DNA from: Actinomycetota bacterium
Lineage (GTDB): Bacteria > Actinomycetota > CADDZG01 > WHSQ01
Direction of reading: 5' to 3'
DNA: 62,153 nt
NCBI GenBank assembly: GCA_009377815.1
Contig: WHTI01000003.1
Location: 1-62,153, forward strand
Shown here: positions 1-62,153 of the stretch, piece after piece
How the letters are laid out: each line of letters opens with the position of its first letter
Position numbering within the stretch: position 1 is the first letter of the stretch
Translations under genes and position numbers: made by a program
Notes under the pieces: model-generated
Database searches by the model: none
What the model was told of the DNA's origin: nothing
What the model saw: only the letters and a program-made list of their open reading frames with translations

Positions 1-1
1 C

Positions 2-553
2 ATGACACACGACGCCGGCACCGCGCAAGGCACCGGGCGGTTATCGGCCCCGGTCACCGATCGGGACCATCTGTTGGGGTCCCCCGAGGCCCCCGTAACG
101 ATCGTGGAGTACGGGGATTACGAGTGCGCCACCTGCGGACGGGCCTACTGGGTGCTGAAGGACCTGCTCGGCGAGTTCGGCGATGACGTTGCCTTCGTCT
201 TCCGGAACTTTCCTCGGGTGGACGTGCATCCCAGGGCAGAGACTGTCGCCGAGGCCCTCGAGGCGGCCGCCGGACAGGGTCGTTTCTGGGAGATGCACGA
301 CTGGTTCTACGAGCATCAGCATGAACTCGAGCTCATCGATCTCGAAGAGCATGCCGGCGTCGTCGGTCTCGACGTAGAACGGTTGAGGAACGACCTCCGG
401 GATCGCACGTACCGTGATCGAGTGCTCGCGGACTTGGAAACGGGACGGGCGAGCGGGGTCGGGTCTACGCCCACCTTCTTCATCAACGGTAGCCGTTACG
501 ACGGTGCGGTCGACCTGGTTTCGATGACCGAGGCGATCAAGAGCGCACTCTAG
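2..553 (+). CDS. DsbA-family thioredoxin-fold disulfide oxidoreductase
   Basis: The 183-residue protein is a DsbA-like thiol:disulfide oxidoreductase that would form or exchange disulfides in partner proteins. Residues 36-45 read EYGDYECATC and hold the catalytic cysteine pair (C42, C45). The cis-proline loop lies near P157 in GSTPTFFING. No signal peptide or membrane anchor is visible, so it is predicted to be cytoplasmic, like many actinobacterial FrnE/NhaA-linked DsbA-like proteins. The Ala-Thr dipeptide between the cysteines is unusual; CPxC is the common form. The ATG starts one base inside the window, so a longer N-terminus beyond the edge cannot be excluded. Confidence 0.85.
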   Translation: MTHDAGTAQGTGRLSAPVTDRDHLLGSPEAPVTIVEYGDYECATCGRAYWVLKDLLGEFGDDVAFVFRNFPRVDVHPRAETVAEALEAAAGQGRFWEMHDWFYEHQHELELIDLEEHAGVVGLDVERLRNDLRDRTYRDRVLADLETGRASGVGSTPTFFINGSRYDGAVDLVSMTEAIKSAL

Positions 554-675
554 GTCCCTCGAATCGAGGAGGGTCTTGAGGGCGGATCAGGAAACCCGAT
601 GTCATTGCCGAAGGGCCAATTTGACGGGTGAGCTGAGGGTAGTAGAACAGGGGCAACCCGAGGAAGGGAGGCACC

Positions 676-1278
676 ATGTTCGCTCAAGTCATCCAGGGTC
701 GTGCCAAGGATGCCGCCGGTCTCAGCAAGCAGTTGGAGAGGTGGGACCAAGAGCTCAAACCCGGCGCGCCGGGCTACCTCGGCAGCACGGCGGGAGTCAC
801 CGCCGACGGCGAGTTCATCGCGCTGATCCGCTTCGAGAGTGAAGAGGCGGCCCGGGCCAACGGCGACCGCGCCGAGCAGACCGCATGGTGGGAAGAGACG
901 TCGACATATCTCGAAGATCCCATGTTCCACGATTGCACTCTGGTCGACCTGATGGGGGATGGGGGTTCGGACGCGGCGGGCTTCGTTCAGGTGATCCAAG
1001 GCAAGGTCACCGACGTGGAGAAGGCTCGCGCACTCGACAGTGCCACTCAAGACCAGATGAAGGGTCTGCGGCCCGACGTGATCGGTGGACTGGTTGCGTG
1101 GCACCCGGAGAACGGGCGCTATACCAACGCCATCTACTTCACCTCCGAAGCCGAAGCTCGAGCAAAGGAGAAGGAGATCTCGCCCGAATTCGAGGAATTC
1201 ATGAAGGAGTGGCAGGCGATCTCCGACGGTGAGCCCAAGTACCTCGACATCACGGAGCCGTGGTTCTCGAGCACGTAG
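676..1278 (+). CDS. Tandem ABM-like (dimeric alpha-beta barrel) protein
   Basis: This 200-residue protein contains two copies of a small alpha-beta domain, about residues 1-97 and 100-200. Each copy opens with the same strand motif (FAQVIQG and FVQVIQG) and ends in an acidic/aromatic stretch. The pattern matches the antibiotic-biosynthesis-monooxygenase/EthD-like dimeric barrel superfamily, where fusion lets one chain form the barrel that usually needs a homodimer. No specific substrate can be inferred. A strong ribosome binding site, AGGAAGGGAGG, precedes the ATG. A DsbA-like gene lies upstream and a small zinc protein downstream on the same strand. Confidence 0.65.
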   Translation: MFAQVIQGRAKDAAGLSKQLERWDQELKPGAPGYLGSTAGVTADGEFIALIRFESEEAARANGDRAEQTAWWEETSTYLEDPMFHDCTLVDLMGDGGSDAAGFVQVIQGKVTDVEKARALDSATQDQMKGLRPDVIGGLVAWHPENGRYTNAIYFTSEAEARAKEKEISPEFEEFMKEWQAISDGEPKYLDITEPWFSST

Positions 1279-1407
1279 TCGGCGAGGAATCTGTTCACGC
1301 AGGCACGACTTGTGGCCTCTTCGATCATCGCTCCCCAGGAGAGTTGTTGTCGGTTGGTGGGTAAAGAGTAGGGGAGACTGGGCCGTGCGGTCCTGGGAGG
1401 AGGCCCC

Positions 1408-1647
1408 ATGGACAAGACTGCGTGCACGAGGTGCGGCAGGGAGATGCCACTGAAGCGCCTGAAGGAGGTCGTCCACGAGGAGGGACGGTCTCGGATCCGC
1501 CGCCTCGTATGCTCGATCTGCCTCGATCAGATCATGAACGAATCGAGTCGCGTCCGCGGTGTCGTCGGGACCCAGAAGGCGGCGGCCGCCCACATCGACC
1601 ATGGAGTAGGAAGCGGCGAGCGACAGAGCTTAGGGCAACGCGGCTAA
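1408..1647 (+). CDS. Small zinc-finger-like protein, function unknown
   Basis: This 79-residue basic protein carries two Cys pairs, C6xxC9 (CTRC) and C35xxC38 (CSIC). Their spacing fits a single zinc site of zinc-ribbon or treble-clef type. The residues between are rich in Arg, Lys and Glu, and the C-terminal 30 residues are low in structure. A GGGAGGAGG ribosome binding site sits just before the ATG, which supports translation. The next gene starts 17 bases after its stop, so the two may be cotranscribed. Small proteins like this are common in actinobacteria, but I do not recognise a named family. Confidence 0.6.
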   Translation: MDKTACTRCGREMPLKRLKEVVHEEGRSRIRRLVCSICLDQIMNESSRVRGVVGTQKAAAAHIDHGVGSGERQSLGQRG

Positions 1648-1664
1648 GGGGAAGGGAGGACCCC

Positions 1665-2057
1665 GTGCAGACACTGCAACGGCATCCCGGGAAGCATGTC
1701 TTTGGAGTGGTGGACCAGTCCAAGGAAGTCGAGAGGATCCTCAAGGAAGTGGACCGTCGAGGCGTGGCGAAAAGTGACGTCCAGGTCGTCGGCGACGAAC
1801 CCAGCGGCGACCAAGAGGCTCCCGCTCAGGACCACCATGGAGCGCTCGAAGGAGTGACGCACGCGGTAGCGATGGTGTCCGAGGAACACGAGTTCAACGA
1901 GCTCTACCAGAGCGAAGTCGAAGCGGGACGGCGTCTTGTGGGCATCCCGGTCTCGCGCACGATCGATAAGGACGCAGCGCAGGACATCCTTCATCGGCAC
2001 GGCGCCCATTTCATCAACTACTTCGGCCCCTGGGTGGTTGAAGAGCTCGAAAGCTGA
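1665..2057 (+). CDS. General-stress-protein-like small protein
   Basis: This is a 130-residue protein starting at GTG. GAAGGGAGGA ends four bases before the GTG, which decides the start against longer in-frame openings. It alternates helix and strand, with the pattern VFGVVDQSKEVERILKEV at the front and a C-terminal HGAHFINYFGPWVVEEL. This resembles proteins related to the general stress protein 17M / heat-induced YflT-type fold, where Gly-rich hydrophobic strands modulate a small alpha-beta domain. No catalytic residues are evident. It follows the small zinc protein closely, suggesting a shared transcript. Confidence 0.6.
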   Translation: MQTLQRHPGKHVFGVVDQSKEVERILKEVDRRGVAKSDVQVVGDEPSGDQEAPAQDHHGALEGVTHAVAMVSEEHEFNELYQSEVEAGRRLVGIPVSRTIDKDAAQDILHRHGAHFINYFGPWVVEELES

Positions 2058-2109
2058 CGCGAAATCTGGCTGAGCTCAGGCCCAGGGTGGGCCGAGGAGG
2101 CGTCCCTGC

Positions 2110-3030
2110 ATGAGCTGGCATCCGCGGCAATTGGGTCAGCAGACCGGTCGGACCTTCGTCGTGACCGGGGCCAATAGTGGGATCGGCTTCGAAGCGGCGC
2201 GCGACCTCGTCGGTCGCGGCGCTCATGTCGTACTGGCGGTGCGCGACACGACCAAAGGCGAGACCGCCGCAGCGCGCCTCCCGGGTCCCGGCTCGACGAG
2301 CGTCGTCGAGCTGGATCTGTCCGATCTCGACAAGGTTGCGGAGTGCGTCAAGAGGCTGGTCGACAGCCACGACAATCTTTCCGCTCTGATCTGCAACGCC
2401 GGCATCATGGGCGGGCCCTATCTGTTCACTCCCCAGGGCTTCGAGCGGCAGATGGGCACCAACCACCTCGGGCACGCGGCGCTGATCGCGGGACTGTGGC
2501 CACTTCTGCACACGAGCGCAGCGCGAGTGGTCCTGATCGCGAGCAACGAGGCGCGCCGCGGGCTGCTATCGCCTCGAACGACTCGGGAGGAGCTGTTCAA
2601 CCCGGTGCCGTACAACGGCCAGCAGGTCTACAGCAACACCAAGCAGGCGAATCTGTTGTTCGCGCAGGAGCTCCACCGTCGTTGTGAGAGGGCCGGTTCG
2701 CCGGTGATCAGCGTCGCGGTCCACCCAGGGGCCGCCTCCACCAACCTGTTCGCACGCCAGCTTGAGCGGGCCGGTCGTGTGTCACTGGCCCGGGTCACCA
2801 AGATGGTCACCAAGGTGATTCTCCCCTCGGCCGCCTCCGGCGCCCGCGCAACCCTTCGAGCGGTTGACGACGCCACGCCGAGTGGCACGTTCGTCGGGCC
2901 GGCTAGGTTTGGCCAGCTCCGTGGCCCGCCGGAGTTCCTCGACGTTTACCCCTCGGCGAGCGACCCGGCGACGGCTGCGCGTATCTGGGAGCTCACCGAA
3001 CAGGCGCTGGGCCGACCACTACCTTTCTAA
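2110..3030 (+). CDS. Short-chain dehydrogenase/reductase, retinol-dehydrogenase-like
   Basis: This 306-residue classical SDR is expected to oxidise or reduce an alcohol/carbonyl substrate with NAD(P). The cofactor motif TGANSGIG is at residues 19-26, followed by a basic stretch (AVRDTTKG) that favours NADP. The structural NAG motif appears as ICNAGIM. The catalytic pair is Y174 and K178 in YSNTK. The arrangement and the C-terminal substrate loop look like the WW-domain-oxidoreductase/retinol dehydrogenase branch often annotated in actinobacteria. AGGAGG lies 11 bases before the ATG. The substrate is unknown. Confidence 0.85.
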   Translation: MSWHPRQLGQQTGRTFVVTGANSGIGFEAARDLVGRGAHVVLAVRDTTKGETAAARLPGPGSTSVVELDLSDLDKVAECVKRLVDSHDNLSALICNAGIMGGPYLFTPQGFERQMGTNHLGHAALIAGLWPLLHTSAARVVLIASNEARRGLLSPRTTREELFNPVPYNGQQVYSNTKQANLLFAQELHRRCERAGSPVISVAVHPGAASTNLFARQLERAGRVSLARVTKMVTKVILPSAASGARATLRAVDDATPSGTFVGPARFGQLRGPPEFLDVYPSASDPATAARIWELTEQALGRPLPF

Positions 3031-3237
3031 GGCCATAGTTTTGTTCGGCATCGAGGGATCGAACGAGGCCCAGGGCTGGAGATTCGCCGGAGCGTTGGTT
3101 CCGCTCGCCTACACAGGCTGGTCGCTGTGGCTCCTCGCGATGGAGGTTGGGATCCGATCTGACCGATGAGATTCGCCGGGCCCGGGAGTCATATGCGTGA
3201 CGGCGTACGAAGGATCATCGGCAGGAAAGGACTCGTG

Positions 3238-3894
3238 ATGAGAAGGCTTTCGGTTAACACGTTCCTGACCCTCGACGGAGTCATGCAGGCTCCGGGCGGC
3301 CCGGAGGAGGATCCGAGCGGTGGCTTCACCCATGGCGGCTGGTCGTTCAACTACTGGGACGACCAGATGGGAAAAGTCATGGATGAGTACATGGGCGTCC
3401 CCTTCGATCTCGTTCTCGGGCGCAAGACGTACGAGATCTTCGCCGCCCACTGGCCTCACGTGACCGATGATCCGATGGCCGCAGCCCTGAACAGCGCGAC
3501 CAAGTACGTCGCATCGCGGACCCTTAGCTCGGTGGACTGGGACAACTTGGTCCTCATCCAGGGTGACGTTGCGGATGGAGTGGCAGCGATCAAGGAAGGG
3601 GAGGGACCCGAGCTCCAGGTCCACGGCAGCAGCAATCTGATCCAGACGCTGATCCGGCACGGGCTCATCGATGAGTTCCGCATCTGGACCTTCCCGGTCG
3701 TCGTGGGGCCGGGCAAGCGCCTCTTCGACGACGGCACCATCCCCTCCGGACTGAAGCTAGTCGACAGCAAGGTCTTCTCGACCGGGGTCTTGATGGCCAC
3801 CTATGAGCCGGCCGGCGAGATCCCCATCGGATCGTTCGCCCTCGAGGAGCCGACCGAGGCGGAGATCGAGCGCCGGAGCAAGCTGGGTAGCTAG
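3238..3894 (+). CDS. RibD C-terminal-like dihydrofolate reductase family protein
   Basis: This 218-residue protein belongs to the RibD_C/DHFR-like reductase fold, a family of NADPH-binding proteins mostly of unassigned substrate. Visible marks are the N-terminal strand RLSVNTFLTLDGVMQAPGG, the motif LVLGRKTYEIF near residue 60, and the C-terminal LIDEFRIWTFPVVVGPGKRLF. The ATG at 3238 is chosen because CAGGAAAGGA sits just upstream. A longer in-frame opening beginning at 3166 has no comparable signal and adds a non-family head. A PPOX-type gene follows after 34 bases, probably in the same operon. Confidence 0.8.
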   Translation: MRRLSVNTFLTLDGVMQAPGGPEEDPSGGFTHGGWSFNYWDDQMGKVMDEYMGVPFDLVLGRKTYEIFAAHWPHVTDDPMAAALNSATKYVASRTLSSVDWDNLVLIQGDVADGVAAIKEGEGPELQVHGSSNLIQTLIRHGLIDEFRIWTFPVVVGPGKRLFDDGTIPSGLKLVDSKVFSTGVLMATYEPAGEIPIGSFALEEPTEAEIERRSKLGS

Positions 3895-3928
3895 GGTCAG
3901 GGTTCGCTTGATCGAGGAGGGGGACAGC

Positions 3929-4402
3929 ATGGATCCCAAGGACCTTGGAACTACGGCAAAGGAGATCATCGACGCGAACCTGTACATGGTGCTCGGGACC
4001 GCGGACGAGAAGGGTCTCCCCTGGGCGACGCCGGTGTACTTCGCCGTGAGCGACGACTATCGGGAGTTCTTCTGGGTCTCCTCCCCGGAGGCCACACACT
4101 CGCGCAACATCGCAGCGCGGCCCCAGATCGGCATCGTCATCTTCAACTCGCAGGTGCCGATCGGTACCGGACAAGGCGTCTATATGCCGGCGGTCGCTGA
4201 GGAAGTGGCGGACGCCGGCCTCGAGCAGGCTCTGGCGATCTACTCTCAACGCTCGCTCGCCCACGGAGGCACAGTCTTCACCGAAGAAGAGGTGAGGGAC
4301 GCGGACCCGTTGCATATGTACCGGGCGACCGCGTCGGGTCACTCGATGCTGGCCAAGGACGGGCTTCCCGACCACCGGATCGTTGTGGACCTAGGGGGCT
4401 GA
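3929..4402 (+). CDS. Pyridoxamine 5'-phosphate oxidase-like FMN-binding protein
   Basis: This 157-residue split-barrel flavin protein is of the PPOX/F420-FMN reductase class. The core motif runs ANLYMVLGTADEKGLPWATP, then strand FFWVSSPEATHSRNIAARPQ, which is typical of cofactor-phosphate binding in this fold. It would bind FMN or F420 and reduce or sense small molecules, with no substrate evident. The start at 3929 is supported by GAGGAGGGGG six bases upstream. It follows the RibD-like reductase and may be cotranscribed with it. Confidence 0.75.
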   Translation: MDPKDLGTTAKEIIDANLYMVLGTADEKGLPWATPVYFAVSDDYREFFWVSSPEATHSRNIAARPQIGIVIFNSQVPIGTGQGVYMPAVAEEVADAGLEQALAIYSQRSLAHGGTVFTEEEVRDADPLHMYRATASGHSMLAKDGLPDHRIVVDLGG

Positions 4403-4580
4403 CGCCTGCCTCCCTCGTTGCAGGCGCCAAATCTTCATATTTGTACCGATCCGGTCCAACTTCTCAAAGAACGTGCCATTTGTGCCGATGCCATATGGGA
4501 CTGATGGCGCCGGGCTCCTCGCCAAGGGATCTTCCCTTAGAGGTCCGGTAGGGCTCCACGGCTTGGAGGGAACGGGACCG

Positions 4581-6980
4581 ATGACCAACGATGCAACGCT
4601 CGAAGGCCTCCCTGAGGGGACTCCCGCGAGCACCGCGCTCCCTGCTCCACGTCTGTCTCCGCGCCTGAAGAGAAACCTCACGAATTGGCTCGCCGTGGTC
4701 GTGGCGTTGAACGTTGCCGTAGGAGTCGCCTTCAGCGTTGCAACCCTCCGGCGCGACGGCGATGGGTATCGGGATACCGGTGCCGTCCTCGCGCGCATCG
4801 AAGAGCGGCTGGCTTTGCAGCAGTCCCTCCTTGTGGCCGGAGTCCTGCCGGCGCCCGCCGATCAGAGCGAGGCAACGTCTGCGGCCCTTCTGGCAGGTTT
4901 GCGATCTCTGTCGGACGCCACTCAAGAAGATCTTGTCCGCCTTGACCGGCTCGATGCTTCGGCGGGAACCGACGGGACGATCGCTGAGGTTCGCCGGCAC
5001 CTCCAACTTGTGTCGGATGAGATCGACCGGGTCGATGCCGAGGATACGAGGATGGCCGATCCCTCAACGATCATCGAGGGCTCCGAACGACTGCAAGCTC
5101 AGCTTTCGGCGGAGCACTCAAGGGTCGACGACCTGGCCCGGGGCGCGTACCGAACGGCGGACATCGAATCCATCCTCATGATGGGGCTAGCGGCCCTTAT
5201 GGCTGTGTTGCTTCATAAGAAGTTCGTTCGCGCTCGTCGAAGTGCCGAGGAGCGGGCCCTGCGCGAGAGGGCGCAAGGAGAGGAACGCTTCAGATCGCTC
5301 GTTCAGAACGCCAACGATGTGATCCTGATCTGTGACCCGGCGACGACGATCAAGTATCAAACGCCTTCGGCGAAGGCGGTGCTGGGGTTCGAGAACAACG
5401 ACCTCTTAGGGACGCCCCTGATCGATCTCGTTCATCCACATGATGCTCGGAGGCTGCTTGCCTTCTTCAGCGACGTCGAGAGGAATGCGGGACGTGCACG
5501 AACGAGTGAATGGCGGATGAGACATCTGGACGGCTCCTGGGTGCACATCGAAGCAGCCGCGAGCAATCTGATGGACGATCCAACCGTCATGGGGTTGGTG
5601 TTCACGCTTCGTGATGTTTCGGCCCAGAAATCACTTGAGCAGCAACTAAGACATCAGGCGTTCCACGATTCCCTGACCGGCCTGGCCAACCGAGCCTTGT
5701 TCAGCGACCGCGTGGGACACGCGTTGACACGCTCCGATCGGTCGAACAACTTCACAACCGCGTTGTTCGTAGATATCGACGACTTCAAAACCGTCAATGA
5801 CAGTCTCGGTCACGCGGCGGGTGACGAGCTTCTCATCGAGGTTGCACGCAGGTTGGGGAGGTCGGTGAGACCATCCGATACCGTTGCGCGTCTCGGTGGA
5901 GATGAGTTCGGCATCCTGCTTGAGGACGTAACCGGCGAGAAGGATGCCCAGATGGTCGTAGATCGCATCATGACCGAATTGAAGGCCACCGTTCCTATCT
6001 CCGGCAGGGAGCTGTTCGTTCGAGTGAGTATCGGGATCGCAAACTCCGGCGACGTTGAGGAGGGCGCCGAGGAGCTGCTCCGGAACGCAGATGCGGCCAT
6101 GTACATGGCTAAAGGAGCAGGTAAGGGAACCTCGGTTACCTACGAACCAACGATGCACGCGGCCGCGCTCGAACGCCTTGAATCGAGAGCGGCACTGGAG
6201 CGTGCCGTGGACGGGGGAGAGTTCAGGCTCCACTATCAGCCGATAGTAGATCTCGATACCGGCGCGGTTCGGGGAGTTGAGGCTCTCGTGCGGTGGCAAC
6301 GTGGAGCCACGCTGGTTCCACCGGCGGAGTTCATCCCACTGGCCGAGGAAACCGGCCTGATACATAAGCTTGGTGACTGGGTGCTCGGCGAGGCATGTCG
6401 CAACGCCAAGAAGTGGCAGGAACTCTATCCGATCGATCCTCCGTTGACCATGAATGTCAACATCTCCGCGCGCCAAGTCCTTCAACCCAGCCTGGTAGAG
6501 GGGGTTCGCAAGGCTCTGTTGGAATCCGGATTGGATCCAAAGACCCTCACTCTTGAGATCACAGAGACCGATCTCATACTCGACAACAAGGACGTCGTGA
6601 GCAGGCTGGGGGAGCTGAAGGACCTTGGGGTCCTCCTTGCGATCGATGACTTTGGAACCGGTTATTCGTCCCTCAGCTACCTGGGGCAGTTCCCGGTAGA
6701 TGTGTTGAAGATCGACAGGTCGTTCATGTCCCGTCTCGCAGACGAGAAGGACCCTGCCCTCATGGAGGCGATCATCCAACTCGGTCAAACGCTGAGCCTG
6801 GAAGTCGTGGCCGAGGGGATCGAAGATGCAACCCAACTCGATGCGCTCCGAGGGTTGAAGTGCAAGCGCGGGCAGGGGTTCTACTTCGCTCGCCCGCTCG
6901 AAGAGGATGCGATCAAGGAATTGATCGAGCGAGAGTCATTGCAGACTGCGATCGAAAGCGTCCAGAGCAACGAGGTCTAA
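4581..6980 (+). CDS. Membrane-bound PAS-GGDEF-EAL c-di-GMP enzyme
   Basis: This 799-residue signalling enzyme would make and/or degrade cyclic di-GMP at the membrane. The order is a cytoplasmic head, TM1 (about residues 33-53), an extracytoplasmic helical sensor of about 140 residues, TM2 (about 195-215), PAS/PAC (about 235-345), GGDEF (motif at 439-443, RLGGDEF) and EAL (motif at 567-569). The inhibitory I-site RPSD lies five residues before GGDEF, so product feedback is plausible. EAL catalytic signatures DDFGTGYSS, LEITETD and VAEGIED are intact, so both activities look possible. The ATG at 4581 is chosen for its GGAGGG site 10 bases upstream. Its stop shares the bases CTAA with the convergent DUF4383 gene. 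Confidence 0.9.
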   Translation: MTNDATLEGLPEGTPASTALPAPRLSPRLKRNLTNWLAVVVALNVAVGVAFSVATLRRDGDGYRDTGAVLARIEERLALQQSLLVAGVLPAPADQSEATSAALLAGLRSLSDATQEDLVRLDRLDASAGTDGTIAEVRRHLQLVSDEIDRVDAEDTRMADPSTIIEGSERLQAQLSAEHSRVDDLARGAYRTADIESILMMGLAALMAVLLHKKFVRARRSAEERALRERAQGEERFRSLVQNANDVILICDPATTIKYQTPSAKAVLGFENNDLLGTPLIDLVHPHDARRLLAFFSDVERNAGRARTSEWRMRHLDGSWVHIEAAASNLMDDPTVMGLVFTLRDVSAQKSLEQQLRHQAFHDSLTGLANRALFSDRVGHALTRSDRSNNFTTALFVDIDDFKTVNDSLGHAAGDELLIEVARRLGRSVRPSDTVARLGGDEFGILLEDVTGEKDAQMVVDRIMTELKATVPISGRELFVRVSIGIANSGDVEEGAEELLRNADAAMYMAKGAGKGTSVTYEPTMHAAALERLESRAALERAVDGGEFRLHYQPIVDLDTGAVRGVEALVRWQRGATLVPPAEFIPLAEETGLIHKLGDWVLGEACRNAKKWQELYPIDPPLTMNVNISARQVLQPSLVEGVRKALLESGLDPKTLTLEITETDLILDNKDVVSRLGELKDLGVLLAIDDFGTGYSSLSYLGQFPVDVLKIDRSFMSRLADEKDPALMEAIIQLGQTLSLEVVAEGIEDATQLDALRGLKCKRGQGFYFARPLEEDAIKELIERESLQTAIESVQSNEV

Positions 6981-7384
6981 CCTGTAGCAGGTGCTTCGGT
7001 CGACCCCTCCTCCGCGGTTCCGAAGTACAACGCCAGGGCCGCCGAGGTGAGGTGCAGGAAATTGTCGGGCGAGCCGAAGCTTTCGATCGCCAGGAAGCGG
7101 AGCAAGCCGAGAGCACCGAGGATGGTGACCAGCCCGAGGACTCCCCCGATGAGCAGATTCACCTGCTGCGAACGATCATGACGCGCAGAGGATGCGATCC
7201 ACACCGCCCCGATGGCTAGATGGATCAGGTTATGGAGTGGGTTCACAGGAAAGATGAGCACTTCCTGGCCGTAAGTTCGGCCCGCGAAGTCATCGAAACC
7301 TGTGACGAAGAACCCGGCTGCCCCGACAACTACATAGACGATCCCGAAGACAAGAGCAAAGATCTGAGACGCTGTGCGATTCAT
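6977..7384 (-). CDS. DUF4383 family four-helix membrane protein
   Basis: This 135-residue integral membrane protein has four hydrophobic segments and the loop pattern FPVNPLHNLIHLAIGAVWI followed by FLHLTSAALALYFG. Both are characteristic of DUF4383, a family common in actinobacteria without an assigned role. Its final codons overlap the end of the convergent c-di-GMP enzyme gene: the four bases CTAA supply a TAG stop on this strand and a TAA stop on the other. No partner operon is visible on its own strand; the YfhO-like gene upstream starts 2.2 kb away and ends 71 bases before this ATG. Confidence 0.8.
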   Translation of the reverse strand: MNRTASQIFALVFGIVYVVVGAAGFFVTGFDDFAGRTYGQEVLIFPVNPLHNLIHLAIGAVWIASSARHDRSQQVNLLIGGVLGLVTILGALGLLRFLAIESFGSPDNFLHLTSAALALYFGTAEEGSTEAPATG

Positions 7385-7455
7385 GGGACCCCCCTGCCTG
7401 CGCCGTCAACTGATTGGAATCATATGTCCGATGGGGTGGAATACGTGGCTGAACG

Positions 7456-9639
7456 TCAGGCGGAGGACGGGGCACGCCTCCGGGCCCCGACGATCACCGG
7501 GATCCGTGCGACCGCGGGGGTCGGACTCGGGAAGCCTGCGATCAACAGGAGGACGAGGAGGGACAACCCCGAGCCGATCAACCCCGCGCCGATCGTTGGG
7601 TCGGAATAAACGAGGCGCACGCGATGCGAGCCGGGCGGAACCCGGACCCCCAGGATCGCGTAGTCGGCCGGTACGACCTCGACCGGCGTGCCGTCGATGG
7701 TGGCTTTCCACCCGGGGTCGAACGACATCCGGATCACGAGGAGAGAGGTGCGACCGGCATCCACATCGATCTCGAGCTCCTGGGTGCCACTCGACTCGAG
7801 GGTGGCCGATGATGCCTCGTCTCCCGAGTCGTCCCGCTGCGACGGGACCCCTTCGACGATCGCGGTGTCGCTGGGATCGAAGCCGGGCGCAGTCACGAGG
7901 GCGAGGGCTTGGGCGGATGATTCGACGCCCCTCCAGTGGTCGAAGAGCTGAACATTCGTGGAATCCGACAGCAGCCGCAGCCGGAGCTGTCGGCCTCCCT
8001 CACCGGCCCCCGGCTCTCCCGCGTAGCGTTCATCTTCGAAGATGGCGTACCTGACGTCGAAGAGGTCGCACAGAACTGCGGCGCCGGGATCGATCTCGGA
8101 GGCGTTGTACTTCATGTCTCGATCGGCGAACGCCCGAACGATCTTCCAGTACCGGATCGGTTGCACGGGTGCGGTGGTTGCTTCGACGCCCCCGAGGTGG
8201 AACAGCATCGCTCTCTGATTCGCCATGAAACCGAGATCGTCGGGGGCCTGGCGGGGAAGCGAACCGCGCCAGTTCGATCCGTTCTCCACAGTGATGTAGC
8301 GACCAGTGTGGCCGAGTTCGGGGACCACCGGCGGGGGAGTCATGTACTCGTCGATCGGGAGGAACGAATCGGTCAACGGATCGAACCAGGTTGCTTGAAC
8401 CACCGAACGATCCGGGCTCGGGCTCTTCAACGGCGCCGCACCGATGGCGATCTCTGCGGTCAGACATCCCAGCAGGAGGCCGCGCACACTAAGGAGCTCC
8501 AGGATTCCACGATCCTCGCTGAACAATCGCGAGGCGCCCGCCCCGATCAGGACGGCGATACCGATCAGTGCACCGATCGAAAGTCGCGCGGGATCGTGGA
8601 TGTAGAAGTCACCTCCGGGAACTCCGCCGACGAGATCCTTGAGGACGTCCGCAACACTGTGAAGGCTCAGCAGGATCGCACCGAGCGTAAAGACTCCCAT
8701 CGCGATCACGAGCGAGGAGCGCCGCGCCCTCAGGAGACAGATCAGAGCTAAGGGGCCGAGGAACACGCCACCCGGAAGCAACAAGGCGGCGAGATCCGAG
8801 AACTCCAGACCGCCGATCGCGCGGTCCGGCTGCAGTTCGCCGTATCCCAGCGCCAGGCTGGTTCTCCCGAAGTAGGCGAGTCGGGGAAGGATCACAGCGA
8901 GGTTGACGAAGACCGCCGCCGCGCCAAGGATCGCCAGACTCCGGAGCGTCGACGATCTCTCACCCCGCGCTCGACGGAAGACGTGTGAGCACGCGAGCGT
9001 GACGACGGCCGCGGTCCCGATGAGCAGGCCGTGGCTCGGATGGATCGCGGCGATCTGACCCCACGAGATCGCGGCCGCACCCAACCACAGAACCCGGGAT
9101 CGTCTTGTCTCGGCTTGCAGATACCTGCTTGTGCACCACAGAAGAACGGCAGTCCATGCAACGGTGCCCGAGAATGCCAGTGAGATCCCCAGGCGGGAAC
9201 GAGCGATCGCGACGGCAAGCCACGCTCCTCCGACGGTCGCCCCCACGCGACGGAGACCCTCGCTGCGCAGGAATCCATAGAGCCCCAGTCCGGCGAGGAT
9301 CGGCTGCAACGCGATGTAGAGAGGAAGAGCGGTGGCGCACGAGAAGCGCGAGTACAAGCCCATCGCCGTGAGGTTCATCCACCCCGATTGCGGATCGGCT
9401 ACGAAGGGAGCACCCGCCATTGCGTACGGGTTCCAAGCGGGAATGTCGGCCGCTGCCAGACTCCTCCCCAGGAAGCAGTGATTGGGCAGCCACAACGCCA
9501 ATAGGTCTGGATGTTGGGAGGTGACGTCACCACTCAGAACCCCGATCGAGGCGAAGCAGACCAAGACCGCCGAAACGATCACCACAGGACCCAGAAGCGC
9601 CCGTCCCACTACCCACATAGGTATATAAGTTCGTCGCAC
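7456..9639 (-). CDS. YfhO-like polytopic membrane protein
   Basis: This 727-residue protein has about a dozen hydrophobic segments in its first 430 residues, a soluble middle domain and a final transmembrane helix. The stretch DPGWKATIDGTPVEVVPAD followed by PPGSHRVRLVYSDP near the C-terminus is the hallmark of YfhO-family membrane proteins. That family is linked to glycosyl-lipid or polymer modification in Firmicutes and is GT-C-like in topology. The expected job is lipid-linked sugar transfer to an envelope polymer, but no acceptor is evident. The GTG at 9639 has AAAGGA nearby; an ATG seven codons later (9618) is an alternative. Confidence 0.7.
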   Translation of the reverse strand: MRRTYIPMWVVGRALLGPVVIVSAVLVCFASIGVLSGDVTSQHPDLLALWLPNHCFLGRSLAAADIPAWNPYAMAGAPFVADPQSGWMNLTAMGLYSRFSCATALPLYIALQPILAGLGLYGFLRSEGLRRVGATVGGAWLAVAIARSRLGISLAFSGTVAWTAVLLWCTSRYLQAETRRSRVLWLGAAAISWGQIAAIHPSHGLLIGTAAVVTLACSHVFRRARGERSSTLRSLAILGAAAVFVNLAVILPRLAYFGRTSLALGYGELQPDRAIGGLEFSDLAALLLPGGVFLGPLALICLLRARRSSLVIAMGVFTLGAILLSLHSVADVLKDLVGGVPGGDFYIHDPARLSIGALIGIAVLIGAGASRLFSEDRGILELLSVRGLLLGCLTAEIAIGAAPLKSPSPDRSVVQATWFDPLTDSFLPIDEYMTPPPVVPELGHTGRYITVENGSNWRGSLPRQAPDDLGFMANQRAMLFHLGGVEATTAPVQPIRYWKIVRAFADRDMKYNASEIDPGAAVLCDLFDVRYAIFEDERYAGEPGAGEGGRQLRLRLLSDSTNVQLFDHWRGVESSAQALALVTAPGFDPSDTAIVEGVPSQRDDSGDEASSATLESSGTQELEIDVDAGRTSLLVIRMSFDPGWKATIDGTPVEVVPADYAILGVRVPPGSHRVRLVYSDPTIGAGLIGSGLSLLVLLLIAGFPSPTPAVARIPVIVGARRRAPSSA

Positions 9640-9728
9640 AATCCTTTGACGCCTGCAAGACTCGATTAGTGCCGACCAAGTTCATGTAGGCGGCGCGATG
9701 GTCGAGATCTGGGCCCCCATGACGGGGC

Positions 9729-9734
9729 TATCGT
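9729..9734 (+). promoter_or_regulatory. Putative -10 box of a leaderless promoter
   Basis: TATCGT fits the actinobacterial TAnnnT -10 consensus and ends six bases before the ATG of the luciferase-like gene. There is no Shine-Dalgarno sequence in between. That geometry puts transcription start at or beside the ATG, as in leaderless mRNAs. No clear -35 box was recognised. Confidence 0.4.
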
Positions 9735-9740
9735 GGCCCG

Positions 9741-10529
9741 ATGAGCACTCTGCGATGGGGATTGTCGTTGTCGTTGGGTGGGGAGCTGGCCGAGCCGGCG
9801 CGGGTGGCCGAGATCGCGGCTGCCGCCGAGGCCGCCGGGTGGGACGGCGTCTTCGTTTGGGATCACCTGTGGCACGGCGACGACGAGCCGTTCGCCGACC
9901 CGTGGGTGACGCTCGCCGCGATCGCGCTGGCGACCGAGCGAGTGAGGATCGGTCCCCTGGTCACGCCGCTACCTCGGCGCAGGGCTCAGGTCGTCGCGCA
10001 GCAGGCGGCGACCCTCGATCGCCTCTCGGACGGACGGCTGACGCTCGCTTTCGGCCTCGGATCCGACAAGCGCGCCGAGTACTCGGCGTTCGACGAGCCA
10101 ACGACGGATGCGCGTGAGATGGCAACGTCCCTCGACGCGGGGCTCGAGTTCCTCGTCCCGGCATTGAGTGGTCAACCCGTGCCCTCCGCCGGTGATCGCC
10201 GGACGACGATCACCTGCGTGCAGGAGCCCCGGCCCCCGATCTGGGTTGCCGGGCGTGCCGGGCGTTCCGCCGGACCGCGGCGCGCCGCTCGACATGGTCT
10301 CGAGGGTGTCGCCCTGGTCGGTCGCGCGGAGTGGGGGCCTGATGACGTTAGGGGTGCTCTCGAGGCCGGCTCGTTCAAACCTGGAGCCGTCGACGTCGCG
10401 CTCGTCGGCGGCACGTCCGCGGATCCTGAGGCGCTCGCCGCCGCCGGTGCGACGTGGCTGATCTCCGAGTTGCATCCGGGAACCTCGATCGACGAGGCGA
10501 TGCAGCGGGCCTCCACCCCCGGGCACTAG
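9741..10529 (+). CDS. LLM-class flavin-dependent oxidoreductase
   Basis: This 262-residue protein is luciferase-like and probably uses FMN or F420. The opening RWGLSLSLGGE, the early motif EAAGWDGVFVWDHL (about residues 31-44) and the ATERVRIGPLVTPLPRR stretch are typical of the LLM family. The protein is slightly short (family usually 280-350), with the C-terminal barrel portion trimmed. It likely acts as a cytoplasmic oxidoreductase, substrate unknown. It stands alone between a divergent YfhO-like gene and a convergent secreted-protein gene. Translation probably starts without a leader. Confidence 0.75.
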   Translation: MSTLRWGLSLSLGGELAEPARVAEIAAAAEAAGWDGVFVWDHLWHGDDEPFADPWVTLAAIALATERVRIGPLVTPLPRRRAQVVAQQAATLDRLSDGRLTLAFGLGSDKRAEYSAFDEPTTDAREMATSLDAGLEFLVPALSGQPVPSAGDRRTTITCVQEPRPPIWVAGRAGRSAGPRRAARHGLEGVALVGRAEWGPDDVRGALEAGSFKPGAVDVALVGGTSADPEALAAAGATWLISELHPGTSIDEAMQRASTPGH

Positions 10530-10561
10530 TGACCCGAAGACGAAGACCCGCTTAGTCATCG

Positions 10562-13500
10562 CTAGTGCAACTTGATCGTCCTGGTCATCGAGCCGGCGCC
10601 GGGCACGACGATCTTCGCCTTCAAACGAAGCGTGTCGGTCTTCTTGAGCATCCGCTTACCGGCCGGAGTCAGCTTGGCGGTGAAGCTCTTCATTGCACCG
10701 AAATCGAGTCCCACCTTGCCGCGGGCCACCACCTTCTTGCCCTTCTTGATCTTGGCCGAGCACGGTCCATCGGCGGCTGCCACACAGCGCACGAGGAAAC
10801 CTCCGACCGCCAGCACCTTCTGGACCCGCACGCTCGATGCCAGCGTGAGCAGCGGCAGGGCCGGGACCGTCTTCTTTCCGATCATCCCGAAGTACCCGGA
10901 GGGGCTGATCGGCTGAACCGAAACCTTCGCTTCTGTGAGCGGCGTGATCTTGCCCGCGGTCACCTCGAGCTGGCCCTTAGGAACGTCGAAGAAGTCGCTG
11001 GCGCCGTCGCCTCGTTTCACACCGATCCGGTATCCATCCGCGCCTGGCACCTTGGCCCACGAGATCCTCAGGGACTTGCCCCGACGCTTCGCGTTCACCT
11101 TCGGAGCCGGGAGCGGCTTGAGTGGAGGTGCCACGTACTCTGCGATGACCTCATTCCCGATGGGATAGCCGTCCCTCTCGACGACAGCCTCGATCGTACG
11201 TTCGCCGACGGCGCTTTCGGCGGGGGTGAAGTGGATCTCTCCTTCACCGGGACCTGCGGTGCCTATGACCTCCTCCACGTGCTGATCGGGCTCGGTACTT
11301 TCGGGGTCCCCGCCTTTCTCGATGAACGTGACCTGGGTCCCGTCGACGTTTGCGATCTTGTAGTGGAGCGTTCTGGTGCGGCCCTTGCCCCCGACACTGC
11401 CCGTGGCGATCTTCGCGGGCAATCCCTCGGCCGACCCGATCGAGAGGATCGTTGGGGACCCATCCTGTTCCACGATCTGCCAGTTTCCGGCGAGCGGCTT
11501 CTCGACGGTCACGTAGGTGGTGTTGTCGTGAGGAACCTCGAGGATCGTCCAGCCGGTCCCCAGGTTCTTAGGCTCACTCGGAGACGACGCGATCGTCCCT
11601 CCGTCAGGGTCGGTGATGGTCACCTTGGGAGGAGCGCCGTCACCTTTGATCGAGAAGAGGACCTTGGTCACACCCGTGTCGACATCGACCTGAGCGTGTG
11701 CGAGTCCGTCCGGCGCGCGGCTTCGCGCCTTGGCCAGTTGCTTGGCTTTCACCTCGTTCTCGATGTCGCTGAATGCACATCCCCACCACATGGACCAGGC
11801 CAGGAGATCGCCGGCGAAGAAGTCCCAGTCGAGAGCGATACCGCCGTCCGGGAAGTAGGGGACCTTGGCACATGCGGCTACCCCGTTCTTGCCGATCCCC
11901 GCCCAGCCGCCGCCGCATTCCTCGAGCACCTCGATGTCGACGCAAGCGGTCCCGCCCCCGCCCCCGAACCATTTACCGGCCTCGACGCTTGCTTCGATGT
12001 TCGCTTTCACGCTAACGATGCCCCAGTCCTCGTCGACGAAGGCCAGGGCGACGAACCCGTTGGACTTGATCACTACTTGCGCGTTGGCGTTGACCGGGAT
12101 GCTCGCGATCTTGAGATCGTCGACGTCCATCACGAAGGACCACGGATCGCCGTAGAAGATCTTTGCTGTGCCGGTTGCCTCGGCGACGCGAACGTCGATC
12201 ACAGGAACAGTGGGACCGACCCCGAAGTTGGCCCCGACGCCCACGTAGGCGTTGGTCAGTTGTCCGAACAGGTGGTAGATCCACACGCAGCACCCGATCG
12301 GTCCCAGCCCTCCGGGAGGGATCGGGGGCCCGGGACCCACGCCGGCTTCGGCCGATTCGAAATCACCATCCTTGATCACGAGGGTTCCATCGGCCTGGGC
12401 ACCTCCCGGGAAGATGAGCTCCATATCGCCCGACCAGACATCTGAGTTCCCCACGCGCTCGTAGGTGAGGGTTGCGTTCAGCGTGAAGAAACCGAGTTTC
12501 AGACCTTTGAAGGTGAGCGTGTCGACCGGCGGCACTCCGTTCTGCGGCCGAGCCAGCCCGGTGGTTCCCGCGGGAAGCGCGGTCGGATGACCGCCGTTGT
12601 TGGCGGTAACGACATCGACGGCGGACGTCACCGGAGCGGCCAGCTTGAAGTTCGTGAGAGGCAGGGCGAGATGCAGCTTGAGTTTCGCCATGCGGTCGGC
12701 GGTGAACGTGATCGGGGTCAGCTTCTTCGTTATCCCCAGACCCAGGAATTCGTTGTCGACGAGGAACTTCTTGTGGCCCATCTCCGCGGAAGCAACGACC
12801 CTCGGCTTGGAGATGTCCCACGCGCTGAAGAGGCCGAAGTGCTCTGAGGCGAAGCTCGTCTGGTAGCCGGGGCTCCGCACCGTGACCTGGAAGATGTGCT
12901 TGGGGTGCAAGTTGCTTCCGACGGAGTACAGGGTCTTGAACGTCTCATTGATTGCGATGTCGTTGTCGTACCAGACGAGGTCGCCGTCGGGATGTGCAAA
13001 CTCGAGGCCGTTGATCAGTACCGGGTTCTGCCGCCCAGCGTTGGGGATCGGGTTTGGCTTGCTGGCCACGAACTGCGTGTATTCGATGTTCGTTCCCAAG
13101 AGTTTCTTCTCCTGGCGCTCGAAGCACGCGTCGGCGTCCGCGGGGTTGATCCCGTACTTACGGAAGGTCGCCTCCACCACTCCCACTACCAAGCTCTCGG
13201 GACACATCCATGCGTTCAACAGTGCGTCGGAGGCGGTCTCGTCGATGTCCATGCATGCTCCTGCGATCGTTCCGTCCTCGAACGCGCTGAACTCTCCACC
13301 CCCGGGATCGGGCGGCGGTGGTGCGGGAACACCGACGACATCGAGAACGATGCTGTCGGTCGCGGTCTGCCCGTCGGACGACGTGACCAGCAGCCCGATC
13401 ACCTGCGGCCCCTCGCTGTTGTGCACGGCCGCGGCTTTGGGCCCTCCGCACTGGGTCTCGTAGGAGCCGTTGCCGTCGAGATCGAAGTCGAAGGAGATGA

Positions 13501-14002
13501 GCGAACCGGTCGATGTGCTCGCATCGAGCACTAGGCCCGCACCCGGAGCGACCGGGCCTGTCGGCACCTGAAGCCTCGCCTCCGGTGGCCCGCCGCCCGA
13601 CCCCGGTTCCACGACGAAGTCCGCGGTCGCCTGGTTGCTCGTCTCCATGGCGCAGATGAAGTCACGGTCCTCCACCAGTCCGACTGCGATGACGATGTGA
13701 TCGTCGGCGGCCGCGCCGCTCGGGATCGAGATGGTCGTTCCGTAGCCACCGTCCGGTCCGACCGAGGTCTCGCCGAGGACCGTGCCTCCGGTCGAGTTCC
13801 AGTACAGCCGTACCCCGCAGTGCCCGCCGAATACGCCGGCGGCAGCTACGGAAGCTCCGGGAGGTCCGGAGTTCGGGGACAACTCGAGGGAGTAGGAGGC
13901 CTGAGCCACGGCAGGGGCCGTAGCTGCTACGAGGCAGACCGACATGGTCACCACCAGAGCCCTGATCCCGATCGTCCGCGATGAAACGTTGCCCGGTCGC
14001 AT
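10562..14002 (-). CDS. Giant secreted multidomain protein (PKD and Fn3-like)
   Basis: This 1146-residue exported protein has a signal peptide over about residues 1-35 ending near AVAQAS. It then has an IPT/Ig-like start, a PKD-like domain (near residues 135-225: LDASTSTGSLISFDFDLDGN), a long beta-rich centre, a fibronectin-III-like domain (about 995-1085) and a C-terminal Lys-rich beta domain (KLTPAGKRMLKKTD). That C-terminal domain recurs in secreted proteins of Thermoleophilia and related actinobacteria. Several Cys pairs occur in the centre. The start at 14002 is chosen because AAGGAGG lies six bases upstream; a longer opening at 14041 has no signal. It likely works outside the cell, perhaps in adhesion or polymer binding. 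It lies downstream of a 59-residue gene and the BTAD regulator. Confidence 0.6.
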   Translation of the reverse strand: MRPGNVSSRTIGIRALVVTMSVCLVAATAPAVAQASYSLELSPNSGPPGASVAAAGVFGGHCGVRLYWNSTGGTVLGETSVGPDGGYGTTISIPSGAAADDHIVIAVGLVEDRDFICAMETSNQATADFVVEPGSGGGPPEARLQVPTGPVAPGAGLVLDASTSTGSLISFDFDLDGNGSYETQCGGPKAAAVHNSEGPQVIGLLVTSSDGQTATDSIVLDVVGVPAPPPPDPGGGEFSAFEDGTIAGACMDIDETASDALLNAWMCPESLVVGVVEATFRKYGINPADADACFERQEKKLLGTNIEYTQFVASKPNPIPNAGRQNPVLINGLEFAHPDGDLVWYDNDIAINETFKTLYSVGSNLHPKHIFQVTVRSPGYQTSFASEHFGLFSAWDISKPRVVASAEMGHKKFLVDNEFLGLGITKKLTPITFTADRMAKLKLHLALPLTNFKLAAPVTSAVDVVTANNGGHPTALPAGTTGLARPQNGVPPVDTLTFKGLKLGFFTLNATLTYERVGNSDVWSGDMELIFPGGAQADGTLVIKDGDFESAEAGVGPGPPIPPGGLGPIGCCVWIYHLFGQLTNAYVGVGANFGVGPTVPVIDVRVAEATGTAKIFYGDPWSFVMDVDDLKIASIPVNANAQVVIKSNGFVALAFVDEDWGIVSVKANIEASVEAGKWFGGGGGTACVDIEVLEECGGGWAGIGKNGVAACAKVPYFPDGGIALDWDFFAGDLLAWSMWWGCAFSDIENEVKAKQLAKARSRAPDGLAHAQVDVDTGVTKVLFSIKGDGAPPKVTITDPDGGTIASSPSEPKNLGTGWTILEVPHDNTTYVTVEKPLAGNWQIVEQDGSPTILSIGSAEGLPAKIATGSVGGKGRTRTLHYKIANVDGTQVTFIEKGGDPESTEPDQHVEEVIGTAGPGEGEIHFTPAESAVGERTIEAVVERDGYPIGNEVIAEYVAPPLKPLPAPKVNAKRRGKSLRISWAKVPGADGYRIGVKRGDGASDFFDVPKGQLEVTAGKITPLTEAKVSVQPISPSGYFGMIGKKTVPALPLLTLASSVRVQKVLAVGGFLVRCVAAADGPCSAKIKKGKKVVARGKVGLDFGAMKSFTAKLTPAGKRMLKKTDTLRLKAKIVVPGAGSMTRTIKLH

Positions 14003-14056
14003 GATGCGCCTCCTTGCTACGCCTGGTTCGCCGAGAACCATGCTAGAGAGAGGCCT

Positions 14057-14236
14057 TTAAGGGGGATTAAGGCTCGATTCGGGCGCGGCCGGGGCACTGA
14101 TGAAGGCCAGCAGTTCCTCGGCTCCGGAGAATCGGATGGCATCTCCCGTTGCCGCGTTCTCGATGATCCCCCGGAGGTCGTCTCTCGCCTCCGCGGGGTC
14201 CGAGGGCTGCCAGATGCGTACAACGAATGTCGTCAC
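14057..14236 (-). CDS. Small protein paired with BTAD regulator
   Basis: This 59-residue protein starts at GTG with GCGGAGG about six bases upstream. Its pattern is a strand TTFVVRIWQP, a helix EARDDLRGIIENAATG, a strand DAIRF and a helix GAEELLAFI. I have the impression that small proteins of this kind recur beside BTAD-type transcriptional regulators in actinobacteria, but I cannot name the family and have not searched. It begins 58 bases after the end of the regulator gene and ends 54 bases before the giant secreted-protein start, all on one strand. The compact alpha-beta fold suggests a binding or sensing partner rather than an enzyme. Confidence 0.55.
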   Translation of the reverse strand: MTTFVVRIWQPSDPAEARDDLRGIIENAATGDAIRFSGAEELLAFISAPAAPESSLNPP

Positions 14237-14294
14237 AGGTCGCCTCCGCTTACTCTGCGTTCGGTCGGAAGTTCGCCGTGCCCAGGATGACTCT

Positions 14295-17200
14295 TCAGTC
14301 TTTGTTCTGGATGAAGGCCAGGTGAGGGTCGGGGAAGGGGGCCGATTCGACTCCCAGTTCCTCCATCCTTTCGTTGTAGATCCGGTACCGACGGCGAGCC
14401 TCGCCGTGTCGCCCAACCTCCAGCAGCGCAGCGACGAGACTGAGATGTGCCCGTTCGTCGTAGGGATCGCGCTCGAGAGACCTCAACATGTAGCGGATCG
14501 CCGCCTCGTGGTCGCCGGCAACCACGGCTTCGTCGGCCAGGATCCGCGCGATCCGGATGTACGTGGCGCGTGCCTCCTCGCGAAGGGGAACCGACCAATC
14601 TTCGTATATGTCCTCTTCGAGGAAGTCCCCGGCATACATCCCCTCGGCATCGATCAGTTTGGTGACTCCGGACTGCGTTTCCCCGCTACGGATCAGGGCG
14701 GTTCCCGCGTCGGCCGCCGCGAAAAACACCTCTACGTCTACCGTGACGTTCGCGAGGTCGAGGGCCAGCGTGCTCCCGTCGGTGACGATCAGGTCGTCGA
14801 TATCAAGTTCCTTGGCCGGGTCGAGCACCGTCCTCAGGGTGGTCAACGCGACCGACAACCGGTTCGAGATCTTGTCGGGGCTCTCCTCCGGCCATAAGGC
14901 ATCGAGCATGACGTCGCGGGGGGTCGGTCGGCCTCTGCGGGCGATCAGAACCTTCAAAAGGTCCCGGGCCTTCTTGGACTGCCACTCGTTCTTAGGAACG
15001 AGTTGGCCGTCCCTTACGACCCGGAACCCGCCGAGGCAGCTCACCCGGACATTCGCATCGGATGTGCTGTCGATGTCCCGGGCCAATGCCCCAGCCTCCG
15101 CGGCAAGACGTCGCGCACCGAGGGATCTCAATGTGCTCTCCGCTACGTGTGCGAGGTTCTTGCCTTCATTCCCACCGACCAGTCGCGCCTTCGCGATCCG
15201 CGCTCGTTGTGCGCCGATCGGTTCCCTGATCTGCTCCCAGAGCTGGATCGACTCTTCGGCCAGCGTGATGGCTAGGTCGTCATCGATCAAAGCGAGTGCC
15301 CTGATTTCGAGCGACTCCGCCAGACCCGCCCAGTCACGCCTGCCGCGCGCCTCCGCCGAGGCACGTTCGGTGAGTTCGATCGCTTCGGTTCTCTCGTCCT
15401 GGGTGAGAGCCACACGCGCCGCGGCGTTGATAGCCCCGACGTGGTCGATCCCCGGCCCGAACGACATCGCTCGTAGCGCGAAGGCTCGTGCCTCCGATGC
15501 GTCCTCGTGCAGTAGGACCCGCGCCATCCCTGCCAGCGCGGGAACGAGGCCCTGCACGTCGCGCGCTTCCTCGGAGGAGAGGATCGCCTCTTCGTAGCAG
15601 CTGCGCGCCTGCGTGAGGTCGCCGCGATCCCGGAAGACCCCGCCCAGTTTCTCCAGAGGATAGGCAACTGCCGAGGACCCGGTCCGCTGATAGAGGTCCC
15701 GCGACGCCTTGAGGTCGCTGATGGCCTCCTCGATGCGCCCGAGGTGGTGCAACGTCGCTCCGCGATTGCACAACCCCAGTGCCTGGAAGATGACGAACCC
15801 CGACAGACCCGCGAGGCCGATGGCGGTCTGCAGTTCGGAGAGTGCCTCGTCGTAGGCACCCTCCTCCATATGGAGCGATGCTCGGTTCGTATGGATGCGC
15901 GTGATCTGGAGGATGTCCCCGGCTCGCTGTGCATGATCGAGGGCCTTCAGGTAGTGGAGGTCGTTGGCTTGCCGGTCTCCCTCCGTTGCAGCCAGCATCG
16001 CCTTGGCCGTGTGCGCGATGGCGAGTGCCTGAGGAGCCGCCGCTGCCTCGGCCTTCTGCAATGCCTGATTTACCGCAGTCTGGCCTTCCTCCACCTCGCC
16101 CCTCAACCAATGGGCACAGGCCTTCCAGCCGAGAAGGATCGCCTCGTCGACCGGATGGGAGCCATCGAGCGTCGCGCGATCGAACGCTTTGATGGCCTGG
16201 TCCGGCTCTGATCGTAGGTAGTGGATGAGCCCAACGCGCCACACCATCCCTGGACCGGGCTGCTTGGACGAGTCCATCGCCTCGTCGAAGCAATGCAGCG
16301 CACGTTCCCAGTGCCCGCGGACCTGCCACGCCTCGCCCTCGATCCTGGCGATGCTCGCGTCGCGGAGGTCGGACGGAAGCCCCGAGATCGCGTCGAGGAG
16401 CATCTCGATGTTGCCGGAACTCAACACATTGGATCCTTGTTCGGTGAGGAAGCGTGCGACGGCGGTGAGGTCGCCCGACGCCATCAACGCTCGGAGGGCC
16501 TCTACAAGGTGGCCTCCTTCACCGAACCACTGCGCCGCGCTCCGGTAGAGGCGGCCGGCCTCTTCGGTCTCGAGCGGGACGTATCGAAGGATGAACTCGC
16601 GCATGATGGCCGGCAACGAGAGCCACCCCTGAGGATCATGGCGTCGCTCGATGAAGAGGGCCCTTCGGTGGAGAGCGTCGAGAGTGCGGCGTGCGTTATC
16701 GAATCCGAGGGTCTCGCACAACTCGGGGGAGAAACGGTCGAACAGCGCGACGATCTGAAGAACCCGCTTCGTATCCTCGGATTCTTGCTCGAAGATCTCG
16801 GTCGCGAGGTAATCGAAGAGCGGGCCCTCGGGGATCGTTGCGGCTTCGAGATGCGAAGACCGCGCCTGTGGCTCGACCGATCCGAGTGTCTCGATCATCA
16901 GCCGGGTAACCGCCGGCCACCCCCCGGTGATTGCGCGCAGCGGCTCCGATAGGTCCTGGTGATCGGGTAGATGCATCGCGAGAAGAGCGTCCATCTCTTC
17001 GATCGTGAAGGCGAGCTCTCCTCCAGATATTTCGACTAGCTGCCCGCGCCCCCGCATCCGGTCCACCCGGAAGGGAAGTTCATCGCGCGAAGCGACGACG
17101 ATGTGGAGATGCTGGGGGGCCTGGCGGATGAATGCTTCGATCAGATGAACCGACGCTCCGTGGGGGTCTAGTTCGTGCAGGTCGTCGATGACCAGGACCA

Positions 17201-17570
17201 GGTCCCGGGTTAGCGAGCGATCCAGTTCCTCGCAGATCCTCGATGCGAACGCGGCTGCGCGCGATCGGTCGTCGGCGCCGGCGTCGGGACCTTGGGGACT
17301 CGAGAGGATCACGCCGATCTCGGACGAGAGTCCGGGCGCTCGAAGTCGAAGGCTGTCGGTCAAGCCGCGGGCGATCCGTGCAAGGGACTCATCATCCGAG
17401 GTGAGGGAGTACCAGGCGGCGTTCCGGTCGCCGGTCCAGCGCGACAACAGGGAGGACTTGCCCGAACCACCTTCGGCCACGATCACACCCAACCTCCGGG
17501 TGAGGACGTCGTCGAGCCGCTCCTCCAAGAGTGGTCGCTCGATCAAGCTGCCGCCCGCTACCGGAGACAT
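14295..17570 (-). CDS. NTPase-TPR-BTAD (SARP-type) transcriptional regulator
   Basis: This is a 1091-residue signal-transduction ATPase and transcription regulator. An N-terminal STAND-type NTPase has a Walker A AEGGSGKSS (residues 32-40) and a Walker B-like LVLVIDDLHELD. A long TPR-like helical region fills roughly residues 350-830. The last 250 residues form an OmpR-type winged helix (SCLGGFRVVRDGQ and KKARDLLKVLIARRG) plus a BTAD domain, as in SARP regulators. It probably switches on target genes after ligand-driven NTPase assembly. The likely targets are the small protein and secreted protein directly downstream. The ATG has no strong ribosome binding site. Confidence 0.85.
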   Translation of the reverse strand: MSPVAGGSLIERPLLEERLDDVLTRRLGVIVAEGGSGKSSLLSRWTGDRNAAWYSLTSDDESLARIARGLTDSLRLRAPGLSSEIGVILSSPQGPDAGADDRSRAAAFASRICEELDRSLTRDLVLVIDDLHELDPHGASVHLIEAFIRQAPQHLHIVVASRDELPFRVDRMRGRGQLVEISGGELAFTIEEMDALLAMHLPDHQDLSEPLRAITGGWPAVTRLMIETLGSVEPQARSSHLEAATIPEGPLFDYLATEIFEQESEDTKRVLQIVALFDRFSPELCETLGFDNARRTLDALHRRALFIERRHDPQGWLSLPAIMREFILRYVPLETEEAGRLYRSAAQWFGEGGHLVEALRALMASGDLTAVARFLTEQGSNVLSSGNIEMLLDAISGLPSDLRDASIARIEGEAWQVRGHWERALHCFDEAMDSSKQPGPGMVWRVGLIHYLRSEPDQAIKAFDRATLDGSHPVDEAILLGWKACAHWLRGEVEEGQTAVNQALQKAEAAAAPQALAIAHTAKAMLAATEGDRQANDLHYLKALDHAQRAGDILQITRIHTNRASLHMEEGAYDEALSELQTAIGLAGLSGFVIFQALGLCNRGATLHHLGRIEEAISDLKASRDLYQRTGSSAVAYPLEKLGGVFRDRGDLTQARSCYEEAILSSEEARDVQGLVPALAGMARVLLHEDASEARAFALRAMSFGPGIDHVGAINAAARVALTQDERTEAIELTERASAEARGRRDWAGLAESLEIRALALIDDDLAITLAEESIQLWEQIREPIGAQRARIAKARLVGGNEGKNLAHVAESTLRSLGARRLAAEAGALARDIDSTSDANVRVSCLGGFRVVRDGQLVPKNEWQSKKARDLLKVLIARRGRPTPRDVMLDALWPEESPDKISNRLSVALTTLRTVLDPAKELDIDDLIVTDGSTLALDLANVTVDVEVFFAAADAGTALIRSGETQSGVTKLIDAEGMYAGDFLEEDIYEDWSVPLREEARATYIRIARILADEAVVAGDHEAAIRYMLRSLERDPYDERAHLSLVAALLEVGRHGEARRRYRIYNERMEELGVESAPFPDPHLAFIQNKD

Positions 17571-17683
17571 CAGACACGCCGCCGCATCACGCGCACCTCA
17601 CATCGTCGATCTACCAAACCAACCGATGAACGGAGATAGTACGCCTATCGGAAGAACTAGCGGCGGAACGAGGAGCCTGCTCG

Positions 17684-18475
17684 CTATGGGACCAGGGGCT
17701 TGTAGGGGCGCGGGGGATCGGTGTCTCTGAGGTACGAGAGATCGGGAGTCCTTCCGATGCGCCGGTAATCGGCCAAGTCGACGAAGGCGTCGTGGCCGAG
17801 GTGATCCATGACCTCGCGGGCCGCGTCTACATAGCGATCGTTGGCGTCCCGGCAGTCGTTCAGATCCGCTGTCGTCTGGAGGTAGAAGCGGTCGTCGCCG
17901 ATGTCCTCGACGACCTCGCAGGGGGCGCCCGCGATCGTGTCCCTGCCGAACAATCCGACGTAGTCAGGCCCCAGGATCGTCCCCCAGTAGATGCCCGGTA
18001 AGTAGAGCTCGAGCAGCCACGGGGGCACCGAGAGACGTGCCTCGCCGTCGTAGACGCGGGCGAAGCGAAGATGCGTGTCACCCCAGGCAGGGGGATGGAG
18101 CAGATGCAGATGTCCGTAGTTCGCATCCATGATCGCCGCGATCGCCTTGAACATCGACACCACGGCGGCCGGCTCGACACCCTCGAACGGCACGTTCATC
18201 TCGTACCAGGTGTGGAGGTCGAAGGGCATCTGGCGCTTTAAGATGTGGACCGTGCCGCCCGAGGCGGTCTTCCCTCGGAAGGCCATGGGGCCCGTCGCCC
18301 GCGCCGCGGCGGTTTCCGCATCCACCCAACGCTCGCGCGGCGGTTCTCCTTCACCCCACCGCACGGGGACGAGCACAGGAGCGGCCCGTTCGACCTCGCC
18401 CAGGATCGCCGCCCAGCTCGACTTGTCGTCGAGCCGGTTGCGGCCGTAGACCGCGACCGAGAGGGTGTCGGGCAT
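17684..18475 (-). CDS. Candidate immunity protein of a toxin cassette
   Basis: This is a 263-residue soluble protein with no signal peptide and no membrane segment. It has mixed alpha-beta character, many aromatic residues and a C-terminal pattern GPDYVGLFGRDTIAGAPCE, then GDDRFYLQTTADLND. It does not match an enzyme family I recognise. Its ATG overlaps the stop of the toxin gene as TGATG, the closest possible coupling, which is where immunity genes of polymorphic toxins usually sit. Function as an antidote is an inference from position only. The ATG at 18475 is chosen over an in-frame opening at 18562, which lies inside the toxin gene. Confidence 0.55.
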   Translation of the reverse strand: MPDTLSVAVYGRNRLDDKSSWAAILGEVERAAPVLVPVRWGEGEPPRERWVDAETAAARATGPMAFRGKTASGGTVHILKRQMPFDLHTWYEMNVPFEGVEPAAVVSMFKAIAAIMDANYGHLHLLHPPAWGDTHLRFARVYDGEARLSVPPWLLELYLPGIYWGTILGPDYVGLFGRDTIAGAPCEVVEDIGDDRFYLQTTADLNDCRDANDRYVDAAREVMDHLGHDAFVDLADYRRIGRTPDLSYLRDTDPPRPYKPLVP

Positions 18476-19743
18476 CAGGGGATCGGAAGGAGCCGTGGGA
18501 ACAACGGCACGGGGGCCGGCATGGGGGCGGGCGCCGGCATCGGGATCGGGAAGCTCGGCCACGGCATCACCGGCGTCATGTTGGACTGATTCGGCATGTC
18601 CCTATACTCCTCCACCGAGATGCGATCCGCCTCCTGACCATCGGGGTGGTTGAGTCCGCCCCCTCCCGATGAATCTCCGTCTCCGTCGCGGTCGTCGGGA
18701 TCCTTGTATCGGTAGCCACCACCCTCCGCCTCTTCGACCACCCGTCCGTCGAGCGTCGTATAGCTTCCGTCTGGATGCGCGCGGATGATCTCACCACCGT
18801 AGGGAGTGTTGCGGACTGCCTCCTGAACGGTTGCTGCGACTCGGGTTTGCGGCCCTACCTTGACGATGTAGCCCTCGCCTCGTTGTGCGGCCAGGGTCAT
18901 CTCCGCCTGCATCTGCCGTGACAGGTAGAGGTACCGCACGTTCTTCATCTCGTACATCTGTCCGTTCCCGAACGCGTCGGGCCTGGTTCCGATCTCTCGC
19001 CCATTGACCACGACCCGGTAGTTCCTGACGTTCTCGGTGAGGCCCAGCCTTCGCATCACGGGAATCCTGAAAGGCACGACCGGACAGGTAGTTGTCGGCG
19101 ACCGAGCCGAACAGCATGGCCAGGAAGGTGCGCTCGGGACCGGGGACCATCGGGACACCCGGAAAGCTTCCGGAACCTCCGGTAAAGCCGGCGAAGGCGC
19201 CGAGACCGTTCGCGTTCCCCGCCGCCGATCCTAGGACCGACGATGCGCGCCGGCCCGCCTCGTGCGCCGCCTCGACCGGGGCCAGTGCGCTCGCGTGGGC
19301 GGCGTCGGCGTCTGCGCGTGCCTCATCGAGCCGTCCCTGCAGGTTGCTTAGGGCGTTCGCGTTGGCGTCGGCATTGGGGCGTGGGTCGAAGTTGGCGAGG
19401 GCCTGATCCGCGGACGTGACCGACGACAACGCCGCGTAGTAGCGATCCACGGCGCGATCGAAGATGCGCTTCTGTTCCTCGACCTCAGTCGCGAGGCGGG
19501 CCAGTGCTTGGGAGGCCTCCGAGAACGCCTGCGACGCGCTTGCGTATTGCAGCGTGGCGACATTGCCTTGAGCACCCCAGCGATCGTGTGCAGCCCCCTG
19601 CCATGAAGGCACTTGTACGACCCCGCCATCTGCCGGGAGGCCGTGTTGAGATCCACCGATGCCGTCCCCAGAAAGCTAGCGGCTTGTCGCACCGTGCCGC
19701 CCTCGAAGGGCGGGAAGATGGGGCAGGAATCCGGAGGGCTCAT
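18475..19743 (-). pseudogene. WXG-type polymorphic toxin gene, apparent frameshifts
   Basis: The gene reads in one frame from ATG 19743 and stops at 18475, but about 180 central codons are open only in a second frame. One added base in the G4 run (plus-strand C at 19621-19624) and one removed base from the T3 run (plus-strand A at 19070-19072) restore a single 422-residue protein. The restored protein has a helical head with WQGAAHDRW (WXG-like), a coiled-coil-like helical region, and a Gly/Ala linker. It then has a restriction-endonuclease-fold toxin domain with RPDAFGNGQMYEMKNV (a PD...ExK-type core), and a Pro-rich tail of about 25 residues. A contact-dependent or type VII-exported nuclease is the likely function. 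The indels may be sequencing errors or real decay. Confidence 0.6.
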
Positions 19744-20144
19744 GCCATCAAGCACTCCTCTGGGACCTCTCCCAGAATGCCGGGCTCGCAGGCTTCGTCC
19801 CATGCCTCGTCGATGTCCTCCGGCGACGGGAGCACCGGAGGAGCGGCCGGCATCGAATGAACATCGGCATCCTCGTAGCGCACCGCCGCGGCCTCGGTGT
19901 TGAACCCGAAGCTCTCCTGCGAATGCGCGAGCCGGTGGATCGCGCCCGACCACGCGCTGCAGAATTGGTTCCCTCCCGGGCCTGCGGACACCGCACCGAG
20001 AGATGCGTCGGCTCCGCTCGTGCTCTGCTCGAACCCGTCGCGTGCCTCGGTGATGGTGGACGCGAGTTGGAACGATCGGTCCGCGGCCTCGATCAGACTG
20101 CCCGGGACAACCTCGAAGCCTCCGCCTCCGGGATCGAGACTCAT
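19740..20144 (-). CDS. WXG100/EspC-like putative type VII secretion protein
   Basis: This 134-residue protein begins SLDPGGGGFEVVPGSLIEAA and continues with a helix-loop-helix of the ESAT-6/EspC superfamily, including the loop SAWSGAIHRLAH followed by a second long helix. The C-terminal 40 residues are acidic and proline-containing. Proteins like this dimerise and are exported by type VII systems. Its ATG overlaps the stop of the upstream gene as ATGA, and its stop overlaps the toxin ATG, again as ATGA. No type VII translocase gene is present in the window, so the exporter would have to be elsewhere. Confidence 0.6.
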   Translation of the reverse strand: MSLDPGGGGFEVVPGSLIEAADRSFQLASTITEARDGFEQSTSGADASLGAVSAGPGGNQFCSAWSGAIHRLAHSQESFGFNTEAAAVRYEDADVHSMPAAPPVLPSPEDIDEAWDEACEPGILGEVPEECLMA

Positions 20145-20725
20145 CCGGCAACCTCCATCGTCATGGGGCGCGCGTCGACCCCTCTGCGTCCCAGCGCGGA
20201 GCGTTCTTCGTCGGTGAGGGCAACGATCACGATCGTCTGATCGCCGAGTGTGAGCACATGGAACCGGCGCGGGGAATCGCCGAGCACCGTGTTCACTCGA
20301 GCGATGAGCGCGGCGTCGAACCAATCGCCCCGGCTGTGGGTGTTGAGTTCGTGGCGGGTGCCGCCGAACTCAAAGGTCACCGTCGCACCGTCCTCAGTCC
20401 ACGACTCTTCGATGTTGGTCGGTCCGAACGCGCCGGCGGAAATAGCTCCGAGCTTCGCGACCGTTTCGGCGTAGACATCGTTGCCCGGGAGGGCGTCGCA
20501 TTCAAGATCGAGCCAGAGGGTTCGCTCTTGGTCCTTGGTCATGACCAGTATGTCGGCGAGCGGCGGGAGTGAAACCGGAGGAGGAAGCGGTTCGTCCCAC
20601 TCCTCAGAGTGCTCCGCGACCAGACGGTCGGCCAGCTCGCTATCGCTGAGGTCGGGGAAGGCGCTGAAGAAGCCCAGCCCCCGGTAGAAGGAAACCGCAT
20701 CCCCGAGCCAGTCCTCGCCGCCCAT
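20141..20725 (-). CDS. Unknown protein heading the toxin operon
   Basis: This is a 194-residue acidic protein without signal peptide or membrane helix. The N-terminal part is helical with a proline-rich linker (EPLPPPVSLPPL). Then comes a distinctive motif RTLWLDLECDALPGNDVYAE and a beta-rich C-terminus ending in VLTLGDQTIVIVALTDEE. I do not recognise the family. It is first in the four-gene overlapping operon and so may be a chaperone, adaptor or second immunity factor for the exported proteins. The last two are inferences from position. Confidence 0.5.
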   Translation of the reverse strand: MGGEDWLGDAVSFYRGLGFFSAFPDLSDSELADRLVAEHSEEWDEPLPPPVSLPPLADILVMTKDQERTLWLDLECDALPGNDVYAETVAKLGAISAGAFGPTNIEESWTEDGATVTFEFGGTRHELNTHSRGDWFDAALIARVNTVLGDSPRRFHVLTLGDQTIVIVALTDEERSALGRRGVDARPMTMEVAG

Positions 20726-20842
20726 CCCGCGACCTCCAAGTGTCCGGTACCAATCTAGTTCCCCCGAACCGTCCTAAAGATACCCAAAAGATGCCACTTT
20801 GCCTTACGATCGCCGGGGTCCGGCTTCGATCCGGGCCTGCGA

Positions 20843-20848
20843 TAGCCT
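20843..20848 (+). promoter_or_regulatory. Putative -10 box of a leaderless promoter
   Basis: TAGCCT matches TAnnnT and ends six bases before the GTG of the ABC ATPase gene. The intervening bases CGTCCG contain no Shine-Dalgarno motif. The spacing equals that seen before the luciferase-like gene. Confidence 0.35.
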
Positions 20849-20854
20849 CGTCCG

Positions 20855-21757
20855 GTGGACGTGATCACGGTCTCCGGCCTCCGTAAGAACTTCGGTTCGA
20901 CCGTCGCCCTCGACGGGCTCGATATGTCCGTTCCCGAGGGGGAGGTCCACGGTTTCCTCGGGCCCAACGGAGCCGGGAAGACCACGACGATCAGGATCCT
21001 GCTCGGTCTCGTGCGCTCCGATGGGGGAGAGGCCAGCCTCCTCGGCGGCGATCCCTGGAACGACGCGGTTGAACTGCACCGACGGGTCGCGTATGTAGCG
21101 GGGGACGTGTCCCTGTGGCCCTTCCTGACGGGCGGCGAGATCATCGATCTGTTGGGCCGCCTCCGCGGAGGGCTCGACCGGAAGCGACGTGAGGACCTCA
21201 TCGAGCGGTTCGACCTGGATCCGACGAAGAAGGCGCGGACCTACTCGAAAGGCAACCGGCAGAAGGTCGCGTTGATCGCGGCACTCGCGTCGGATGCCGA
21301 ACTGCTTCTGATGGACGAGCCGACCGCGGGACTCGATCCGCTGATGGAGGAGCTGTTCCGCAGTGCGGTCGTCGAGATGAAGAAGGAAGGCCGCACGATG
21401 CTCTTGTCGAGCCACATCCTGGCCGAGGTCGAGGCGCTGTGCGACAGGGTAAGCATCATCCGTAAGGGCCGGACGGTCGAAGTGGGAACCTTGACGGAAC
21501 TTCGTCACCTCACGCGGACCTCCGTTATCGCCGAGACCACGCGCCTTGCCGATCTCTCCTCCGCCCCCGGGGTTCACGACCTCGAGGTCGAGGGGAACAC
21601 CGTTCGCTTCGAGGTCGATACCGATGCGCTCGATGAGGCGGTCCGAGTGCTCTCCGAGGCCGGCGTCCGCAACCTGATCAGTCGACCCCCGACGTTGGAG
21701 GAGTTGTTCCTTCGCCATTACGGCGACGAACTCAATCATTCGGCAACTCCAACCTGA
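20855..21757 (+). CDS. ABC transporter ATP-binding protein, drug-export type
   Basis: This 300-residue ATPase powers the permease encoded next. Walker [10 protein letters not shown] occupies residues 36-44. The signature is the degenerate [12 protein letters not shown] instead of LSGGQ, followed by Walker [14 protein letters not shown] and the His switch [11 protein letters not shown]. The degenerate signature and the extra C-terminal domain (about residues 215-300) are typical of DrrA-type antibiotic exporters. The GTG start appears leaderless. The next gene begins one base after its TGA, so the two are cotranscribed. Confidence 0.9.
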
Positions 21758-21758
21758 G

Positions 21759-23348
21759 ATGAACGAACTCGCGGGAACACGGGCTCTGGCGCGTCTCGCT
21801 TTCCGTGCGGACCGGATCCGCTTCTTCGCATGGACCCTCGGAGCTGCGGTCGTGGTCATCTCAACCGCTTCGTCCTTCGAGAGCCTCTACAAGACCGTCG
21901 GCGAACGAGTGGACTTCGCCACGAGCGTGGCGGGGAACGCAACCTTCGAGTTGCTCTACGGCCCCGCCTTCGATCTATCGACTACCGGTGGGCTTACCGC
22001 GTGGCGCATCGGTGGGGGAGCCGCGGTCATCGCGTCGCTCATGAGTGTGTTCATGGTCGTTCGCCACACGAGAGCCGAAGAGGAAGCCGGGCGTTCAGAG
22101 CTCCTCGGTTCGACCGTGATCGGCCGCTACGCGCCGCTCGCCGCGGCACTGCTGGTGATGGTTCTCGCGAACGTGGTGGTCGTGCTACTGATCACCGTGG
22201 GCCTGATCGGTCTGGGCTCCTCCGCGCTCGGTTCTTTCGCTCTCGGTCTCGCGGTGGGACTCACCGGATGCTTCTTCGGCGGGGTCGGGGCGGTGACCGC
22301 GCAGATAGCGACCACCGGTCGGGGCGCCTCGGGCATGGGTGGCGCGGTACTGGGGATCGCCTTCCTGCTGCGCGCCGCCGGTGATGTCGGTGACGGAACC
22401 CTGTCGTGGGCGTCGCCGATCGGCTGGGGTCAGCAGATGCGCCCCTTCGCCGGTGAGCGATGGTGGCCGGCGATCATGCTTGCGGGAGGTGCCGTACTGC
22501 TCTGCGTCGCTGCGCAGGCATTGCTCGTCCGCCGGGATCAGGGCAGCGGTCTGCTCGCCGACCGCCCCGGGCCCTCGACGGCTTCTCCCCGACTCGGGAG
22601 TCCCTGGGGCCTCGCGTGGAGACTGCAGCGCGGAGTGCTACTGGCCTGGAGCGTGGGTTTCGTGCTTATGGGTGCGGTCGTCGGATCGGTGGCCCAGGAC
22701 GTCCAGGACATCTTCGAAGACAACGAACAACTGGCCGACATGATCCGACGGATGGGTGGAGCCGCGTCGCTCGTGGATTCCTACATCGCCTCGACACTCG
22801 GCATCTTCGGGATCGTTGCCGCGGGATACATGATCCAGGCGATCGTGAGGATCCGCGTGGAGGAGACCGGGGTCCGAGCGGAGCCCGTGCTGGCCGGCGC
22901 GGTGAGCCGGTGGAGGTGGGCAGGCGCACACATCGCCTTCGCGTTGTTCGGCACGATCGTTGTCATGGTGTGCGGGGGTCTGGCGACGGGCCTCGCCCAC
23001 GGTCTTCGGATCGGCGATGTCGGGGGCCAGTTGCCAAAGATGGTTGAGGCATCCCTCGTTCAACTCCCCGCCGTGTGGGTGCTGGGGGCGATCGCCTTCG
23101 CGGTCGTCGGTCTAGTGCCGCGCTATCTCGGCATCGCCTGGGGGATCTTCGGAACCGTGTTCGCGATCGGCTGGCTCGGATCGGCTCTCGATCTGCCGGA
23201 TGAGGTCCTCGACCTCTCGCCCTTCCGTCACACGCCGCGATTCCCAGCGGTCGATCTCAGCCTCCCTCCGCTGATCCTCCTTACCGTGGCCGCGATCGCG
23301 CTGACGGTGCTGGGGAAGTTGACCCTGGAACGGCGCGACATCGGCTGA
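21759..23348 (+). CDS. ABC-2 type antibiotic exporter permease
   Basis: This 529-residue membrane protein has about 12 hydrophobic segments arranged as two six-helix halves, matching the actinobacterial family annotated as exporter of polyketide antibiotics. It partners the upstream ATPase; ATG follows one base after the ATPase stop. The second half begins near residue 290 after the linker RPGPSTASPRLGSPWG. It would export hydrophobic drugs or lipids from the inner membrane, with no specific substrate shown. A hairpin terminator serving the convergent gene lies just beyond its stop. Confidence 0.85.
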   Translation: MNELAGTRALARLAFRADRIRFFAWTLGAAVVVISTASSFESLYKTVGERVDFATSVAGNATFELLYGPAFDLSTTGGLTAWRIGGGAAVIASLMSVFMVVRHTRAEEEAGRSELLGSTVIGRYAPLAAALLVMVLANVVVVLLITVGLIGLGSSALGSFALGLAVGLTGCFFGGVGAVTAQIATTGRGASGMGGAVLGIAFLLRAAGDVGDGTLSWASPIGWGQQMRPFAGERWWPAIMLAGGAVLLCVAAQALLVRRDQGSGLLADRPGPSTASPRLGSPWGLAWRLQRGVLLAWSVGFVLMGAVVGSVAQDVQDIFEDNEQLADMIRRMGGAASLVDSYIASTLGIFGIVAAGYMIQAIVRIRVEETGVRAEPVLAGAVSRWRWAGAHIAFALFGTIVVMVCGGLATGLAHGLRIGDVGGQLPKMVEASLVQLPAVWVLGAIAFAVVGLVPRYLGIAWGIFGTVFAIGWLGSALDLPDEVLDLSPFRHTPRFPAVDLSLPPLILLTVAAIALTVLGKLTLERRDIG

Positions 23349-23380
23349 TGGCTTGATCGTGACAGTGAACCCACCAAAAA

Positions 23381-23406
23381 GGGGAGAGTGCATCGGCACT
23401 CTCCCC
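23381..23406 (-). terminator. Rho-independent terminator of the small secreted gene
   Basis: A perfect 11-bp stem, GGGGAGAGTGC with its reverse complement and a 4-base loop, lies between two convergent genes. On the minus strand it is followed by a T5 tract (plus-strand AAAAA at 23376-23380), as expected for termination of the gene ending at 23425. Without a T tract on the plus side it is weaker for the ABC permease. Confidence 0.85.
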
Positions 23407-23424
23407 TCTATGAACGACTTGTGC

Positions 23425-23808
23425 CTACGAAACGGTGACCGTCTTACTCCGGTCGCCTTTGCACTTGCCGGGGATCTTCTTGGCCTTGGCGTAGTATTTG
23501 CCGGCGGCCAGTCCGGGCTGGCCGAGGGACCACTCGTAGTGGTCGCCGCTCTTTGATGCGGTATCGCTGAGGCCGGTCTTCTCATCCACGCTGGGATCCT
23601 GCTGGGCACCCATCTGCTGGATGAGGATGATCTTGCGCCCATCCGCGCACTTCTTGGGCTTCGACGACTTAACTCGGCCCCCAACGTCGCCGTTGGCTTT
23701 GATCGTGACGGTCGTCGACGCGGGGGTGGCCGCGTTGGCGAACTGGATCAACCCTAGAGAAAAGCACGCGGTCAGAGCCACCGCGATCGACAAGAACTTG
23801 GACTTCAA
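23425..23808 (-). CDS. Small secreted protein of unknown function
   Basis: This 127-residue exported protein starts at TTG (23808) with GGAGGGAGA about nine bases upstream. A longer in-frame opening at 23862 lacks such a site and adds a polar head. A signal peptide covers about residues 1-27 (KSKFLSIAVALTACFSLGLI), ending at ANA/ATPAS. The mature part is a beta-rich Lys-rich domain with two cysteines (one in KKCADGRK, one in GKCKGDRS), which could form a disulfide. A terminator hairpin follows 18 bases after the stop. I do not recognise the fold. Confidence 0.65.
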   Translation of the reverse strand: MKSKFLSIAVALTACFSLGLIQFANAATPASTTVTIKANGDVGGRVKSSKPKKCADGRKIILIQQMGAQQDPSVDEKTGLSDTASKSGDHYEWSLGQPGLAAGKYYAKAKKIPGKCKGDRSKTVTVS

Positions 23809-23920
23809 AGATCTCTCCCTCCAATGTGTTCCCCGATGAGTTCGTATCCTCTGTTTATCCACCCGACTAGGTCAAGCCTCATTTTCCGGATACCCGGCTA
23901 GTTGTCCTATTTGTCACGGT

Positions 23921-26900
23921 TCAGAGAGAGACATCTCCGGGGCTGCCGTCGAGTCCGAGTCGGTGGGCGGTGGCGGCGGCCTCGCCCCAGCTCGAGACCT
24001 CGAGCTTGGCGAGGATGTGGCTGACGTGGACGCTGGCCGTCTTGCGACTGATGAACAGAGCGTCGGCGATCTGCTGGTTCGATCGCCCCTCGGCCACGAG
24101 GTGGAGGACCTCGAGCTCGCGGGCGGTTAGTCCGGCGGCGCCTTCGCCCGGGCCGATCTCAGACCCGAGATCGACACGACCCCGGCGAGCGAGCGCTTCG
24201 AGGCGTTCGATCAGTGGTGTCGCGCCGAGTTCGGTCGCGGTCGCATACGCCGAGCGAGCTTCCTCGGCCGCATCCTCCCGGGGACCCTCGGCGAGCATCG
24301 CTTCCGCCAACCGCCATCGGGATCTCGCTTCTTCGTACACGTAGCCATACCCAAAGGCCTTGACGGTGGCGGTCCATAGATCGATCGCAGGGGTCCCATC
24401 GAGCCGCGCGAACTCAGCCTCGGCACGGGCCAGCCATGCAACCGCTTCCTGTCCGATCTGGCGCCCGACGGAGCGCGTCCTGCGCTCGGCTTCCCGGCAG
24501 CGTTCGAGTAGCTCCTTACCCGTGGCTAGAGCCGCGGCAAGTGCGGTCTCGTCACCGCCTTGGCGCGCCCGCTCGGCGGCTTCAGCCTCGACGGCGATCC
24601 CCAAGGTCGCCGGCCAGATCGCACTCAGCTCCCAGGTCTCGTCGAGATCCATCATGCTCAGGGTTCTCTGCGTCAGGGCTCGAGCGCGATCGAGGTCTCC
24701 CTCCCACAGCGCCAGATCGGCACCGCAGCCCCCGGCGATGTAGGCGACCCAATCGTCGTCTTTCCAACGCGTCTCGAGCTGGGCCAGACGTCCCTTCGCT
24801 CCGGGGTCACCGCGTCCGACCTCGACGTAGAGGGCCGCAGCCGAGATGCCTTCGGACCCCGACATGCTGTCGTCGAGCGCCATCGCAAGGCGTTCCGCCT
24901 CGTCCCAGCGGCCCGCGGCATAGAAGGCGAAGGAACGAAGGATCCCTGCGCCGATCCCGTACTGGCTCCACTGGAGTCCAGCGCGCTCGGCGAGGGCAAC
25001 TGTTTCCTCGAGCGCGATCTGCGCGGCTTCGAGATCGGCGACGTCGAGTTCGAGAGCGCCGATACTGTATTGGGCGCGCAGCTCTTGAGTTCGAGCGCCG
25101 ACCTCGGCCGCCCGGGCACGTGCCTTGTGCAGGAGGGAGCGTGCGAGGTCGGGCTTGTCGTGACGTTCGTCGATCACCGCGAGGGTGATCAGCGCATGCG
25201 TCTCCTCCTCACCCGCATCTACCGATCGGGCGACCTCGAGTGCCTCTTGCGCCCATTTTCCCGACTCCGTGTAGCAACGGGCGCTGGACAATGCCCGGGC
25301 AAGGCCCCCGGTAACGCGTGCGCGCAGAGCCGTTGGGGGCTCGGGAGGGACCAGCTGCACCGCTCTCCGAAACGTCGAGAGGGTGTCTTCGTCAGGCGCG
25401 GTCACCTGCAGCAGGTGCTCGCCCAACCGCTCGTTCGCGAGCGCAGCGCGCGCCGGATCCTTCACCGCATCGATCTCCTCGACGGCCTGGGTGGCAAGAG
25501 CGACGGCGTGCTTGAACTCCCCGGCGTTCCCGGCTGCCATCGCCGTCTTCAGCAGGAGGGACGCGTGATCGGAGCCCGTGACGGGACCGGCGTCGGGCAC
25601 GAGATCCCAGATCTCGAGAGCCTGAGTGAGATGGGAGTAGGCCTCGGCGGGGGCGGAGAGCGCGGTCGCTTCGGTGGCCGCGCGCAGCAGCGCGTCGAGG
25701 GCATTGGGGAGGTCGTGACTTGCGAGGCGGTGGTGGGCGAGTTCGGCCGCCGGCCCCGACTCCTCGAGAAGTCGCGCATACGTGGCATGAAGGCGGCTAC
25801 GTTCCCCCGGAAGGAGGTCGCCGTAGACCGCTTCCTGGATCAGGGCGTGACGGAACCGGTACGTCTCTGTCGCGGGGTCGGCGACGATCACCTGGGCAGC
25901 GATCGCCTCGCGCAGACCGTCTTCGAGTTCCTCCTCAGTGCACCCGCAAGCCTGAACGAGCAGGTGATGGGACACCTTTCGGCCCGCGACGGAGAAAACC
26001 TTGAGGCTCTCCCTCGCGGGCTCGGACAGTGTCTCGATGCGGTTGCGCAGGAGGTCGGCGAGCGCCTCGGGAAGCACCACCTCGGCGCGCGTCGCTCCCG
26101 CGGCCACGAGTTCCTCGGCGAAGAAGGCGTTGCCCTCGGACCGGGTCAGGATGCGATCCACCATCGCGGGATCGAGTTTGGTGCCGACTATGGCTTCGAG
26201 GTGCTGGGTGAGTTCCTCGCGGCTGAACGGTGACAACTCGATCCGCTCCACGTCGGGTATCCGGACCGTCTCGCTGAGCAGTGGACGCAGGGGATGGCGC
26301 CGGTGGAGGTCATCGGAGCGGTAGCTGGCGACGATCGCGATCCGTCCCGAGCGAAGCGTGCGCACGAGGAATGCAAAGAGATCACGGGTGGATCGATCGG
26401 CCCAGTGGAGATCTTCGATCACCAGTAGGACGGGGGCGATCTCGGAGAGGCGTACGAGGAGTGAGTGGATCCCGCCGAACAGCTCTACCTGCTCGAACTC
26501 GTCGTTGGGAGCGGGGGCAAGGCCGTGGTCTTCGGCCAGGGCGGGGAGGAGCCGGCCGAGATTCGGGACCGCGGCAACCAGCGAGCCCACGACTTCGGCT
26601 TCCTCGGGGTGGTCCCCGAGGCCTCGAAGGGCGTCCACGAACGGTACGTAGGGGAGTCCGAGATCTCCGGTCTCCATACATCCGCCGACCAGGACCCGCG
26701 CTCCGTGTTCCTCGGCGACCCGTGCCAGTTCGGCGAGCAAACGGGTCTTGCCCACGCCGGCGTCGCCGGCGAGCAGAGCTAGGGCCCGCCGGCCACCTTC
26801 GGCTCGTTCGAGGAGCTCTACCAACCGGCCGAGCTCCTCGGAGCGACCGACGAATGGAGAACCGGTTGCTGTGGCGATGCTCGCGAGTATCGCGCCCCCG

Positions 26901-26929
26901 CCCAGGGGGGAGGGGAGTCCCCCGTCCAA
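23921..26929 (-). CDS. Large AAA/LuxR-family transcriptional regulator
   Basis: This 1002-residue protein has an N-terminal STAND ATPase: FVGRSEELGRL, Walker A GDAGVGKT at 55-62 and Walker B LLVIEDLHWAD. A long TPR-like helical middle follows, then a C-terminal LuxR helix-turn-helix (LTARELEVLHLVAEGRSNQQIADAL region, about residues 930-995). This is the LAL/MalT-like regulator class. The only in-frame start near the domain is the TTG at 26929, directly after the TAG of a 55-residue gene. That junction lies in a 12-bp hairpin, so coupled translation or structural control is likely. Confidence 0.85.
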   Translation of the reverse strand: MDGGLPSPLGGGAILASIATATGSPFVGRSEELGRLVELLERAEGGRRALALLAGDAGVGKTRLLAELARVAEEHGARVLVGGCMETGDLGLPYVPFVDALRGLGDHPEEAEVVGSLVAAVPNLGRLLPALAEDHGLAPAPNDEFEQVELFGGIHSLLVRLSEIAPVLLVIEDLHWADRSTRDLFAFLVRTLRSGRIAIVASYRSDDLHRRHPLRPLLSETVRIPDVERIELSPFSREELTQHLEAIVGTKLDPAMVDRILTRSEGNAFFAEELVAAGATRAEVVLPEALADLLRNRIETLSEPARESLKVFSVAGRKVSHHLLVQACGCTEEELEDGLREAIAAQVIVADPATETYRFRHALIQEAVYGDLLPGERSRLHATYARLLEESGPAAELAHHRLASHDLPNALDALLRAATEATALSAPAEAYSHLTQALEIWDLVPDAGPVTGSDHASLLLKTAMAAGNAGEFKHAVALATQAVEEIDAVKDPARAALANERLGEHLLQVTAPDEDTLSTFRRAVQLVPPEPPTALRARVTGGLARALSSARCYTESGKWAQEALEVARSVDAGEEETHALITLAVIDERHDKPDLARSLLHKARARAAEVGARTQELRAQYSIGALELDVADLEAAQIALEETVALAERAGLQWSQYGIGAGILRSFAFYAAGRWDEAERLAMALDDSMSGSEGISAAALYVEVGRGDPGAKGRLAQLETRWKDDDWVAYIAGGCGADLALWEGDLDRARALTQRTLSMMDLDETWELSAIWPATLGIAVEAEAAERARQGGDETALAAALATGKELLERCREAERRTRSVGRQIGQEAVAWLARAEAEFARLDGTPAIDLWTATVKAFGYGYVYEEARSRWRLAEAMLAEGPREDAAEEARSAYATATELGATPLIERLEALARRGRVDLGSEIGPGEGAAGLTARELEVLHLVAEGRSNQQIADALFISRKTASVHVSHILAKLEVSSWGEAAATAHRLGLDGSPGDVSL

Positions 26930-26945
26930 CTAGTGGACGGGGGAC
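26917..26945 (-). promoter_or_regulatory. Perfect 12-bp hairpin over stop/start junction
   Basis: GTCCCCCGTCCA and its exact reverse complement are separated by the five bases ACTAG. On the minus strand this loop holds the TAG stop of the small gene, and the TTG start of the LuxR regulator begins on the loop edge. No T tract follows, which argues against a simple terminator. A structure that occludes initiation until ribosomes finish the upstream small gene is the natural reading. Confidence 0.6.
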
Positions 26946-27097
26946 CGCTGCGGCCGCATCCCGGGCGCTCGGGGGCGGTCCGACTTGCTGTGCTTCCGTG
27001 CGATCCGGGCCAGGCGCCATCTCGATGCCTCCTGCTCCAGCTCCTCGATGTGCTGGCTCACGAAACCGATACTCGGGTCCATCAGTAGCGGGTGCAT
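26930..27097 (-). CDS. 55-residue leader gene of the LuxR regulator
   Basis: This short coding sequence runs ATG to TAG with AGAGAGGAA upstream. The product is one basic amphipathic helix (SQHIEELEQEASRWRLARI), then a Lys/Arg/Ser-rich and Pro-rich tail. The stop TAG is immediately followed by the TTG start of the AAA/LuxR gene. The codon choice and ribosome binding site look like a real gene, and the size would exclude it from automated calls. It may be a leader peptide or a small helical partner of the regulator. Confidence 0.6.
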   Translation of the reverse strand: MHPLLMDPSIGFVSQHIEELEQEASRWRLARIARKHSKSDRPRAPGMRPQRSPVH

Positions 27098-27274
27098 GTG
27101 GTTCCTCTCTTTCCTCGCTCTTCCGATCCATTGAGGTCAAGCTATGAGTAAGGCGGGGGGTCCCACATCGGGCAGCATCCTTAGATCGACCCCTGAGACG
27201 CCTTATTTGGCGCTCTCGCTGTAGGTTCTCGGGGCGAAAACCGCCTAAGGCGCCGGGGGTGAACGGACAAGACG

Positions 27275-28771
27275 ATGGATTTCGTTATCGGGCTCGATAT
27301 CTCCACGACCGCAGCCAAGGCGCTCGTCCTCGACCGTTCCGGGGCGGTCCGGGCGACCGGATCCTCGGAGTACCCGTGTGACACGCCCCACCCCCTGTGG
27401 AGCGAGCAGGACCCGGGGCAGTGGTGGACCGGGGCGGGAGCCGCAATAAACGCCGCCCTGGCGGACGCCGGGATCGAGGGCAGTGACGTCGCCGCGGTGG
27501 GCCTCGCCGGCCAGATGCACGGTCTCGTCCTGCTGGGCGAGGGGGGCCGGATCCTGCGCCCCGCCATCCTGTGGAACGACCAGCGCACCGAGGCCGAGTG
27601 TGACGAGATCCGAGACATCGTCGGAAAGGAACGGCTGATCGCGGTCACCGGGAACAATGCCCTGACCGGGTTCACGGCTCCGAAACTTCTGTGGGTCAAG
27701 CGGCACGAGCCGGAGGTCTGGGCTCAAGCCCGCAACGTCCTGCTCCCCAAGGACTACGTGCGCTACCGGCTAACGGGGGACTTCGCGATCGACTGCGCCG
27801 ACGGCTCGGGGACCCTTCTGTTCGAGCTCGCCCGGCGTGATTGGTCGATCGAGATCGTGGGCGAGTTGGGCATCGACCCGGCCTGGTTGCCGAAGGTCCA
27901 CGAGGGGCCGGACGTAACGGGCGTCGTCACACCGGAGGCGGCCGAGGCGACGGGGCTACTCGCCGGCACGCCGGTCGTCGCAGGAGGTGGCGATCAGGCC
28001 GCGGCTGCGGTCGGTACCGGGGCCGTCTCACCCGGGATCCTGTCGGTCTCCCTTGGCACCTCGGGAGTCGTGTTCGCCACGACCGAGGGAGCCTTGATCG
28101 AGCCGGACGGCCGGCTTCACGCCTTCTGCCACGCGGTCCCGGAACGCTGGCACGCGATGGGAGTGATGCTCTCGGCGGCCGGGAGCTTGCGGTGGTACCA
28201 CGACACCCTGGCGTCGGAGCTCGACTACTCGGATCTGGTCGACGAGGCCGCCGCGATCGCTCCCGGCAGCGATGGTCTCCTGTTTCTGCCCTATCTGACC
28301 GGAGAGCGGACGCCGCACCCCGACCCGCTCGCACGGGGCGCGTTCGTCGGTCTGACGATCAACCACACACGCGGTCACATGACGCGATCGGTCATGGAAG
28401 GTGTCGCGTTCGGACTCCGGGACTCTCTCGCGCTGATGGACGAGGTTGGACTCGCCCGTTCGAATGAGGTGCGCGTCACCGGGGGCGGGAGCAGGAGCGC
28501 GCTGTGGCGCCAGATACTCGCGGACGTGATGGCTACGACGGTGGTGACGACCTCGACGAGCGAAGGGGTCGCACAGGGATCGGCGATGCTGGCGTCGGTC
28601 GGTGCGGGATGGTTCCCGACCGTCGAGGACGTATGCGACCGGTTCATCGAGACTGGTGAGGCTCTCGATCCGTCGTCGGCAGCCGAAACCTACGCGGAGG
28701 CGTACCAGAGTTACCGGGAGCTCTATCCCGCGCTGGCCCCCACGTTCCACGCGGGGACGACCAAGGACTAG
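27275..28771 (+). CDS. Xylulokinase-like FGGY carbohydrate kinase
   Basis: This 498-residue sugar kinase uses ATP to phosphorylate a pentulose, most likely D-xylulose. The N-terminal phosphate loop is GLDISTTAAKALVLD. WNDQRTEAECDEI and the C-terminal FGGY signature region GGGSRSALWRQILADVM are intact. Length equals the xylulokinase norm (about 490-500). It stands alone on this strand; the stop lies two bases from the end of the convergent Gfo/Idh/MocA gene, so no operon partner is shown. Ribulokinase- or other FGGY kinase activity cannot be excluded. Confidence 0.8.
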   Translation: MDFVIGLDISTTAAKALVLDRSGAVRATGSSEYPCDTPHPLWSEQDPGQWWTGAGAAINAALADAGIEGSDVAAVGLAGQMHGLVLLGEGGRILRPAILWNDQRTEAECDEIRDIVGKERLIAVTGNNALTGFTAPKLLWVKRHEPEVWAQARNVLLPKDYVRYRLTGDFAIDCADGSGTLLFELARRDWSIEIVGELGIDPAWLPKVHEGPDVTGVVTPEAAEATGLLAGTPVVAGGGDQAAAAVGTGAVSPGILSVSLGTSGVVFATTEGALIEPDGRLHAFCHAVPERWHAMGVMLSAAGSLRWYHDTLASELDYSDLVDEAAAIAPGSDGLLFLPYLTGERTPHPDPLARGAFVGLTINHTRGHMTRSVMEGVAFGLRDSLALMDEVGLARSNEVRVTGGGSRSALWRQILADVMATTVVTTSTSEGVAQGSAMLASVGAGWFPTVEDVCDRFIETGEALDPSSAAETYAEAYQSYRELYPALAPTFHAGTTKD

Positions 28772-28772
28772 C

Positions 28773-29846
28773 TCAGTCCCAGGTGATGTGCTCGACGGTT
28801 CCCTCGCGCGCACTCACGAGCGCCGCCTCGATGACCCGCAGTCCCGCGACGGAGTCGGTGGTGTCGACCGGAGGCGAGCCTCCGCTTCGGAGAGCCTCGG
28901 CCACACCGGAGTAATAGGACTCGTAGCTGCCGGGCTCGGTCTCGAGTGGCTGCGGATCGCCCTCGGTCGCCAGCATCCCCCAGCTCTTGGGCTCTTCCCG
29001 GCCCCAGCCTTCGTCGCCGGGGAGGCCCCCTGCGGCCAGGACCGGTTCCTGATTGTCGAGTCCGTATTTCTCGTACGACCCCTTGAGTCCGAGCACCCGC
29101 ATGCGCGGGCCGAGCGTGCGGGCGACGGCGCTGCACCAGAGATGGCTGCGGACGCCACCGGGGTGGGCGAGGGCGATGAAGGTGTCGTCGTCGACCTCCG
29201 CACCGGAGCGACGGCGCTCGGTCTCGGCGTACACCTGCGTCGGCCTGCCGAAGAGGCACATCGCCTGGTCGATCAAGTGGCTGCCGAGGTCGTAGAGGAG
29301 TCCGCCGGCTTCCTCCGGTGCGCTGCGTTCCCTCCACTTGTCGGCATCGAGTTGCGGCTTCCACCGCTCGAACCGCGATTCGAAACGGATCACCTCGCCG
29401 AAGACACCCTCATCGAGCAATCGCCGGACGGTCAGGAAATCGCCATCCCAGCGGCGGTTCTGGAACACGCTGAGCAACAGCCCGCGCTCGGCAGCGGCAT
29501 CGATCAGTCGTTGACCATCGGCGGAGGCCGCGGTCAGCGGCTTGTCGATCACGACCGGGATCCCCGCATCAAGAGCGGCCAGCCCTAGCGGAACGTGAAG
29601 GTTGTTGGGGGTGCAGACGACGATGAGGTCGTAGTCCCCGGGCGTCTTCCACAGGTCGTCGGAGCGCGCGAGGATCGTTGCGTCCGGGTAACGCTTCTCC
29701 GCGGCCGCCTTCCGCTCGGGGTTGCTCGTCACGATCCCGGTGAGGCGCATGCCGGGGGTGGACGAGATCAGCGGCGCGTGGAACACGGCGCCGCCGAGCC
29801 CGTAACCGATCAGCCCAACCCGAAGCTCGTCTGCCACTTCGCTCAT
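28773..29846 (-). CDS. Gfo/Idh/MocA-family NAD(P)-dependent oxidoreductase
   Basis: This 357-residue oxidoreductase likely acts on a sugar or cyclitol. The Rossmann start is GLIGYGLGGAVFHAPLI (residues about 10-26), and the conserved (E/D)KP appears as VIDKPLTAAS at about 96-105. The C-terminal alpha-beta domain has the family order. ATG 29846 is chosen because AAAGAAGG precedes it and because it overlaps the stop of the upstream NTF2-like gene as ATGA. The two genes form an operon, convergent with the xylulokinase-like gene, suggesting related sugar metabolism. Confidence 0.85.
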   Translation of the reverse strand: MSEVADELRVGLIGYGLGGAVFHAPLISSTPGMRLTGIVTSNPERKAAAEKRYPDATILARSDDLWKTPGDYDLIVVCTPNNLHVPLGLAALDAGIPVVIDKPLTAASADGQRLIDAAAERGLLLSVFQNRRWDGDFLTVRRLLDEGVFGEVIRFESRFERWKPQLDADKWRERSAPEEAGGLLYDLGSHLIDQAMCLFGRPTQVYAETERRRSGAEVDDDTFIALAHPGGVRSHLWCSAVARTLGPRMRVLGLKGSYEKYGLDNQEPVLAAGGLPGDEGWGREEPKSWGMLATEGDPQPLETEPGSYESYYSGVAEALRSGGSPPVDTTDSVAGLRVIEAALVSAREGTVEHITWD

Positions 29847-30310
29847 GCCTTCTTTGACTGGTAGGCGTCGAGACCCGAGATCGCCCCCGCACGGATCTTC
29901 TTCTGCATGAACGACATCCCCCCGAAGACCCGGCCCATGGGTCCGAGGGCCTGGCCGGCCCACGCCTTGAGATCGAAGGTGTCCGCGTGGCGAACGATGA
30001 GGCTGTCCGAGAAGACGAACGAGGCATCGATGATGTTGTGCACCTTGCGCCCGGTCGAGAACGTGTACCAGGCCTCCCAGTGGGCACTTCCGAGGCCGTC
30101 GTCAGCGTTCACGTCACGGAACTCGACGCGCAGATCCTTGGCCCGCTCGCACAACATCCTCCACATGTCCCGAGCCCGCTCGCCGCGCAGGTCGGTGAAC
30201 ACGGGATCGCTGAAGTGCACGTCCGGGTGATAGCAGGCGGCCATCGTCTCGCCGTCCTGTTGCTGGAACGCTTCGTAGAAACGGGTGACCAGCGCCTCGT
30301 TGGAAGTCAT
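29843..30310 (-). CDS. SnoaL/NTF2-like nuclear-transport-factor fold protein
   Basis: This 155-residue protein has the NTF2-like cone fold: N-terminal helix TRFYEAFQQQDGETMAACYH, then the PDVHFSDPVF strand and the curved sheet ending in ASFVFSDSLIVRHADTFD. Polar residues inside the cone could bind or isomerise a small molecule. The C-terminal tail is short and basic. It is translated ahead of the Gfo/Idh/MocA enzyme with an ATGA overlap, so it may help that pathway. The substrate is unknown. Confidence 0.75.
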   Translation of the reverse strand: MTSNEALVTRFYEAFQQQDGETMAACYHPDVHFSDPVFTDLRGERARDMWRMLCERAKDLRVEFRDVNADDGLGSAHWEAWYTFSTGRKVHNIIDASFVFSDSLIVRHADTFDLKAWAGQALGPMGRVFGGMSFMQKKIRAGAISGLDAYQSKKA

Positions 30311-30332
30311 CGGGGTCCCCTCTGTGGATGGG

Positions 30333-32411
30333 TCAATCCGGTGGCATCACCGCGCCACCGGATGAGAATGCCACGTCGGCGACGTTGATCACTCCCGAAA
30401 GCGTGCGATCGAACCGGATCTGGACCTCGCGGATGTCGTTCAGGTTCACACCGGTGAAGAGATCGAGGTCGAACCGGAGCTGGTTGAGGATCGTGTGGCC
30501 GGAGAACGACCAACTCGGCGCCACCAAGGCGTCGTTGCCGACCTCCGAAGCCGCCACCTGCGCGACGTCGCCGTTCCCGTCGATGAGAGCGACCGAGAGA
30601 TCTTGGAAGCCGGATCCGCTGTTCACCTGGTAGCCGGGCGGCACCGTGGCGCGGAACTGGAACGCGTCGTAGGCACTCACGTCCCGGCTCCCTAAGGGGA
30701 GCTCCATCCCGAGGGCTCCGCTGTGATCCCGCCAGCCGAGGATCGCTTCCGAGAGGCTCCCGAGATGGATGTCGTTGTACTCGAAGCCCTCGGGTACGCA
30801 CGGGGCGATCCACTCGTTCGCGCACCACCCGTAGCGGTTCAGGTTGGCCGGGAGCATGTCACCGCCGAGTTGGTTGGTTCCGAGCTCCGAGGGATCGGTG
30901 AAGCGGGCAACGTCCCTGCGGTAGGTCGGGGAGTCGGGGGCCAGGTAGCTCACGATCACCTCGGCGGCCGAGGTGAAGTCGGGGGTGTCGGCTCCCGTCC
31001 ACATCGGATCGATGGTCTGGTCCTCGGCAAGGTACCGGCGGAAAAAGCCGACCATGTAGGACCGTCCGATCCGTCGCTGTCTCTTCTCACCGAGTCGCTT
31101 GCTGCAGTTGGACCACTGTCCGTCGTCGAACGAACCCGGGAAGCCCGACGACGGTGACCACACCGTGTTGTAGAAGTTGTGGTTCGCCTTGAAGAACGTG
31201 ACCGTGTGCTTGGGGGCCGGATCGCCCGGAACGTTGTAGCGGGAATCGTCGAAGAAGTGCACGCCCTGTAGGTCGGAGACGTCACCGTCGCAGTAGGGGA
31301 GCATCGTCACGTAAGGCACTTCGTTGATGGTCGAGCGGGTGAAGTCGACGGGGGCCAATGAGAGCACCGCGTCGACGCCGTACGGGTCGGCGCGCTCGTC
31401 GTCGACGATCTTGTGCCAGACGACACCCTCACCGCCGCGCGAATGGCCCATCGTGCCGATGCGCGTCATATCGACACCCCCGACGAAGGTGTCCTCGAAG
31501 GGGCCACCGCCGACCGTCGACCACGTGTTCCATAGGTCCAGGTGCTCGTCGATAAGTTCGCCACGCTGACGCATGCCCGTGTCATCGAGGCGGCTGCCGA
31601 ACACGTTCACGCCGTTCGTGCTGACGGAGACGACCACGTAGCCGTGGCTGGCGAGTGACTCGGCGAGATAGCCGTAGCCCGCGTAGTTGGGGATCGGCTG
31701 CCATCCAGTGCGGCAGGGCCACTGGAAGCGGCTCTTCTTACCCTTGTAACAGGTGCTGTGGTTGCCGTGAAGGAACACCACCAGGGGATAGGGACCGCCG
31801 GCGATGTCGGTTGGATACCGGACCTCAGCGGTGATCTCGACCTTGCGGCCTATATCGGTCGGCTGGAACACCTGATCGCCGAGGTCGTAGGTCGCGGTGG
31901 TGACTTCGTGGGGGCCGGGCATCGATGGGTCGTCCATGTTGGCCGGGGCCTTGGACGGAACGTCATCTCGATCGTCGGACGTCGCCGCGCCGCCCTCGTA
32001 GAAGGCGACGATCGGTGCCTTGAGCACGCGGGCATCGTCGGTGACCGTCAGCACGGCTCCCTGACTCGGGGTCGGGAGACCGTAGCCGATCGGCACCCCT
32101 CCGGCCGAAACGACGTAACGCAGTGCCCTCGCCGGGAAAGTGCCCTTGACCTTCACCCGGTAGAGAACGCGCTCCTCGCCGGCATGGGTGACCGTCAACC
32201 GCGTTACCTCGACCCCACCGGCCCGCCGGACGACGCGCCCGGAGCCTTCGAGGCCCTTGTCGAACAGGGCGGGAGATAGGGAGGAGGCACTCTTCCCGGA
32301 CGCCGGACCGGGAGACGCAGGTGCGGCCGTCATGGTCAGGGATGCGACGAGTGCCACCGCCGCCAGCAGAACGGCGCCCGTCCTGCGAGTCGCTATCGTC
32401 CTCAGATCCAT
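30333..32411 (-). CDS. Secreted alpha/beta-hydrolase
   Basis: This 692-residue exported hydrolase has a signal peptide of about 30 residues (TGAVLLAAVALVASLTMTAA). A beta-rich N-terminal domain leads to the alpha/beta-hydrolase core near residues 200-470. It includes VVFLHGNHSTC (oxyanion hole) and the nucleophile elbow GHSRGGE with S324. The last 120 residues form a beta-sandwich with polar surface. It would cleave an ester or polymer outside the cell; lipase, esterase and polyester depolymerase are all possible. The ATG sits in a region with its own upstream spacing, so it is likely a single-gene unit. Confidence 0.7.
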   Translation of the reverse strand: MDLRTIATRRTGAVLLAAVALVASLTMTAAPASPGPASGKSASSLSPALFDKGLEGSGRVVRRAGGVEVTRLTVTHAGEERVLYRVKVKGTFPARALRYVVSAGGVPIGYGLPTPSQGAVLTVTDDARVLKAPIVAFYEGGAATSDDRDDVPSKAPANMDDPSMPGPHEVTTATYDLGDQVFQPTDIGRKVEITAEVRYPTDIAGGPYPLVVFLHGNHSTCYKGKKSRFQWPCRTGWQPIPNYAGYGYLAESLASHGYVVVSVSTNGVNVFGSRLDDTGMRQRGELIDEHLDLWNTWSTVGGGPFEDTFVGGVDMTRIGTMGHSRGGEGVVWHKIVDDERADPYGVDAVLSLAPVDFTRSTINEVPYVTMLPYCDGDVSDLQGVHFFDDSRYNVPGDPAPKHTVTFFKANHNFYNTVWSPSSGFPGSFDDGQWSNCSKRLGEKRQRRIGRSYMVGFFRRYLAEDQTIDPMWTGADTPDFTSAAEVIVSYLAPDSPTYRRDVARFTDPSELGTNQLGGDMLPANLNRYGWCANEWIAPCVPEGFEYNDIHLGSLSEAILGWRDHSGALGMELPLGSRDVSAYDAFQFRATVPPGYQVNSGSGFQDLSVALIDGNGDVAQVAASEVGNDALVAPSWSFSGHTILNQLRFDLDLFTGVNLNDIREVQIRFDRTLSGVINVADVAFSSGGAVMPPD

Positions 32412-32523
32412 CGGTCCTCCTCGAACTCAGGAGCAGGACCAGGCATCTGGTCGCGCTCGCAGCAGGGTGGTTCTCTGCCGAGAACGTGAGCACACAACCA
32501 CCGCCCCGCGCAAGGGCCATCGG

Positions 32524-34911
<2,388 letters not shown>

Positions 34912-34933
34912 CCCGTGTGATTAGTCGCGCGGC

Positions 34934-35227
34934 TCACCAGCTTTGGGCGACCAGCTCGAACGATTCAACGCTGACGACCTTCCCGCCCATCGCATCGACC
35001 ACGGCCGTACGGATCGGGTTGACCGCCTCGACGCTTGCTTCGAGCGCGGACTCGCTATCCCAGAATGTGAGTCCAATCATCTTGCCACTCGATCTGTCTG
35101 CAAGAAAGTTCGCAGCCGTGAAGCCCTCAAGACCCTTGAGGACCGGAAGGACGCTTTCATTGATAGTGGCGACGGCGTCATCGATCTTGCCTGCATCACC
35201 TTCGATGGTGCTGATCCTTACCTGCAT
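34934..35227 (-). CDS. ABM-like dimeric alpha-beta barrel protein
   Basis: This 97-residue protein has the antibiotic-biosynthesis-monooxygenase fold: strand MQVRISTIEG, helix KIDDAVATINES, then GLEGFTAANFLADRSSGKMIGLTFWDS and a closing strand VSVESFEL. The Trp and polar residues of the cavity suggest binding of an aromatic or redox-active molecule. The ATG at 35227 has AAGGAGG four bases away; a GTG just upstream is too close to that site to be used. It precedes the UvrA-like gene by 22 bases on the same strand, so the pair may share a drug-resistance role. Confidence 0.65.
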   Translation of the reverse strand: MQVRISTIEGDAGKIDDAVATINESVLPVLKGLEGFTAANFLADRSSGKMIGLTFWDSESALEASVEAVNPIRTAVVDAMGGKVVSVESFELVAQSW

Positions 35228-35257
35228 CACGCCTCCTTCTTAATGGGCCTACGAGGG

Positions 35258-35320
35258 CTACTCTAGCTGCGGCTCGGTGACCGGCGCTTCTCGATTCCTG
35301 ATCGGTCTGGGCAACTGCAC
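35258..35320 (-). pseudogene. Remnant of an AraC-family gene 3' end
   Basis: On the minus strand this interval is open and reads PRPIRNREAPVTEPQLE before TAG. The residues RPIRNREAPVT are identical to the end of the AraC regulator encoded at 37117-37560. The rest of the coding region is absent, because the MFS gene ends just before it. It looks like the scar of a second AraC gene or of a duplicated cassette end. Confidence 0.4.
35278..35308. repeat. 31-bp direct repeat, copy 1
   Basis: These 31 bases are identical to 37131-37161 and in the same orientation. With one gap the similarity extends about 10 bases further (TGCGGCTCG side). This copy lies beyond the end of the MFS gene. Confidence 0.85.
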
Positions 35321-35344
35321 AGTTGGCACGTCGGGCTCACGCGC

Positions 35345-36595
35345 TCACTGGTTCCTGCGTCGGGCCAGCAGCAGGGCACATGCGACGGCGCCGAGCACCA
35401 CGGTGGCGAGTCCTGAGCCGCCGAGCGTCGCGCGCGGGCCCAGCACCGTGGTGAGCGGTCCGCCGAGCGCGGTGCCGAGCGGGGAGGCGGTGAGCAGCAC
35501 CGCGCTGCGGGCTGCGAGCATCGCGGTCAGGTGCTGCGGTGGTGACTTCGCCTGCATCAGTGTCACCGAGAGCGCTACGAACGGTCCGTAGATCGCTCCG
35601 CCGAGCATGAAGCACGCAACGGTGACGACCGTCGGCACGGCGAATCCGAACGGCATCAGCGCGAGCCCCCAAGCGACCACGATGCCTACCGTCACCGGCC
35701 AGAGCGGCAACTGTCGCAGTGCGCCGACCGCGAGCCCCCCGAACACCGCGCCGATGCCGAACAGCATCCAGTAGAGGCCAAGCAGCGTACCCGGTTCCTG
35801 CAGGTCGTCGGTGACATGTAGTGGCAGCGCAACCTCTACGGGTCCGTATAGAAAGTTGAAGAACCAGGTAAGCGTCAGCAGCCCGAGTAGCTCGGGATGG
35901 GATCGCAGCAACGCGAACCCGCCGCGGGCGGCCGCCTGGTCGATGAGGGAAACGTGCCCCGACTCCGGCAGCCGCAGCCGTGCGACGAGCACGGCCAGGA
36001 ACACGTAGGTGAGCGCGTCCAGGCCGAGCACGAGTGCGGAGCTGACGTACGTCACAAGCACACCGGCGATCGCGGGCCCTGCGATCGTCGCCGCGAACTC
36101 GAGCGAGCTGACGAGGGAGTTCCCGGCGAGCCGCTGCTCGTCGGGCAGCAGCTCGGCCAGCAGGGTGTACTTGCCCGCGTTGCCCCACGCGTGCAGCAGC
36201 GACGAGCCCGCGAGTAACACGATGTAAAGCGGCAGTGTTAGGAGCCCGGCGAACCAGGCGAGCGGTACGGCGCCGATGAACGCGCCGCGCACGACGTTGT
36301 CGACGAGCAACAGTCGCCTTGCCGGTACCCGGCGAAGACGGCGACCGAATACCAGTGCGCCGACCGCGCCCGGCAACGTATACGCGGCCACGGCGCCGCC
36401 GACCCACAGCCCCGCGGTCGCCTGCGGCGCGAGCTCGATGGCGAGCCACGCCACCGCGACGAAGCTCATCCCGTCCCCGAAGTACGAGACCGCGAAGCCG
36501 AGGATCAGTTGCCGGAACACCCGGTTCGCGAGCACCGGCCGGTAGGCGGAGGGGACGAGGCGTCGGAGCACCAAGGGCCCCCCGTGAGGATGCAC
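35345..36595 (-). CDS. Major facilitator superfamily transporter (DHA3-like)
   Basis: This 416-residue transporter has 12 predicted helices and the DHA3/EntS-like start FRQLILGFAVSYFGDGMSFVA. It has the A motif GALVFGRRLRRVPARRLL between helices 2 and 3. It probably exports a drug, siderophore or hydrophobic compound. It is the third gene of an AraC-VOC-MFS cassette transcribed leftward. Flanking direct repeats and the AraC remnant beyond its end suggest recent movement or duplication. The ATG at 36595 is taken as start; the next GTG (MHPHGGPLVL, residue 9) is possible. Confidence 0.8.
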   Translation of the reverse strand: MHPHGGPLVLRRLVPSAYRPVLANRVFRQLILGFAVSYFGDGMSFVAVAWLAIELAPQATAGLWVGGAVAAYTLPGAVGALVFGRRLRRVPARRLLLVDNVVRGAFIGAVPLAWFAGLLTLPLYIVLLAGSSLLHAWGNAGKYTLLAELLPDEQRLAGNSLVSSLEFAATIAGPAIAGVLVTYVSSALVLGLDALTYVFLAVLVARLRLPESGHVSLIDQAAARGGFALLRSHPELLGLLTLTWFFNFLYGPVEVALPLHVTDDLQEPGTLLGLYWMLFGIGAVFGGLAVGALRQLPLWPVTVGIVVAWGLALMPFGFAVPTVVTVACFMLGGAIYGPFVALSVTLMQAKSPPQHLTAMLAARSAVLLTASPLGTALGGPLTTVLGPRATLGGSGLATVVLGAVACALLLARRRNQ

Positions 36596-36645
36596 CTGAG
36601 ATCGATCTCGTCTCAGCCGTCAGTCAGGCGCGATCGCCGGACGGC

Positions 36646-37056
36646 TCAGCGCAGCTCCTGGATGCGGACCAGGTTGCCCGCGGGATCGCGGAAGGCGCAG
36701 TCGCGAACCCCATATGGCTGGTCGGTCGGCTCCTGGACGACCTCGGCGTCGTTGGCCTGCAGCCGGTCGAAGGTGCCGTCGAGGTTGGGAGTGGCGAGGT
36801 TGATGGAGGCGTAGGTGCCCTTGGCCATCATCTCGGCGATGGTGCGGCGCTCGTCGTCGGTGACGCCGGGGGCGGCGGCCGGCGGATAAAGGACGATGGA
36901 CGTGCCGGGCTGGTCGGTGGGGCCGACCGTGATCCAGTGCATCCCGCCGTATTCAACGTCGTTGCGGACCTCGAAGCCGAGGGCGTCGCGATAGAAGGCC
37001 ACGGAAGCGTCCGGGTCGTCGTGCGGGAGCATGGTCGAGTAGATGGTGATGTCCAT
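36646..37056 (-). CDS. VOC/glyoxalase-superfamily protein
   Basis: This 136-residue protein has paired beta-alpha-beta-beta-beta modules of the vicinal oxygen chelate fold. Diagnostic pieces are AFYRDALGFEVRNDVEYGG near the start and the metal-site-like ending VRDCAFRDPAGNLVRIQEL. Members bind metals and act as glyoxalases, dioxygenases or bleomycin/fosfomycin resistance proteins. The ATG at 37056 is preferred: GGAGTG lies eight bases upstream, while the GTG at 37065 overlaps that site. It sits between an AraC regulator and an MFS transporter, a known pairing in soil actinobacteria. Confidence 0.8.
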   Translation of the reverse strand: MDITIYSTMLPHDDPDASVAFYRDALGFEVRNDVEYGGMHWITVGPTDQPGTSIVLYPPAAAPGVTDDERRTIAEMMAKGTYASINLATPNLDGTFDRLQANDAEVVQEPTDQPYGVRDCAFRDPAGNLVRIQELR

Positions 37057-37116
37057 GACGGTCACTCCTGGAAATCGTGGGTCATATCGACCCGGTGCGT
37101 ACGGTCGCGTGTCACT

Positions 37117-37560
37117 CTATTTGCGGCTCGTGACCGGCGCTTCTCGATTCCTGATCGGTCTCGTCACCTGTTTCGCAACGCACGGCGGCATCCCCGCCAT
37201 CGCGCCCTCCGCGTCGCGCCGGTAGGCGCTGGGCGGCATGCCGACCAGTTCGGTGAAGCGAGTGCTGAAGGTGCCCAGCGACGAGCAGCCGACCGCGAAA
37301 CAGACGTCGGTGACACTGAGGTCGCCACGACGCAGCAGCGCCATCGCCCGCTCGATGCGCCGCGTCATCAGGTAGCTGTACGGCGACTCGCCGAAGGCGA
37401 GCCGGAACTCGCGGCTGAGATGTCCGGCCGACATGTGCGCGCCGCGGGCGAGCGCCTCGACGTCCAGCGGCTGCGCGTACTCCCGGTCGATCCGATCGCG
37501 GACGCGGCGCAGCCGCACGAGGTCGCGCAGGTGCTGTGCCGCGGCGGGTCTGCTGGTCAC
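37117..37560 (-). CDS. AraC-family transcriptional regulator
   Basis: This 147-residue regulator consists essentially of an AraC DNA-binding domain: helix-turn-helix 1 (VEALARGAHMSAGHLSREF, about residues 34-52) and helix-turn-helix 2 ending FSTRFTELVGMPPSAYRR (about 98-115). It has no N-terminal ligand domain, as in several short AraC proteins paired with VOC genes. Its C-terminus RPIRNREAPVT is repeated as a remnant 1.8 kb away. It starts with GTG, and the next gene on the same strand (VOC) lies 60 bases after its stop. Confidence 0.85.
   Translation of the reverse strand: MTSRPAAAQHLRDLVRLRRVRDRIDREYAQPLDVEALARGAHMSAGHLSREFRLAFGESPYSYLMTRRIERAMALLRRGDLSVTDVCFAVGCSSLGTFSTRFTELVGMPPSAYRRDAEGAMAGMPPCVAKQVTRPIRNREAPVTSRK
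37131..37161. repeat. 31-bp direct repeat, copy 2
   Basis: This copy, identical to 35278-35308, lies inside the 3' end of the AraC gene. The two copies are 1853 bp apart and flank the MFS and VOC genes. Confidence 0.85.
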
Positions 37561-37593
37561 CTGCGAGATAATGCCACGTCGCGCCGGAGGTAC

Positions 37594-38247
37594 CTAGCGT
37601 CGGAGCCGGAAGATCCCGGTCACGACGCTGCTCCGCCAGAAGGTCAACACGGCTGCTCCCAGGATCGCCCACCACCACATCACCGACGCATCGGAAGGCT
37701 TGGTCCCCGGCGTTCGGGTCCACAGTCCGTTAGCCCACGGGAGCAGAGCGACCGCGAACGCGACGATGATGACCGCGCCGGCCCCTCCGAGACCTCCCAG
37801 ACGATCCGAAACCAGCCTCGCTGCCATCCCGGCTCCGGCGAATGCCACCCCACCGAGTGCAAGGGCCTCGAGAAGGAACGGCCACGCAGGGAGGGTCTGT
37901 TCCTCGATCAGTCCTCCCGACGCATAACCGCGGAGTAGGAGCCAGAACAGGATCGTCGGCGGGAGCGTCAGCACGATCCGGACCAGCCGTCGCGTCAACA
38001 CCGAAATCGGTGTGTAGCCGAGCGATTCCTCGGTCGGATCATCGAGCACGAAAGCCAACCCGAGTCCGATCGTCACGGCGGCGAGCCGAAGTCCGAAAGC
38101 GGAGGAACCTGCGTCGGCGTAGGTCTGGCTGTGGAAGTGCCACACGACGAAGGTCGCGGGCACGACTGAACCGATGAGCCCACCCCACCTGATGGTCCGG
38201 ATCGTTGGGCGCACAAGCTGCCTCAATGACACGGTGCGGTTCCCCAC
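37594..38247 (-). CDS. Membrane protein, distal gene of the ECF-ABC operon
   Basis: This 217-residue protein has about six hydrophobic segments (GLIGSVVPATFVVWHF at the front, VIIVAFAVALLPW near the end). It lacks ATPase motifs and looks like an accessory ABC-2-type or DUF-type membrane subunit. The longest start is GTG 38247. GTG 38232 (preceded by GGGGA) and TTG 38226 are also possible; the last would overlap the permease stop as TTGA. Whichever is used, coupling to the permease gene is clear. No family name is recognised. Confidence 0.6.
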   Translation of the reverse strand: MGNRTVSLRQLVRPTIRTIRWGGLIGSVVPATFVVWHFHSQTYADAGSSAFGLRLAAVTIGLGLAFVLDDPTEESLGYTPISVLTRRLVRIVLTLPPTILFWLLLRGYASGGLIEEQTLPAWPFLLEALALGGVAFAGAGMAARLVSDRLGGLGGAGAVIIVAFAVALLPWANGLWTRTPGTKPSDASVMWWWAILGAAVLTFWRSSVVTGIFRLRR

Positions 38248-39923
38248 TGCTTCAGACCCCTGTAGACGAGGCCCCAGTTGTCATGTGCCTCCTCCAAGGA
38301 TGGCAAGGGTCTGAGGCTGAGGACCTCCGCGGCCTGATCGGTCGTGGTGGCAGGATCGGTGAGCAGGCTCCATTCCTCGGCGACCACAGCGCGTATCTCA
38401 GTCTGGTCCCGTCCTAGGAGCTGGAGGGCGTAATTGGTTTCCCTCGCCCCCCAAAGCACCCGGTAGTCATCACTGGTGCCGTACGTGTATCCGAGGAGGT
38501 TCCACGCGAGCGGATCGAAGTAAGTAGGACCATCGGCGCGTTCGGCCTGATAGGGGACCCGGGCCGCGGCCGAGGCGAATTCGGCTTCGGTGGCGCCTGT
38601 GGCTTGGGCTGCAAGCCACAGCGCCACGATCGCCCGACCTTGCTCGATCGACGTGCATTGTGACCTTCGCCGGCCGACCTTGAAATTTCCCCCGCGCGGA
38701 TCTCCCAGAGCCTGAAGATCGTCCTCGGTCAGTCGGAAGCGGCTATCCAGCCCGATGGTCCGTGAGGCGACCATCAGTGCGATCGATAGCTCACTCTCTC
38801 CCTGGGCGCTGTTGCGACCCCACCGCATCGAGGGGTGGATGTCGGTTTCCGATGCGAGGGCACCCCGTCTCCCCTCGCGATCAAGCCAGCGCGAAACGAA
38901 GGAATTCCGGTCCTCGTCATAGCGCTGGGTATGACCTGGAGCCTGGAGCAGGCGCAGATCCGTGGGGCGGGCGCCGGCCGGTACCGCGACGAGGACCCCC
39001 TCCGTTGGCCTGCGCCAGCGATCGATCCAGGGTTCGTAGCCTGGCATCGGGCAATAGGCGACCGAGGAGTACTCCCTGCACGAAGGTGCTGTCCACCCCT
39101 GTTGGAGTTGGGTCGTGATCGCCCTCTGAAGGTCGCGCGGACTCTCCTTGGTCAGTTGGTTCGCGACAAGGAAGGTACCCACCAGGGCAACGGTTGCGAG
39201 AGATGCCGCGAGGACTCTCTTACTCGCGTCAGGGATGAAGGCGACTGAGGCCGCGAGGGCGACGAGGCCCAGGAAGTAACCGAGTCGCCACCCATCGGGT
39301 CGGAGAGTGAGTTCGCTCGGGATTCCAGCAAGCCCCTCGCTGGAAACCCACAACGAAAGCCACTCTCGATTGTGTTGGTACGTGTTGCCGATCAGGACCG
39401 TGCAGACGGCGACGACCCCTGCGAGTCCAAGCGGCGCTACGAATATCCGGGGAGCCCAGCGTCCCAGAGCAACGCCGAACCCGCCTGCAAAGGCAACCAG
39501 GGCCGGCCCGGTCAGGATGATCGCGGGTCGGGGTGTCGCGACCCCTCCGATCACTTTCATATATGAGAGTTGGACGAGTACCAGTGCCAGCGCGAAGAAT
39601 GCGAGAAGTAGTGCTGAGAGGAGATGAGCGGCGGTCATGGTCGCATCGGATGTCACGAGGCTGTCCCAGAGTTCGGTCGTCTTGTACCGCCGAGGTCGGA
39701 TCGTGGCCAGATGCGCCGCTACCAGGACTGCAGCAGCCAAAGGAACTAGAGCATCGACGGTCAGGGAGTCATGCCGGTTGAGGACTGGGATGTCCCTCCA
39801 TGTCACACCGATGGTGATGACGAACGACAAGATGGTTCCGAGGATCACCATCGGGTTCCGTAGAAGCTTCCGTGCCTCCACGCGGGCAAGGGACAGGGCT
39901 ACCGGTAACGACCGGTGAACCAT
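38223..39923 (-). CDS. ABC permease-like protein with large soluble domain
   Basis: This 566-residue membrane protein has about six helices in the first 270 residues (VILGTILSFVITIGVTW to LATVALVGTFLVAN). A soluble domain of about 290 residues follows. The start of that domain has two close cysteines in SCREYSSVAYC, possibly an extracytoplasmic disulfide, so the domain may face out and sense or bind a ligand. The ATG at 39923 lies inside the last 25 bases of the ATPase gene. No typical FtsX/MacB or ABC-2 signature spans the whole protein. Confidence 0.65.
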   Translation of the reverse strand: MVHRSLPVALSLARVEARKLLRNPMVILGTILSFVITIGVTWRDIPVLNRHDSLTVDALVPLAAAVLVAAHLATIRPRRYKTTELWDSLVTSDATMTAAHLLSALLLAFFALALVLVQLSYMKVIGGVATPRPAIILTGPALVAFAGGFGVALGRWAPRIFVAPLGLAGVVAVCTVLIGNTYQHNREWLSLWVSSEGLAGIPSELTLRPDGWRLGYFLGLVALAASVAFIPDASKRVLAASLATVALVGTFLVANQLTKESPRDLQRAITTQLQQGWTAPSCREYSSVAYCPMPGYEPWIDRWRRPTEGVLVAVPAGARPTDLRLLQAPGHTQRYDEDRNSFVSRWLDREGRRGALASETDIHPSMRWGRNSAQGESELSIALMVASRTIGLDSRFRLTEDDLQALGDPRGGNFKVGRRRSQCTSIEQGRAIVALWLAAQATGATEAEFASAAARVPYQAERADGPTYFDPLAWNLLGYTYGTSDDYRVLWGARETNYALQLLGRDQTEIRAVVAEEWSLLTDPATTTDQAAEVLSLRPLPSLEEAHDNWGLVYRGLKQWGTAPCH

Positions 39924-40810
39924 GGACGTCCGGCGCACTGCCGGGAGCGTCGCCACGCCGCTTCTATGAACGCTTCGTCGCCGAGGAGCAAGAGATAGCC
40001 GTCTTCGACGCTCGGATCCACGAGGTTCGCGCCGGGAGGAGCGGTGCCGATGTTCCGGTGGACGCCCTCGCCGGTGCGCCATGACAACCTTGCTTCCGGG
40101 GCTCGGGCCTCGCTGAACCACACCGAACCGCGGGCAACCTCTCTGAGGTCCTTGGGCGTGCCTTCAAACAGCATTTTTCCGTGGTTCATCACGATCACCC
40201 GGGGGCACAGGGCGGCAACGTCCTCGGTCTGGTGGGTGGACAGGAGGATCGAACGCTCCTCGCCGAGTCGGGACATGACCTCTCGAAAGCGAAGCCGCTG
40301 CTCGGGATCGAGGCCCGCGGTGGGTTCATCGAGTATCAAGAGGCGAGGATCGCCGAGGAGGGCTTGCGAAAGGGCGACGCGTCTCCGCATGCCGCCGGAT
40401 AGGGCCTTGATCTTCTTGTGCGCGACCTTCTCGAGTCCGGTAAGGGCGATTACGCGATCCACTTCGGCGTGCCTCGCCTTCCGGTCGGTCATCTCCTTGA
40501 GGATCGCGACGTAGTCGATGAACTCGAAGGCAGTGAAGCTCCGGTGGAAGCCGGGCTCTTGGGGCATGTAGCCGAGGCGCCTGCGGATATCGAGCCGGTG
40601 CCGATGGCGTGAGGGGTCGCGCCCGAAGATCTCGATGGAGCCCGAATCGAGGCTCATCACCGTCGCCAGGACCTTCAGCAGTGTTGTTTTACCGGCACCG
40701 TTGGGACCGAGCAGACCGGTGATCCCTTCGCTCGCTTCGAGCGAGACGCCATCCAATGCTCGGGTCGACCCGAATCGTTTGACAGCATCCTCAATCCTGA
40801 CCGAATTCAA
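39899..40810 (-). CDS. ABC transporter ATP-binding protein
   Basis: This 303-residue ATPase carries Walker [10 protein letters not shown] (residues about 36-44), a Q-loop region MPQEPGF, signature LSGGMRRRVALSQ, Walker [13 protein letters not shown] and His switch STHQTEDV. The start is TTG 40810, which overlaps the stop of the anti-sigma gene as TTGA. GAGAGGAG lies about nine bases upstream. It partners the permease downstream, whose ATG is inside its 3' end. It belongs to the five-gene operon headed by an ECF sigma factor. Confidence 0.85.
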   Translation of the reverse strand: MNSVRIEDAVKRFGSTRALDGVSLEASEGITGLLGPNGAGKTTLLKVLATVMSLDSGSIEIFGRDPSRHRHRLDIRRRLGYMPQEPGFHRSFTAFEFIDYVAILKEMTDRKARHAEVDRVIALTGLEKVAHKKIKALSGGMRRRVALSQALLGDPRLLILDEPTAGLDPEQRLRFREVMSRLGEERSILLSTHQTEDVAALCPRVIVMNHGKMLFEGTPKDLREVARGSVWFSEARAPEARLSWRTGEGVHRNIGTAPPGANLVDPSVEDGYLLLLGDEAFIEAAWRRSRQCAGRPWFTGRYR

Positions 40811-41634
40811 TGTCGGACTCCTCTCTCGAAAGAGCCGCGTCTGCCAAATAGGAGCGCGACGGAAGCGACGGTCACCAGCACCATCACCAACTGAACGATC
40901 CCGCCGAAGAGATCCTCCGCGGTGGCCGCGGTGTTGGCTGCGTAGTAGAGCGCAAGCGCTGATCCAGAGACCCACACGAACGCGAGACCGGTGGCGGCTC
41001 GGAGAGGTGAAATCACACTGGTGAGTGCAAGGCTTGCGAGTGTGAGCCCCAGCGATGGGATCAACCATGTGACCATCGCCCAATCCTTCTGGGGCAGCGC
41101 GAGCGAAGCCACGAATGCCAGTCCACCACTGGTTGTGAGCACCGCACTGGCTCGGACCAGTAGGAGATGGAAGGAACTCAGCGGTGCTGCGAGCCCTATC
41201 TCGTAGGTGGGATCGACGCGTGGACCGTAGGCGACCGCGACTCCCGCGAGGGGAAGCAGGGGGGCGAGGACCACGAACATGAGGAATCCCCGCGAGCTCA
41301 GGTGGGCGGCCGTGACCGCGAAACCGAGGGCGAGGATCAGGCCCCCGAGCCAGGAGACGCTTAGCGACGGCGTTGCCGCGAGCAGGCGCGCGACGTGATC
41401 TTTCACGCCCAAGCGCAGAAGCCCCCTCTCGATGATGCCGGGCGTGGGAACGGTGATCGCCCCGTTGATCTCGGTCCATAGGGTCTCGAGTTCCTTCTGA
41501 TCTCCCAGGGTCGCGATCTGGGCGCGGCACTCGCCGCAGGACACGAGGTGTGCCTCGATCGAGTAGGCGTGGGCGTCGTCGATAGCGGTGTGTGCGTACG
41601 CTTCGAGCATCTCGGGCTCGACGTGCCAGCTCAT
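40807..41634 (-). CDS. zf-HC2 anti-sigma factor with membrane domain
   Basis: This 275-residue protein begins with a zinc anti-sigma domain: H29 and C33xxC36 in EAHLVSCGECRAQ. A cytoplasmic linker and about six membrane segments follow (GGLILALGFAVTAAHL, FLMFVVLAPLLPLAGVAV and others). It would hold the ECF sigma factor inactive in the cytosol and release it on a membrane signal. Its ATG overlaps the sigma stop as ATGA, and its stop overlaps the ATPase start. The polytopic membrane part, in place of the usual single helix, hints that it senses the ABC transporter itself. Confidence 0.8.
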   Translation of the reverse strand: MSWHVEPEMLEAYAHTAIDDAHAYSIEAHLVSCGECRAQIATLGDQKELETLWTEINGAITVPTPGIIERGLLRLGVKDHVARLLAATPSLSVSWLGGLILALGFAVTAAHLSSRGFLMFVVLAPLLPLAGVAVAYGPRVDPTYEIGLAAPLSSFHLLLVRASAVLTTSGGLAFVASLALPQKDWAMVTWLIPSLGLTLASLALTSVISPLRAATGLAFVWVSGSALALYYAANTAATAEDLFGGIVQLVMVLVTVASVALLFGRRGSFERGVRH

Positions 41635-42161
41635 GCGAGTTCCTCCCTCAATCGAGCGCGGGCGCGCATCATCCGTGTCTTGACCGTTCCGGTCGGGATA
41701 CCGAGTAGTTGCGAGGCTTCCTTCATAGTCAGACCGTCGACCAGGGTGGCTTGGACAACGGCGCGTAGCTCCGGTGAGAGCCGATCGATAGCTCCGGCAA
41801 GGTCTCCGAACTCGACCCCCACTAGCACTTGATCCTCGGCAGAGACCACCGTCGCGGAGCGGTCCTCGCGAAGGGGTTCGAGATTCCTCGTCCGGCGGAG
41901 GTGATCTACAAGGCGGCGGATGGCGATGCCCCACATCCACGCTCCGACCTCGCCGGCACCGGTGTACGTGTCGGCCTTCCGCCACACGGCGATGAACGTG
42001 TCCTGCACTACCTCCTCGACCATCCCGGTGTCGGAGCACCGGCGGCGGAGCCGGAACATAAGCCAAGGTGCATGTCGGTTATAGAGCTCGTGGAGGGCAG
42101 AGCGGTCCCCTTCACCAACGGCGAGCAGAAGCGAGCGGTCGGTCCGCGTCTCGGTCATCAT
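41631..42161 (-). CDS. ECF sigma factor (sigma-70 family, group 4)
   Basis: This 176-residue sigma factor has region 2 (HELYNRHAPWLMFRL to GAWMWGIAIRRLVDHLRR) and region 4 helix-turn-helix (LVDGLTMKEASQLLGIPTGT). ATG 42161 is chosen; ATG 42158 follows in frame. The operon order is sigma, anti-sigma, ATPase, permease and a membrane protein, each linked by overlap. It is therefore likely to autoregulate the transporter genes. No clear ECF promoter was identified upstream in the 88-base gap to the divergent methyltransferase gene. Confidence 0.85.
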   Translation of the reverse strand: MMTETRTDRSLLLAVGEGDRSALHELYNRHAPWLMFRLRRRCSDTGMVEEVVQDTFIAVWRKADTYTGAGEVGAWMWGIAIRRLVDHLRRTRNLEPLREDRSATVVSAEDQVLVGVEFGDLAGAIDRLSPELRAVVQATLVDGLTMKEASQLLGIPTGTVKTRMMRARARLREELA

Positions 42162-42249
42162 CTGTACTGTCGCACTTCGACCCTCATTTGGTTCTATTGG
42201 ATCGGCGGGATGTGGAGATAGGACAAAGGCTGAGTGAAAGGATCCACCG

Positions 42250-43277
42250 GTGAGCAAGCTCTTTCCGACCTCGATCGTCGGCAGCTATCCGCAGCCCGAC
42301 TGGCTGATCGATCGGGCCAAGCTCGCCGGGCGCTTCCCACCTCGGGTTAGGGCCCTGGAGCTGTGGAAGGTTCCACCCGAGCACCTCGCTGAGGCCCAGA
42401 CCGATGCAACGGTCCTCGCGATCAAGGCTCAGGTGGACGCCGGACTCGACATCATCACCGACGGTGAGATCCGCAGGGAGAGCTATTCGAACCATTTCGC
42501 CACCGCGCTCGACGGTGTCGATATCGACAACCCGGGGACCGCCCTCGACAGGAGTGGGCATCCCAACCCGGTACCGAGGGTCGTCGGACCGGTCACTCGT
42601 AATCACCCCGTGTCGGTTGAGGACGTCAAGCTGCTGCGCTCGTGCACCGACCGCACCATCAAGATGACGGTTCCCGGCCCGTTCACGATGTCGCAGCAGG
42701 CGCAGAACGATCACTACCCCGACGACGAGGCGGTTGCGATGGCCTATGCGGACGCGTGCAACGCGGAGATCAGGGATCTGTTCGCCGCAGGGGCCGACAT
42801 CGTGCAGATCGACGAGCCCTACATGCAGGCTCGACCCAAACCCGCGCGTGCCTACGGTCTGACGGCGTTGAACCGCGCGCTCGACGGGATCACCGGAACC
42901 ACCGCGGTTCACATCTGTTTCGGCTACGCGGCGATCATCCACGAGCGTCCGTCCGGGTACTCGTTCCTTCCCGAACTCGCGGACTGTACGTGCGAACAGA
43001 TCTCGATCGAGACGGCGCAGTCGAATCTAGATCCGGGAGTCCTCGCCGAGCTGACCGACAAGACGATCATCCTTGGCGTGATCGATCTATCGGATGAGAC
43101 GGTGGAGACCGACGAGACCGTGGCCGATCGGGTGCGACGGGCGCTGCCGTTCGTCGATGCCGAGCGCATCGTCGTGTCCACCGACTGTGGGATGAAGTAC
43201 CTCCGCGCTCGTCGGCCGACGGCAAGCTGCGGGCGATGGTGGGGGCCGCAGAGATCCTGCGCAAGGAGCTCGGCTAA
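42250..43277 (+). CDS. MetE-like methyltransferase, apparent frameshift
   Basis: This gene encodes a cobalamin-independent methionine-synthase-type protein of about 340 residues, homologous to the MetE C-terminal domain. Substrate or Zn motifs include H221xC223 in HICFGYA and the late STDCGMKYL. The reading frame changes near 43203: with one more C in the CTCC run (43203-43204) the protein continues as LPRSSADGKLRAMVGAAEIL and stops at 43275-43277. Without it, translation runs on in a basic, unrelated frame to 43320. The start GTG has AAAGGA upstream. Sequence error is likely, though a true pseudogene is possible. Confidence 0.7.
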
Positions 43278-43350
43278 GCCAACCTGGTTCTATGGATGTC
43301 GCGGGGCGTACGATGGATGAACGCTATCGGAACAGTGCAGGGGGTGGAAG

Positions 43351-43713
43351 GTGAGCGACATCTATTGTCCGGCATGCCGTCTCGAGCAACCCGAGACACA
43401 CGAATACTGCCTCAGGTGTGGGATGGAGCTTCCGGTCCAGATCCTCGCCGCCGCGCGGGCGAAGTCCACTCGATTCTTCCCCGGGCTGAAGCTGGGGGAC
43501 GCCGACCTCGAGTCGGGGTTCCTCAGGGTCAGTTGTTACCGAGAGGATCAGACCTTCGAATCGGATGAGGGCTCGGTAACCATCCCCGGTCATCACGTGC
43601 GGTTCAGCATCTGGGATGGCGCCCAGGCGAGATGCGCACTCTCGGTTCCCGAATCGGAAGCCCGGGATCTCGCCACCTTCATCACCTCGGAACTGGACCG
43701 CGTTCTTCAATAG
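43351..43713 (+). CDS. Zinc-ribbon protein, function unknown
   Basis: This 120-residue protein opens with a zinc ribbon, CPAC (C6, C9) and CLRC (C20, C23), followed by a beta-rich domain of about 85 residues. It starts with GTG after GGTGGAAGGT and lies on the same strand as the methyltransferase, separated by about 70 bases. The second domain has the pattern RVSCYREDQTFESDEGSVTIP. Such domains occur in sensor or membrane-associated proteins, but I cannot assign a role. Confidence 0.6.
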   Translation: MSDIYCPACRLEQPETHEYCLRCGMELPVQILAAARAKSTRFFPGLKLGDADLESGFLRVSCYREDQTFESDEGSVTIPGHHVRFSIWDGAQARCALSVPESEARDLATFITSELDRVLQ

Positions 43714-43754
43714 TCCCTTGCTTAGCTCCATTCCTCTGTCAGGATGAGGACGCG

Positions 43755-44039
43755 ATGAAACTCGTGTTGTTTGGCCTCGCCATCCTGCTGGTGCTCTACC
43801 TCGTCGATCGGCTCATGGTGTGGATGGAAACGCGCGGGTGGGTCTACTGGCGGACGCGCGAGCGGAGCGTGGGGAGCGCGATCGTCGGGGCGATCGGTTC
43901 CATCTACGACCCCTCCCGGGTTCACACCGAGGATGAGATCAGGCGACTTCAGGACGACATCGAGGATGAGGACGAAGGTGCTCCGCCCAAGATGCGGTTC
44001 GCCGACGGGAAGGTGTACGTCTACAAGCCGAAGGACTGA
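43755..44039 (+). CDS. Small single-pass membrane protein
   Basis: This 94-residue protein has an N-terminal hydrophobic segment, KLVLFGLAILLVLYLVDRLM, then an amphipathic stretch WVYWRTRERSVGSAIVGAI. The C-terminus is acidic (RRLQDDIEDEDEG). ATG 43755 is chosen because the region upstream is the shadow of the previous gene's tail. It would anchor in the membrane with its tail in the cytosol. No family is recognised. Confidence 0.6.
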   Translation: MKLVLFGLAILLVLYLVDRLMVWMETRGWVYWRTRERSVGSAIVGAIGSIYDPSRVHTEDEIRRLQDDIEDEDEGAPPKMRFADGKVYVYKPKD

Positions 44040-44170
44040 TCGACCGGTGGGCGAGTGACTCACTAACGCGGTCGTTGGCCAGAACTTCTAGGAAGTCCTC
44101 CATGTACCCGCTGCGAGGGCGATTACGCTTCCCAGGCCAAGACGCCCATCGAGGAGAGAGGTCCAACTGC

Positions 44171-45364
44171 ATGAACGCTCTCGAGCGGCTGAATCGGGCG
44201 ACGACCGATCTCGATCCGCCGTTCGCCTTGGTCGATCTCGGTGCGCTGAACGCCAATGCGCTGGACATGGAACGGCGGGCCGCTCCCAAGCCGATCCGGC
44301 TCGCGTCGAAATCGGTGCGATGCCGCGCGGTCCAGACTGAGGTGCTGTCCCGGAGTGGATTCGAGGGCACGCTGGCGTTTACCTTGCGGGAGGCATTGTG
44401 GCTCCATTCCCACGGATTCGATGACATCGTCGTTGCGTATCCGACCGCCGATCGTGGTGCGCTGCGCGATCTCGCCTGGAAGATGGGCGAGGATCCCGGC
44501 GCTCGTATCGCGATCATGGTCGATTCGGTCGAGCACCTCGACTTCATCGACCGGGCGACGGGGACGAGAGGTACTTCGCTGAGATTGTGCCTCGACATCG
44601 ATGCCGGATGGTGGCTCGCCGGAGGCCGCGTTCGGATCGGAGCCAAGCGTTCTCCGCTCCACGATGCCTCCCAAGCGCGCGCCCTAGCACGAGTGATCGA
44701 GGGGCGCCCCGGCTTCGAGCTGGTCGGCATCATGGCCTACGAGGCGCAGATCGCGGGAGTGGGGAACCGGGTGAAACGCAAGCCGCTCCGCTCGTTCGCG
44801 GTTCGAACGATGCAGGCTCGCTCTGCACGCGAGCTCGCCGAACGCCGTGCAGAGATCGCCGCCGCGGTCCGCGAGGTCAGTACGCTCGAGTTCGTCAACG
44901 GCGGAGGCACCGGAAGTCTCGAAGGGACCGCGGTCGAAGCTGCGGTCACGGAGGTCGCCGGAGGATCGGGCCTCTACGGACCGGGATTGTTCGACTCCTA
45001 CCGAGCCTTCACCCCGCAGCCAGCCGCGATATTCGCGCTGCCGGTGGTGCGCCGGCCGAGCGATCGGGTGGCCACGGTGTTGGGCGGCGGCTACCTCGCC
45101 TCGGGCCCGGCGGACAGGGCACGGCTCCCGATCCCGCATCTCCCCGAAGGGTTGAAGCTCGACGCGCAGGAGGGGGCGGGGGAGGTCCAGACCCCGTTGC
45201 ACGGAACCGCCGCTGCGTCCCTCGGGATCGGGGACCGCGTCTACTTCCGTCACGCCAAGGCGGGCGAACTGTGCGAGCGGTTCGATCGTCTCTACCTCGT
45301 CGACGGCGAGCGTGTCGTGGGCGAGGTACCCACTTATCGGGGCGAAGGACAGTGCTTCCTGTGA
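44171..45364 (+). CDS. PLP-dependent alanine-racemase-fold deaminase/aldolase
   Basis: This 397-residue enzyme has the fold type III PLP barrel of alanine racemase and D-threonine aldolase/D-serine dehydratase-like enzymes. The PLP lysine is in the strand LASKSVR (about residue 45), and the C-terminal beta domain contains HGTAAASLGIGDRVYFRH. It likely converts D- or L-hydroxy-amino acids, a guess from family. ATG 44171 follows GAGGAGAGAGG. Its stop is overlapped by the start of the next gene (GTGA), so both are translated together. Confidence 0.75.
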   Translation: MNALERLNRATTDLDPPFALVDLGALNANALDMERRAAPKPIRLASKSVRCRAVQTEVLSRSGFEGTLAFTLREALWLHSHGFDDIVVAYPTADRGALRDLAWKMGEDPGARIAIMVDSVEHLDFIDRATGTRGTSLRLCLDIDAGWWLAGGRVRIGAKRSPLHDASQARALARVIEGRPGFELVGIMAYEAQIAGVGNRVKRKPLRSFAVRTMQARSARELAERRAEIAAAVREVSTLEFVNGGGTGSLEGTAVEAAVTEVAGGSGLYGPGLFDSYRAFTPQPAAIFALPVVRRPSDRVATVLGGGYLASGPADRARLPIPHLPEGLKLDAQEGAGEVQTPLHGTAAASLGIGDRVYFRHAKAGELCERFDRLYLVDGERVVGEVPTYRGEGQCFL

Positions 45365-46659
45365 CCCAAGTGTTCACCAACTGGGCCGGGGTCGAATCCT
45401 GCACCCCGTCCGAGTATCTCCGCCCGCACACCACCGAGGAGGTCCAGGCGGCGGTTACCGCCGCGGGCAAGGCCGGACGCGCCGTGCGCGCGGTGGGGGC
45501 CGGTCACTCGTTCACCTCCACAGCGATGACCGATGGGACACTGCTGTCGCTCGAGAACATGAACCGGGTGCTCGATGTCGATACGTCGTCGGGGCTCACC
45601 CGGGTCGAGGCCGGCATCACCCTGCACGATCTCAACCATCGCCTCGCCGAGCATGGCCTCGCGCTCGAGAACCTCGGGGATGTCGACGTGCAGTCGATCG
45701 CCGGGGCAACTCAGACGGGGACGCACGGAACGGGGGCCGGGTTGCGCAACCTGTCGGCCTCGATCGAGAGTCTCGAGATAGTCAGTGGTGACGGATCGGT
45801 GGTCGAGGTTTCTGCCGAGAGTGATCCTAACGACTGGCGGGCCGCTCGCGTGGGACTCGGGGCTCTGGGGATCGTGACCGCGGCAACGTTGAGGTTGGCG
45901 CCGTCGTTCGTCCTTCATGGCGTGGACCGACCGTCGACGATGGCTGAAGTGCTCGACGGGATGGATCGGCTCGCGGCCGGCAACGATCACTTCGAGTTCT
46001 ACCTGTTCCCGCACAGCGATCGGGTGCAGACCCGGGTCAACAATCGCACCGAGCGACCCGCGAAGCCACGCACGCGCGTCGCCGAATGGTTGAACGACAT
46101 CGTGCTCCTCAACCGCGCGTTCGGACTCACGCAGGGGGTCGCGAAGCGGTTCCCCTCACGCATCCCCGCCGTGAATCGCTTCGTCGCACGGGCTTGGGGC
46201 ACGAGCGAACGATTCGATGTCTCCTACCGGATCTTCGCTTCCCCGCGGCTCGTGCGGTTCGTCGAGATGGAGTACGCGATCCCGCGCCCTCACGCTAGAG
46301 AGGCCATCACCGCGGTGCACGCGCTGGCCAGCTCCGGGCGCTTCGACGTGTCGTTCCCGATCGAGGTCCGCTTCGTGGCTCCGGACGACGCTCTCCTGAG
46401 TCCCGCTTGGGGGCGGGAGACCTGCTACATCGCGGTCCACATCTACCGGGGCATGGAGTGGGAGCCGTACTTCCGGGCGGTCGAGGAGATCATGGACTCG
46501 TTCGACGGCCGGCCCCACTGGGGCAAGCGGCACTTCCAGACCGCCGCCACCCTGGCCCCGCGGTACGAGGGCTTCGAACGGTTCCTCGCCGTCAGGGACC
46601 GCTTCGACCCCGGCCGTCGCTTCGCCAACCCCTACCTCGAAGCGGTCCTGGGCCCCTGA
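45361..46659 (+). CDS. FAD-linked sugar-1,4-lactone oxidase-like oxidoreductase
   Basis: This 432-residue flavoprotein is of the VAO/D-arabinono-1,4-lactone oxidase family. The FAD motif VGAGHSFT contains the histidine used for covalent FAD attachment. The C-terminal RPHWGKRH segment is the ALO hallmark. It would oxidise an aldonolactone with O2 or another acceptor. GTG 45361 overlaps the previous stop as GTGA. The pairing with a PLP deaminase/aldolase-type enzyme suggests a shared catabolic pathway for sugar-derived or amino-acid substrates. Confidence 0.8.
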   Translation: MTQVFTNWAGVESCTPSEYLRPHTTEEVQAAVTAAGKAGRAVRAVGAGHSFTSTAMTDGTLLSLENMNRVLDVDTSSGLTRVEAGITLHDLNHRLAEHGLALENLGDVDVQSIAGATQTGTHGTGAGLRNLSASIESLEIVSGDGSVVEVSAESDPNDWRAARVGLGALGIVTAATLRLAPSFVLHGVDRPSTMAEVLDGMDRLAAGNDHFEFYLFPHSDRVQTRVNNRTERPAKPRTRVAEWLNDIVLLNRAFGLTQGVAKRFPSRIPAVNRFVARAWGTSERFDVSYRIFASPRLVRFVEMEYAIPRPHAREAITAVHALASSGRFDVSFPIEVRFVAPDDALLSPAWGRETCYIAVHIYRGMEWEPYFRAVEEIMDSFDGRPHWGKRHFQTAATLAPRYEGFERFLAVRDRFDPGRRFANPYLEAVLGP

Positions 46660-46754
46660 CCCGGCAACCCGAACCCCCTAGCCGTTTTGATCGTGTGACG
46701 GGCCCGGGAAGCAAGCTCAGAACTGAACAGAACGGGAAAACGGCACATAGCGCG

Positions 46755-46772
46755 CGCCCCGAGAACGGGGCG
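46755..46772. terminator. Weak hairpin between lactone oxidase and metalloprotease
   Basis: CGCCCCG and its complement CGGGGCG with the loop AGAA form a 7-bp GC stem in the 157-base gap. No T tract follows, so it may be a weak terminator or just local structure. Confidence 0.3.
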
Positions 46773-46816
46773 TCTCCTAGTTAATGGAATGAGGGGCCCA
46801 CGCCGATACAAGGGGC

Positions 46817-49000
46817 GTGAGACCTACTGTTTTCCAGCCTCGCGACTCGAAGAGGCCCCCCTGGCACCGCCCGAGCTCCGTGCTCCTGGGCGCCGCCCTG
46901 GTGGGGGCCCTGCTCACCGTGCCCGCAGGGGCGGCTGAGCCGGACGACCGTCCCGACCCCGTGGTGCGAGAGTTCTCCACCCATGTCGAGGAGACGGACC
47001 CCCCGTGGAGCAGGCGGGTAAGCCGGTCCCGCCTGACCGGGGGCCATTCGTCCGCGAGCGTGGACGCGGTCGTGGGGCAGGCCGAGGTGCCCGTCCTCCT
47101 GACTGAGTTCTCGGACAACCCCGCCAACACCGAGGCCCACCCGCCGCCGGCCTTCGATCAACTCCTCTTCGGTAAGGACTCGACCCTCGGGGCGGGCTCA
47201 CTGCGCGACTACTACCGCGACATGTCGGGGGGTCTCTTCGACTTCACCGGGCAGGTGAGCTCGTGGTTGACCATGCCACGTGCCTACGGCGAGTACGTCG
47301 GGAGCCGTGGCGGACGGCAGGCAGAAGAGACTAACGCCCGAACCCTCCTCAGGGACGCGGTCGCGGCCGCCGACCCCCAGATGGACTACTGCGATTTCGA
47401 CCGAGACTCCGATGGGCTTGTCGATGCTGTCGTGCTGGTACACGCCGGCGCGGGGGCCGAGGAGTCCCCGCCGACGAGTGCGCTGTGGTCGCACCAGTCG
47501 CGTCTGCCGGCACCGTTCCAGACCGATGATGTCTGCAACGGCTCTCCGGTGAGCGTGAGCTACTACCTGCTCCAGCCGGAGATCCACTGGCGTGACACCT
47601 TGGTTGCCCCCGAAGCTCCCGACAAGCTCATCTCGATCGGTGTCTTCGCTCACGAGCTCGGACACGTGCTCGGACTCCCAGACCTGTACGACCGCGACTA
47701 CGACACCAACGGCGGCGTCGGTACGTGGGAGCTGATGGCTCAGGGCGCGTGGGGTTTCAACGGCAAGCCGTGGAGACCCGCACCGATGAGCGCCTGGACG
47801 AGGGCGGAACTCGGATGGGTTACGCCCCAGAAAGTGCTGGTCGATGCCGAGGAAGTGGTCCTTCCTGCGATCGACCGCGTTGCCGAGGGGTCATCCGGTG
47901 GCGTGTTCAACCTGTATCCCGGAGGAGATCCCGCGTCCCCTGAGTACCTGATGATCGAGTTCCGTTCCGAGTCGTGGGTGTGGTCGACCGGGTTCCCCAA
48001 GGGGATCGCGATCTGGCATGTCGACGAGGCGAATCGGCATCATGGGAACGACGATCAGAACGCTCGGCTACTCGAACTGGTCCAGGCAGACGGGCTCGAT
48101 GAGCTCGGCGCGCTGATCGAAGAGGCGTCGTCGTGGGGAGATGCCGGCGACCTGTTCCCGGGAACCGCCGACCGACTGTTCCTCGATGGTCACGGAGAGC
48201 CCGCCACTCCTTTCGGCGGTGAGGGATCGACGCTTGCGGTACGCAATATCGAGATCCGGAAGGCGTCGGCCGTTGCCGACCTCATCATCTTCGACCGGAA
48301 GGACCCGCCTGCGCCGCCGAGTGATCTCGCGGTTGAACCCAAGGCCGGTCGCTTCTTCCTTACCTGGAAGGGTTCGCCCTCGGCGGGGGTCACCGAGCAG
48401 TACGTCTACCGCGTCCTCACCTCGGGCGTGGAACAACAGATGGCGAGCATGAAGCCCGGAGCGACGACCTTCGGACTGCCCGAGACCGAGACCCCCGACG
48501 GATCGAGCTACGTCGTGAAGGCGTCCAACGGAAAGATCTCTGCTCCCTCGAACAGCGTCGAACTACCGAGGCCGCGCACGTTCATCACGCCGGGAGATGT
48601 GGTGAGCCGGTCGTGGGCAACGCCCGACGGCAGCGCCGCGGCTCTGGGAGCCCGTGGTGGAGGCGTGGTTCGGATGGCCCCGACCAGGTTGCCCGGTGGT
48701 GGCATCGGGGTGGCCTACGACCTCGCCTTCTCGATCGCGGAGACGGAGAGAACCGACGAGACCTTCGAGCTGTTCGCGGCGACGCGGATGTCGGGGACGC
48801 TCTCGGTCTACGACCTGGCCACCGACACTTACGTCCTCGTCGACGATTTCATCGCTCCGAGGAAGCAGCGCATCCTGGTACCGCTTCCCGATCTGTCGCC
48901 CTACATCACGCCCGAAGGCCGGCTGATACTAGGAATCACCCATAGCTCGAGCACCTATTTCGAGCACCTGCTCGACCGTGTCTCGATGTCGTTCCAGTAG
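46817..49000 (+). CDS. Secreted M6-family metalloprotease
   Basis: This 727-residue exported zinc protease starts with GTG. A signal sequence covers about residues 20-40 (VLLGAALVGALLTVPAGA). The catalytic motif HELGHVLGLPDLYD begins at H279 and fits the M6/immune-inhibitor-A-like clan (HExxH plus downstream DLYD). A fibronectin-like domain follows near residue 490-580, and the last 150 residues are beta-rich. It would digest extracellular proteins. A longer stretch between the signal and catalytic domain may be a propeptide. Confidence 0.8.
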   Translation: MRPTVFQPRDSKRPPWHRPSSVLLGAALVGALLTVPAGAAEPDDRPDPVVREFSTHVEETDPPWSRRVSRSRLTGGHSSASVDAVVGQAEVPVLLTEFSDNPANTEAHPPPAFDQLLFGKDSTLGAGSLRDYYRDMSGGLFDFTGQVSSWLTMPRAYGEYVGSRGGRQAEETNARTLLRDAVAAADPQMDYCDFDRDSDGLVDAVVLVHAGAGAEESPPTSALWSHQSRLPAPFQTDDVCNGSPVSVSYYLLQPEIHWRDTLVAPEAPDKLISIGVFAHELGHVLGLPDLYDRDYDTNGGVGTWELMAQGAWGFNGKPWRPAPMSAWTRAELGWVTPQKVLVDAEEVVLPAIDRVAEGSSGGVFNLYPGGDPASPEYLMIEFRSESWVWSTGFPKGIAIWHVDEANRHHGNDDQNARLLELVQADGLDELGALIEEASSWGDAGDLFPGTADRLFLDGHGEPATPFGGEGSTLAVRNIEIRKASAVADLIIFDRKDPPAPPSDLAVEPKAGRFFLTWKGSPSAGVTEQYVYRVLTSGVEQQMASMKPGATTFGLPETETPDGSSYVVKASNGKISAPSNSVELPRPRTFITPGDVVSRSWATPDGSAAALGARGGGVVRMAPTRLPGGGIGVAYDLAFSIAETERTDETFELFAATRMSGTLSVYDLATDTYVLVDDFIAPRKQRILVPLPDLSPYITPEGRLILGITHSSSTYFEHLLDRVSMSFQ

Positions 49001-49010
49001 GTCGGGTCGA

Positions 49011-49895
49011 TCAACCGAACAACGTTGGGAGCGTTTCGTCAGACCCGATCAGGATCAATGTCCCGAGGACGATGCTGAAGACGGCCGCGACGACTCCCAG
49101 GGATGCGTACAGCGCGAAGTTCTTTCCGGCTCGTAGGTATCCGAGACTGGCGACCGCGGCTATCAGGGTGTTGGTCACGAGCAATCCCGCGATGAAAGCA
49201 AGGAGAACGGCCGTGCCGGTAACCCGGCTGCCGATCCCCGCGGCGGTAAGCAGCAGCACCACCTGGGTCGGTGTCTCGGCCCCGATCCCGTGGAACATCC
49301 CGATCACGAACGTGACCCGCGAGCCGTAGTCCTCCGCCGGCAGGGCTCCGCGATGGACGTGCGGGTGGCTGTGTTGGACCGCCGTCGCCACCGGCCGGCT
49401 CAACTCGTCGACCGGTACCGCTTCGGGATGCTCGTGCGCGTGCCCGGCAGCATGATCGTGAGGATGCTCGTGTTCGAGGTCAACAGTCTGCATGCGTCGG
49501 AACCGAAGCCTCATCCGCATCAGTCCCTGATAGACCATCGCCACCCGACTGCGGTACCGGAAGTTTCGTCCCTCGCGCACCAGTGAGTAGAGGAGATAGA
49601 TCCCCAGCGCCAGAAGGGTCCCTCCGACGATCGGCGTCATGACCGTGGCCACAGAGTCGGGGATCAACTCCCCGAAATTCACCGCCAGGAGCCCGAGGAT
49701 CAGGATCACGAACGCGTGCCCCAGCGCGTAGACAAGTGCCAGCACCATCGATCGCTTCCGGTCCTTGAGGGTCCCGGTGATGTCCGAGATCGCCGCGATG
49801 TGATCCCAATCAGCGCCGTGCCGCAAGCCGAACGTGAAGGCGGTAGCGATCACTCCCCACGCCCAGCCCCCCGCGGCCCCCAAGACCATCTTCAC
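49011..49895 (-). CDS. NiCoT-like nickel/cobalt transporter family protein
   Basis: This 294-residue protein has six to eight helices. The motif LRHGADWDHIAAISD matches the transport signature RHAxDADHI of nickel/cobalt permeases. A His-rich loop (EHEHPHDHAAGHAHEHPEA and QHSHPHVHRG) binds metals. The second motif appears as GMFHGIGAETPTQ rather than GxDTAxE, so this is a divergent subgroup. Ni, Co or another metal could be moved. It ends 11 bases from the convergent metalloprotease stop. Confidence 0.7.
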   Translation of the reverse strand: MKMVLGAAGGWAWGVIATAFTFGLRHGADWDHIAAISDITGTLKDRKRSMVLALVYALGHAFVILILGLLAVNFGELIPDSVATVMTPIVGGTLLALGIYLLYSLVREGRNFRYRSRVAMVYQGLMRMRLRFRRMQTVDLEHEHPHDHAAGHAHEHPEAVPVDELSRPVATAVQHSHPHVHRGALPAEDYGSRVTFVIGMFHGIGAETPTQVVLLLTAAGIGSRVTGTAVLLAFIAGLLVTNTLIAAVASLGYLRAGKNFALYASLGVVAAVFSIVLGTLILIGSDETLPTLFG

Positions 49896-49904
49896 TCACT
49901 GAGT

Positions 49905-50957
49905 CTAGGCGACGCGATCGACCGAATCGGAGTTCCTATGTTCTTCGATGAGATCCACCACTGCTTCCTCGATCCGACCTTGGATCAGGAGGTCGCCCTC
50001 GGGGTCGTCGGTTCCCAGGTCGTCGAGCACCGGACGGATCGTCCAGCCCGAGTTGTAGCGGTCGATCACGCGTGGATCGATGTAGGACTTCCGGGCGACC
50101 GTGGGGGTGTTCCCGAGATAGTGCGCGACCTCCTTTACCGCTCTGGTCACGGCTCGCTTCTTCGAGGTCACCGAGGTGGTCGCGTGACCCGAGACCGCGA
50201 GAGCCACCGACGCCAGTACGGTTCCGCTCCAGGTACGGAAGTCCTTGGCGGTGAACTCCTCGCCGGCTACCGATTTCAGATACTCGTTGATCTCCGACGA
50301 GCGGACGTCGATCCACACCCGACCGCGCTTGTAGGCAAGAAGATCGTCGCCCCCACCTCGCCTCCTCTTCAACATCCGGAGGACCTCGGCGACATCGGGA
50401 TCGATCAACGACCACCGCCGGTGAAGTCCACCCTTGGCGTTGTAGTCGAACAGGACCGATTCGTCGGTGATGGTGACGTGTTCCTTCTTGATGGTGGCGA
50501 GCCCATAGGACTCGTGGGTCTCGGCGTAGTCCTCGCCCCCGATCCGGAAGAATCCTCGGTCGAGGAGGCGGATCGAACAGGCGAGGATCTTCTCCCGCGC
50601 GGCCCCCGCGGCGTGAAGCTGCTGTCCGACCTCGACCCTGACCGAGGGGAGCACGCGGGCGAGCCGCAGCATCCGGTCGAACTTCTCCTGGTCGCGTCGT
50701 TCTCGCCATCGTTGGTGGTAGAGGTACTGCCTCCGGCCCGCGGCGTCGATGCCGATCGCCTGGAGGTGTCCCATCTCGTCGGGGCAGATCCAGACTTCCT
50801 TCCACGCGGGCGGGACCGCGAGCGCGGAGATGCGCTCGAGCACGAAGTCTTCATCGACCTTGTCGCCCGTCTCCTGATCGAAGTACTCGAAGCCGCGCCC
50901 GCGCCGACGTCGCTCGATCCCGGGCGCCGAGGGGTCCGCCTTCCTCAGTCGTGCCAT
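49905..50957 (-). CDS. DNA topoisomerase IB (poxvirus-like)
   Basis: This 350-residue eukaryote-like type IB topoisomerase relaxes supercoiled DNA through a 3'-phosphotyrosyl link. Y292 in RKSYIDPRVI is the expected nucleophile, and the catalytic Arg lies in FRTWSGT. An N-terminal DNA-clamping domain precedes it. Bacterial topoisomerase IB is common in actinobacteria. The ATG is preceded by GATGAAAGGGAA. It shares a strand with the NiCoT-like gene 10 bases downstream; coupling is plausible but has no obvious functional sense. Confidence 0.85.
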   Translation of the reverse strand: MARLRKADPSAPGIERRRRGRGFEYFDQETGDKVDEDFVLERISALAVPPAWKEVWICPDEMGHLQAIGIDAAGRRQYLYHQRWRERRDQEKFDRMLRLARVLPSVRVEVGQQLHAAGAAREKILACSIRLLDRGFFRIGGEDYAETHESYGLATIKKEHVTITDESVLFDYNAKGGLHRRWSLIDPDVAEVLRMLKRRRGGGDDLLAYKRGRVWIDVRSSEINEYLKSVAGEEFTAKDFRTWSGTVLASVALAVSGHATTSVTSKKRAVTRAVKEVAHYLGNTPTVARKSYIDPRVIDRYNSGWTIRPVLDDLGTDDPEGDLLIQGRIEEAVVDLIEEHRNSDSVDRVA

Positions 50958-51064
50958 CGTTTCCCTTTCATCGGGTAGACGGTCGGTACCCTCCGAGGAG
51001 CGAGCCCTAACGGGAGAGGGGGCCCCGTGACAGGACCGCCCACCCCGGCGTCGAAATCAGGAGG

Positions 51065-52843
51065 ATGGACATCGAGAGGCGGAAGTTCCTCAGGGCGACC
51101 GGGGCCGTTGGCGCGGCGTCGATGCTGCCGTGGAGTTCGTCGAGCCTGGCTCGCACGGGTTTCTCGAGGGCGACGCTCGAGGAGATCGTCGAGCTCACGA
51201 CGCTCGGACGAACCATGGTGAAGGGCAAGAAGGTGTCCGAGGGGACCTCAGGTGCCTACCACCGCCTCCGCTGGGGTCACGGTGAGGGCCACATCCGCCG
51301 GACCGATCTCGCGCCCGCCCATCTGAAGAAGATCGAGATCCGTCGCCCGTCACTCCTGAACCTAGTTCACTTCACCGACATCCACATCATCGATGCACAA
51401 TCGCCCGCGCGCGTTGAGTTCCTCGATCGCTTCGCCGATCCCGGCATGGGATGCGAGAGCGTTCCGTTCTCGTCCGCCCATCGGCCCCAGGAAACCCTCA
51501 CCCTTCAGATACTCGAGGCGATGATCCGCCAGATCAGGAAGATCCGGCGCAGCCCGATCACCGGCAAGCCGCTGCAGCTGGTCGTGTGCACGGGGGACAA
51601 CATCGACAACGAGCAGTTCAACGAGTTGCGGTGGTTCGTCGACGCGATGGATGGGGGCCGGAAGATCTCGTCCAACTCGGGAGCCGACACCTACGAGGGC
51701 GTCCAGTCGTCCGAGTGGAACGACCCCGAGTACTGGCACCCCGACCCGGGGGTAGACGACAAGTACAAGCAGCGCTACGGGTTCCCCGACTACGAGGGGT
51801 TGCTCGACGATGCCCTGCGGCCGTTCCGGGCGCGCGGCGTCGATCTGCCCTGGTACCAGACCTTCGGGAACCACGACGGGCTCCTCCAGGGCAATGTTGG
51901 TAGCAATCCGATCTTCGATGCAGTGGCCGTCGGAAGCCTGAAGCCGGCGGAACTTCTCCCAGGGGTCAATCCGTGCGACGCGTTCGAGACCTTCCGCAAC
52001 AATCCGATGGCCCTTGCGGGTGCTCCGGCACGGATGGTCACCGCGGATCCCGACCGGCGACCGGTCAACCGCCTCGCCTACATCGCGGAGATGTTCAACA
52101 CGACCGGCAGGCCGAAGGGGCACGGGTTCAAGCAGGCGAACCTCACCTCCGGGCTCGCCTACTGGCATAGCGACGCGCGGCCCGGTTTCCGCATGATCGG
52201 TCTCGACACCGTCAACCCCGGTGGTTACTCCGAGGGGAGCATCGGGGCGACGCAGCTTGCATGGCTCGAGTCTCGTCTCCAGGAGGTGTCCTCGAGGTAT
52301 CTCGACGCCGCGGGCAACGAGATCACGGGGGACGTCGACGACCGTCTGATCCTCCTGTTCTCCCACCACGGCATCCGATCCCTCAACAACCCGGCGTCGG
52401 CCCCCGACCCCGTGGATCCGGGCGAGAACGACCTTCCCCGCGTTATGGGCGACGAGGTCGAGGCACTCGTCCAGCGGTTCCCCAACGTGATCGCGTGGGT
52501 GAGCGGCCACGCGCACGAGAACTTCATCGTCCCGCGGTCCGCACCGTCCGGAACCGGAGGTTTCTGGGATATTGGAACCGCCGCGCACATCGATTGGTCG
52601 TGTCAGTCGCGTCTGATCGAGGTCCTCGACAACCGCGACGGAACCCTGTCGATCTTCTGCACGATGGTCGACCACGCCGGTGATCCGACCCCCGGACCGG
52701 GTCGGGGACCGGTCAACCTCGCGTCGATCGCTCGTGAACTTTCCGCCAACGACTACCAGTTCGGCTTCGGATCGAAGGGTCGCGGACGCCCCGAAGACCG
52801 CAACGTGGAACTCCTCATCAACGCCCCGTTCGACGTCAGCTAG
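51065..52843 (+). CDS. Tat-exported metallophosphoesterase (TIGR03767-like)
   Basis: This 592-residue calcineurin-like phosphoesterase has a twin-arginine signal, RRKFLRATGAVGAASMLPW (residues 5-23). The metal-site motifs are in order: TDIHIID, CTGDNIDN, FGNHDG, FSHHGIRS and SGHAHEN. The family is mostly actinobacterial and acts on phosphomonoesters or diesters outside the cell. AGGAGG lies directly before the ATG. It is monocistronic, with a convergent gene on the other strand starting after 153 bases. Confidence 0.85.
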   Translation: MDIERRKFLRATGAVGAASMLPWSSSSLARTGFSRATLEEIVELTTLGRTMVKGKKVSEGTSGAYHRLRWGHGEGHIRRTDLAPAHLKKIEIRRPSLLNLVHFTDIHIIDAQSPARVEFLDRFADPGMGCESVPFSSAHRPQETLTLQILEAMIRQIRKIRRSPITGKPLQLVVCTGDNIDNEQFNELRWFVDAMDGGRKISSNSGADTYEGVQSSEWNDPEYWHPDPGVDDKYKQRYGFPDYEGLLDDALRPFRARGVDLPWYQTFGNHDGLLQGNVGSNPIFDAVAVGSLKPAELLPGVNPCDAFETFRNNPMALAGAPARMVTADPDRRPVNRLAYIAEMFNTTGRPKGHGFKQANLTSGLAYWHSDARPGFRMIGLDTVNPGGYSEGSIGATQLAWLESRLQEVSSRYLDAAGNEITGDVDDRLILLFSHHGIRSLNNPASAPDPVDPGENDLPRVMGDEVEALVQRFPNVIAWVSGHAHENFIVPRSAPSGTGGFWDIGTAAHIDWSCQSRLIEVLDNRDGTLSIFCTMVDHAGDPTPGPGRGPVNLASIARELSANDYQFGFGSKGRGRPEDRNVELLINAPFDVS

Positions 52844-52996
52844 CCGGCCGCCGATTTCCGGGTCTGGCCAAATCCCCTCCGGGAGGCTAGGTTTCACTAG
52901 TTCGCGCTTGGCGCGCCAGGTTTGCTACGAACGCTGGATGGGGGAGGGGCGCTGCGAGGGGGTCGGTACGCCGGCCCCCTTCGCTTTTGGAACCCG

Positions 52997-54160
52997 CTAG
53001 ACGACGTTCAGTTCCGGGTTGAGATCGCCCCTCAAGAAACGCTCGTAGGCGAACTCGCCAACGTCGACGGTCTCGGGTGCCCCCTTCAGGATCTCCTCGG
53101 CCATGAGCAACCCGCAGATCGGTCCGTGCATGAAACCGTGGCCCGAGAAACCGGCCATGACGTGTACGCCCTTCACCTGCGGGACCTCTCCGAAGATCGG
53201 ATGTGCGTCCGGGGTGATCTCGTAGAGACCGGCCCAATGGGACAGCACGCCCACTTCCTCCAGGAGGGGCAGACGTTCCATCGCCTCGGCCAGGTGGACC
53301 ATCTCCCATTCGGGGTCGACGTCGAGGAGATATCCCCGCCGCTCGTTGGGATTCGACTTCCCGCTCAGCACCCCCGGCCCCTCGGGATGGAAGTACAGCG
53401 CCTCCTTGAGGAACAGGACGAATGGGAAACCGCTCTGGAGCCCCGGTGTCGGTGTGGTTACGACGATCTGGCGGCGGACCGGCTCGATGGGGATATCTAC
53501 TCCCAGCATGCGCCCCAGATCGGGGGTCCATGCGCCGGTCGCCAGCACGACCACCTCGGTGGAGATGTCTCCCACGCTGGTGTGGACGACCGCGACCTTG
53601 TCGCCGGTCGTTTCGAATCCGGTGACCTCGACATCGGAGAGGATCGTTACGCCCGCGGCCCGTGCTCCCTTCGCGTATCCCTGCACCACGCTGTTCGGAT
53701 CGCAGATCCCGTCGTGTTCGTTGAAGCTCCCCGCGATCACTCCCTCGATGTTGACCTGGGGGATCAGTCCGGCCAGGTCTTCGGGCGCCAGCCATTCCGT
53801 GTCGACTCCGAGTTCGTGCTGCAGAGCGACGGCGTCGCGTTGTGAGGGGATGTCGGCGGGATCGGTCATCAGGAACAGGTAGCCGGTGAAGCGAAGACCG
53901 ATGTCCTGACCCGTTTCCTCGGGGAACGCTTCGAGCATCTTGATGCTCTCGATCGAGAGCTTGATGTTGGTCGCCGATGAGAACTGGTGCCGGATGCCTC
54001 CGGCACACTGTCCGGTGGACATCGCGCCCAGGTTGGCTTCCTTCTCGAGGAGAACGACATCGGTCATCCCCATCTTGGCGAGATGGAACGCCGTGCTCGC
54101 ACCCATGACGCCGCCCCCGACGACGACGGCAGCGGCGGTCTTAGTGCCGGAGTCGATCAC
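52997..54160 (-). CDS. FAD-dependent DAO-family oxidoreductase
   Basis: This 387-residue flavoprotein is of the D-amino-acid oxidase/sarcosine-oxidase superfamily. The FAD motif [17 protein letters not shown] opens the Rossmann fold near residues 10-26. The C-terminal FAD/substrate region reads [18 protein letters not shown]. It probably oxidises an N-methyl or D-amino acid. GTG 54160 overlaps the MsrA stop as GTGA, so the two genes form an operon. A longer opening at 54187 would run deep into msrA. Confidence 0.8.
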
Positions 54161-54639
54161 TCCGCGGTCTGCAGGGTCACGGTGCAAGATGCGAGGCCTC
54201 GCTTCTCGAGATACCTCTGGTGGTAGTCCTCGGCCGGATAGAAGTCCGACGCCTCGGTGACCTCGGTGACGATCGGCCGGCTGGAGCGATCCTGCGCCCG
54301 CTCCTTGGAGGCTCGCGCGAGCCGCTCCTGCTCGGGCGAGTGGAAGAAGATCGCCGAGCGGTACTGGGTCCCGACGTCGGGGCCCTGCCGGTTGAGTTGG
54401 GTGGGATCGTGGATCTTCCAGAAGAGGTCGAGAAGCTCGTCGTAGGCGACCACTGCCGGGTCGAACTCGATCTGAACCACCTCAGCGTGCCCGGTGGTGT
54501 CGGTGCAGACCTGCTCGTAGGTCGGGTTCTGGAGGGTGCCTCCGAGGTATCCGACGGTGGACCTCGTCACGCCGTCGATCTTCCGGAAGTCCGCCTCGAC
54601 CCCCCAGAAGCACCCCGCCCCAAAGGTTGCCTTGTCCAT
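54157..54639 (-). CDS. msrA: Peptide-methionine (S)-S-oxide reductase
   Basis: This 160-residue enzyme repairs oxidised methionine using thioredoxin. The active-site motif GAGCFWGVE lies at residues 7-15. Downstream it has [12 protein letters not shown] and a C-terminal resolving Cys in ASCTVTL. The length fits the single-domain MsrA. The gene is first in a two-gene unit with an FAD oxidoreductase. The neighbouring divergent flavin reductase begins 89 bases away. Confidence 0.9.
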
Positions 54640-54728
54640 CGGTTGCCCTCCTTGGTGTTTCCTTTAGAGGCTAGCCGTTCCGGCCCGTTATCTTTCCCCC
54701 ACGTCCACAAAACATGAGAAGAGAGAGT

Positions 54729-55349
54729 ATGCCCCACGTCCTGTTCGATACGAAGAAACTCGAAGGCCGCGAGGGATATTTCCTCATCACCTCGCTGGTC
54801 ATACCCCGACCGATCGCCTGGGTATCGAGTCTGTCCCCCGACGGGATCTTGAATCTCGCCCCTCACAGCTACTTCAACATCATCTCCAGTGATCCCCTGA
54901 TCGTTCATTTCACCTCGACCGGGGTGAAGGACAGCCTCACCAATGTGAGGGCCACCGGCGAGTTCGTCATCAACATCGTCACCGAGGATCTCCTCGAACA
55001 GATGAACGACAGCTCGACGAGGTTCCCGCCCGAGGAGAACGAGTTCGAATGGGCGGGACTCGAGACCGCTCCGTCGGTACACGTGGCCCCTCCGCGCGTG
55101 GCTGCGGCTCCGGCGGCTCTCGAGTGCAAGCTCAACCAGATCGTCTCGCTCGGCAACGGGAACATGGTCTTCGGTGACGTCACCGCGATCCACGTCGACG
55201 AGGCGGTGATGGAAGACGGCCGCGTGATGCCGGACCTGCTCAGGCCGCTCGCTCGTCTGGGCGGCTCGAACTACGCGACGGTCGCCGGGCACACGCTTAA
55301 GCTCCCACGCCCGACCTGGGAAGAGATGCAACAGCGCGGAAAGCCGTGA
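54729..55349 (+). CDS. Flavin reductase-like FMN-binding protein
   Basis: This 206-residue split-barrel flavoprotein has the flavin-reductase/NADH:FMN oxidoreductase-like pattern: YFLITSLVIPRPIAWVSSL near the start, then LNLAPHSYFNIISSDPL and GEFVINIV. ATG 54729 is preferred to ATG 54714 because AGAAGAGAG sits just before it. It probably supplies reduced FMN or binds a substrate. It is convergent with the TetR gene (stop-to-stop gap four bases). Confidence 0.75.
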   Translation: MPHVLFDTKKLEGREGYFLITSLVIPRPIAWVSSLSPDGILNLAPHSYFNIISSDPLIVHFTSTGVKDSLTNVRATGEFVINIVTEDLLEQMNDSSTRFPPEENEFEWAGLETAPSVHVAPPRVAAAPAALECKLNQIVSLGNGNMVFGDVTAIHVDEAVMEDGRVMPDLLRPLARLGGSNYATVAGHTLKLPRPTWEEMQQRGKP

Positions 55350-55353
55350 TCCA

Positions 55354-55992
55354 CTAACTGGTGGAGGGGGCGCTCATCCCTGCGGTCACGAATGCGATCG
55401 TCATCTCGAGATTCCTCTCGTCCGGGGCGGACCCCAGGATGGAGAGGGCCGGAAGCGATCTCGACTGATGGAAGATCGCCACGCCGATACAACTCTTGAA
55501 TCGCCACCACAACTCCTCTTCGTCCAGGTGGGGGAGGAGGACGGCGAGATGTTCGATGAACCGCTGCCCGACATCTCCGAACGCGGCGGCGAGCATGTTC
55601 TGGATCCGCGGGTCGGGGTCGCTTATCACCCGGGATAGCAGAAGAAAGACCGTCGGGCCCCTGGCTGCCGAGTCCTGGAGATGCTGGAAGACGGGCTCGA
55701 GGAAGGCTCGGAGCACGGCCTCCACGCTCGGCGCATCAGAGGACGCTTCGAGGGCCTCCAGTCTCTCCAGGCGACTCCGGCTGACCGGCTCTGCGACCCG
55801 ACGTATCACCGCGTCGAGGAGATCCTTCTTGGATCCGAAGTGGTAGTTGACCGCCGCGAGATTTACGCCGGCCGCCTGGGTCACCGCCCGCAGAGAGGTG
55901 GCTTCGTAACCGTTCTCCGCCAGCAGGACTTCGGCGGCGTCGAGGATCCTCTCCTTGGTGTCGGCTGAGGGAACAGTTTCCGGCGGCCTCAT
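55354..55992 (-). CDS. TetR-family transcriptional repressor
   Basis: This 212-residue repressor has a TetR helix-turn-helix at residues about 13-60 (ILDAAEVLLAENGYEATSL then AGVNLAAVNYHFGSKKDLL) and a helical ligand domain. It is divergent from an MFS efflux gene. Three tandem 16-bp operators lie in the 85-base gap, covering promoters of both directions. It probably represses the MFS gene and itself until a drug binds. The ATG has no ribosome binding site, and a GATACT box lies nine bases upstream, so a leaderless message is likely. Confidence 0.9.
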   Translation of the reverse strand: MRPPETVPSADTKERILDAAEVLLAENGYEATSLRAVTQAAGVNLAAVNYHFGSKKDLLDAVIRRVAEPVSRSRLERLEALEASSDAPSVEAVLRAFLEPVFQHLQDSAARGPTVFLLLSRVISDPDPRIQNMLAAAFGDVGQRFIEHLAVLLPHLDEEELWWRFKSCIGVAIFHQSRSLPALSILGSAPDERNLEMTIAFVTAGMSAPSTS

Positions 55993-55996
55993 GTTG

Positions 55997-56024
55997 TTGA
56001 CAGTATCTCATACGTATGTATGAT
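55997..56024 (+). promoter_or_regulatory. Sigma-70-type promoter of the MFS efflux gene
   Basis: TTGACA (55997-56002) and TATGAT (56019-56024) are separated by 16 bases, close to the consensus. The promoter points to the MFS gene, whose GTG start is 54 bases downstream of the -10 box. Operator 1 lies inside it. Confidence 0.75.
56008..56023. promoter_or_regulatory. TetR operator 1
   Basis: TCATACGTATGTATGA is a perfect inverted repeat of TCATAC around GTAT. It covers the spacer and most of the -10 box of the MFS promoter. Confidence 0.7.
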
Positions 56025-56040
56025 TCAAACGTTCGTATGA
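56025..56040. promoter_or_regulatory. TetR operator 2
   Basis: TCAAACGTTCGTATGA repeats the 6-4-6 layout with one mismatch between half-sites. It overlaps the expected transcription start of the MFS gene. Confidence 0.6.
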
Positions 56041-56053
56041 AACACTCGTTTGA
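56038..56053. promoter_or_regulatory. TetR operator 3
   Basis: TGAAACACTCGTTTGA again keeps the 6-4-6 form with one mismatched pair. It overlaps operator 2 by three bases. Confidence 0.55.
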
Positions 56054-56077
56054 GCGGCCTGTTGGAAGGAGTAACGT

Positions 56078-57637
56078 GTGAACCAGGAGCAGATCTACGC
56101 CCGCAGATGGTGGATCCTCGCCATCCTATGTCTCAGCCTCGTCGTCATCGGGCTCGACAACACGATTCTCAACGTCGCGCTCCCGACCCTGGTGCGCGAC
56201 CTCGATGCGAGCGGAAGCCAGCTCCAATGGATCGTCGATTCCTACGTCCTCGTGTTCGCCGGCCTGCTCCTGACCATGGGGGCGCTCGGGGACCGCTTCG
56301 GGCGCAAGCTTGCCCTCAATCTCGGCATGGTCGTGTTCCTCGGCGCCTCGATCGCCTCGGCGTTCGCCTCGTCGGCGGACGTCCTCATCGCCACCCGCGC
56401 GGCGATGGGCATCGGTGGTGCGTTGATCATGCCCTCGACCCTCTCGATCCTTACCAACGTCTTCCCCCCGAAGGAGCGTGGCCAGGCGATCGGGATCTGG
56501 GCCGGCGTCGCCGGACTCGGCATCGTGATCGGTCCGGTGATCGGCGGATATCTCCTCGAGCATTTCTGGTGGGGTTCGGTGTTCCTCATCAACGTCCCCG
56601 TGATCTCGGTCGCGTTGATCGCCGGCTACGTCTTCATCCCCGAATCGAAGGATCCGGTGTTGGCTCGACTCGATCCCGTGGGTGCGCTGCTGTCGATCGG
56701 CGGACTCGGAGCGCTCGTCTACGGGATCATCGAAGCACCGAACCACGGCTGGACCGACGGGGCCACGCTTTCGGCCTTCGCGATCGCAGCGGTGGTCCTC
56801 ACCCTCTTCGTGGCCTGGGAGCTCCGATTCGATCACCCGATGCTGCGCATGGAGTTCTTCGAGAATCCGCGCTTCACGGCTGCCAGTGTCTCCATCACGT
56901 TCGTGTTCTTCGCGATGTTCGGGTCGATCTTCTTGCTCACGCAGTACCTGCAGTTCGTGCTCGATTACTCTCCCCTTGAGGCGGGGATCAGGGTCATGCC
57001 GGTTGCTTCGTTGGTGATCGCGGCTCCCCTGAGCGCCAAAGTAGTGAACAAGGTCGGAAGCAAGTTCACGGTGGCCTCGGGTCTCGCCGTGGTGGCCCTT
57101 TCGCTGTTCATCCTGTCCACGATCTCGGACGCCAGTGGATACGGGACGGTGGCGATCATGCTGATCGGCCTGGGTCTCGGCATGGGCATGACGATGGCGC
57201 CGGCGACCGACTCGATCATGGGATCGCTGCCCCTGTCCAAGTCCGGCGTCGGCTCTGCGATGAACGACACGACCCGGATGGTCGGAGGAGCTCTCGGTGT
57301 GGCCGTGATCGGCAGCGTCCTGTCGTCTGCCTACTCGTCGTCGATGGCGGGCGCGACCGTCGGTCTCCCTCCCGCGGCGGCATCGGCAGCGTCCGATTCG
57401 GTTGGTACCGCTCTGGCGGTCGCCGGCAGGCTTCCGGCAGACGCCGGCTCGGCCCTCGCCGCGACCGCGCGCTCGGCCTTCGTCGATGGAATGGGCAGTG
57501 CGGTGCTTGTGGGGGCAGGGGTTGCCCTCGCCGGTGCGCTGGTGGCGTTGCGCTTCCTGCCGTCCACCGGCCGAGAGGAAGCGGCTCTTCCCCACGACCG
57601 ACCTGAGCCGGTCGAAGCGGCCGAGGTCGGCGTCTAG
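56078..57637 (+). CDS. DHA2-type MFS drug efflux transporter
   Basis: This 519-residue transporter has about 14 helices. The DHA2 (EmrB/QacA-like) signature is VVIGLDNTILNVALPTLVRD near residue 20, with the loop motif GALGDRFGRK. It would pump hydrophobic drugs out using protons. GTG 56078 follows GGAAGGA. TetR control is shown by the operators upstream. Its TAG stop shares the bases CTAG with the convergent cupin gene stop. Confidence 0.9.
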   Translation: MNQEQIYARRWWILAILCLSLVVIGLDNTILNVALPTLVRDLDASGSQLQWIVDSYVLVFAGLLLTMGALGDRFGRKLALNLGMVVFLGASIASAFASSADVLIATRAAMGIGGALIMPSTLSILTNVFPPKERGQAIGIWAGVAGLGIVIGPVIGGYLLEHFWWGSVFLINVPVISVALIAGYVFIPESKDPVLARLDPVGALLSIGGLGALVYGIIEAPNHGWTDGATLSAFAIAAVVLTLFVAWELRFDHPMLRMEFFENPRFTAASVSITFVFFAMFGSIFLLTQYLQFVLDYSPLEAGIRVMPVASLVIAAPLSAKVVNKVGSKFTVASGLAVVALSLFILSTISDASGYGTVAIMLIGLGLGMGMTMAPATDSIMGSLPLSKSGVGSAMNDTTRMVGGALGVAVIGSVLSSAYSSSMAGATVGLPPAAASAASDSVGTALAVAGRLPADAGSALAATARSAFVDGMGSAVLVGAGVALAGALVALRFLPSTGREEAALPHDRPEPVEAAEVGV

Positions 57638-57984
57638 GGTTTGGGCTGGTCCTGGGAGTACTCGGGCGGCGCAAAGAAAACGAGGAGTTCCAGTTCTTCT
57701 TCGATGTCGATGAAGCGATGGTCCGCGTTCGCCGGCACGAAGAGAGCGTCACCTGTGCCGGCGTCGAGGGCCTCGCCTTCGACCCACAGCTTCGCCTTGC
57801 CGGCGATGACGTAGTAGATCTCGTCCTCGGTATGCGGGGTCTGTTCATCGGCTGCTCCGACCTCGAGGCGATAGACCCCCGCGCTCAACAGCTCGGTGCG
57901 CACGAACTCATCCCAGTCGTCATCCCGGGCGCGCTGTGCCGCGACGATGTCGGGGATCGAGAAACGTCGTCCTTCAGAGCTCAT
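57634..57984 (-). CDS. Small cupin-domain protein
   Basis: This 116-residue protein has the cupin barrel: PHTEDEIYYVIAGKAKLWVEG (metal motif with His and Glu) and GDALFVPANADHRFIDIE (second His). Such proteins bind a metal and a small ligand, or act as sugar isomerases or dioxygenases. The ATG overlaps the end of the VWA gene by 11 bases, so it is translated with it. Its stop overlaps the MFS stop on the other strand. Confidence 0.75.
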   Translation of the reverse strand: MSSEGRRFSIPDIVAAQRARDDDWDEFVRTELLSAGVYRLEVGAADEQTPHTEDEIYYVIAGKAKLWVEGEALDAGTGDALFVPANADHRFIDIEEELELLVFFAPPEYSQDQPKP

Positions 57985-59323
57985 AGGCTATGAAGTCCTC
58001 CAGTCCCCGGAGATTCCGGATCTCGACCATCTTGTCAACGTGAACGGCGTACTCGGAGGCGGCCGAATCCCCCGTATCCCAATCGGCGACCGGCTCGGGA
58101 TTCAACCAGTACACGTGCCGAGCCCGGCGGGCGATCTCCTGCAATGCGTGATCCTTGGTCGCCCGGTAGTTGTTGCGCGCATCGCCGAGGATCAGGACCG
58201 TGGAACGGGGGCCGAGGTCCTTGCCGTGGTTCTTGAGGAACTTCTCGATCGAGGTTCCGTAGTCCGAGTGCCCGTCGAGCCACGTAACGTTCGCCTCTGA
58301 GTTCATCCGATCGACCGCGGTGACGAAGTCCTCGTGCTCGAACAAGCGGGTGACCTCATCGAGCGTGTCGATGAATGCGAACGAGCGGACCTTAGTGAAC
58401 TGAGCCGACAGGGCGTGGACGAGCATCAGAGCGAAGCGTGCGAAGCGAGAGACCGATCCCGAGATGTCGCACAGCACGAAAAGTTCCGGCCGGTGGGGGG
58501 CCCGGTGGCGGAAAGCGGTATCGAATGGCACCCCTCCGGTCGACAGCGAGCGACGCACGGTCCGGCGCATGTCGAGGCCACCACGATTGGAGCGGCGTCG
58601 CTTCATCGCCACCCGGGACGCGAGCTTGCGCGCCAGCGGTCGGATCGCACGCCTCAGTTCTTTGATCTCGTTACTCGTGGCCGAGAGGAAGTCGAGGTCT
58701 TCGGGTCGGGGGCGCACCGCGTAGCGGGCCACCGCCTCCGCTCCGCGGGTTTCAGCAACGCGGCGGCGCGTCTCCATGAGCACCATCTCCCGGAACCGTT
58801 CGAGGCGTGCCTCGAACTCCTCGCGACGCAGCCGGTCCTCGAGCGGGGCATCCCCTTCCACCCCAGTCCTCCGCAGCGCGCGGCCGAGAGCGATGTTCAG
58901 CTCCATGCCCTGGAGCACCTGGTACTGCGAGAACCAATCTCCGGTTGGTGACGAACGGACCCGACCGAGCGCGCTGACGGCCCGGCGGGCAAGCGCCGCC
59001 AGAGCCGCGTCGTCACCGGTCGCGAGGGTATCCACGAGTTCGTCCATCAGGTCTTGGCCCGCGGCCTCGGGGTCCTCGACCTCGTCGGTGATCGACGTAA
59101 CCGATCCTCGACCGGCCCCCAGATAGAGGTCGAAGAGTAGGTCGAAGGTGGGCCGGTGCGACTGGCTCTTGACCATCGTGGTGGCGAGCGCGGAGCGCAC
59201 CGAGTCCTTGCTCTCCAACGGGATGTGCTCGAGCGCCTTCAACGCGTCGATGCTCTCGCTGACCGAGACCGGGATTCCGGCGGACCGCATCGCTCGTTCG
59301 AACTCGAGCAACCTCGGTAACAA
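57974..59323 (-). CDS. VWA-domain CoxE-like protein
   Basis: This 449-residue protein has an N-terminal helical domain of about 250 residues and a C-terminal von Willebrand A domain. The metal-binding motif is FVLCDISGSVSRFA (MIDAS, DxSxS), near residue 280. It is the CoxE/YehP-type partner of MoxR ATPases and helps assemble or load metal into enzyme complexes. The MoxR gene ends one base before its start. No carbon monoxide dehydrogenase gene is in the window. Confidence 0.8.
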   Translation of the reverse strand: MLPRLLEFERAMRSAGIPVSVSESIDALKALEHIPLESKDSVRSALATTMVKSQSHRPTFDLLFDLYLGAGRGSVTSITDEVEDPEAAGQDLMDELVDTLATGDDAALAALARRAVSALGRVRSSPTGDWFSQYQVLQGMELNIALGRALRRTGVEGDAPLEDRLRREEFEARLERFREMVLMETRRRVAETRGAEAVARYAVRPRPEDLDFLSATSNEIKELRRAIRPLARKLASRVAMKRRRSNRGGLDMRRTVRRSLSTGGVPFDTAFRHRAPHRPELFVLCDISGSVSRFARFALMLVHALSAQFTKVRSFAFIDTLDEVTRLFEHEDFVTAVDRMNSEANVTWLDGHSDYGTSIEKFLKNHGKDLGPRSTVLILGDARNNYRATKDHALQEIARRARHVYWLNPEPVADWDTGDSAASEYAVHVDKMVEIRNLRGLEDFIAYEL

Positions 59324-59324
59324 G

Positions 59325-60203
59325 CTAGTTGTCCTTGGCGTTGAGCCTCAGGTGTCCGGCGGCTCGCTCGAGATCGGTCTGGAACTTGAGCAGTACCGGG
59401 AGTGTCTGACGAACGGTGTCGTCGTCCAGCGTGTCGATGTTCAAGGCGAGCAGCGTGCGTGACCAGTCGAGCGTCTCGGAGATCGACGGCGACTTCTTGA
59501 GATCGAGCTCGCGGATGCTGCGGACCAACCGGACCACCTGTTCGGCCAGTGTCTCGGTGATCTCGGGAACCCGTTTGAGCACGATCGCCTTCTCACGCTC
59601 CGCGTCCGGGTAATCCATGTAGAGGTACAGGCAGCGACGCTTGAGTGCCTCGGAGAGCTCGCGGTCGTTGTTGGAGGTGAGGACCACGAACGGGGGCTGC
59701 TTGGCGACGACGGTTCCCATCTCGGGGATCGAGACCTGCCAGTCGGACAGCACTTCGAGTAGGAGTGCCTCGGCCTCGATATCTAGCTTGTCAACCTCGT
59801 CGATCAGAAGTACGACGGGCTCGGTTGATCGCAGCGCCTTCAGAACCGGTCGTTCGAGGAGGAACGGCTCCGAGAAGATGTCTTCCTCGATCGCGTCCCA
59901 ACTCTCGTCCCCTTGGGCTTGGATGCGCAACAACTGCTTCTTGTAGTTCCACTCGTAAAGTGTCTTGGTCTCATCGACGCCCTCGTAGCACTGGAGTCTG
60001 ATGAGCTCGATCCCCAGAGTCGATGCGATCGCTTTGGCCAGTTCGGTCTTACCGACGCCCGCGGGCCCTTCGACGAGCAACGGCTTCTGGAGGCGGTCGG
60101 CGATGTGGACGACGGTCGCGATCCCGATACCGGCGAGGTAGCCGGTCTCGGCGAGCCTGCGGGTGACCTCTTCTGCTCCGGAGAACCGGTGGGAGGGTTT
60201 CAT
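59325..60203 (-). CDS. MoxR-family AAA+ ATPase
   Basis: This 292-residue AAA+ protein contains Walker A GPAGVGKTE near residues 45-53, Walker B VVLLIDEVDK and sensor region FVVLTSNNDRELSEAL. MoxR ATPases act as chaperones with VWA partners, here the next gene one base away. ATG 60203 is chosen, since AGGATGG lies upstream. A longer opening at 60320 has no family residues. It is divergent from the acyl-CoA dehydrogenase gene across 73 bases. Confidence 0.85.
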   Translation of the reverse strand: MKPSHRFSGAEEVTRRLAETGYLAGIGIATVVHIADRLQKPLLVEGPAGVGKTELAKAIASTLGIELIRLQCYEGVDETKTLYEWNYKKQLLRIQAQGDESWDAIEEDIFSEPFLLERPVLKALRSTEPVVLLIDEVDKLDIEAEALLLEVLSDWQVSIPEMGTVVAKQPPFVVLTSNNDRELSEALKRRCLYLYMDYPDAEREKAIVLKRVPEITETLAEQVVRLVRSIRELDLKKSPSISETLDWSRTLLALNIDTLDDDTVRQTLPVLLKFQTDLERAAGHLRLNAKDN

Positions 60204-60276
60204 GGCGCGCCATCCTATGCGGGCCGGCCACGCGAGGCGGTGTGGTTCCCCGGCCCCTCTGTGGTTGACTTTGGAT

Positions 60277-61926
60277 ATGGGAGTCGAACCCGGAATCTCG
60301 CCGACCCACGAGGTCCTCAATCAGGCCCCGCCGCTCGAGGACTACAACGTCTTTCTCGAGAATCGTCCCCTTCTCGAAGCCATGAGCCGAGAGGGCGGGG
60401 AGTGGGGGACGGAGCGTCTGACGGCCTTCGGTGCTCTGTGCGGCGGAGAGGCACTCGAGTGGGGTCGGCTGGCGAACGAGAACCCCCCGATCCTCCGGAC
60501 GCACGATCGCACCGGCCACCGGATCGATGAGGTCGAGTTCCACCCGGCATGGCACAGCCTTCTGGGGATGGCGGTCGCTCATGGGGTCCATTCGCTTCCG
60601 TGGACCGATCCCGGTCCGGGCGCCCACGTCGTGAGGGCAGCCCTGATGATTACCCTTAGCCAGGCCGAGGGCGGCGTCGGCTGCCCGATTTCGATGACCT
60701 ACGCGGGGGTACCGGTCATCGAACGCCGGCCCGAGCTGGCCGCCGAGTGGAAGCCCAAGCTCACCTCGACCGAGTACGAGCCGGGGATCGCATCGGTCGC
60801 CGACAAGGCCGGCGCGCTCTGCGGTATGGCGATGACCGAGAAGCAGGGTGGCTCGGACGTCCGCGCCAACACGACAACCGCGACTCCGATCGGCAGCGGG
60901 GGCGAGCATCTGATCACCGGGCACAAGTGGTTCTGTTCGGCTCCGATGTGCGATGCGTTCCTCGTCCTGGCGCAGACCGAGAGCGGACTGTCATGTTTCT
61001 TCATGCCGCGCGTTACGCCCGATGGGAAGCGGAACGCGTTCCATATCCAGCGACTCAAGAACAAACTGGGGAACCGGTCGAACGCTTCTAGCGAGGTCGA
61101 GTTCCTGGGGGCCTGGGCTCGCATGATCGGCGATGAGGGTCGGGGTGTCGCGACGATCATCGAGATGGTCAATCACACGCGGCTCGATTGCGTCCTCGGC
61201 TCGACCGCACTCCTGCGTCATGGGGTTGCTCACGCGACGCATCACGCGGCCCACCGCAGCGCCTTCGGCAAACTCCTGATCGATCAACCTCTGATGCAGA
61301 ACGTCCTTGCGGATCTGGCGATCGAGTCCGAGGCCGCAACGCTGGTCTCGATGAGGCTCGCTCGGACCTTCGATGCGGGACCGATCGATGAGCGGGAAGC
61401 GCTCTTCAAACGTCTCGCGGTCGCGGTGTCCAAGTACTGGATCTGCAAGACCGGTGTTGCTCACGCGGGGGAGGCGCTCGAGGTCTTCGGCGGCAACGGT
61501 TATGTCGAGGATCTCCCGATGGCGCGTGCCTACCGCGAGGCACCGCTGAACTCGATCTGGGAAGGGTCGGGGAACGTCAACTGCCTCGATGTCCTCCGCG
61601 CCCTGGCCCGGTCGCCGCAGAGCCTCGAGGTGTTCTTCGACGAGATCGCCCCGGCGGCCGACGGCGACGAGCGCCTGGGTAGCTACGTCGGCGCGCTGAA
61701 GGATGAGTTCTCCGATACGACGGACATCGAGGTGCGCGCTCGCTCCGTGGTCGAGAAACTCGCCCTGGCTCTGCAGGCTGCTCTCCTCCTCGAGCATGGG
61801 GACCCGAACTCCGCCGACGCGTTCTGCACGACCCGTCTGACCGGTGCCGGGGGCCGGTCCTACGGGACGCTTCCTCCGGGAACCGATTTCAAGGCGATCA
61901 TCGAGCGCCACCGCCCGCAGATCTAA
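60277..61926 (+). CDS. AidB-like acyl-CoA dehydrogenase
   Basis: This 549-residue flavoprotein has the acyl-CoA dehydrogenase fold with an extended head and tail, as in AidB. The FAD motif MTEKQGGSDVRANTT is near residue 190, and the C-terminal REAPLNSIWEGSGN matches AidB/isovaleryl-like members. It may be a DNA-associated alkylation-response protein or a true dehydrogenase; sequence alone cannot decide. ATG 60277 is chosen; upstream in-frame ATGs lie in the MoxR promoter region. Confidence 0.85.
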   Translation: MGVEPGISPTHEVLNQAPPLEDYNVFLENRPLLEAMSREGGEWGTERLTAFGALCGGEALEWGRLANENPPILRTHDRTGHRIDEVEFHPAWHSLLGMAVAHGVHSLPWTDPGPGAHVVRAALMITLSQAEGGVGCPISMTYAGVPVIERRPELAAEWKPKLTSTEYEPGIASVADKAGALCGMAMTEKQGGSDVRANTTTATPIGSGGEHLITGHKWFCSAPMCDAFLVLAQTESGLSCFFMPRVTPDGKRNAFHIQRLKNKLGNRSNASSEVEFLGAWARMIGDEGRGVATIIEMVNHTRLDCVLGSTALLRHGVAHATHHAAHRSAFGKLLIDQPLMQNVLADLAIESEAATLVSMRLARTFDAGPIDEREALFKRLAVAVSKYWICKTGVAHAGEALEVFGGNGYVEDLPMARAYREAPLNSIWEGSGNVNCLDVLRALARSPQSLEVFFDEIAPAADGDERLGSYVGALKDEFSDTTDIEVRARSVVEKLALALQAALLLEHGDPNSADAFCTTRLTGAGGRSYGTLPPGTDFKAIIERHRPQI

Positions 61927-61930
61927 GGCA

Positions 61931-62153
61931 CTAACCACCGGAGGGTGGGGCGTCGACCTCCCGGATCGACCGGCGGCGCAGGGCCATCGTGGCCAGCCCG
62001 GAGAGGATGAATGCCACCCCTAAGAACTGGCTGAGCGAGGGGTCCTCGTCGAACATGAGGATGCCGAGGGCGACCGAGCCCACCGGTTGAAGGGTGAGAA
62101 CGATCGAGGTGATCGCGGCCGGGAGCCGGGGGAGCGACATCGAGATCAGCACC
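61931..62153 (-). CDS. EamA/DMT transporter, C-terminal fragment
   Basis: Only the last 73 codons are in the window; the gene continues past the right edge. Two helices are visible (ITSIVLTLQPVGSVALGIL and LGVAFILSGLATMAL), typical of the last two EamA segments. The family transports small metabolites out of the cell. The stop is four bases after the convergent acyl-CoA dehydrogenase stop. Confidence 0.7.
   Translation of the reverse strand, partial: VLISMSLPRLPAAITSIVLTLQPVGSVALGILMFDEDPSLSQFLGVAFILSGLATMALRRRSIREVDAPPSGG

Follow-up and report, generated by a model that had tools for sequence, protein, structure and literature searches.

How is an exporter gene of this actinobacterium controlled when it shares a short intergenic region, dense in inverted repeats, with a divergent TetR-type regulator, and what kind of signal might turn it on? 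The stretch analysed here (the window, 62,153 nucleotides) had been described in an initial annotation as carrying three 16-bp operator-like sites, at 56008, 56025 and 56038, between the divergent TetR and MFS genes. The sites are real, with every letter and coordinate correct, and both flanking reading frames are confirmed. We refine that description in three respects: by sequence, the sites are of the type bound by the fatty-acid-responsive regulator PsrA; the second and third overlap, with their dyads 13 bp apart; and the TetR promoter probably uses another -10 element.

A PsrA-like regulator and a DHA2-type exporter

The regulator gene (55354-55992, minus strand, with its ATG at 55992) encodes a protein of 212 residues containing the Pfam domains TetR_N (E 1.2e-15) and TetR_C_30 (E 1.2e-19), both above the Pfam cut-offs. 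Its best NCBIfam model is PsrA (NF053516), but the score of 132.6 bits falls short of the 300 bits required of an equivalog and leaves it outside PsrA sensu stricto. Among PDB structures, 2fbq matches best (E 5.1e-26, against 6.6e-10 for the runner-up); the entry is titled 'probable transcriptional regulator', and we take it to be PA3006/PsrA of P. aeruginosa. PsrA is identified with PA3006 in the literature (PMC10304680). A stretch of the recognition helix, GVNLAAVNYHFGSKK, is identical in the window repressor, in 2fbq and in most gammaproteobacterial relatives, and the C-terminal TetR_C_30 domain is common to the repressor and a Pseudomonadaceae PsrA (L078). The proteobacterial PsrA clade (16 rows, 99/99 support) excludes the window repressor, whose nearest relatives share roughly 40-45% identity with it. 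Judged by its sequence, the regulator is a PsrA-like TetR protein of a broad PsrA-type subfamily and not a PsrA ortholog. Its ligand may differ from that of PsrA, because it scores far below the PsrA cut-off and falls outside the proteobacterial clade.

The divergent gene (56078-57637, plus strand) encodes an MFS protein of 519 residues and begins with GTG, preceded by the ribosome-binding site GGAAGGAG. It is a DHA2-type exporter resembling EmrB, LfrA and QacA: it matches MFS_1 (E 5.9e-55) and passes efflux_EmrB TIGR00711 (282.7 bits against a cut-off of 230.2), which places it among the DHA2 drug:H+ antiporters of the EmrB subfamily, and it stays below the equivalog cut-offs for LfrA (309 of 825 bits) and QacA/B (273 of 900 bits).

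As a minor observation on the same contig, the reading frame of an FAD-dependent oxidoreductase (52997-54187, minus strand), listed from a TTG, overlaps the 3' end of an msrA frame (54157-54639, minus strand) by 31 nt (54157-54187), which may reflect either translational coupling or a later start.

Three PsrA-type sites over two overlapping promoters

The two genes are separated by 85 bp, of 42% GC against 65% for the window, and all three sites lie inside this interval. The near-consensus MFS promoter of the initial annotation holds up: TTGACA (55997-56002) and TATGAT (56019-56024), 16 bp apart on the plus strand (55997-56024), give 11/12 consensus matches and the only such promoter match in 2.8 kb, with a predicted transcription start near 56031. 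On the minus strand, a candidate TetR promoter can be read from the sequence at 56028-56000. Its -35 element, TTGAAT (56028-56023), is the one proposed earlier. The -10 element proposed with it, GATACT (56007-56002), would leave a spacer of 15 bp and is better replaced by TACTGT (56005-56000), which gives a spacer of 17 bp and is probably the true element. TACTGT ends 7 nt before the TetR ATG, no Shine-Dalgarno sequence precedes the gene, and such starts are common in Actinomycetota, for which reasons the TetR transcript is probably leaderless. Leaderless TANNNT promoters are a familiar feature of this phylum, to which the genome is assigned by its six WhiB matches. The two promoters share one 32-bp stretch on opposite strands and so overlap fully.

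The sites, to which no strand is assigned, differ in how their symmetry and their resemblance to PsrA operators are divided. Site 1 (TCATACGTATGTATGA, 56008-56023) has the best dyad, 7/8; site 2 (TCAAACGTTCGTATGA, 56025-56040) has a dyad of 6/8, or 7/9 with one extra flanking pair; and site 3 (TGAAACACTCGTTTGA, 56038-56053) has a dyad of 5/8 and contains, at 56039-56052, an exact match to the PsrA operator GAAAC-N4-GTTTG. The published PsrA operator is C/GAAAC-N2-4-GTTTG/C, and TTCAAAC-N4-GTTTGAA has been footprinted at rpoS (PMC13104628). Successive dyads are 17 bp (sites 1 and 2) and 13 bp (sites 2 and 3) apart, sites 2 and 3 sharing 3 bp.

The placement of the sites bears out the earlier claim that they overlap both divergent promoters. 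Site 1, said to lie between the -35 and -10 of the MFS promoter, indeed fills most of the spacer and also takes in most of the -10 element. Site 2 covers the point where MFS transcription should begin and reaches into the TetR -35, and site 3 falls in the early MFS leader. Together the three sites extend from about -23 to +22 relative to the expected MFS start; at its own promoter, P. putida PsrA works in the stretch from -18 to +20 (PMC13104628).

Dyad symmetry was rejected as a sole criterion. In the 62-kb window, 56 positions reach 7/8 and 2059 reach 5/8, so symmetry alone would not single out site 3, which stands at chance level by that measure. Scoring out of 10 against the published PsrA consensus, which is independent of the window, gives 8, 9 and 10 for sites 1, 2 and 3 (two, one and no mismatches), and they form the sole trio in the window, a trio being three sites of at least 8 each with steps within 25 bp. 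Markov-simulated sequence (6.2 Mb) yielded no comparable trio, and 3.6 Mb simulated at the intergenic GC content yielded four weaker trios and none of equal score. A stricter pattern, TCAWACGNNCGTWTGA, is derived from the window's own sites and hence is not independent; at up to one mismatch it occurs in the 3.6-Mb genome only at site 2 (no mismatch) and site 1. The exact PsrA consensus occurs in that genome at four places, site 3 among them.

Recurrence of the sites beside PsrA-like genes

Sites of this type recur at the promoters of PsrA-like genes. In 84 of 90 psrA-like loci, counting the window, the 260 bp upstream contain one or more sites with a score of 8 or higher, and the 90 loci hold 150 sites against 42 in shuffled sequence. 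Successive sites most often stand 13 bp apart (29 times), followed by 17 bp (9 times) and 21 bp (3 times). When the loci are grouped at 60% protein identity into 32 clusters, 12 of the clusters have sites paired at 13 bp and 5 have sites paired at 17 bp, where shuffles lead one to expect at most 0.02. A lone pair at 13 bp is the pattern of many psrA promoters; the window combines both recurrent steps. Sites grouped in twos or threes, with steps of 13 or 17 bp and in rare cases 21, are seen across Pseudomonadota, Acidobacteriota, Actinomycetota and others.

Among individual relatives, the one that ranked first in the scan of genomes, from the Acidobacteriota (L007), has two sites at 17 bp, and one actinobacterial locus (L090) has three, spaced 21 and 13 bp. 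PsrA-like genes on plasmids of Streptomyces clavifer (L094) and Embleya (L095) carry sites repeated at 17 bp, with a third, weaker copy in each as judged by eye. A further actinobacterial relative (L089) has two sites at 17 bp on a divergent promoter that is likewise TTGACA-N16-TATGAT, and its sequence, TTGACAgtgtaACATACAGGCGTATGATTCAAACAAACGTTTGA, aligns position for position with that of the window, TTGACAgtatcTCATACGTATGTATGATTCAAACGTTCGTATGA. At L088, a locus of the relative G385, two PsrA-like sites with dyads 21 bp apart lie in the stretch 10-60 bases before position 1501, where the match starts, and together form one long inverted repeat, GGTTCAATCATCTGTTTGA ... TCAAACAGATGATTGAACC.

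The pairing of regulator and exporter was not seen to recur in this way. MFS relatives at 58-68% identity are found in several genomes of the same family and class, and by this distribution the exporter looks native to its host. None of these relatives has a close homologue of the repressor beside it; their upstream sequences are different, and where no PsrA-like gene adjoins them they hold no PsrA-type site within two mismatches. The repressor itself, among 100 relatives (15 of the same family), has only one match outside its own genome, a distant one, and across the phylum it is matched in 8 of 396 genomes, its own included. A search for a plasmid-borne or closely related copy returned only matches below 60% identity. 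A conserved PsrA-like/MFS gene pair was considered and rejected, no relative's neighbour having matched the window MFS.

Elsewhere the PsrA-like genes face other genes: in L089 a pair comprising a P450 fragment and a ketopantoate-reductase-like gene, and in L094 and L095 the ketopantoate-reductase-like gene alone. The divergent P450-fragment and ketopantoate-reductase-like (ApbA) arrangement, or ApbA alone, is seen in three actinobacterial relatives, at L098:2743-4434, L094:3061-3930 and L095:3058-3945, which suggests a second class of target for PsrA-like regulators. Since MFS relatives lack the sites and PsrA-like genes elsewhere adjoin other genes, regulator and operator travel together while the target varies. 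It is a fair inference that in the window a resident exporter was recruited by an incoming regulator.

It is tempting to go one step further, with somewhat more doubt than confidence, and propose that the PsrA-like subfamily uses arrays of sites as operators instead of single palindromes, that the fixed steps of 13 and 17 bp in these arrays are conserved across phyla and set how dimers pack side by side, and that here an incoming PsrA-like gene brought its array along and captured a resident exporter of multidrug type, so that export became tied to lipid signals. In the limited literature searched, we found no description of a conserved 13/17-bp spacing of PsrA-type sites. This spacing is the mildly new general point of a system otherwise ordinary in kind. 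It suggests that PsrA-type operators, usually called single palindromes, are commonly multi-dimer arrays, an idea that can be checked on the well-studied Pseudomonas promoters.

A proposed switch and its alternatives

We think it likely that the region works as a local, autoregulated switch, in which a PsrA-like repressor acts on the three sites and the exporter comes on with a hydrophobic inducer. A TetR dimer would bind each site over the two fully overlapping promoters. The dimer at site 1 would cover the MFS spacer and -10, its counterpart at site 2 would lie over the MFS start point and part of the TetR -35, and these two would sterically block RNA polymerase at both promoters; a dimer at site 3 would cover the early MFS leader and lengthen the blocked stretch. 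The repressor would thereby shut off the exporter and limit its own synthesis. Three operators had been suggested to permit graded or cooperative repression, which is plausible, cooperativity because the dyads stand 13 and 17 bp apart, although the multi-dimer TetR operators described so far are differently arranged (PMC4150764). An inducer binding the C-terminal domain would release the repressor and turn on the exporter. By analogy, a lipid-like signal probably activates the exporter, the likeliest being a fatty acid or an acyl derivative (long-chain, going by PsrA homology), or else a toxic lipophilic compound.

The model has precedents. In Tn10, overlapping divergent promoters and two tandem operators control the repressor gene tetR and the MFS exporter gene tetA, a layout like that of the window, from which it differs in operator number, operator sequence and ligand. 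Pseudomonas PsrA (PA3006) shares with the window repressor the TetR_N and TetR_C_30 domains, the identical stretch of recognition helix and a (G/C)AAAC-N4-GTTT(G/C) site over its own promoter. The window protein, in contrast, is actinobacterial and outside the proteobacterial clade, faces a divergent MFS target, has three sites at 17 and 13 bp, and shows nothing that points to an rpoS or fad regulon. Autorepression is documented for PsrA and Smlt2053 alike, as is their release from DNA by long-chain fatty acids (PMC13104628, PMC10304680). Smlt2053 and XAC2014, PsrA orthologs and likewise fatty-acid responsive (PMC10304680), have PsrA-type inverted repeats in their promoters, two being reported (PMC13104628), but they head operons with fadBA-like genes and are not divergent from an exporter (PMC10304680).

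In Staphylococcus aureus, the TetR regulator FarR is divergent from the exporter FarE and the signal is antimicrobial fatty acids (PMC8844917, PMC12671165); FarR is likened here by gene layout and signal, and FarE is an RND-type pump, unlike the MFS exporter of the window. QacR-qacA and CprB resemble the proposed system in placing more than one dimer on an operator region, and the target of QacR is an MFS multidrug exporter belonging to the group of the one described here. However, their two dimers overlap on one site of 22-28 bp (PMC4150764), whereas the window has successive dyads at 13 and 17 bp. Operators of the dimer-of-dimers kind have two dimers overlapping on one 22-32-bp site, and dyads spaced as in the window may or may not amount to such an arrangement. 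Searches of a limited literature for PsrA with tandem operators, for TetR regulators with three operators and an MFS gene, and for actinobacterial PsrA regulons returned nothing direct. The parts are familiar, and for the combination of PsrA-like repressor, triple operator and exporter in this bacterial branch we found no earlier description. An uncharacterised actinobacterial exporter gains from it a named regulator type, an exact predicted operator and a predicted class of inducer.

The inducer is open to another reading. With the same repressor and sites, the signal could be a cation resembling a drug or dye that the MFS protein itself exports, following the logic of QacR or LfrR. The exporter is indeed closest to the LfrA, SmvA, EmrB and QacA multidrug exporter groups and by its family leaves room for drug-like inducers, and the regulator has no more than some 40-45% identity to its nearest relatives. 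Its C-terminal domain, though, belongs to the same Pfam family as that of PsrA, and the characterised PsrA-type regulators answer to long-chain fatty acids; we regard a cationic inducer as possible but doubtful, and the lipid-like signal as the better guess. The number of operators may also be questioned. Only one or two might be genuine, for example sites 2 and 3 as a composite, with site 1 weak or accidental and shaped by the -10 sequence: site 1 scores lowest on the PsrA consensus (8/10), the dyad of site 3 is just 5/8, and a single 13-bp pair suffices at many psrA promoters. Yet site 1 is the best dyad of the three, its 17-bp step to site 2 recurs in L007, L089, L094 and L095, and the superposable promoter of L089 retains a site at the equivalent place, which makes a smaller set of operators unlikely.

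Departing further from the local three-site switch, the sites might bind another TetR regulator, or the repressor might command a larger regulon, for instance one of beta-oxidation like that in Pseudomonas, where PsrA has several targets (PMC13104628). The three further exact consensus matches in the genome would fit this idea, but one falls within thiolase-like coding sequence, another overlaps reading frames where a short contig ends, and the third has an unrelated TetR gene for a neighbour; a wider regulon built on them was rejected on this placement. No second cluster was seen in the genome, and sites of the strict pattern within one mismatch occur only at the region described here; we judge this reading highly improbable. 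The last of the three matches, CAAACGATTGTTTG (L125, G000:C286:24132-24145), is a lone exact site flanked on one side by this TetR gene and on the other by an endonuclease III-like gene, and is probably that TetR protein's own operator.
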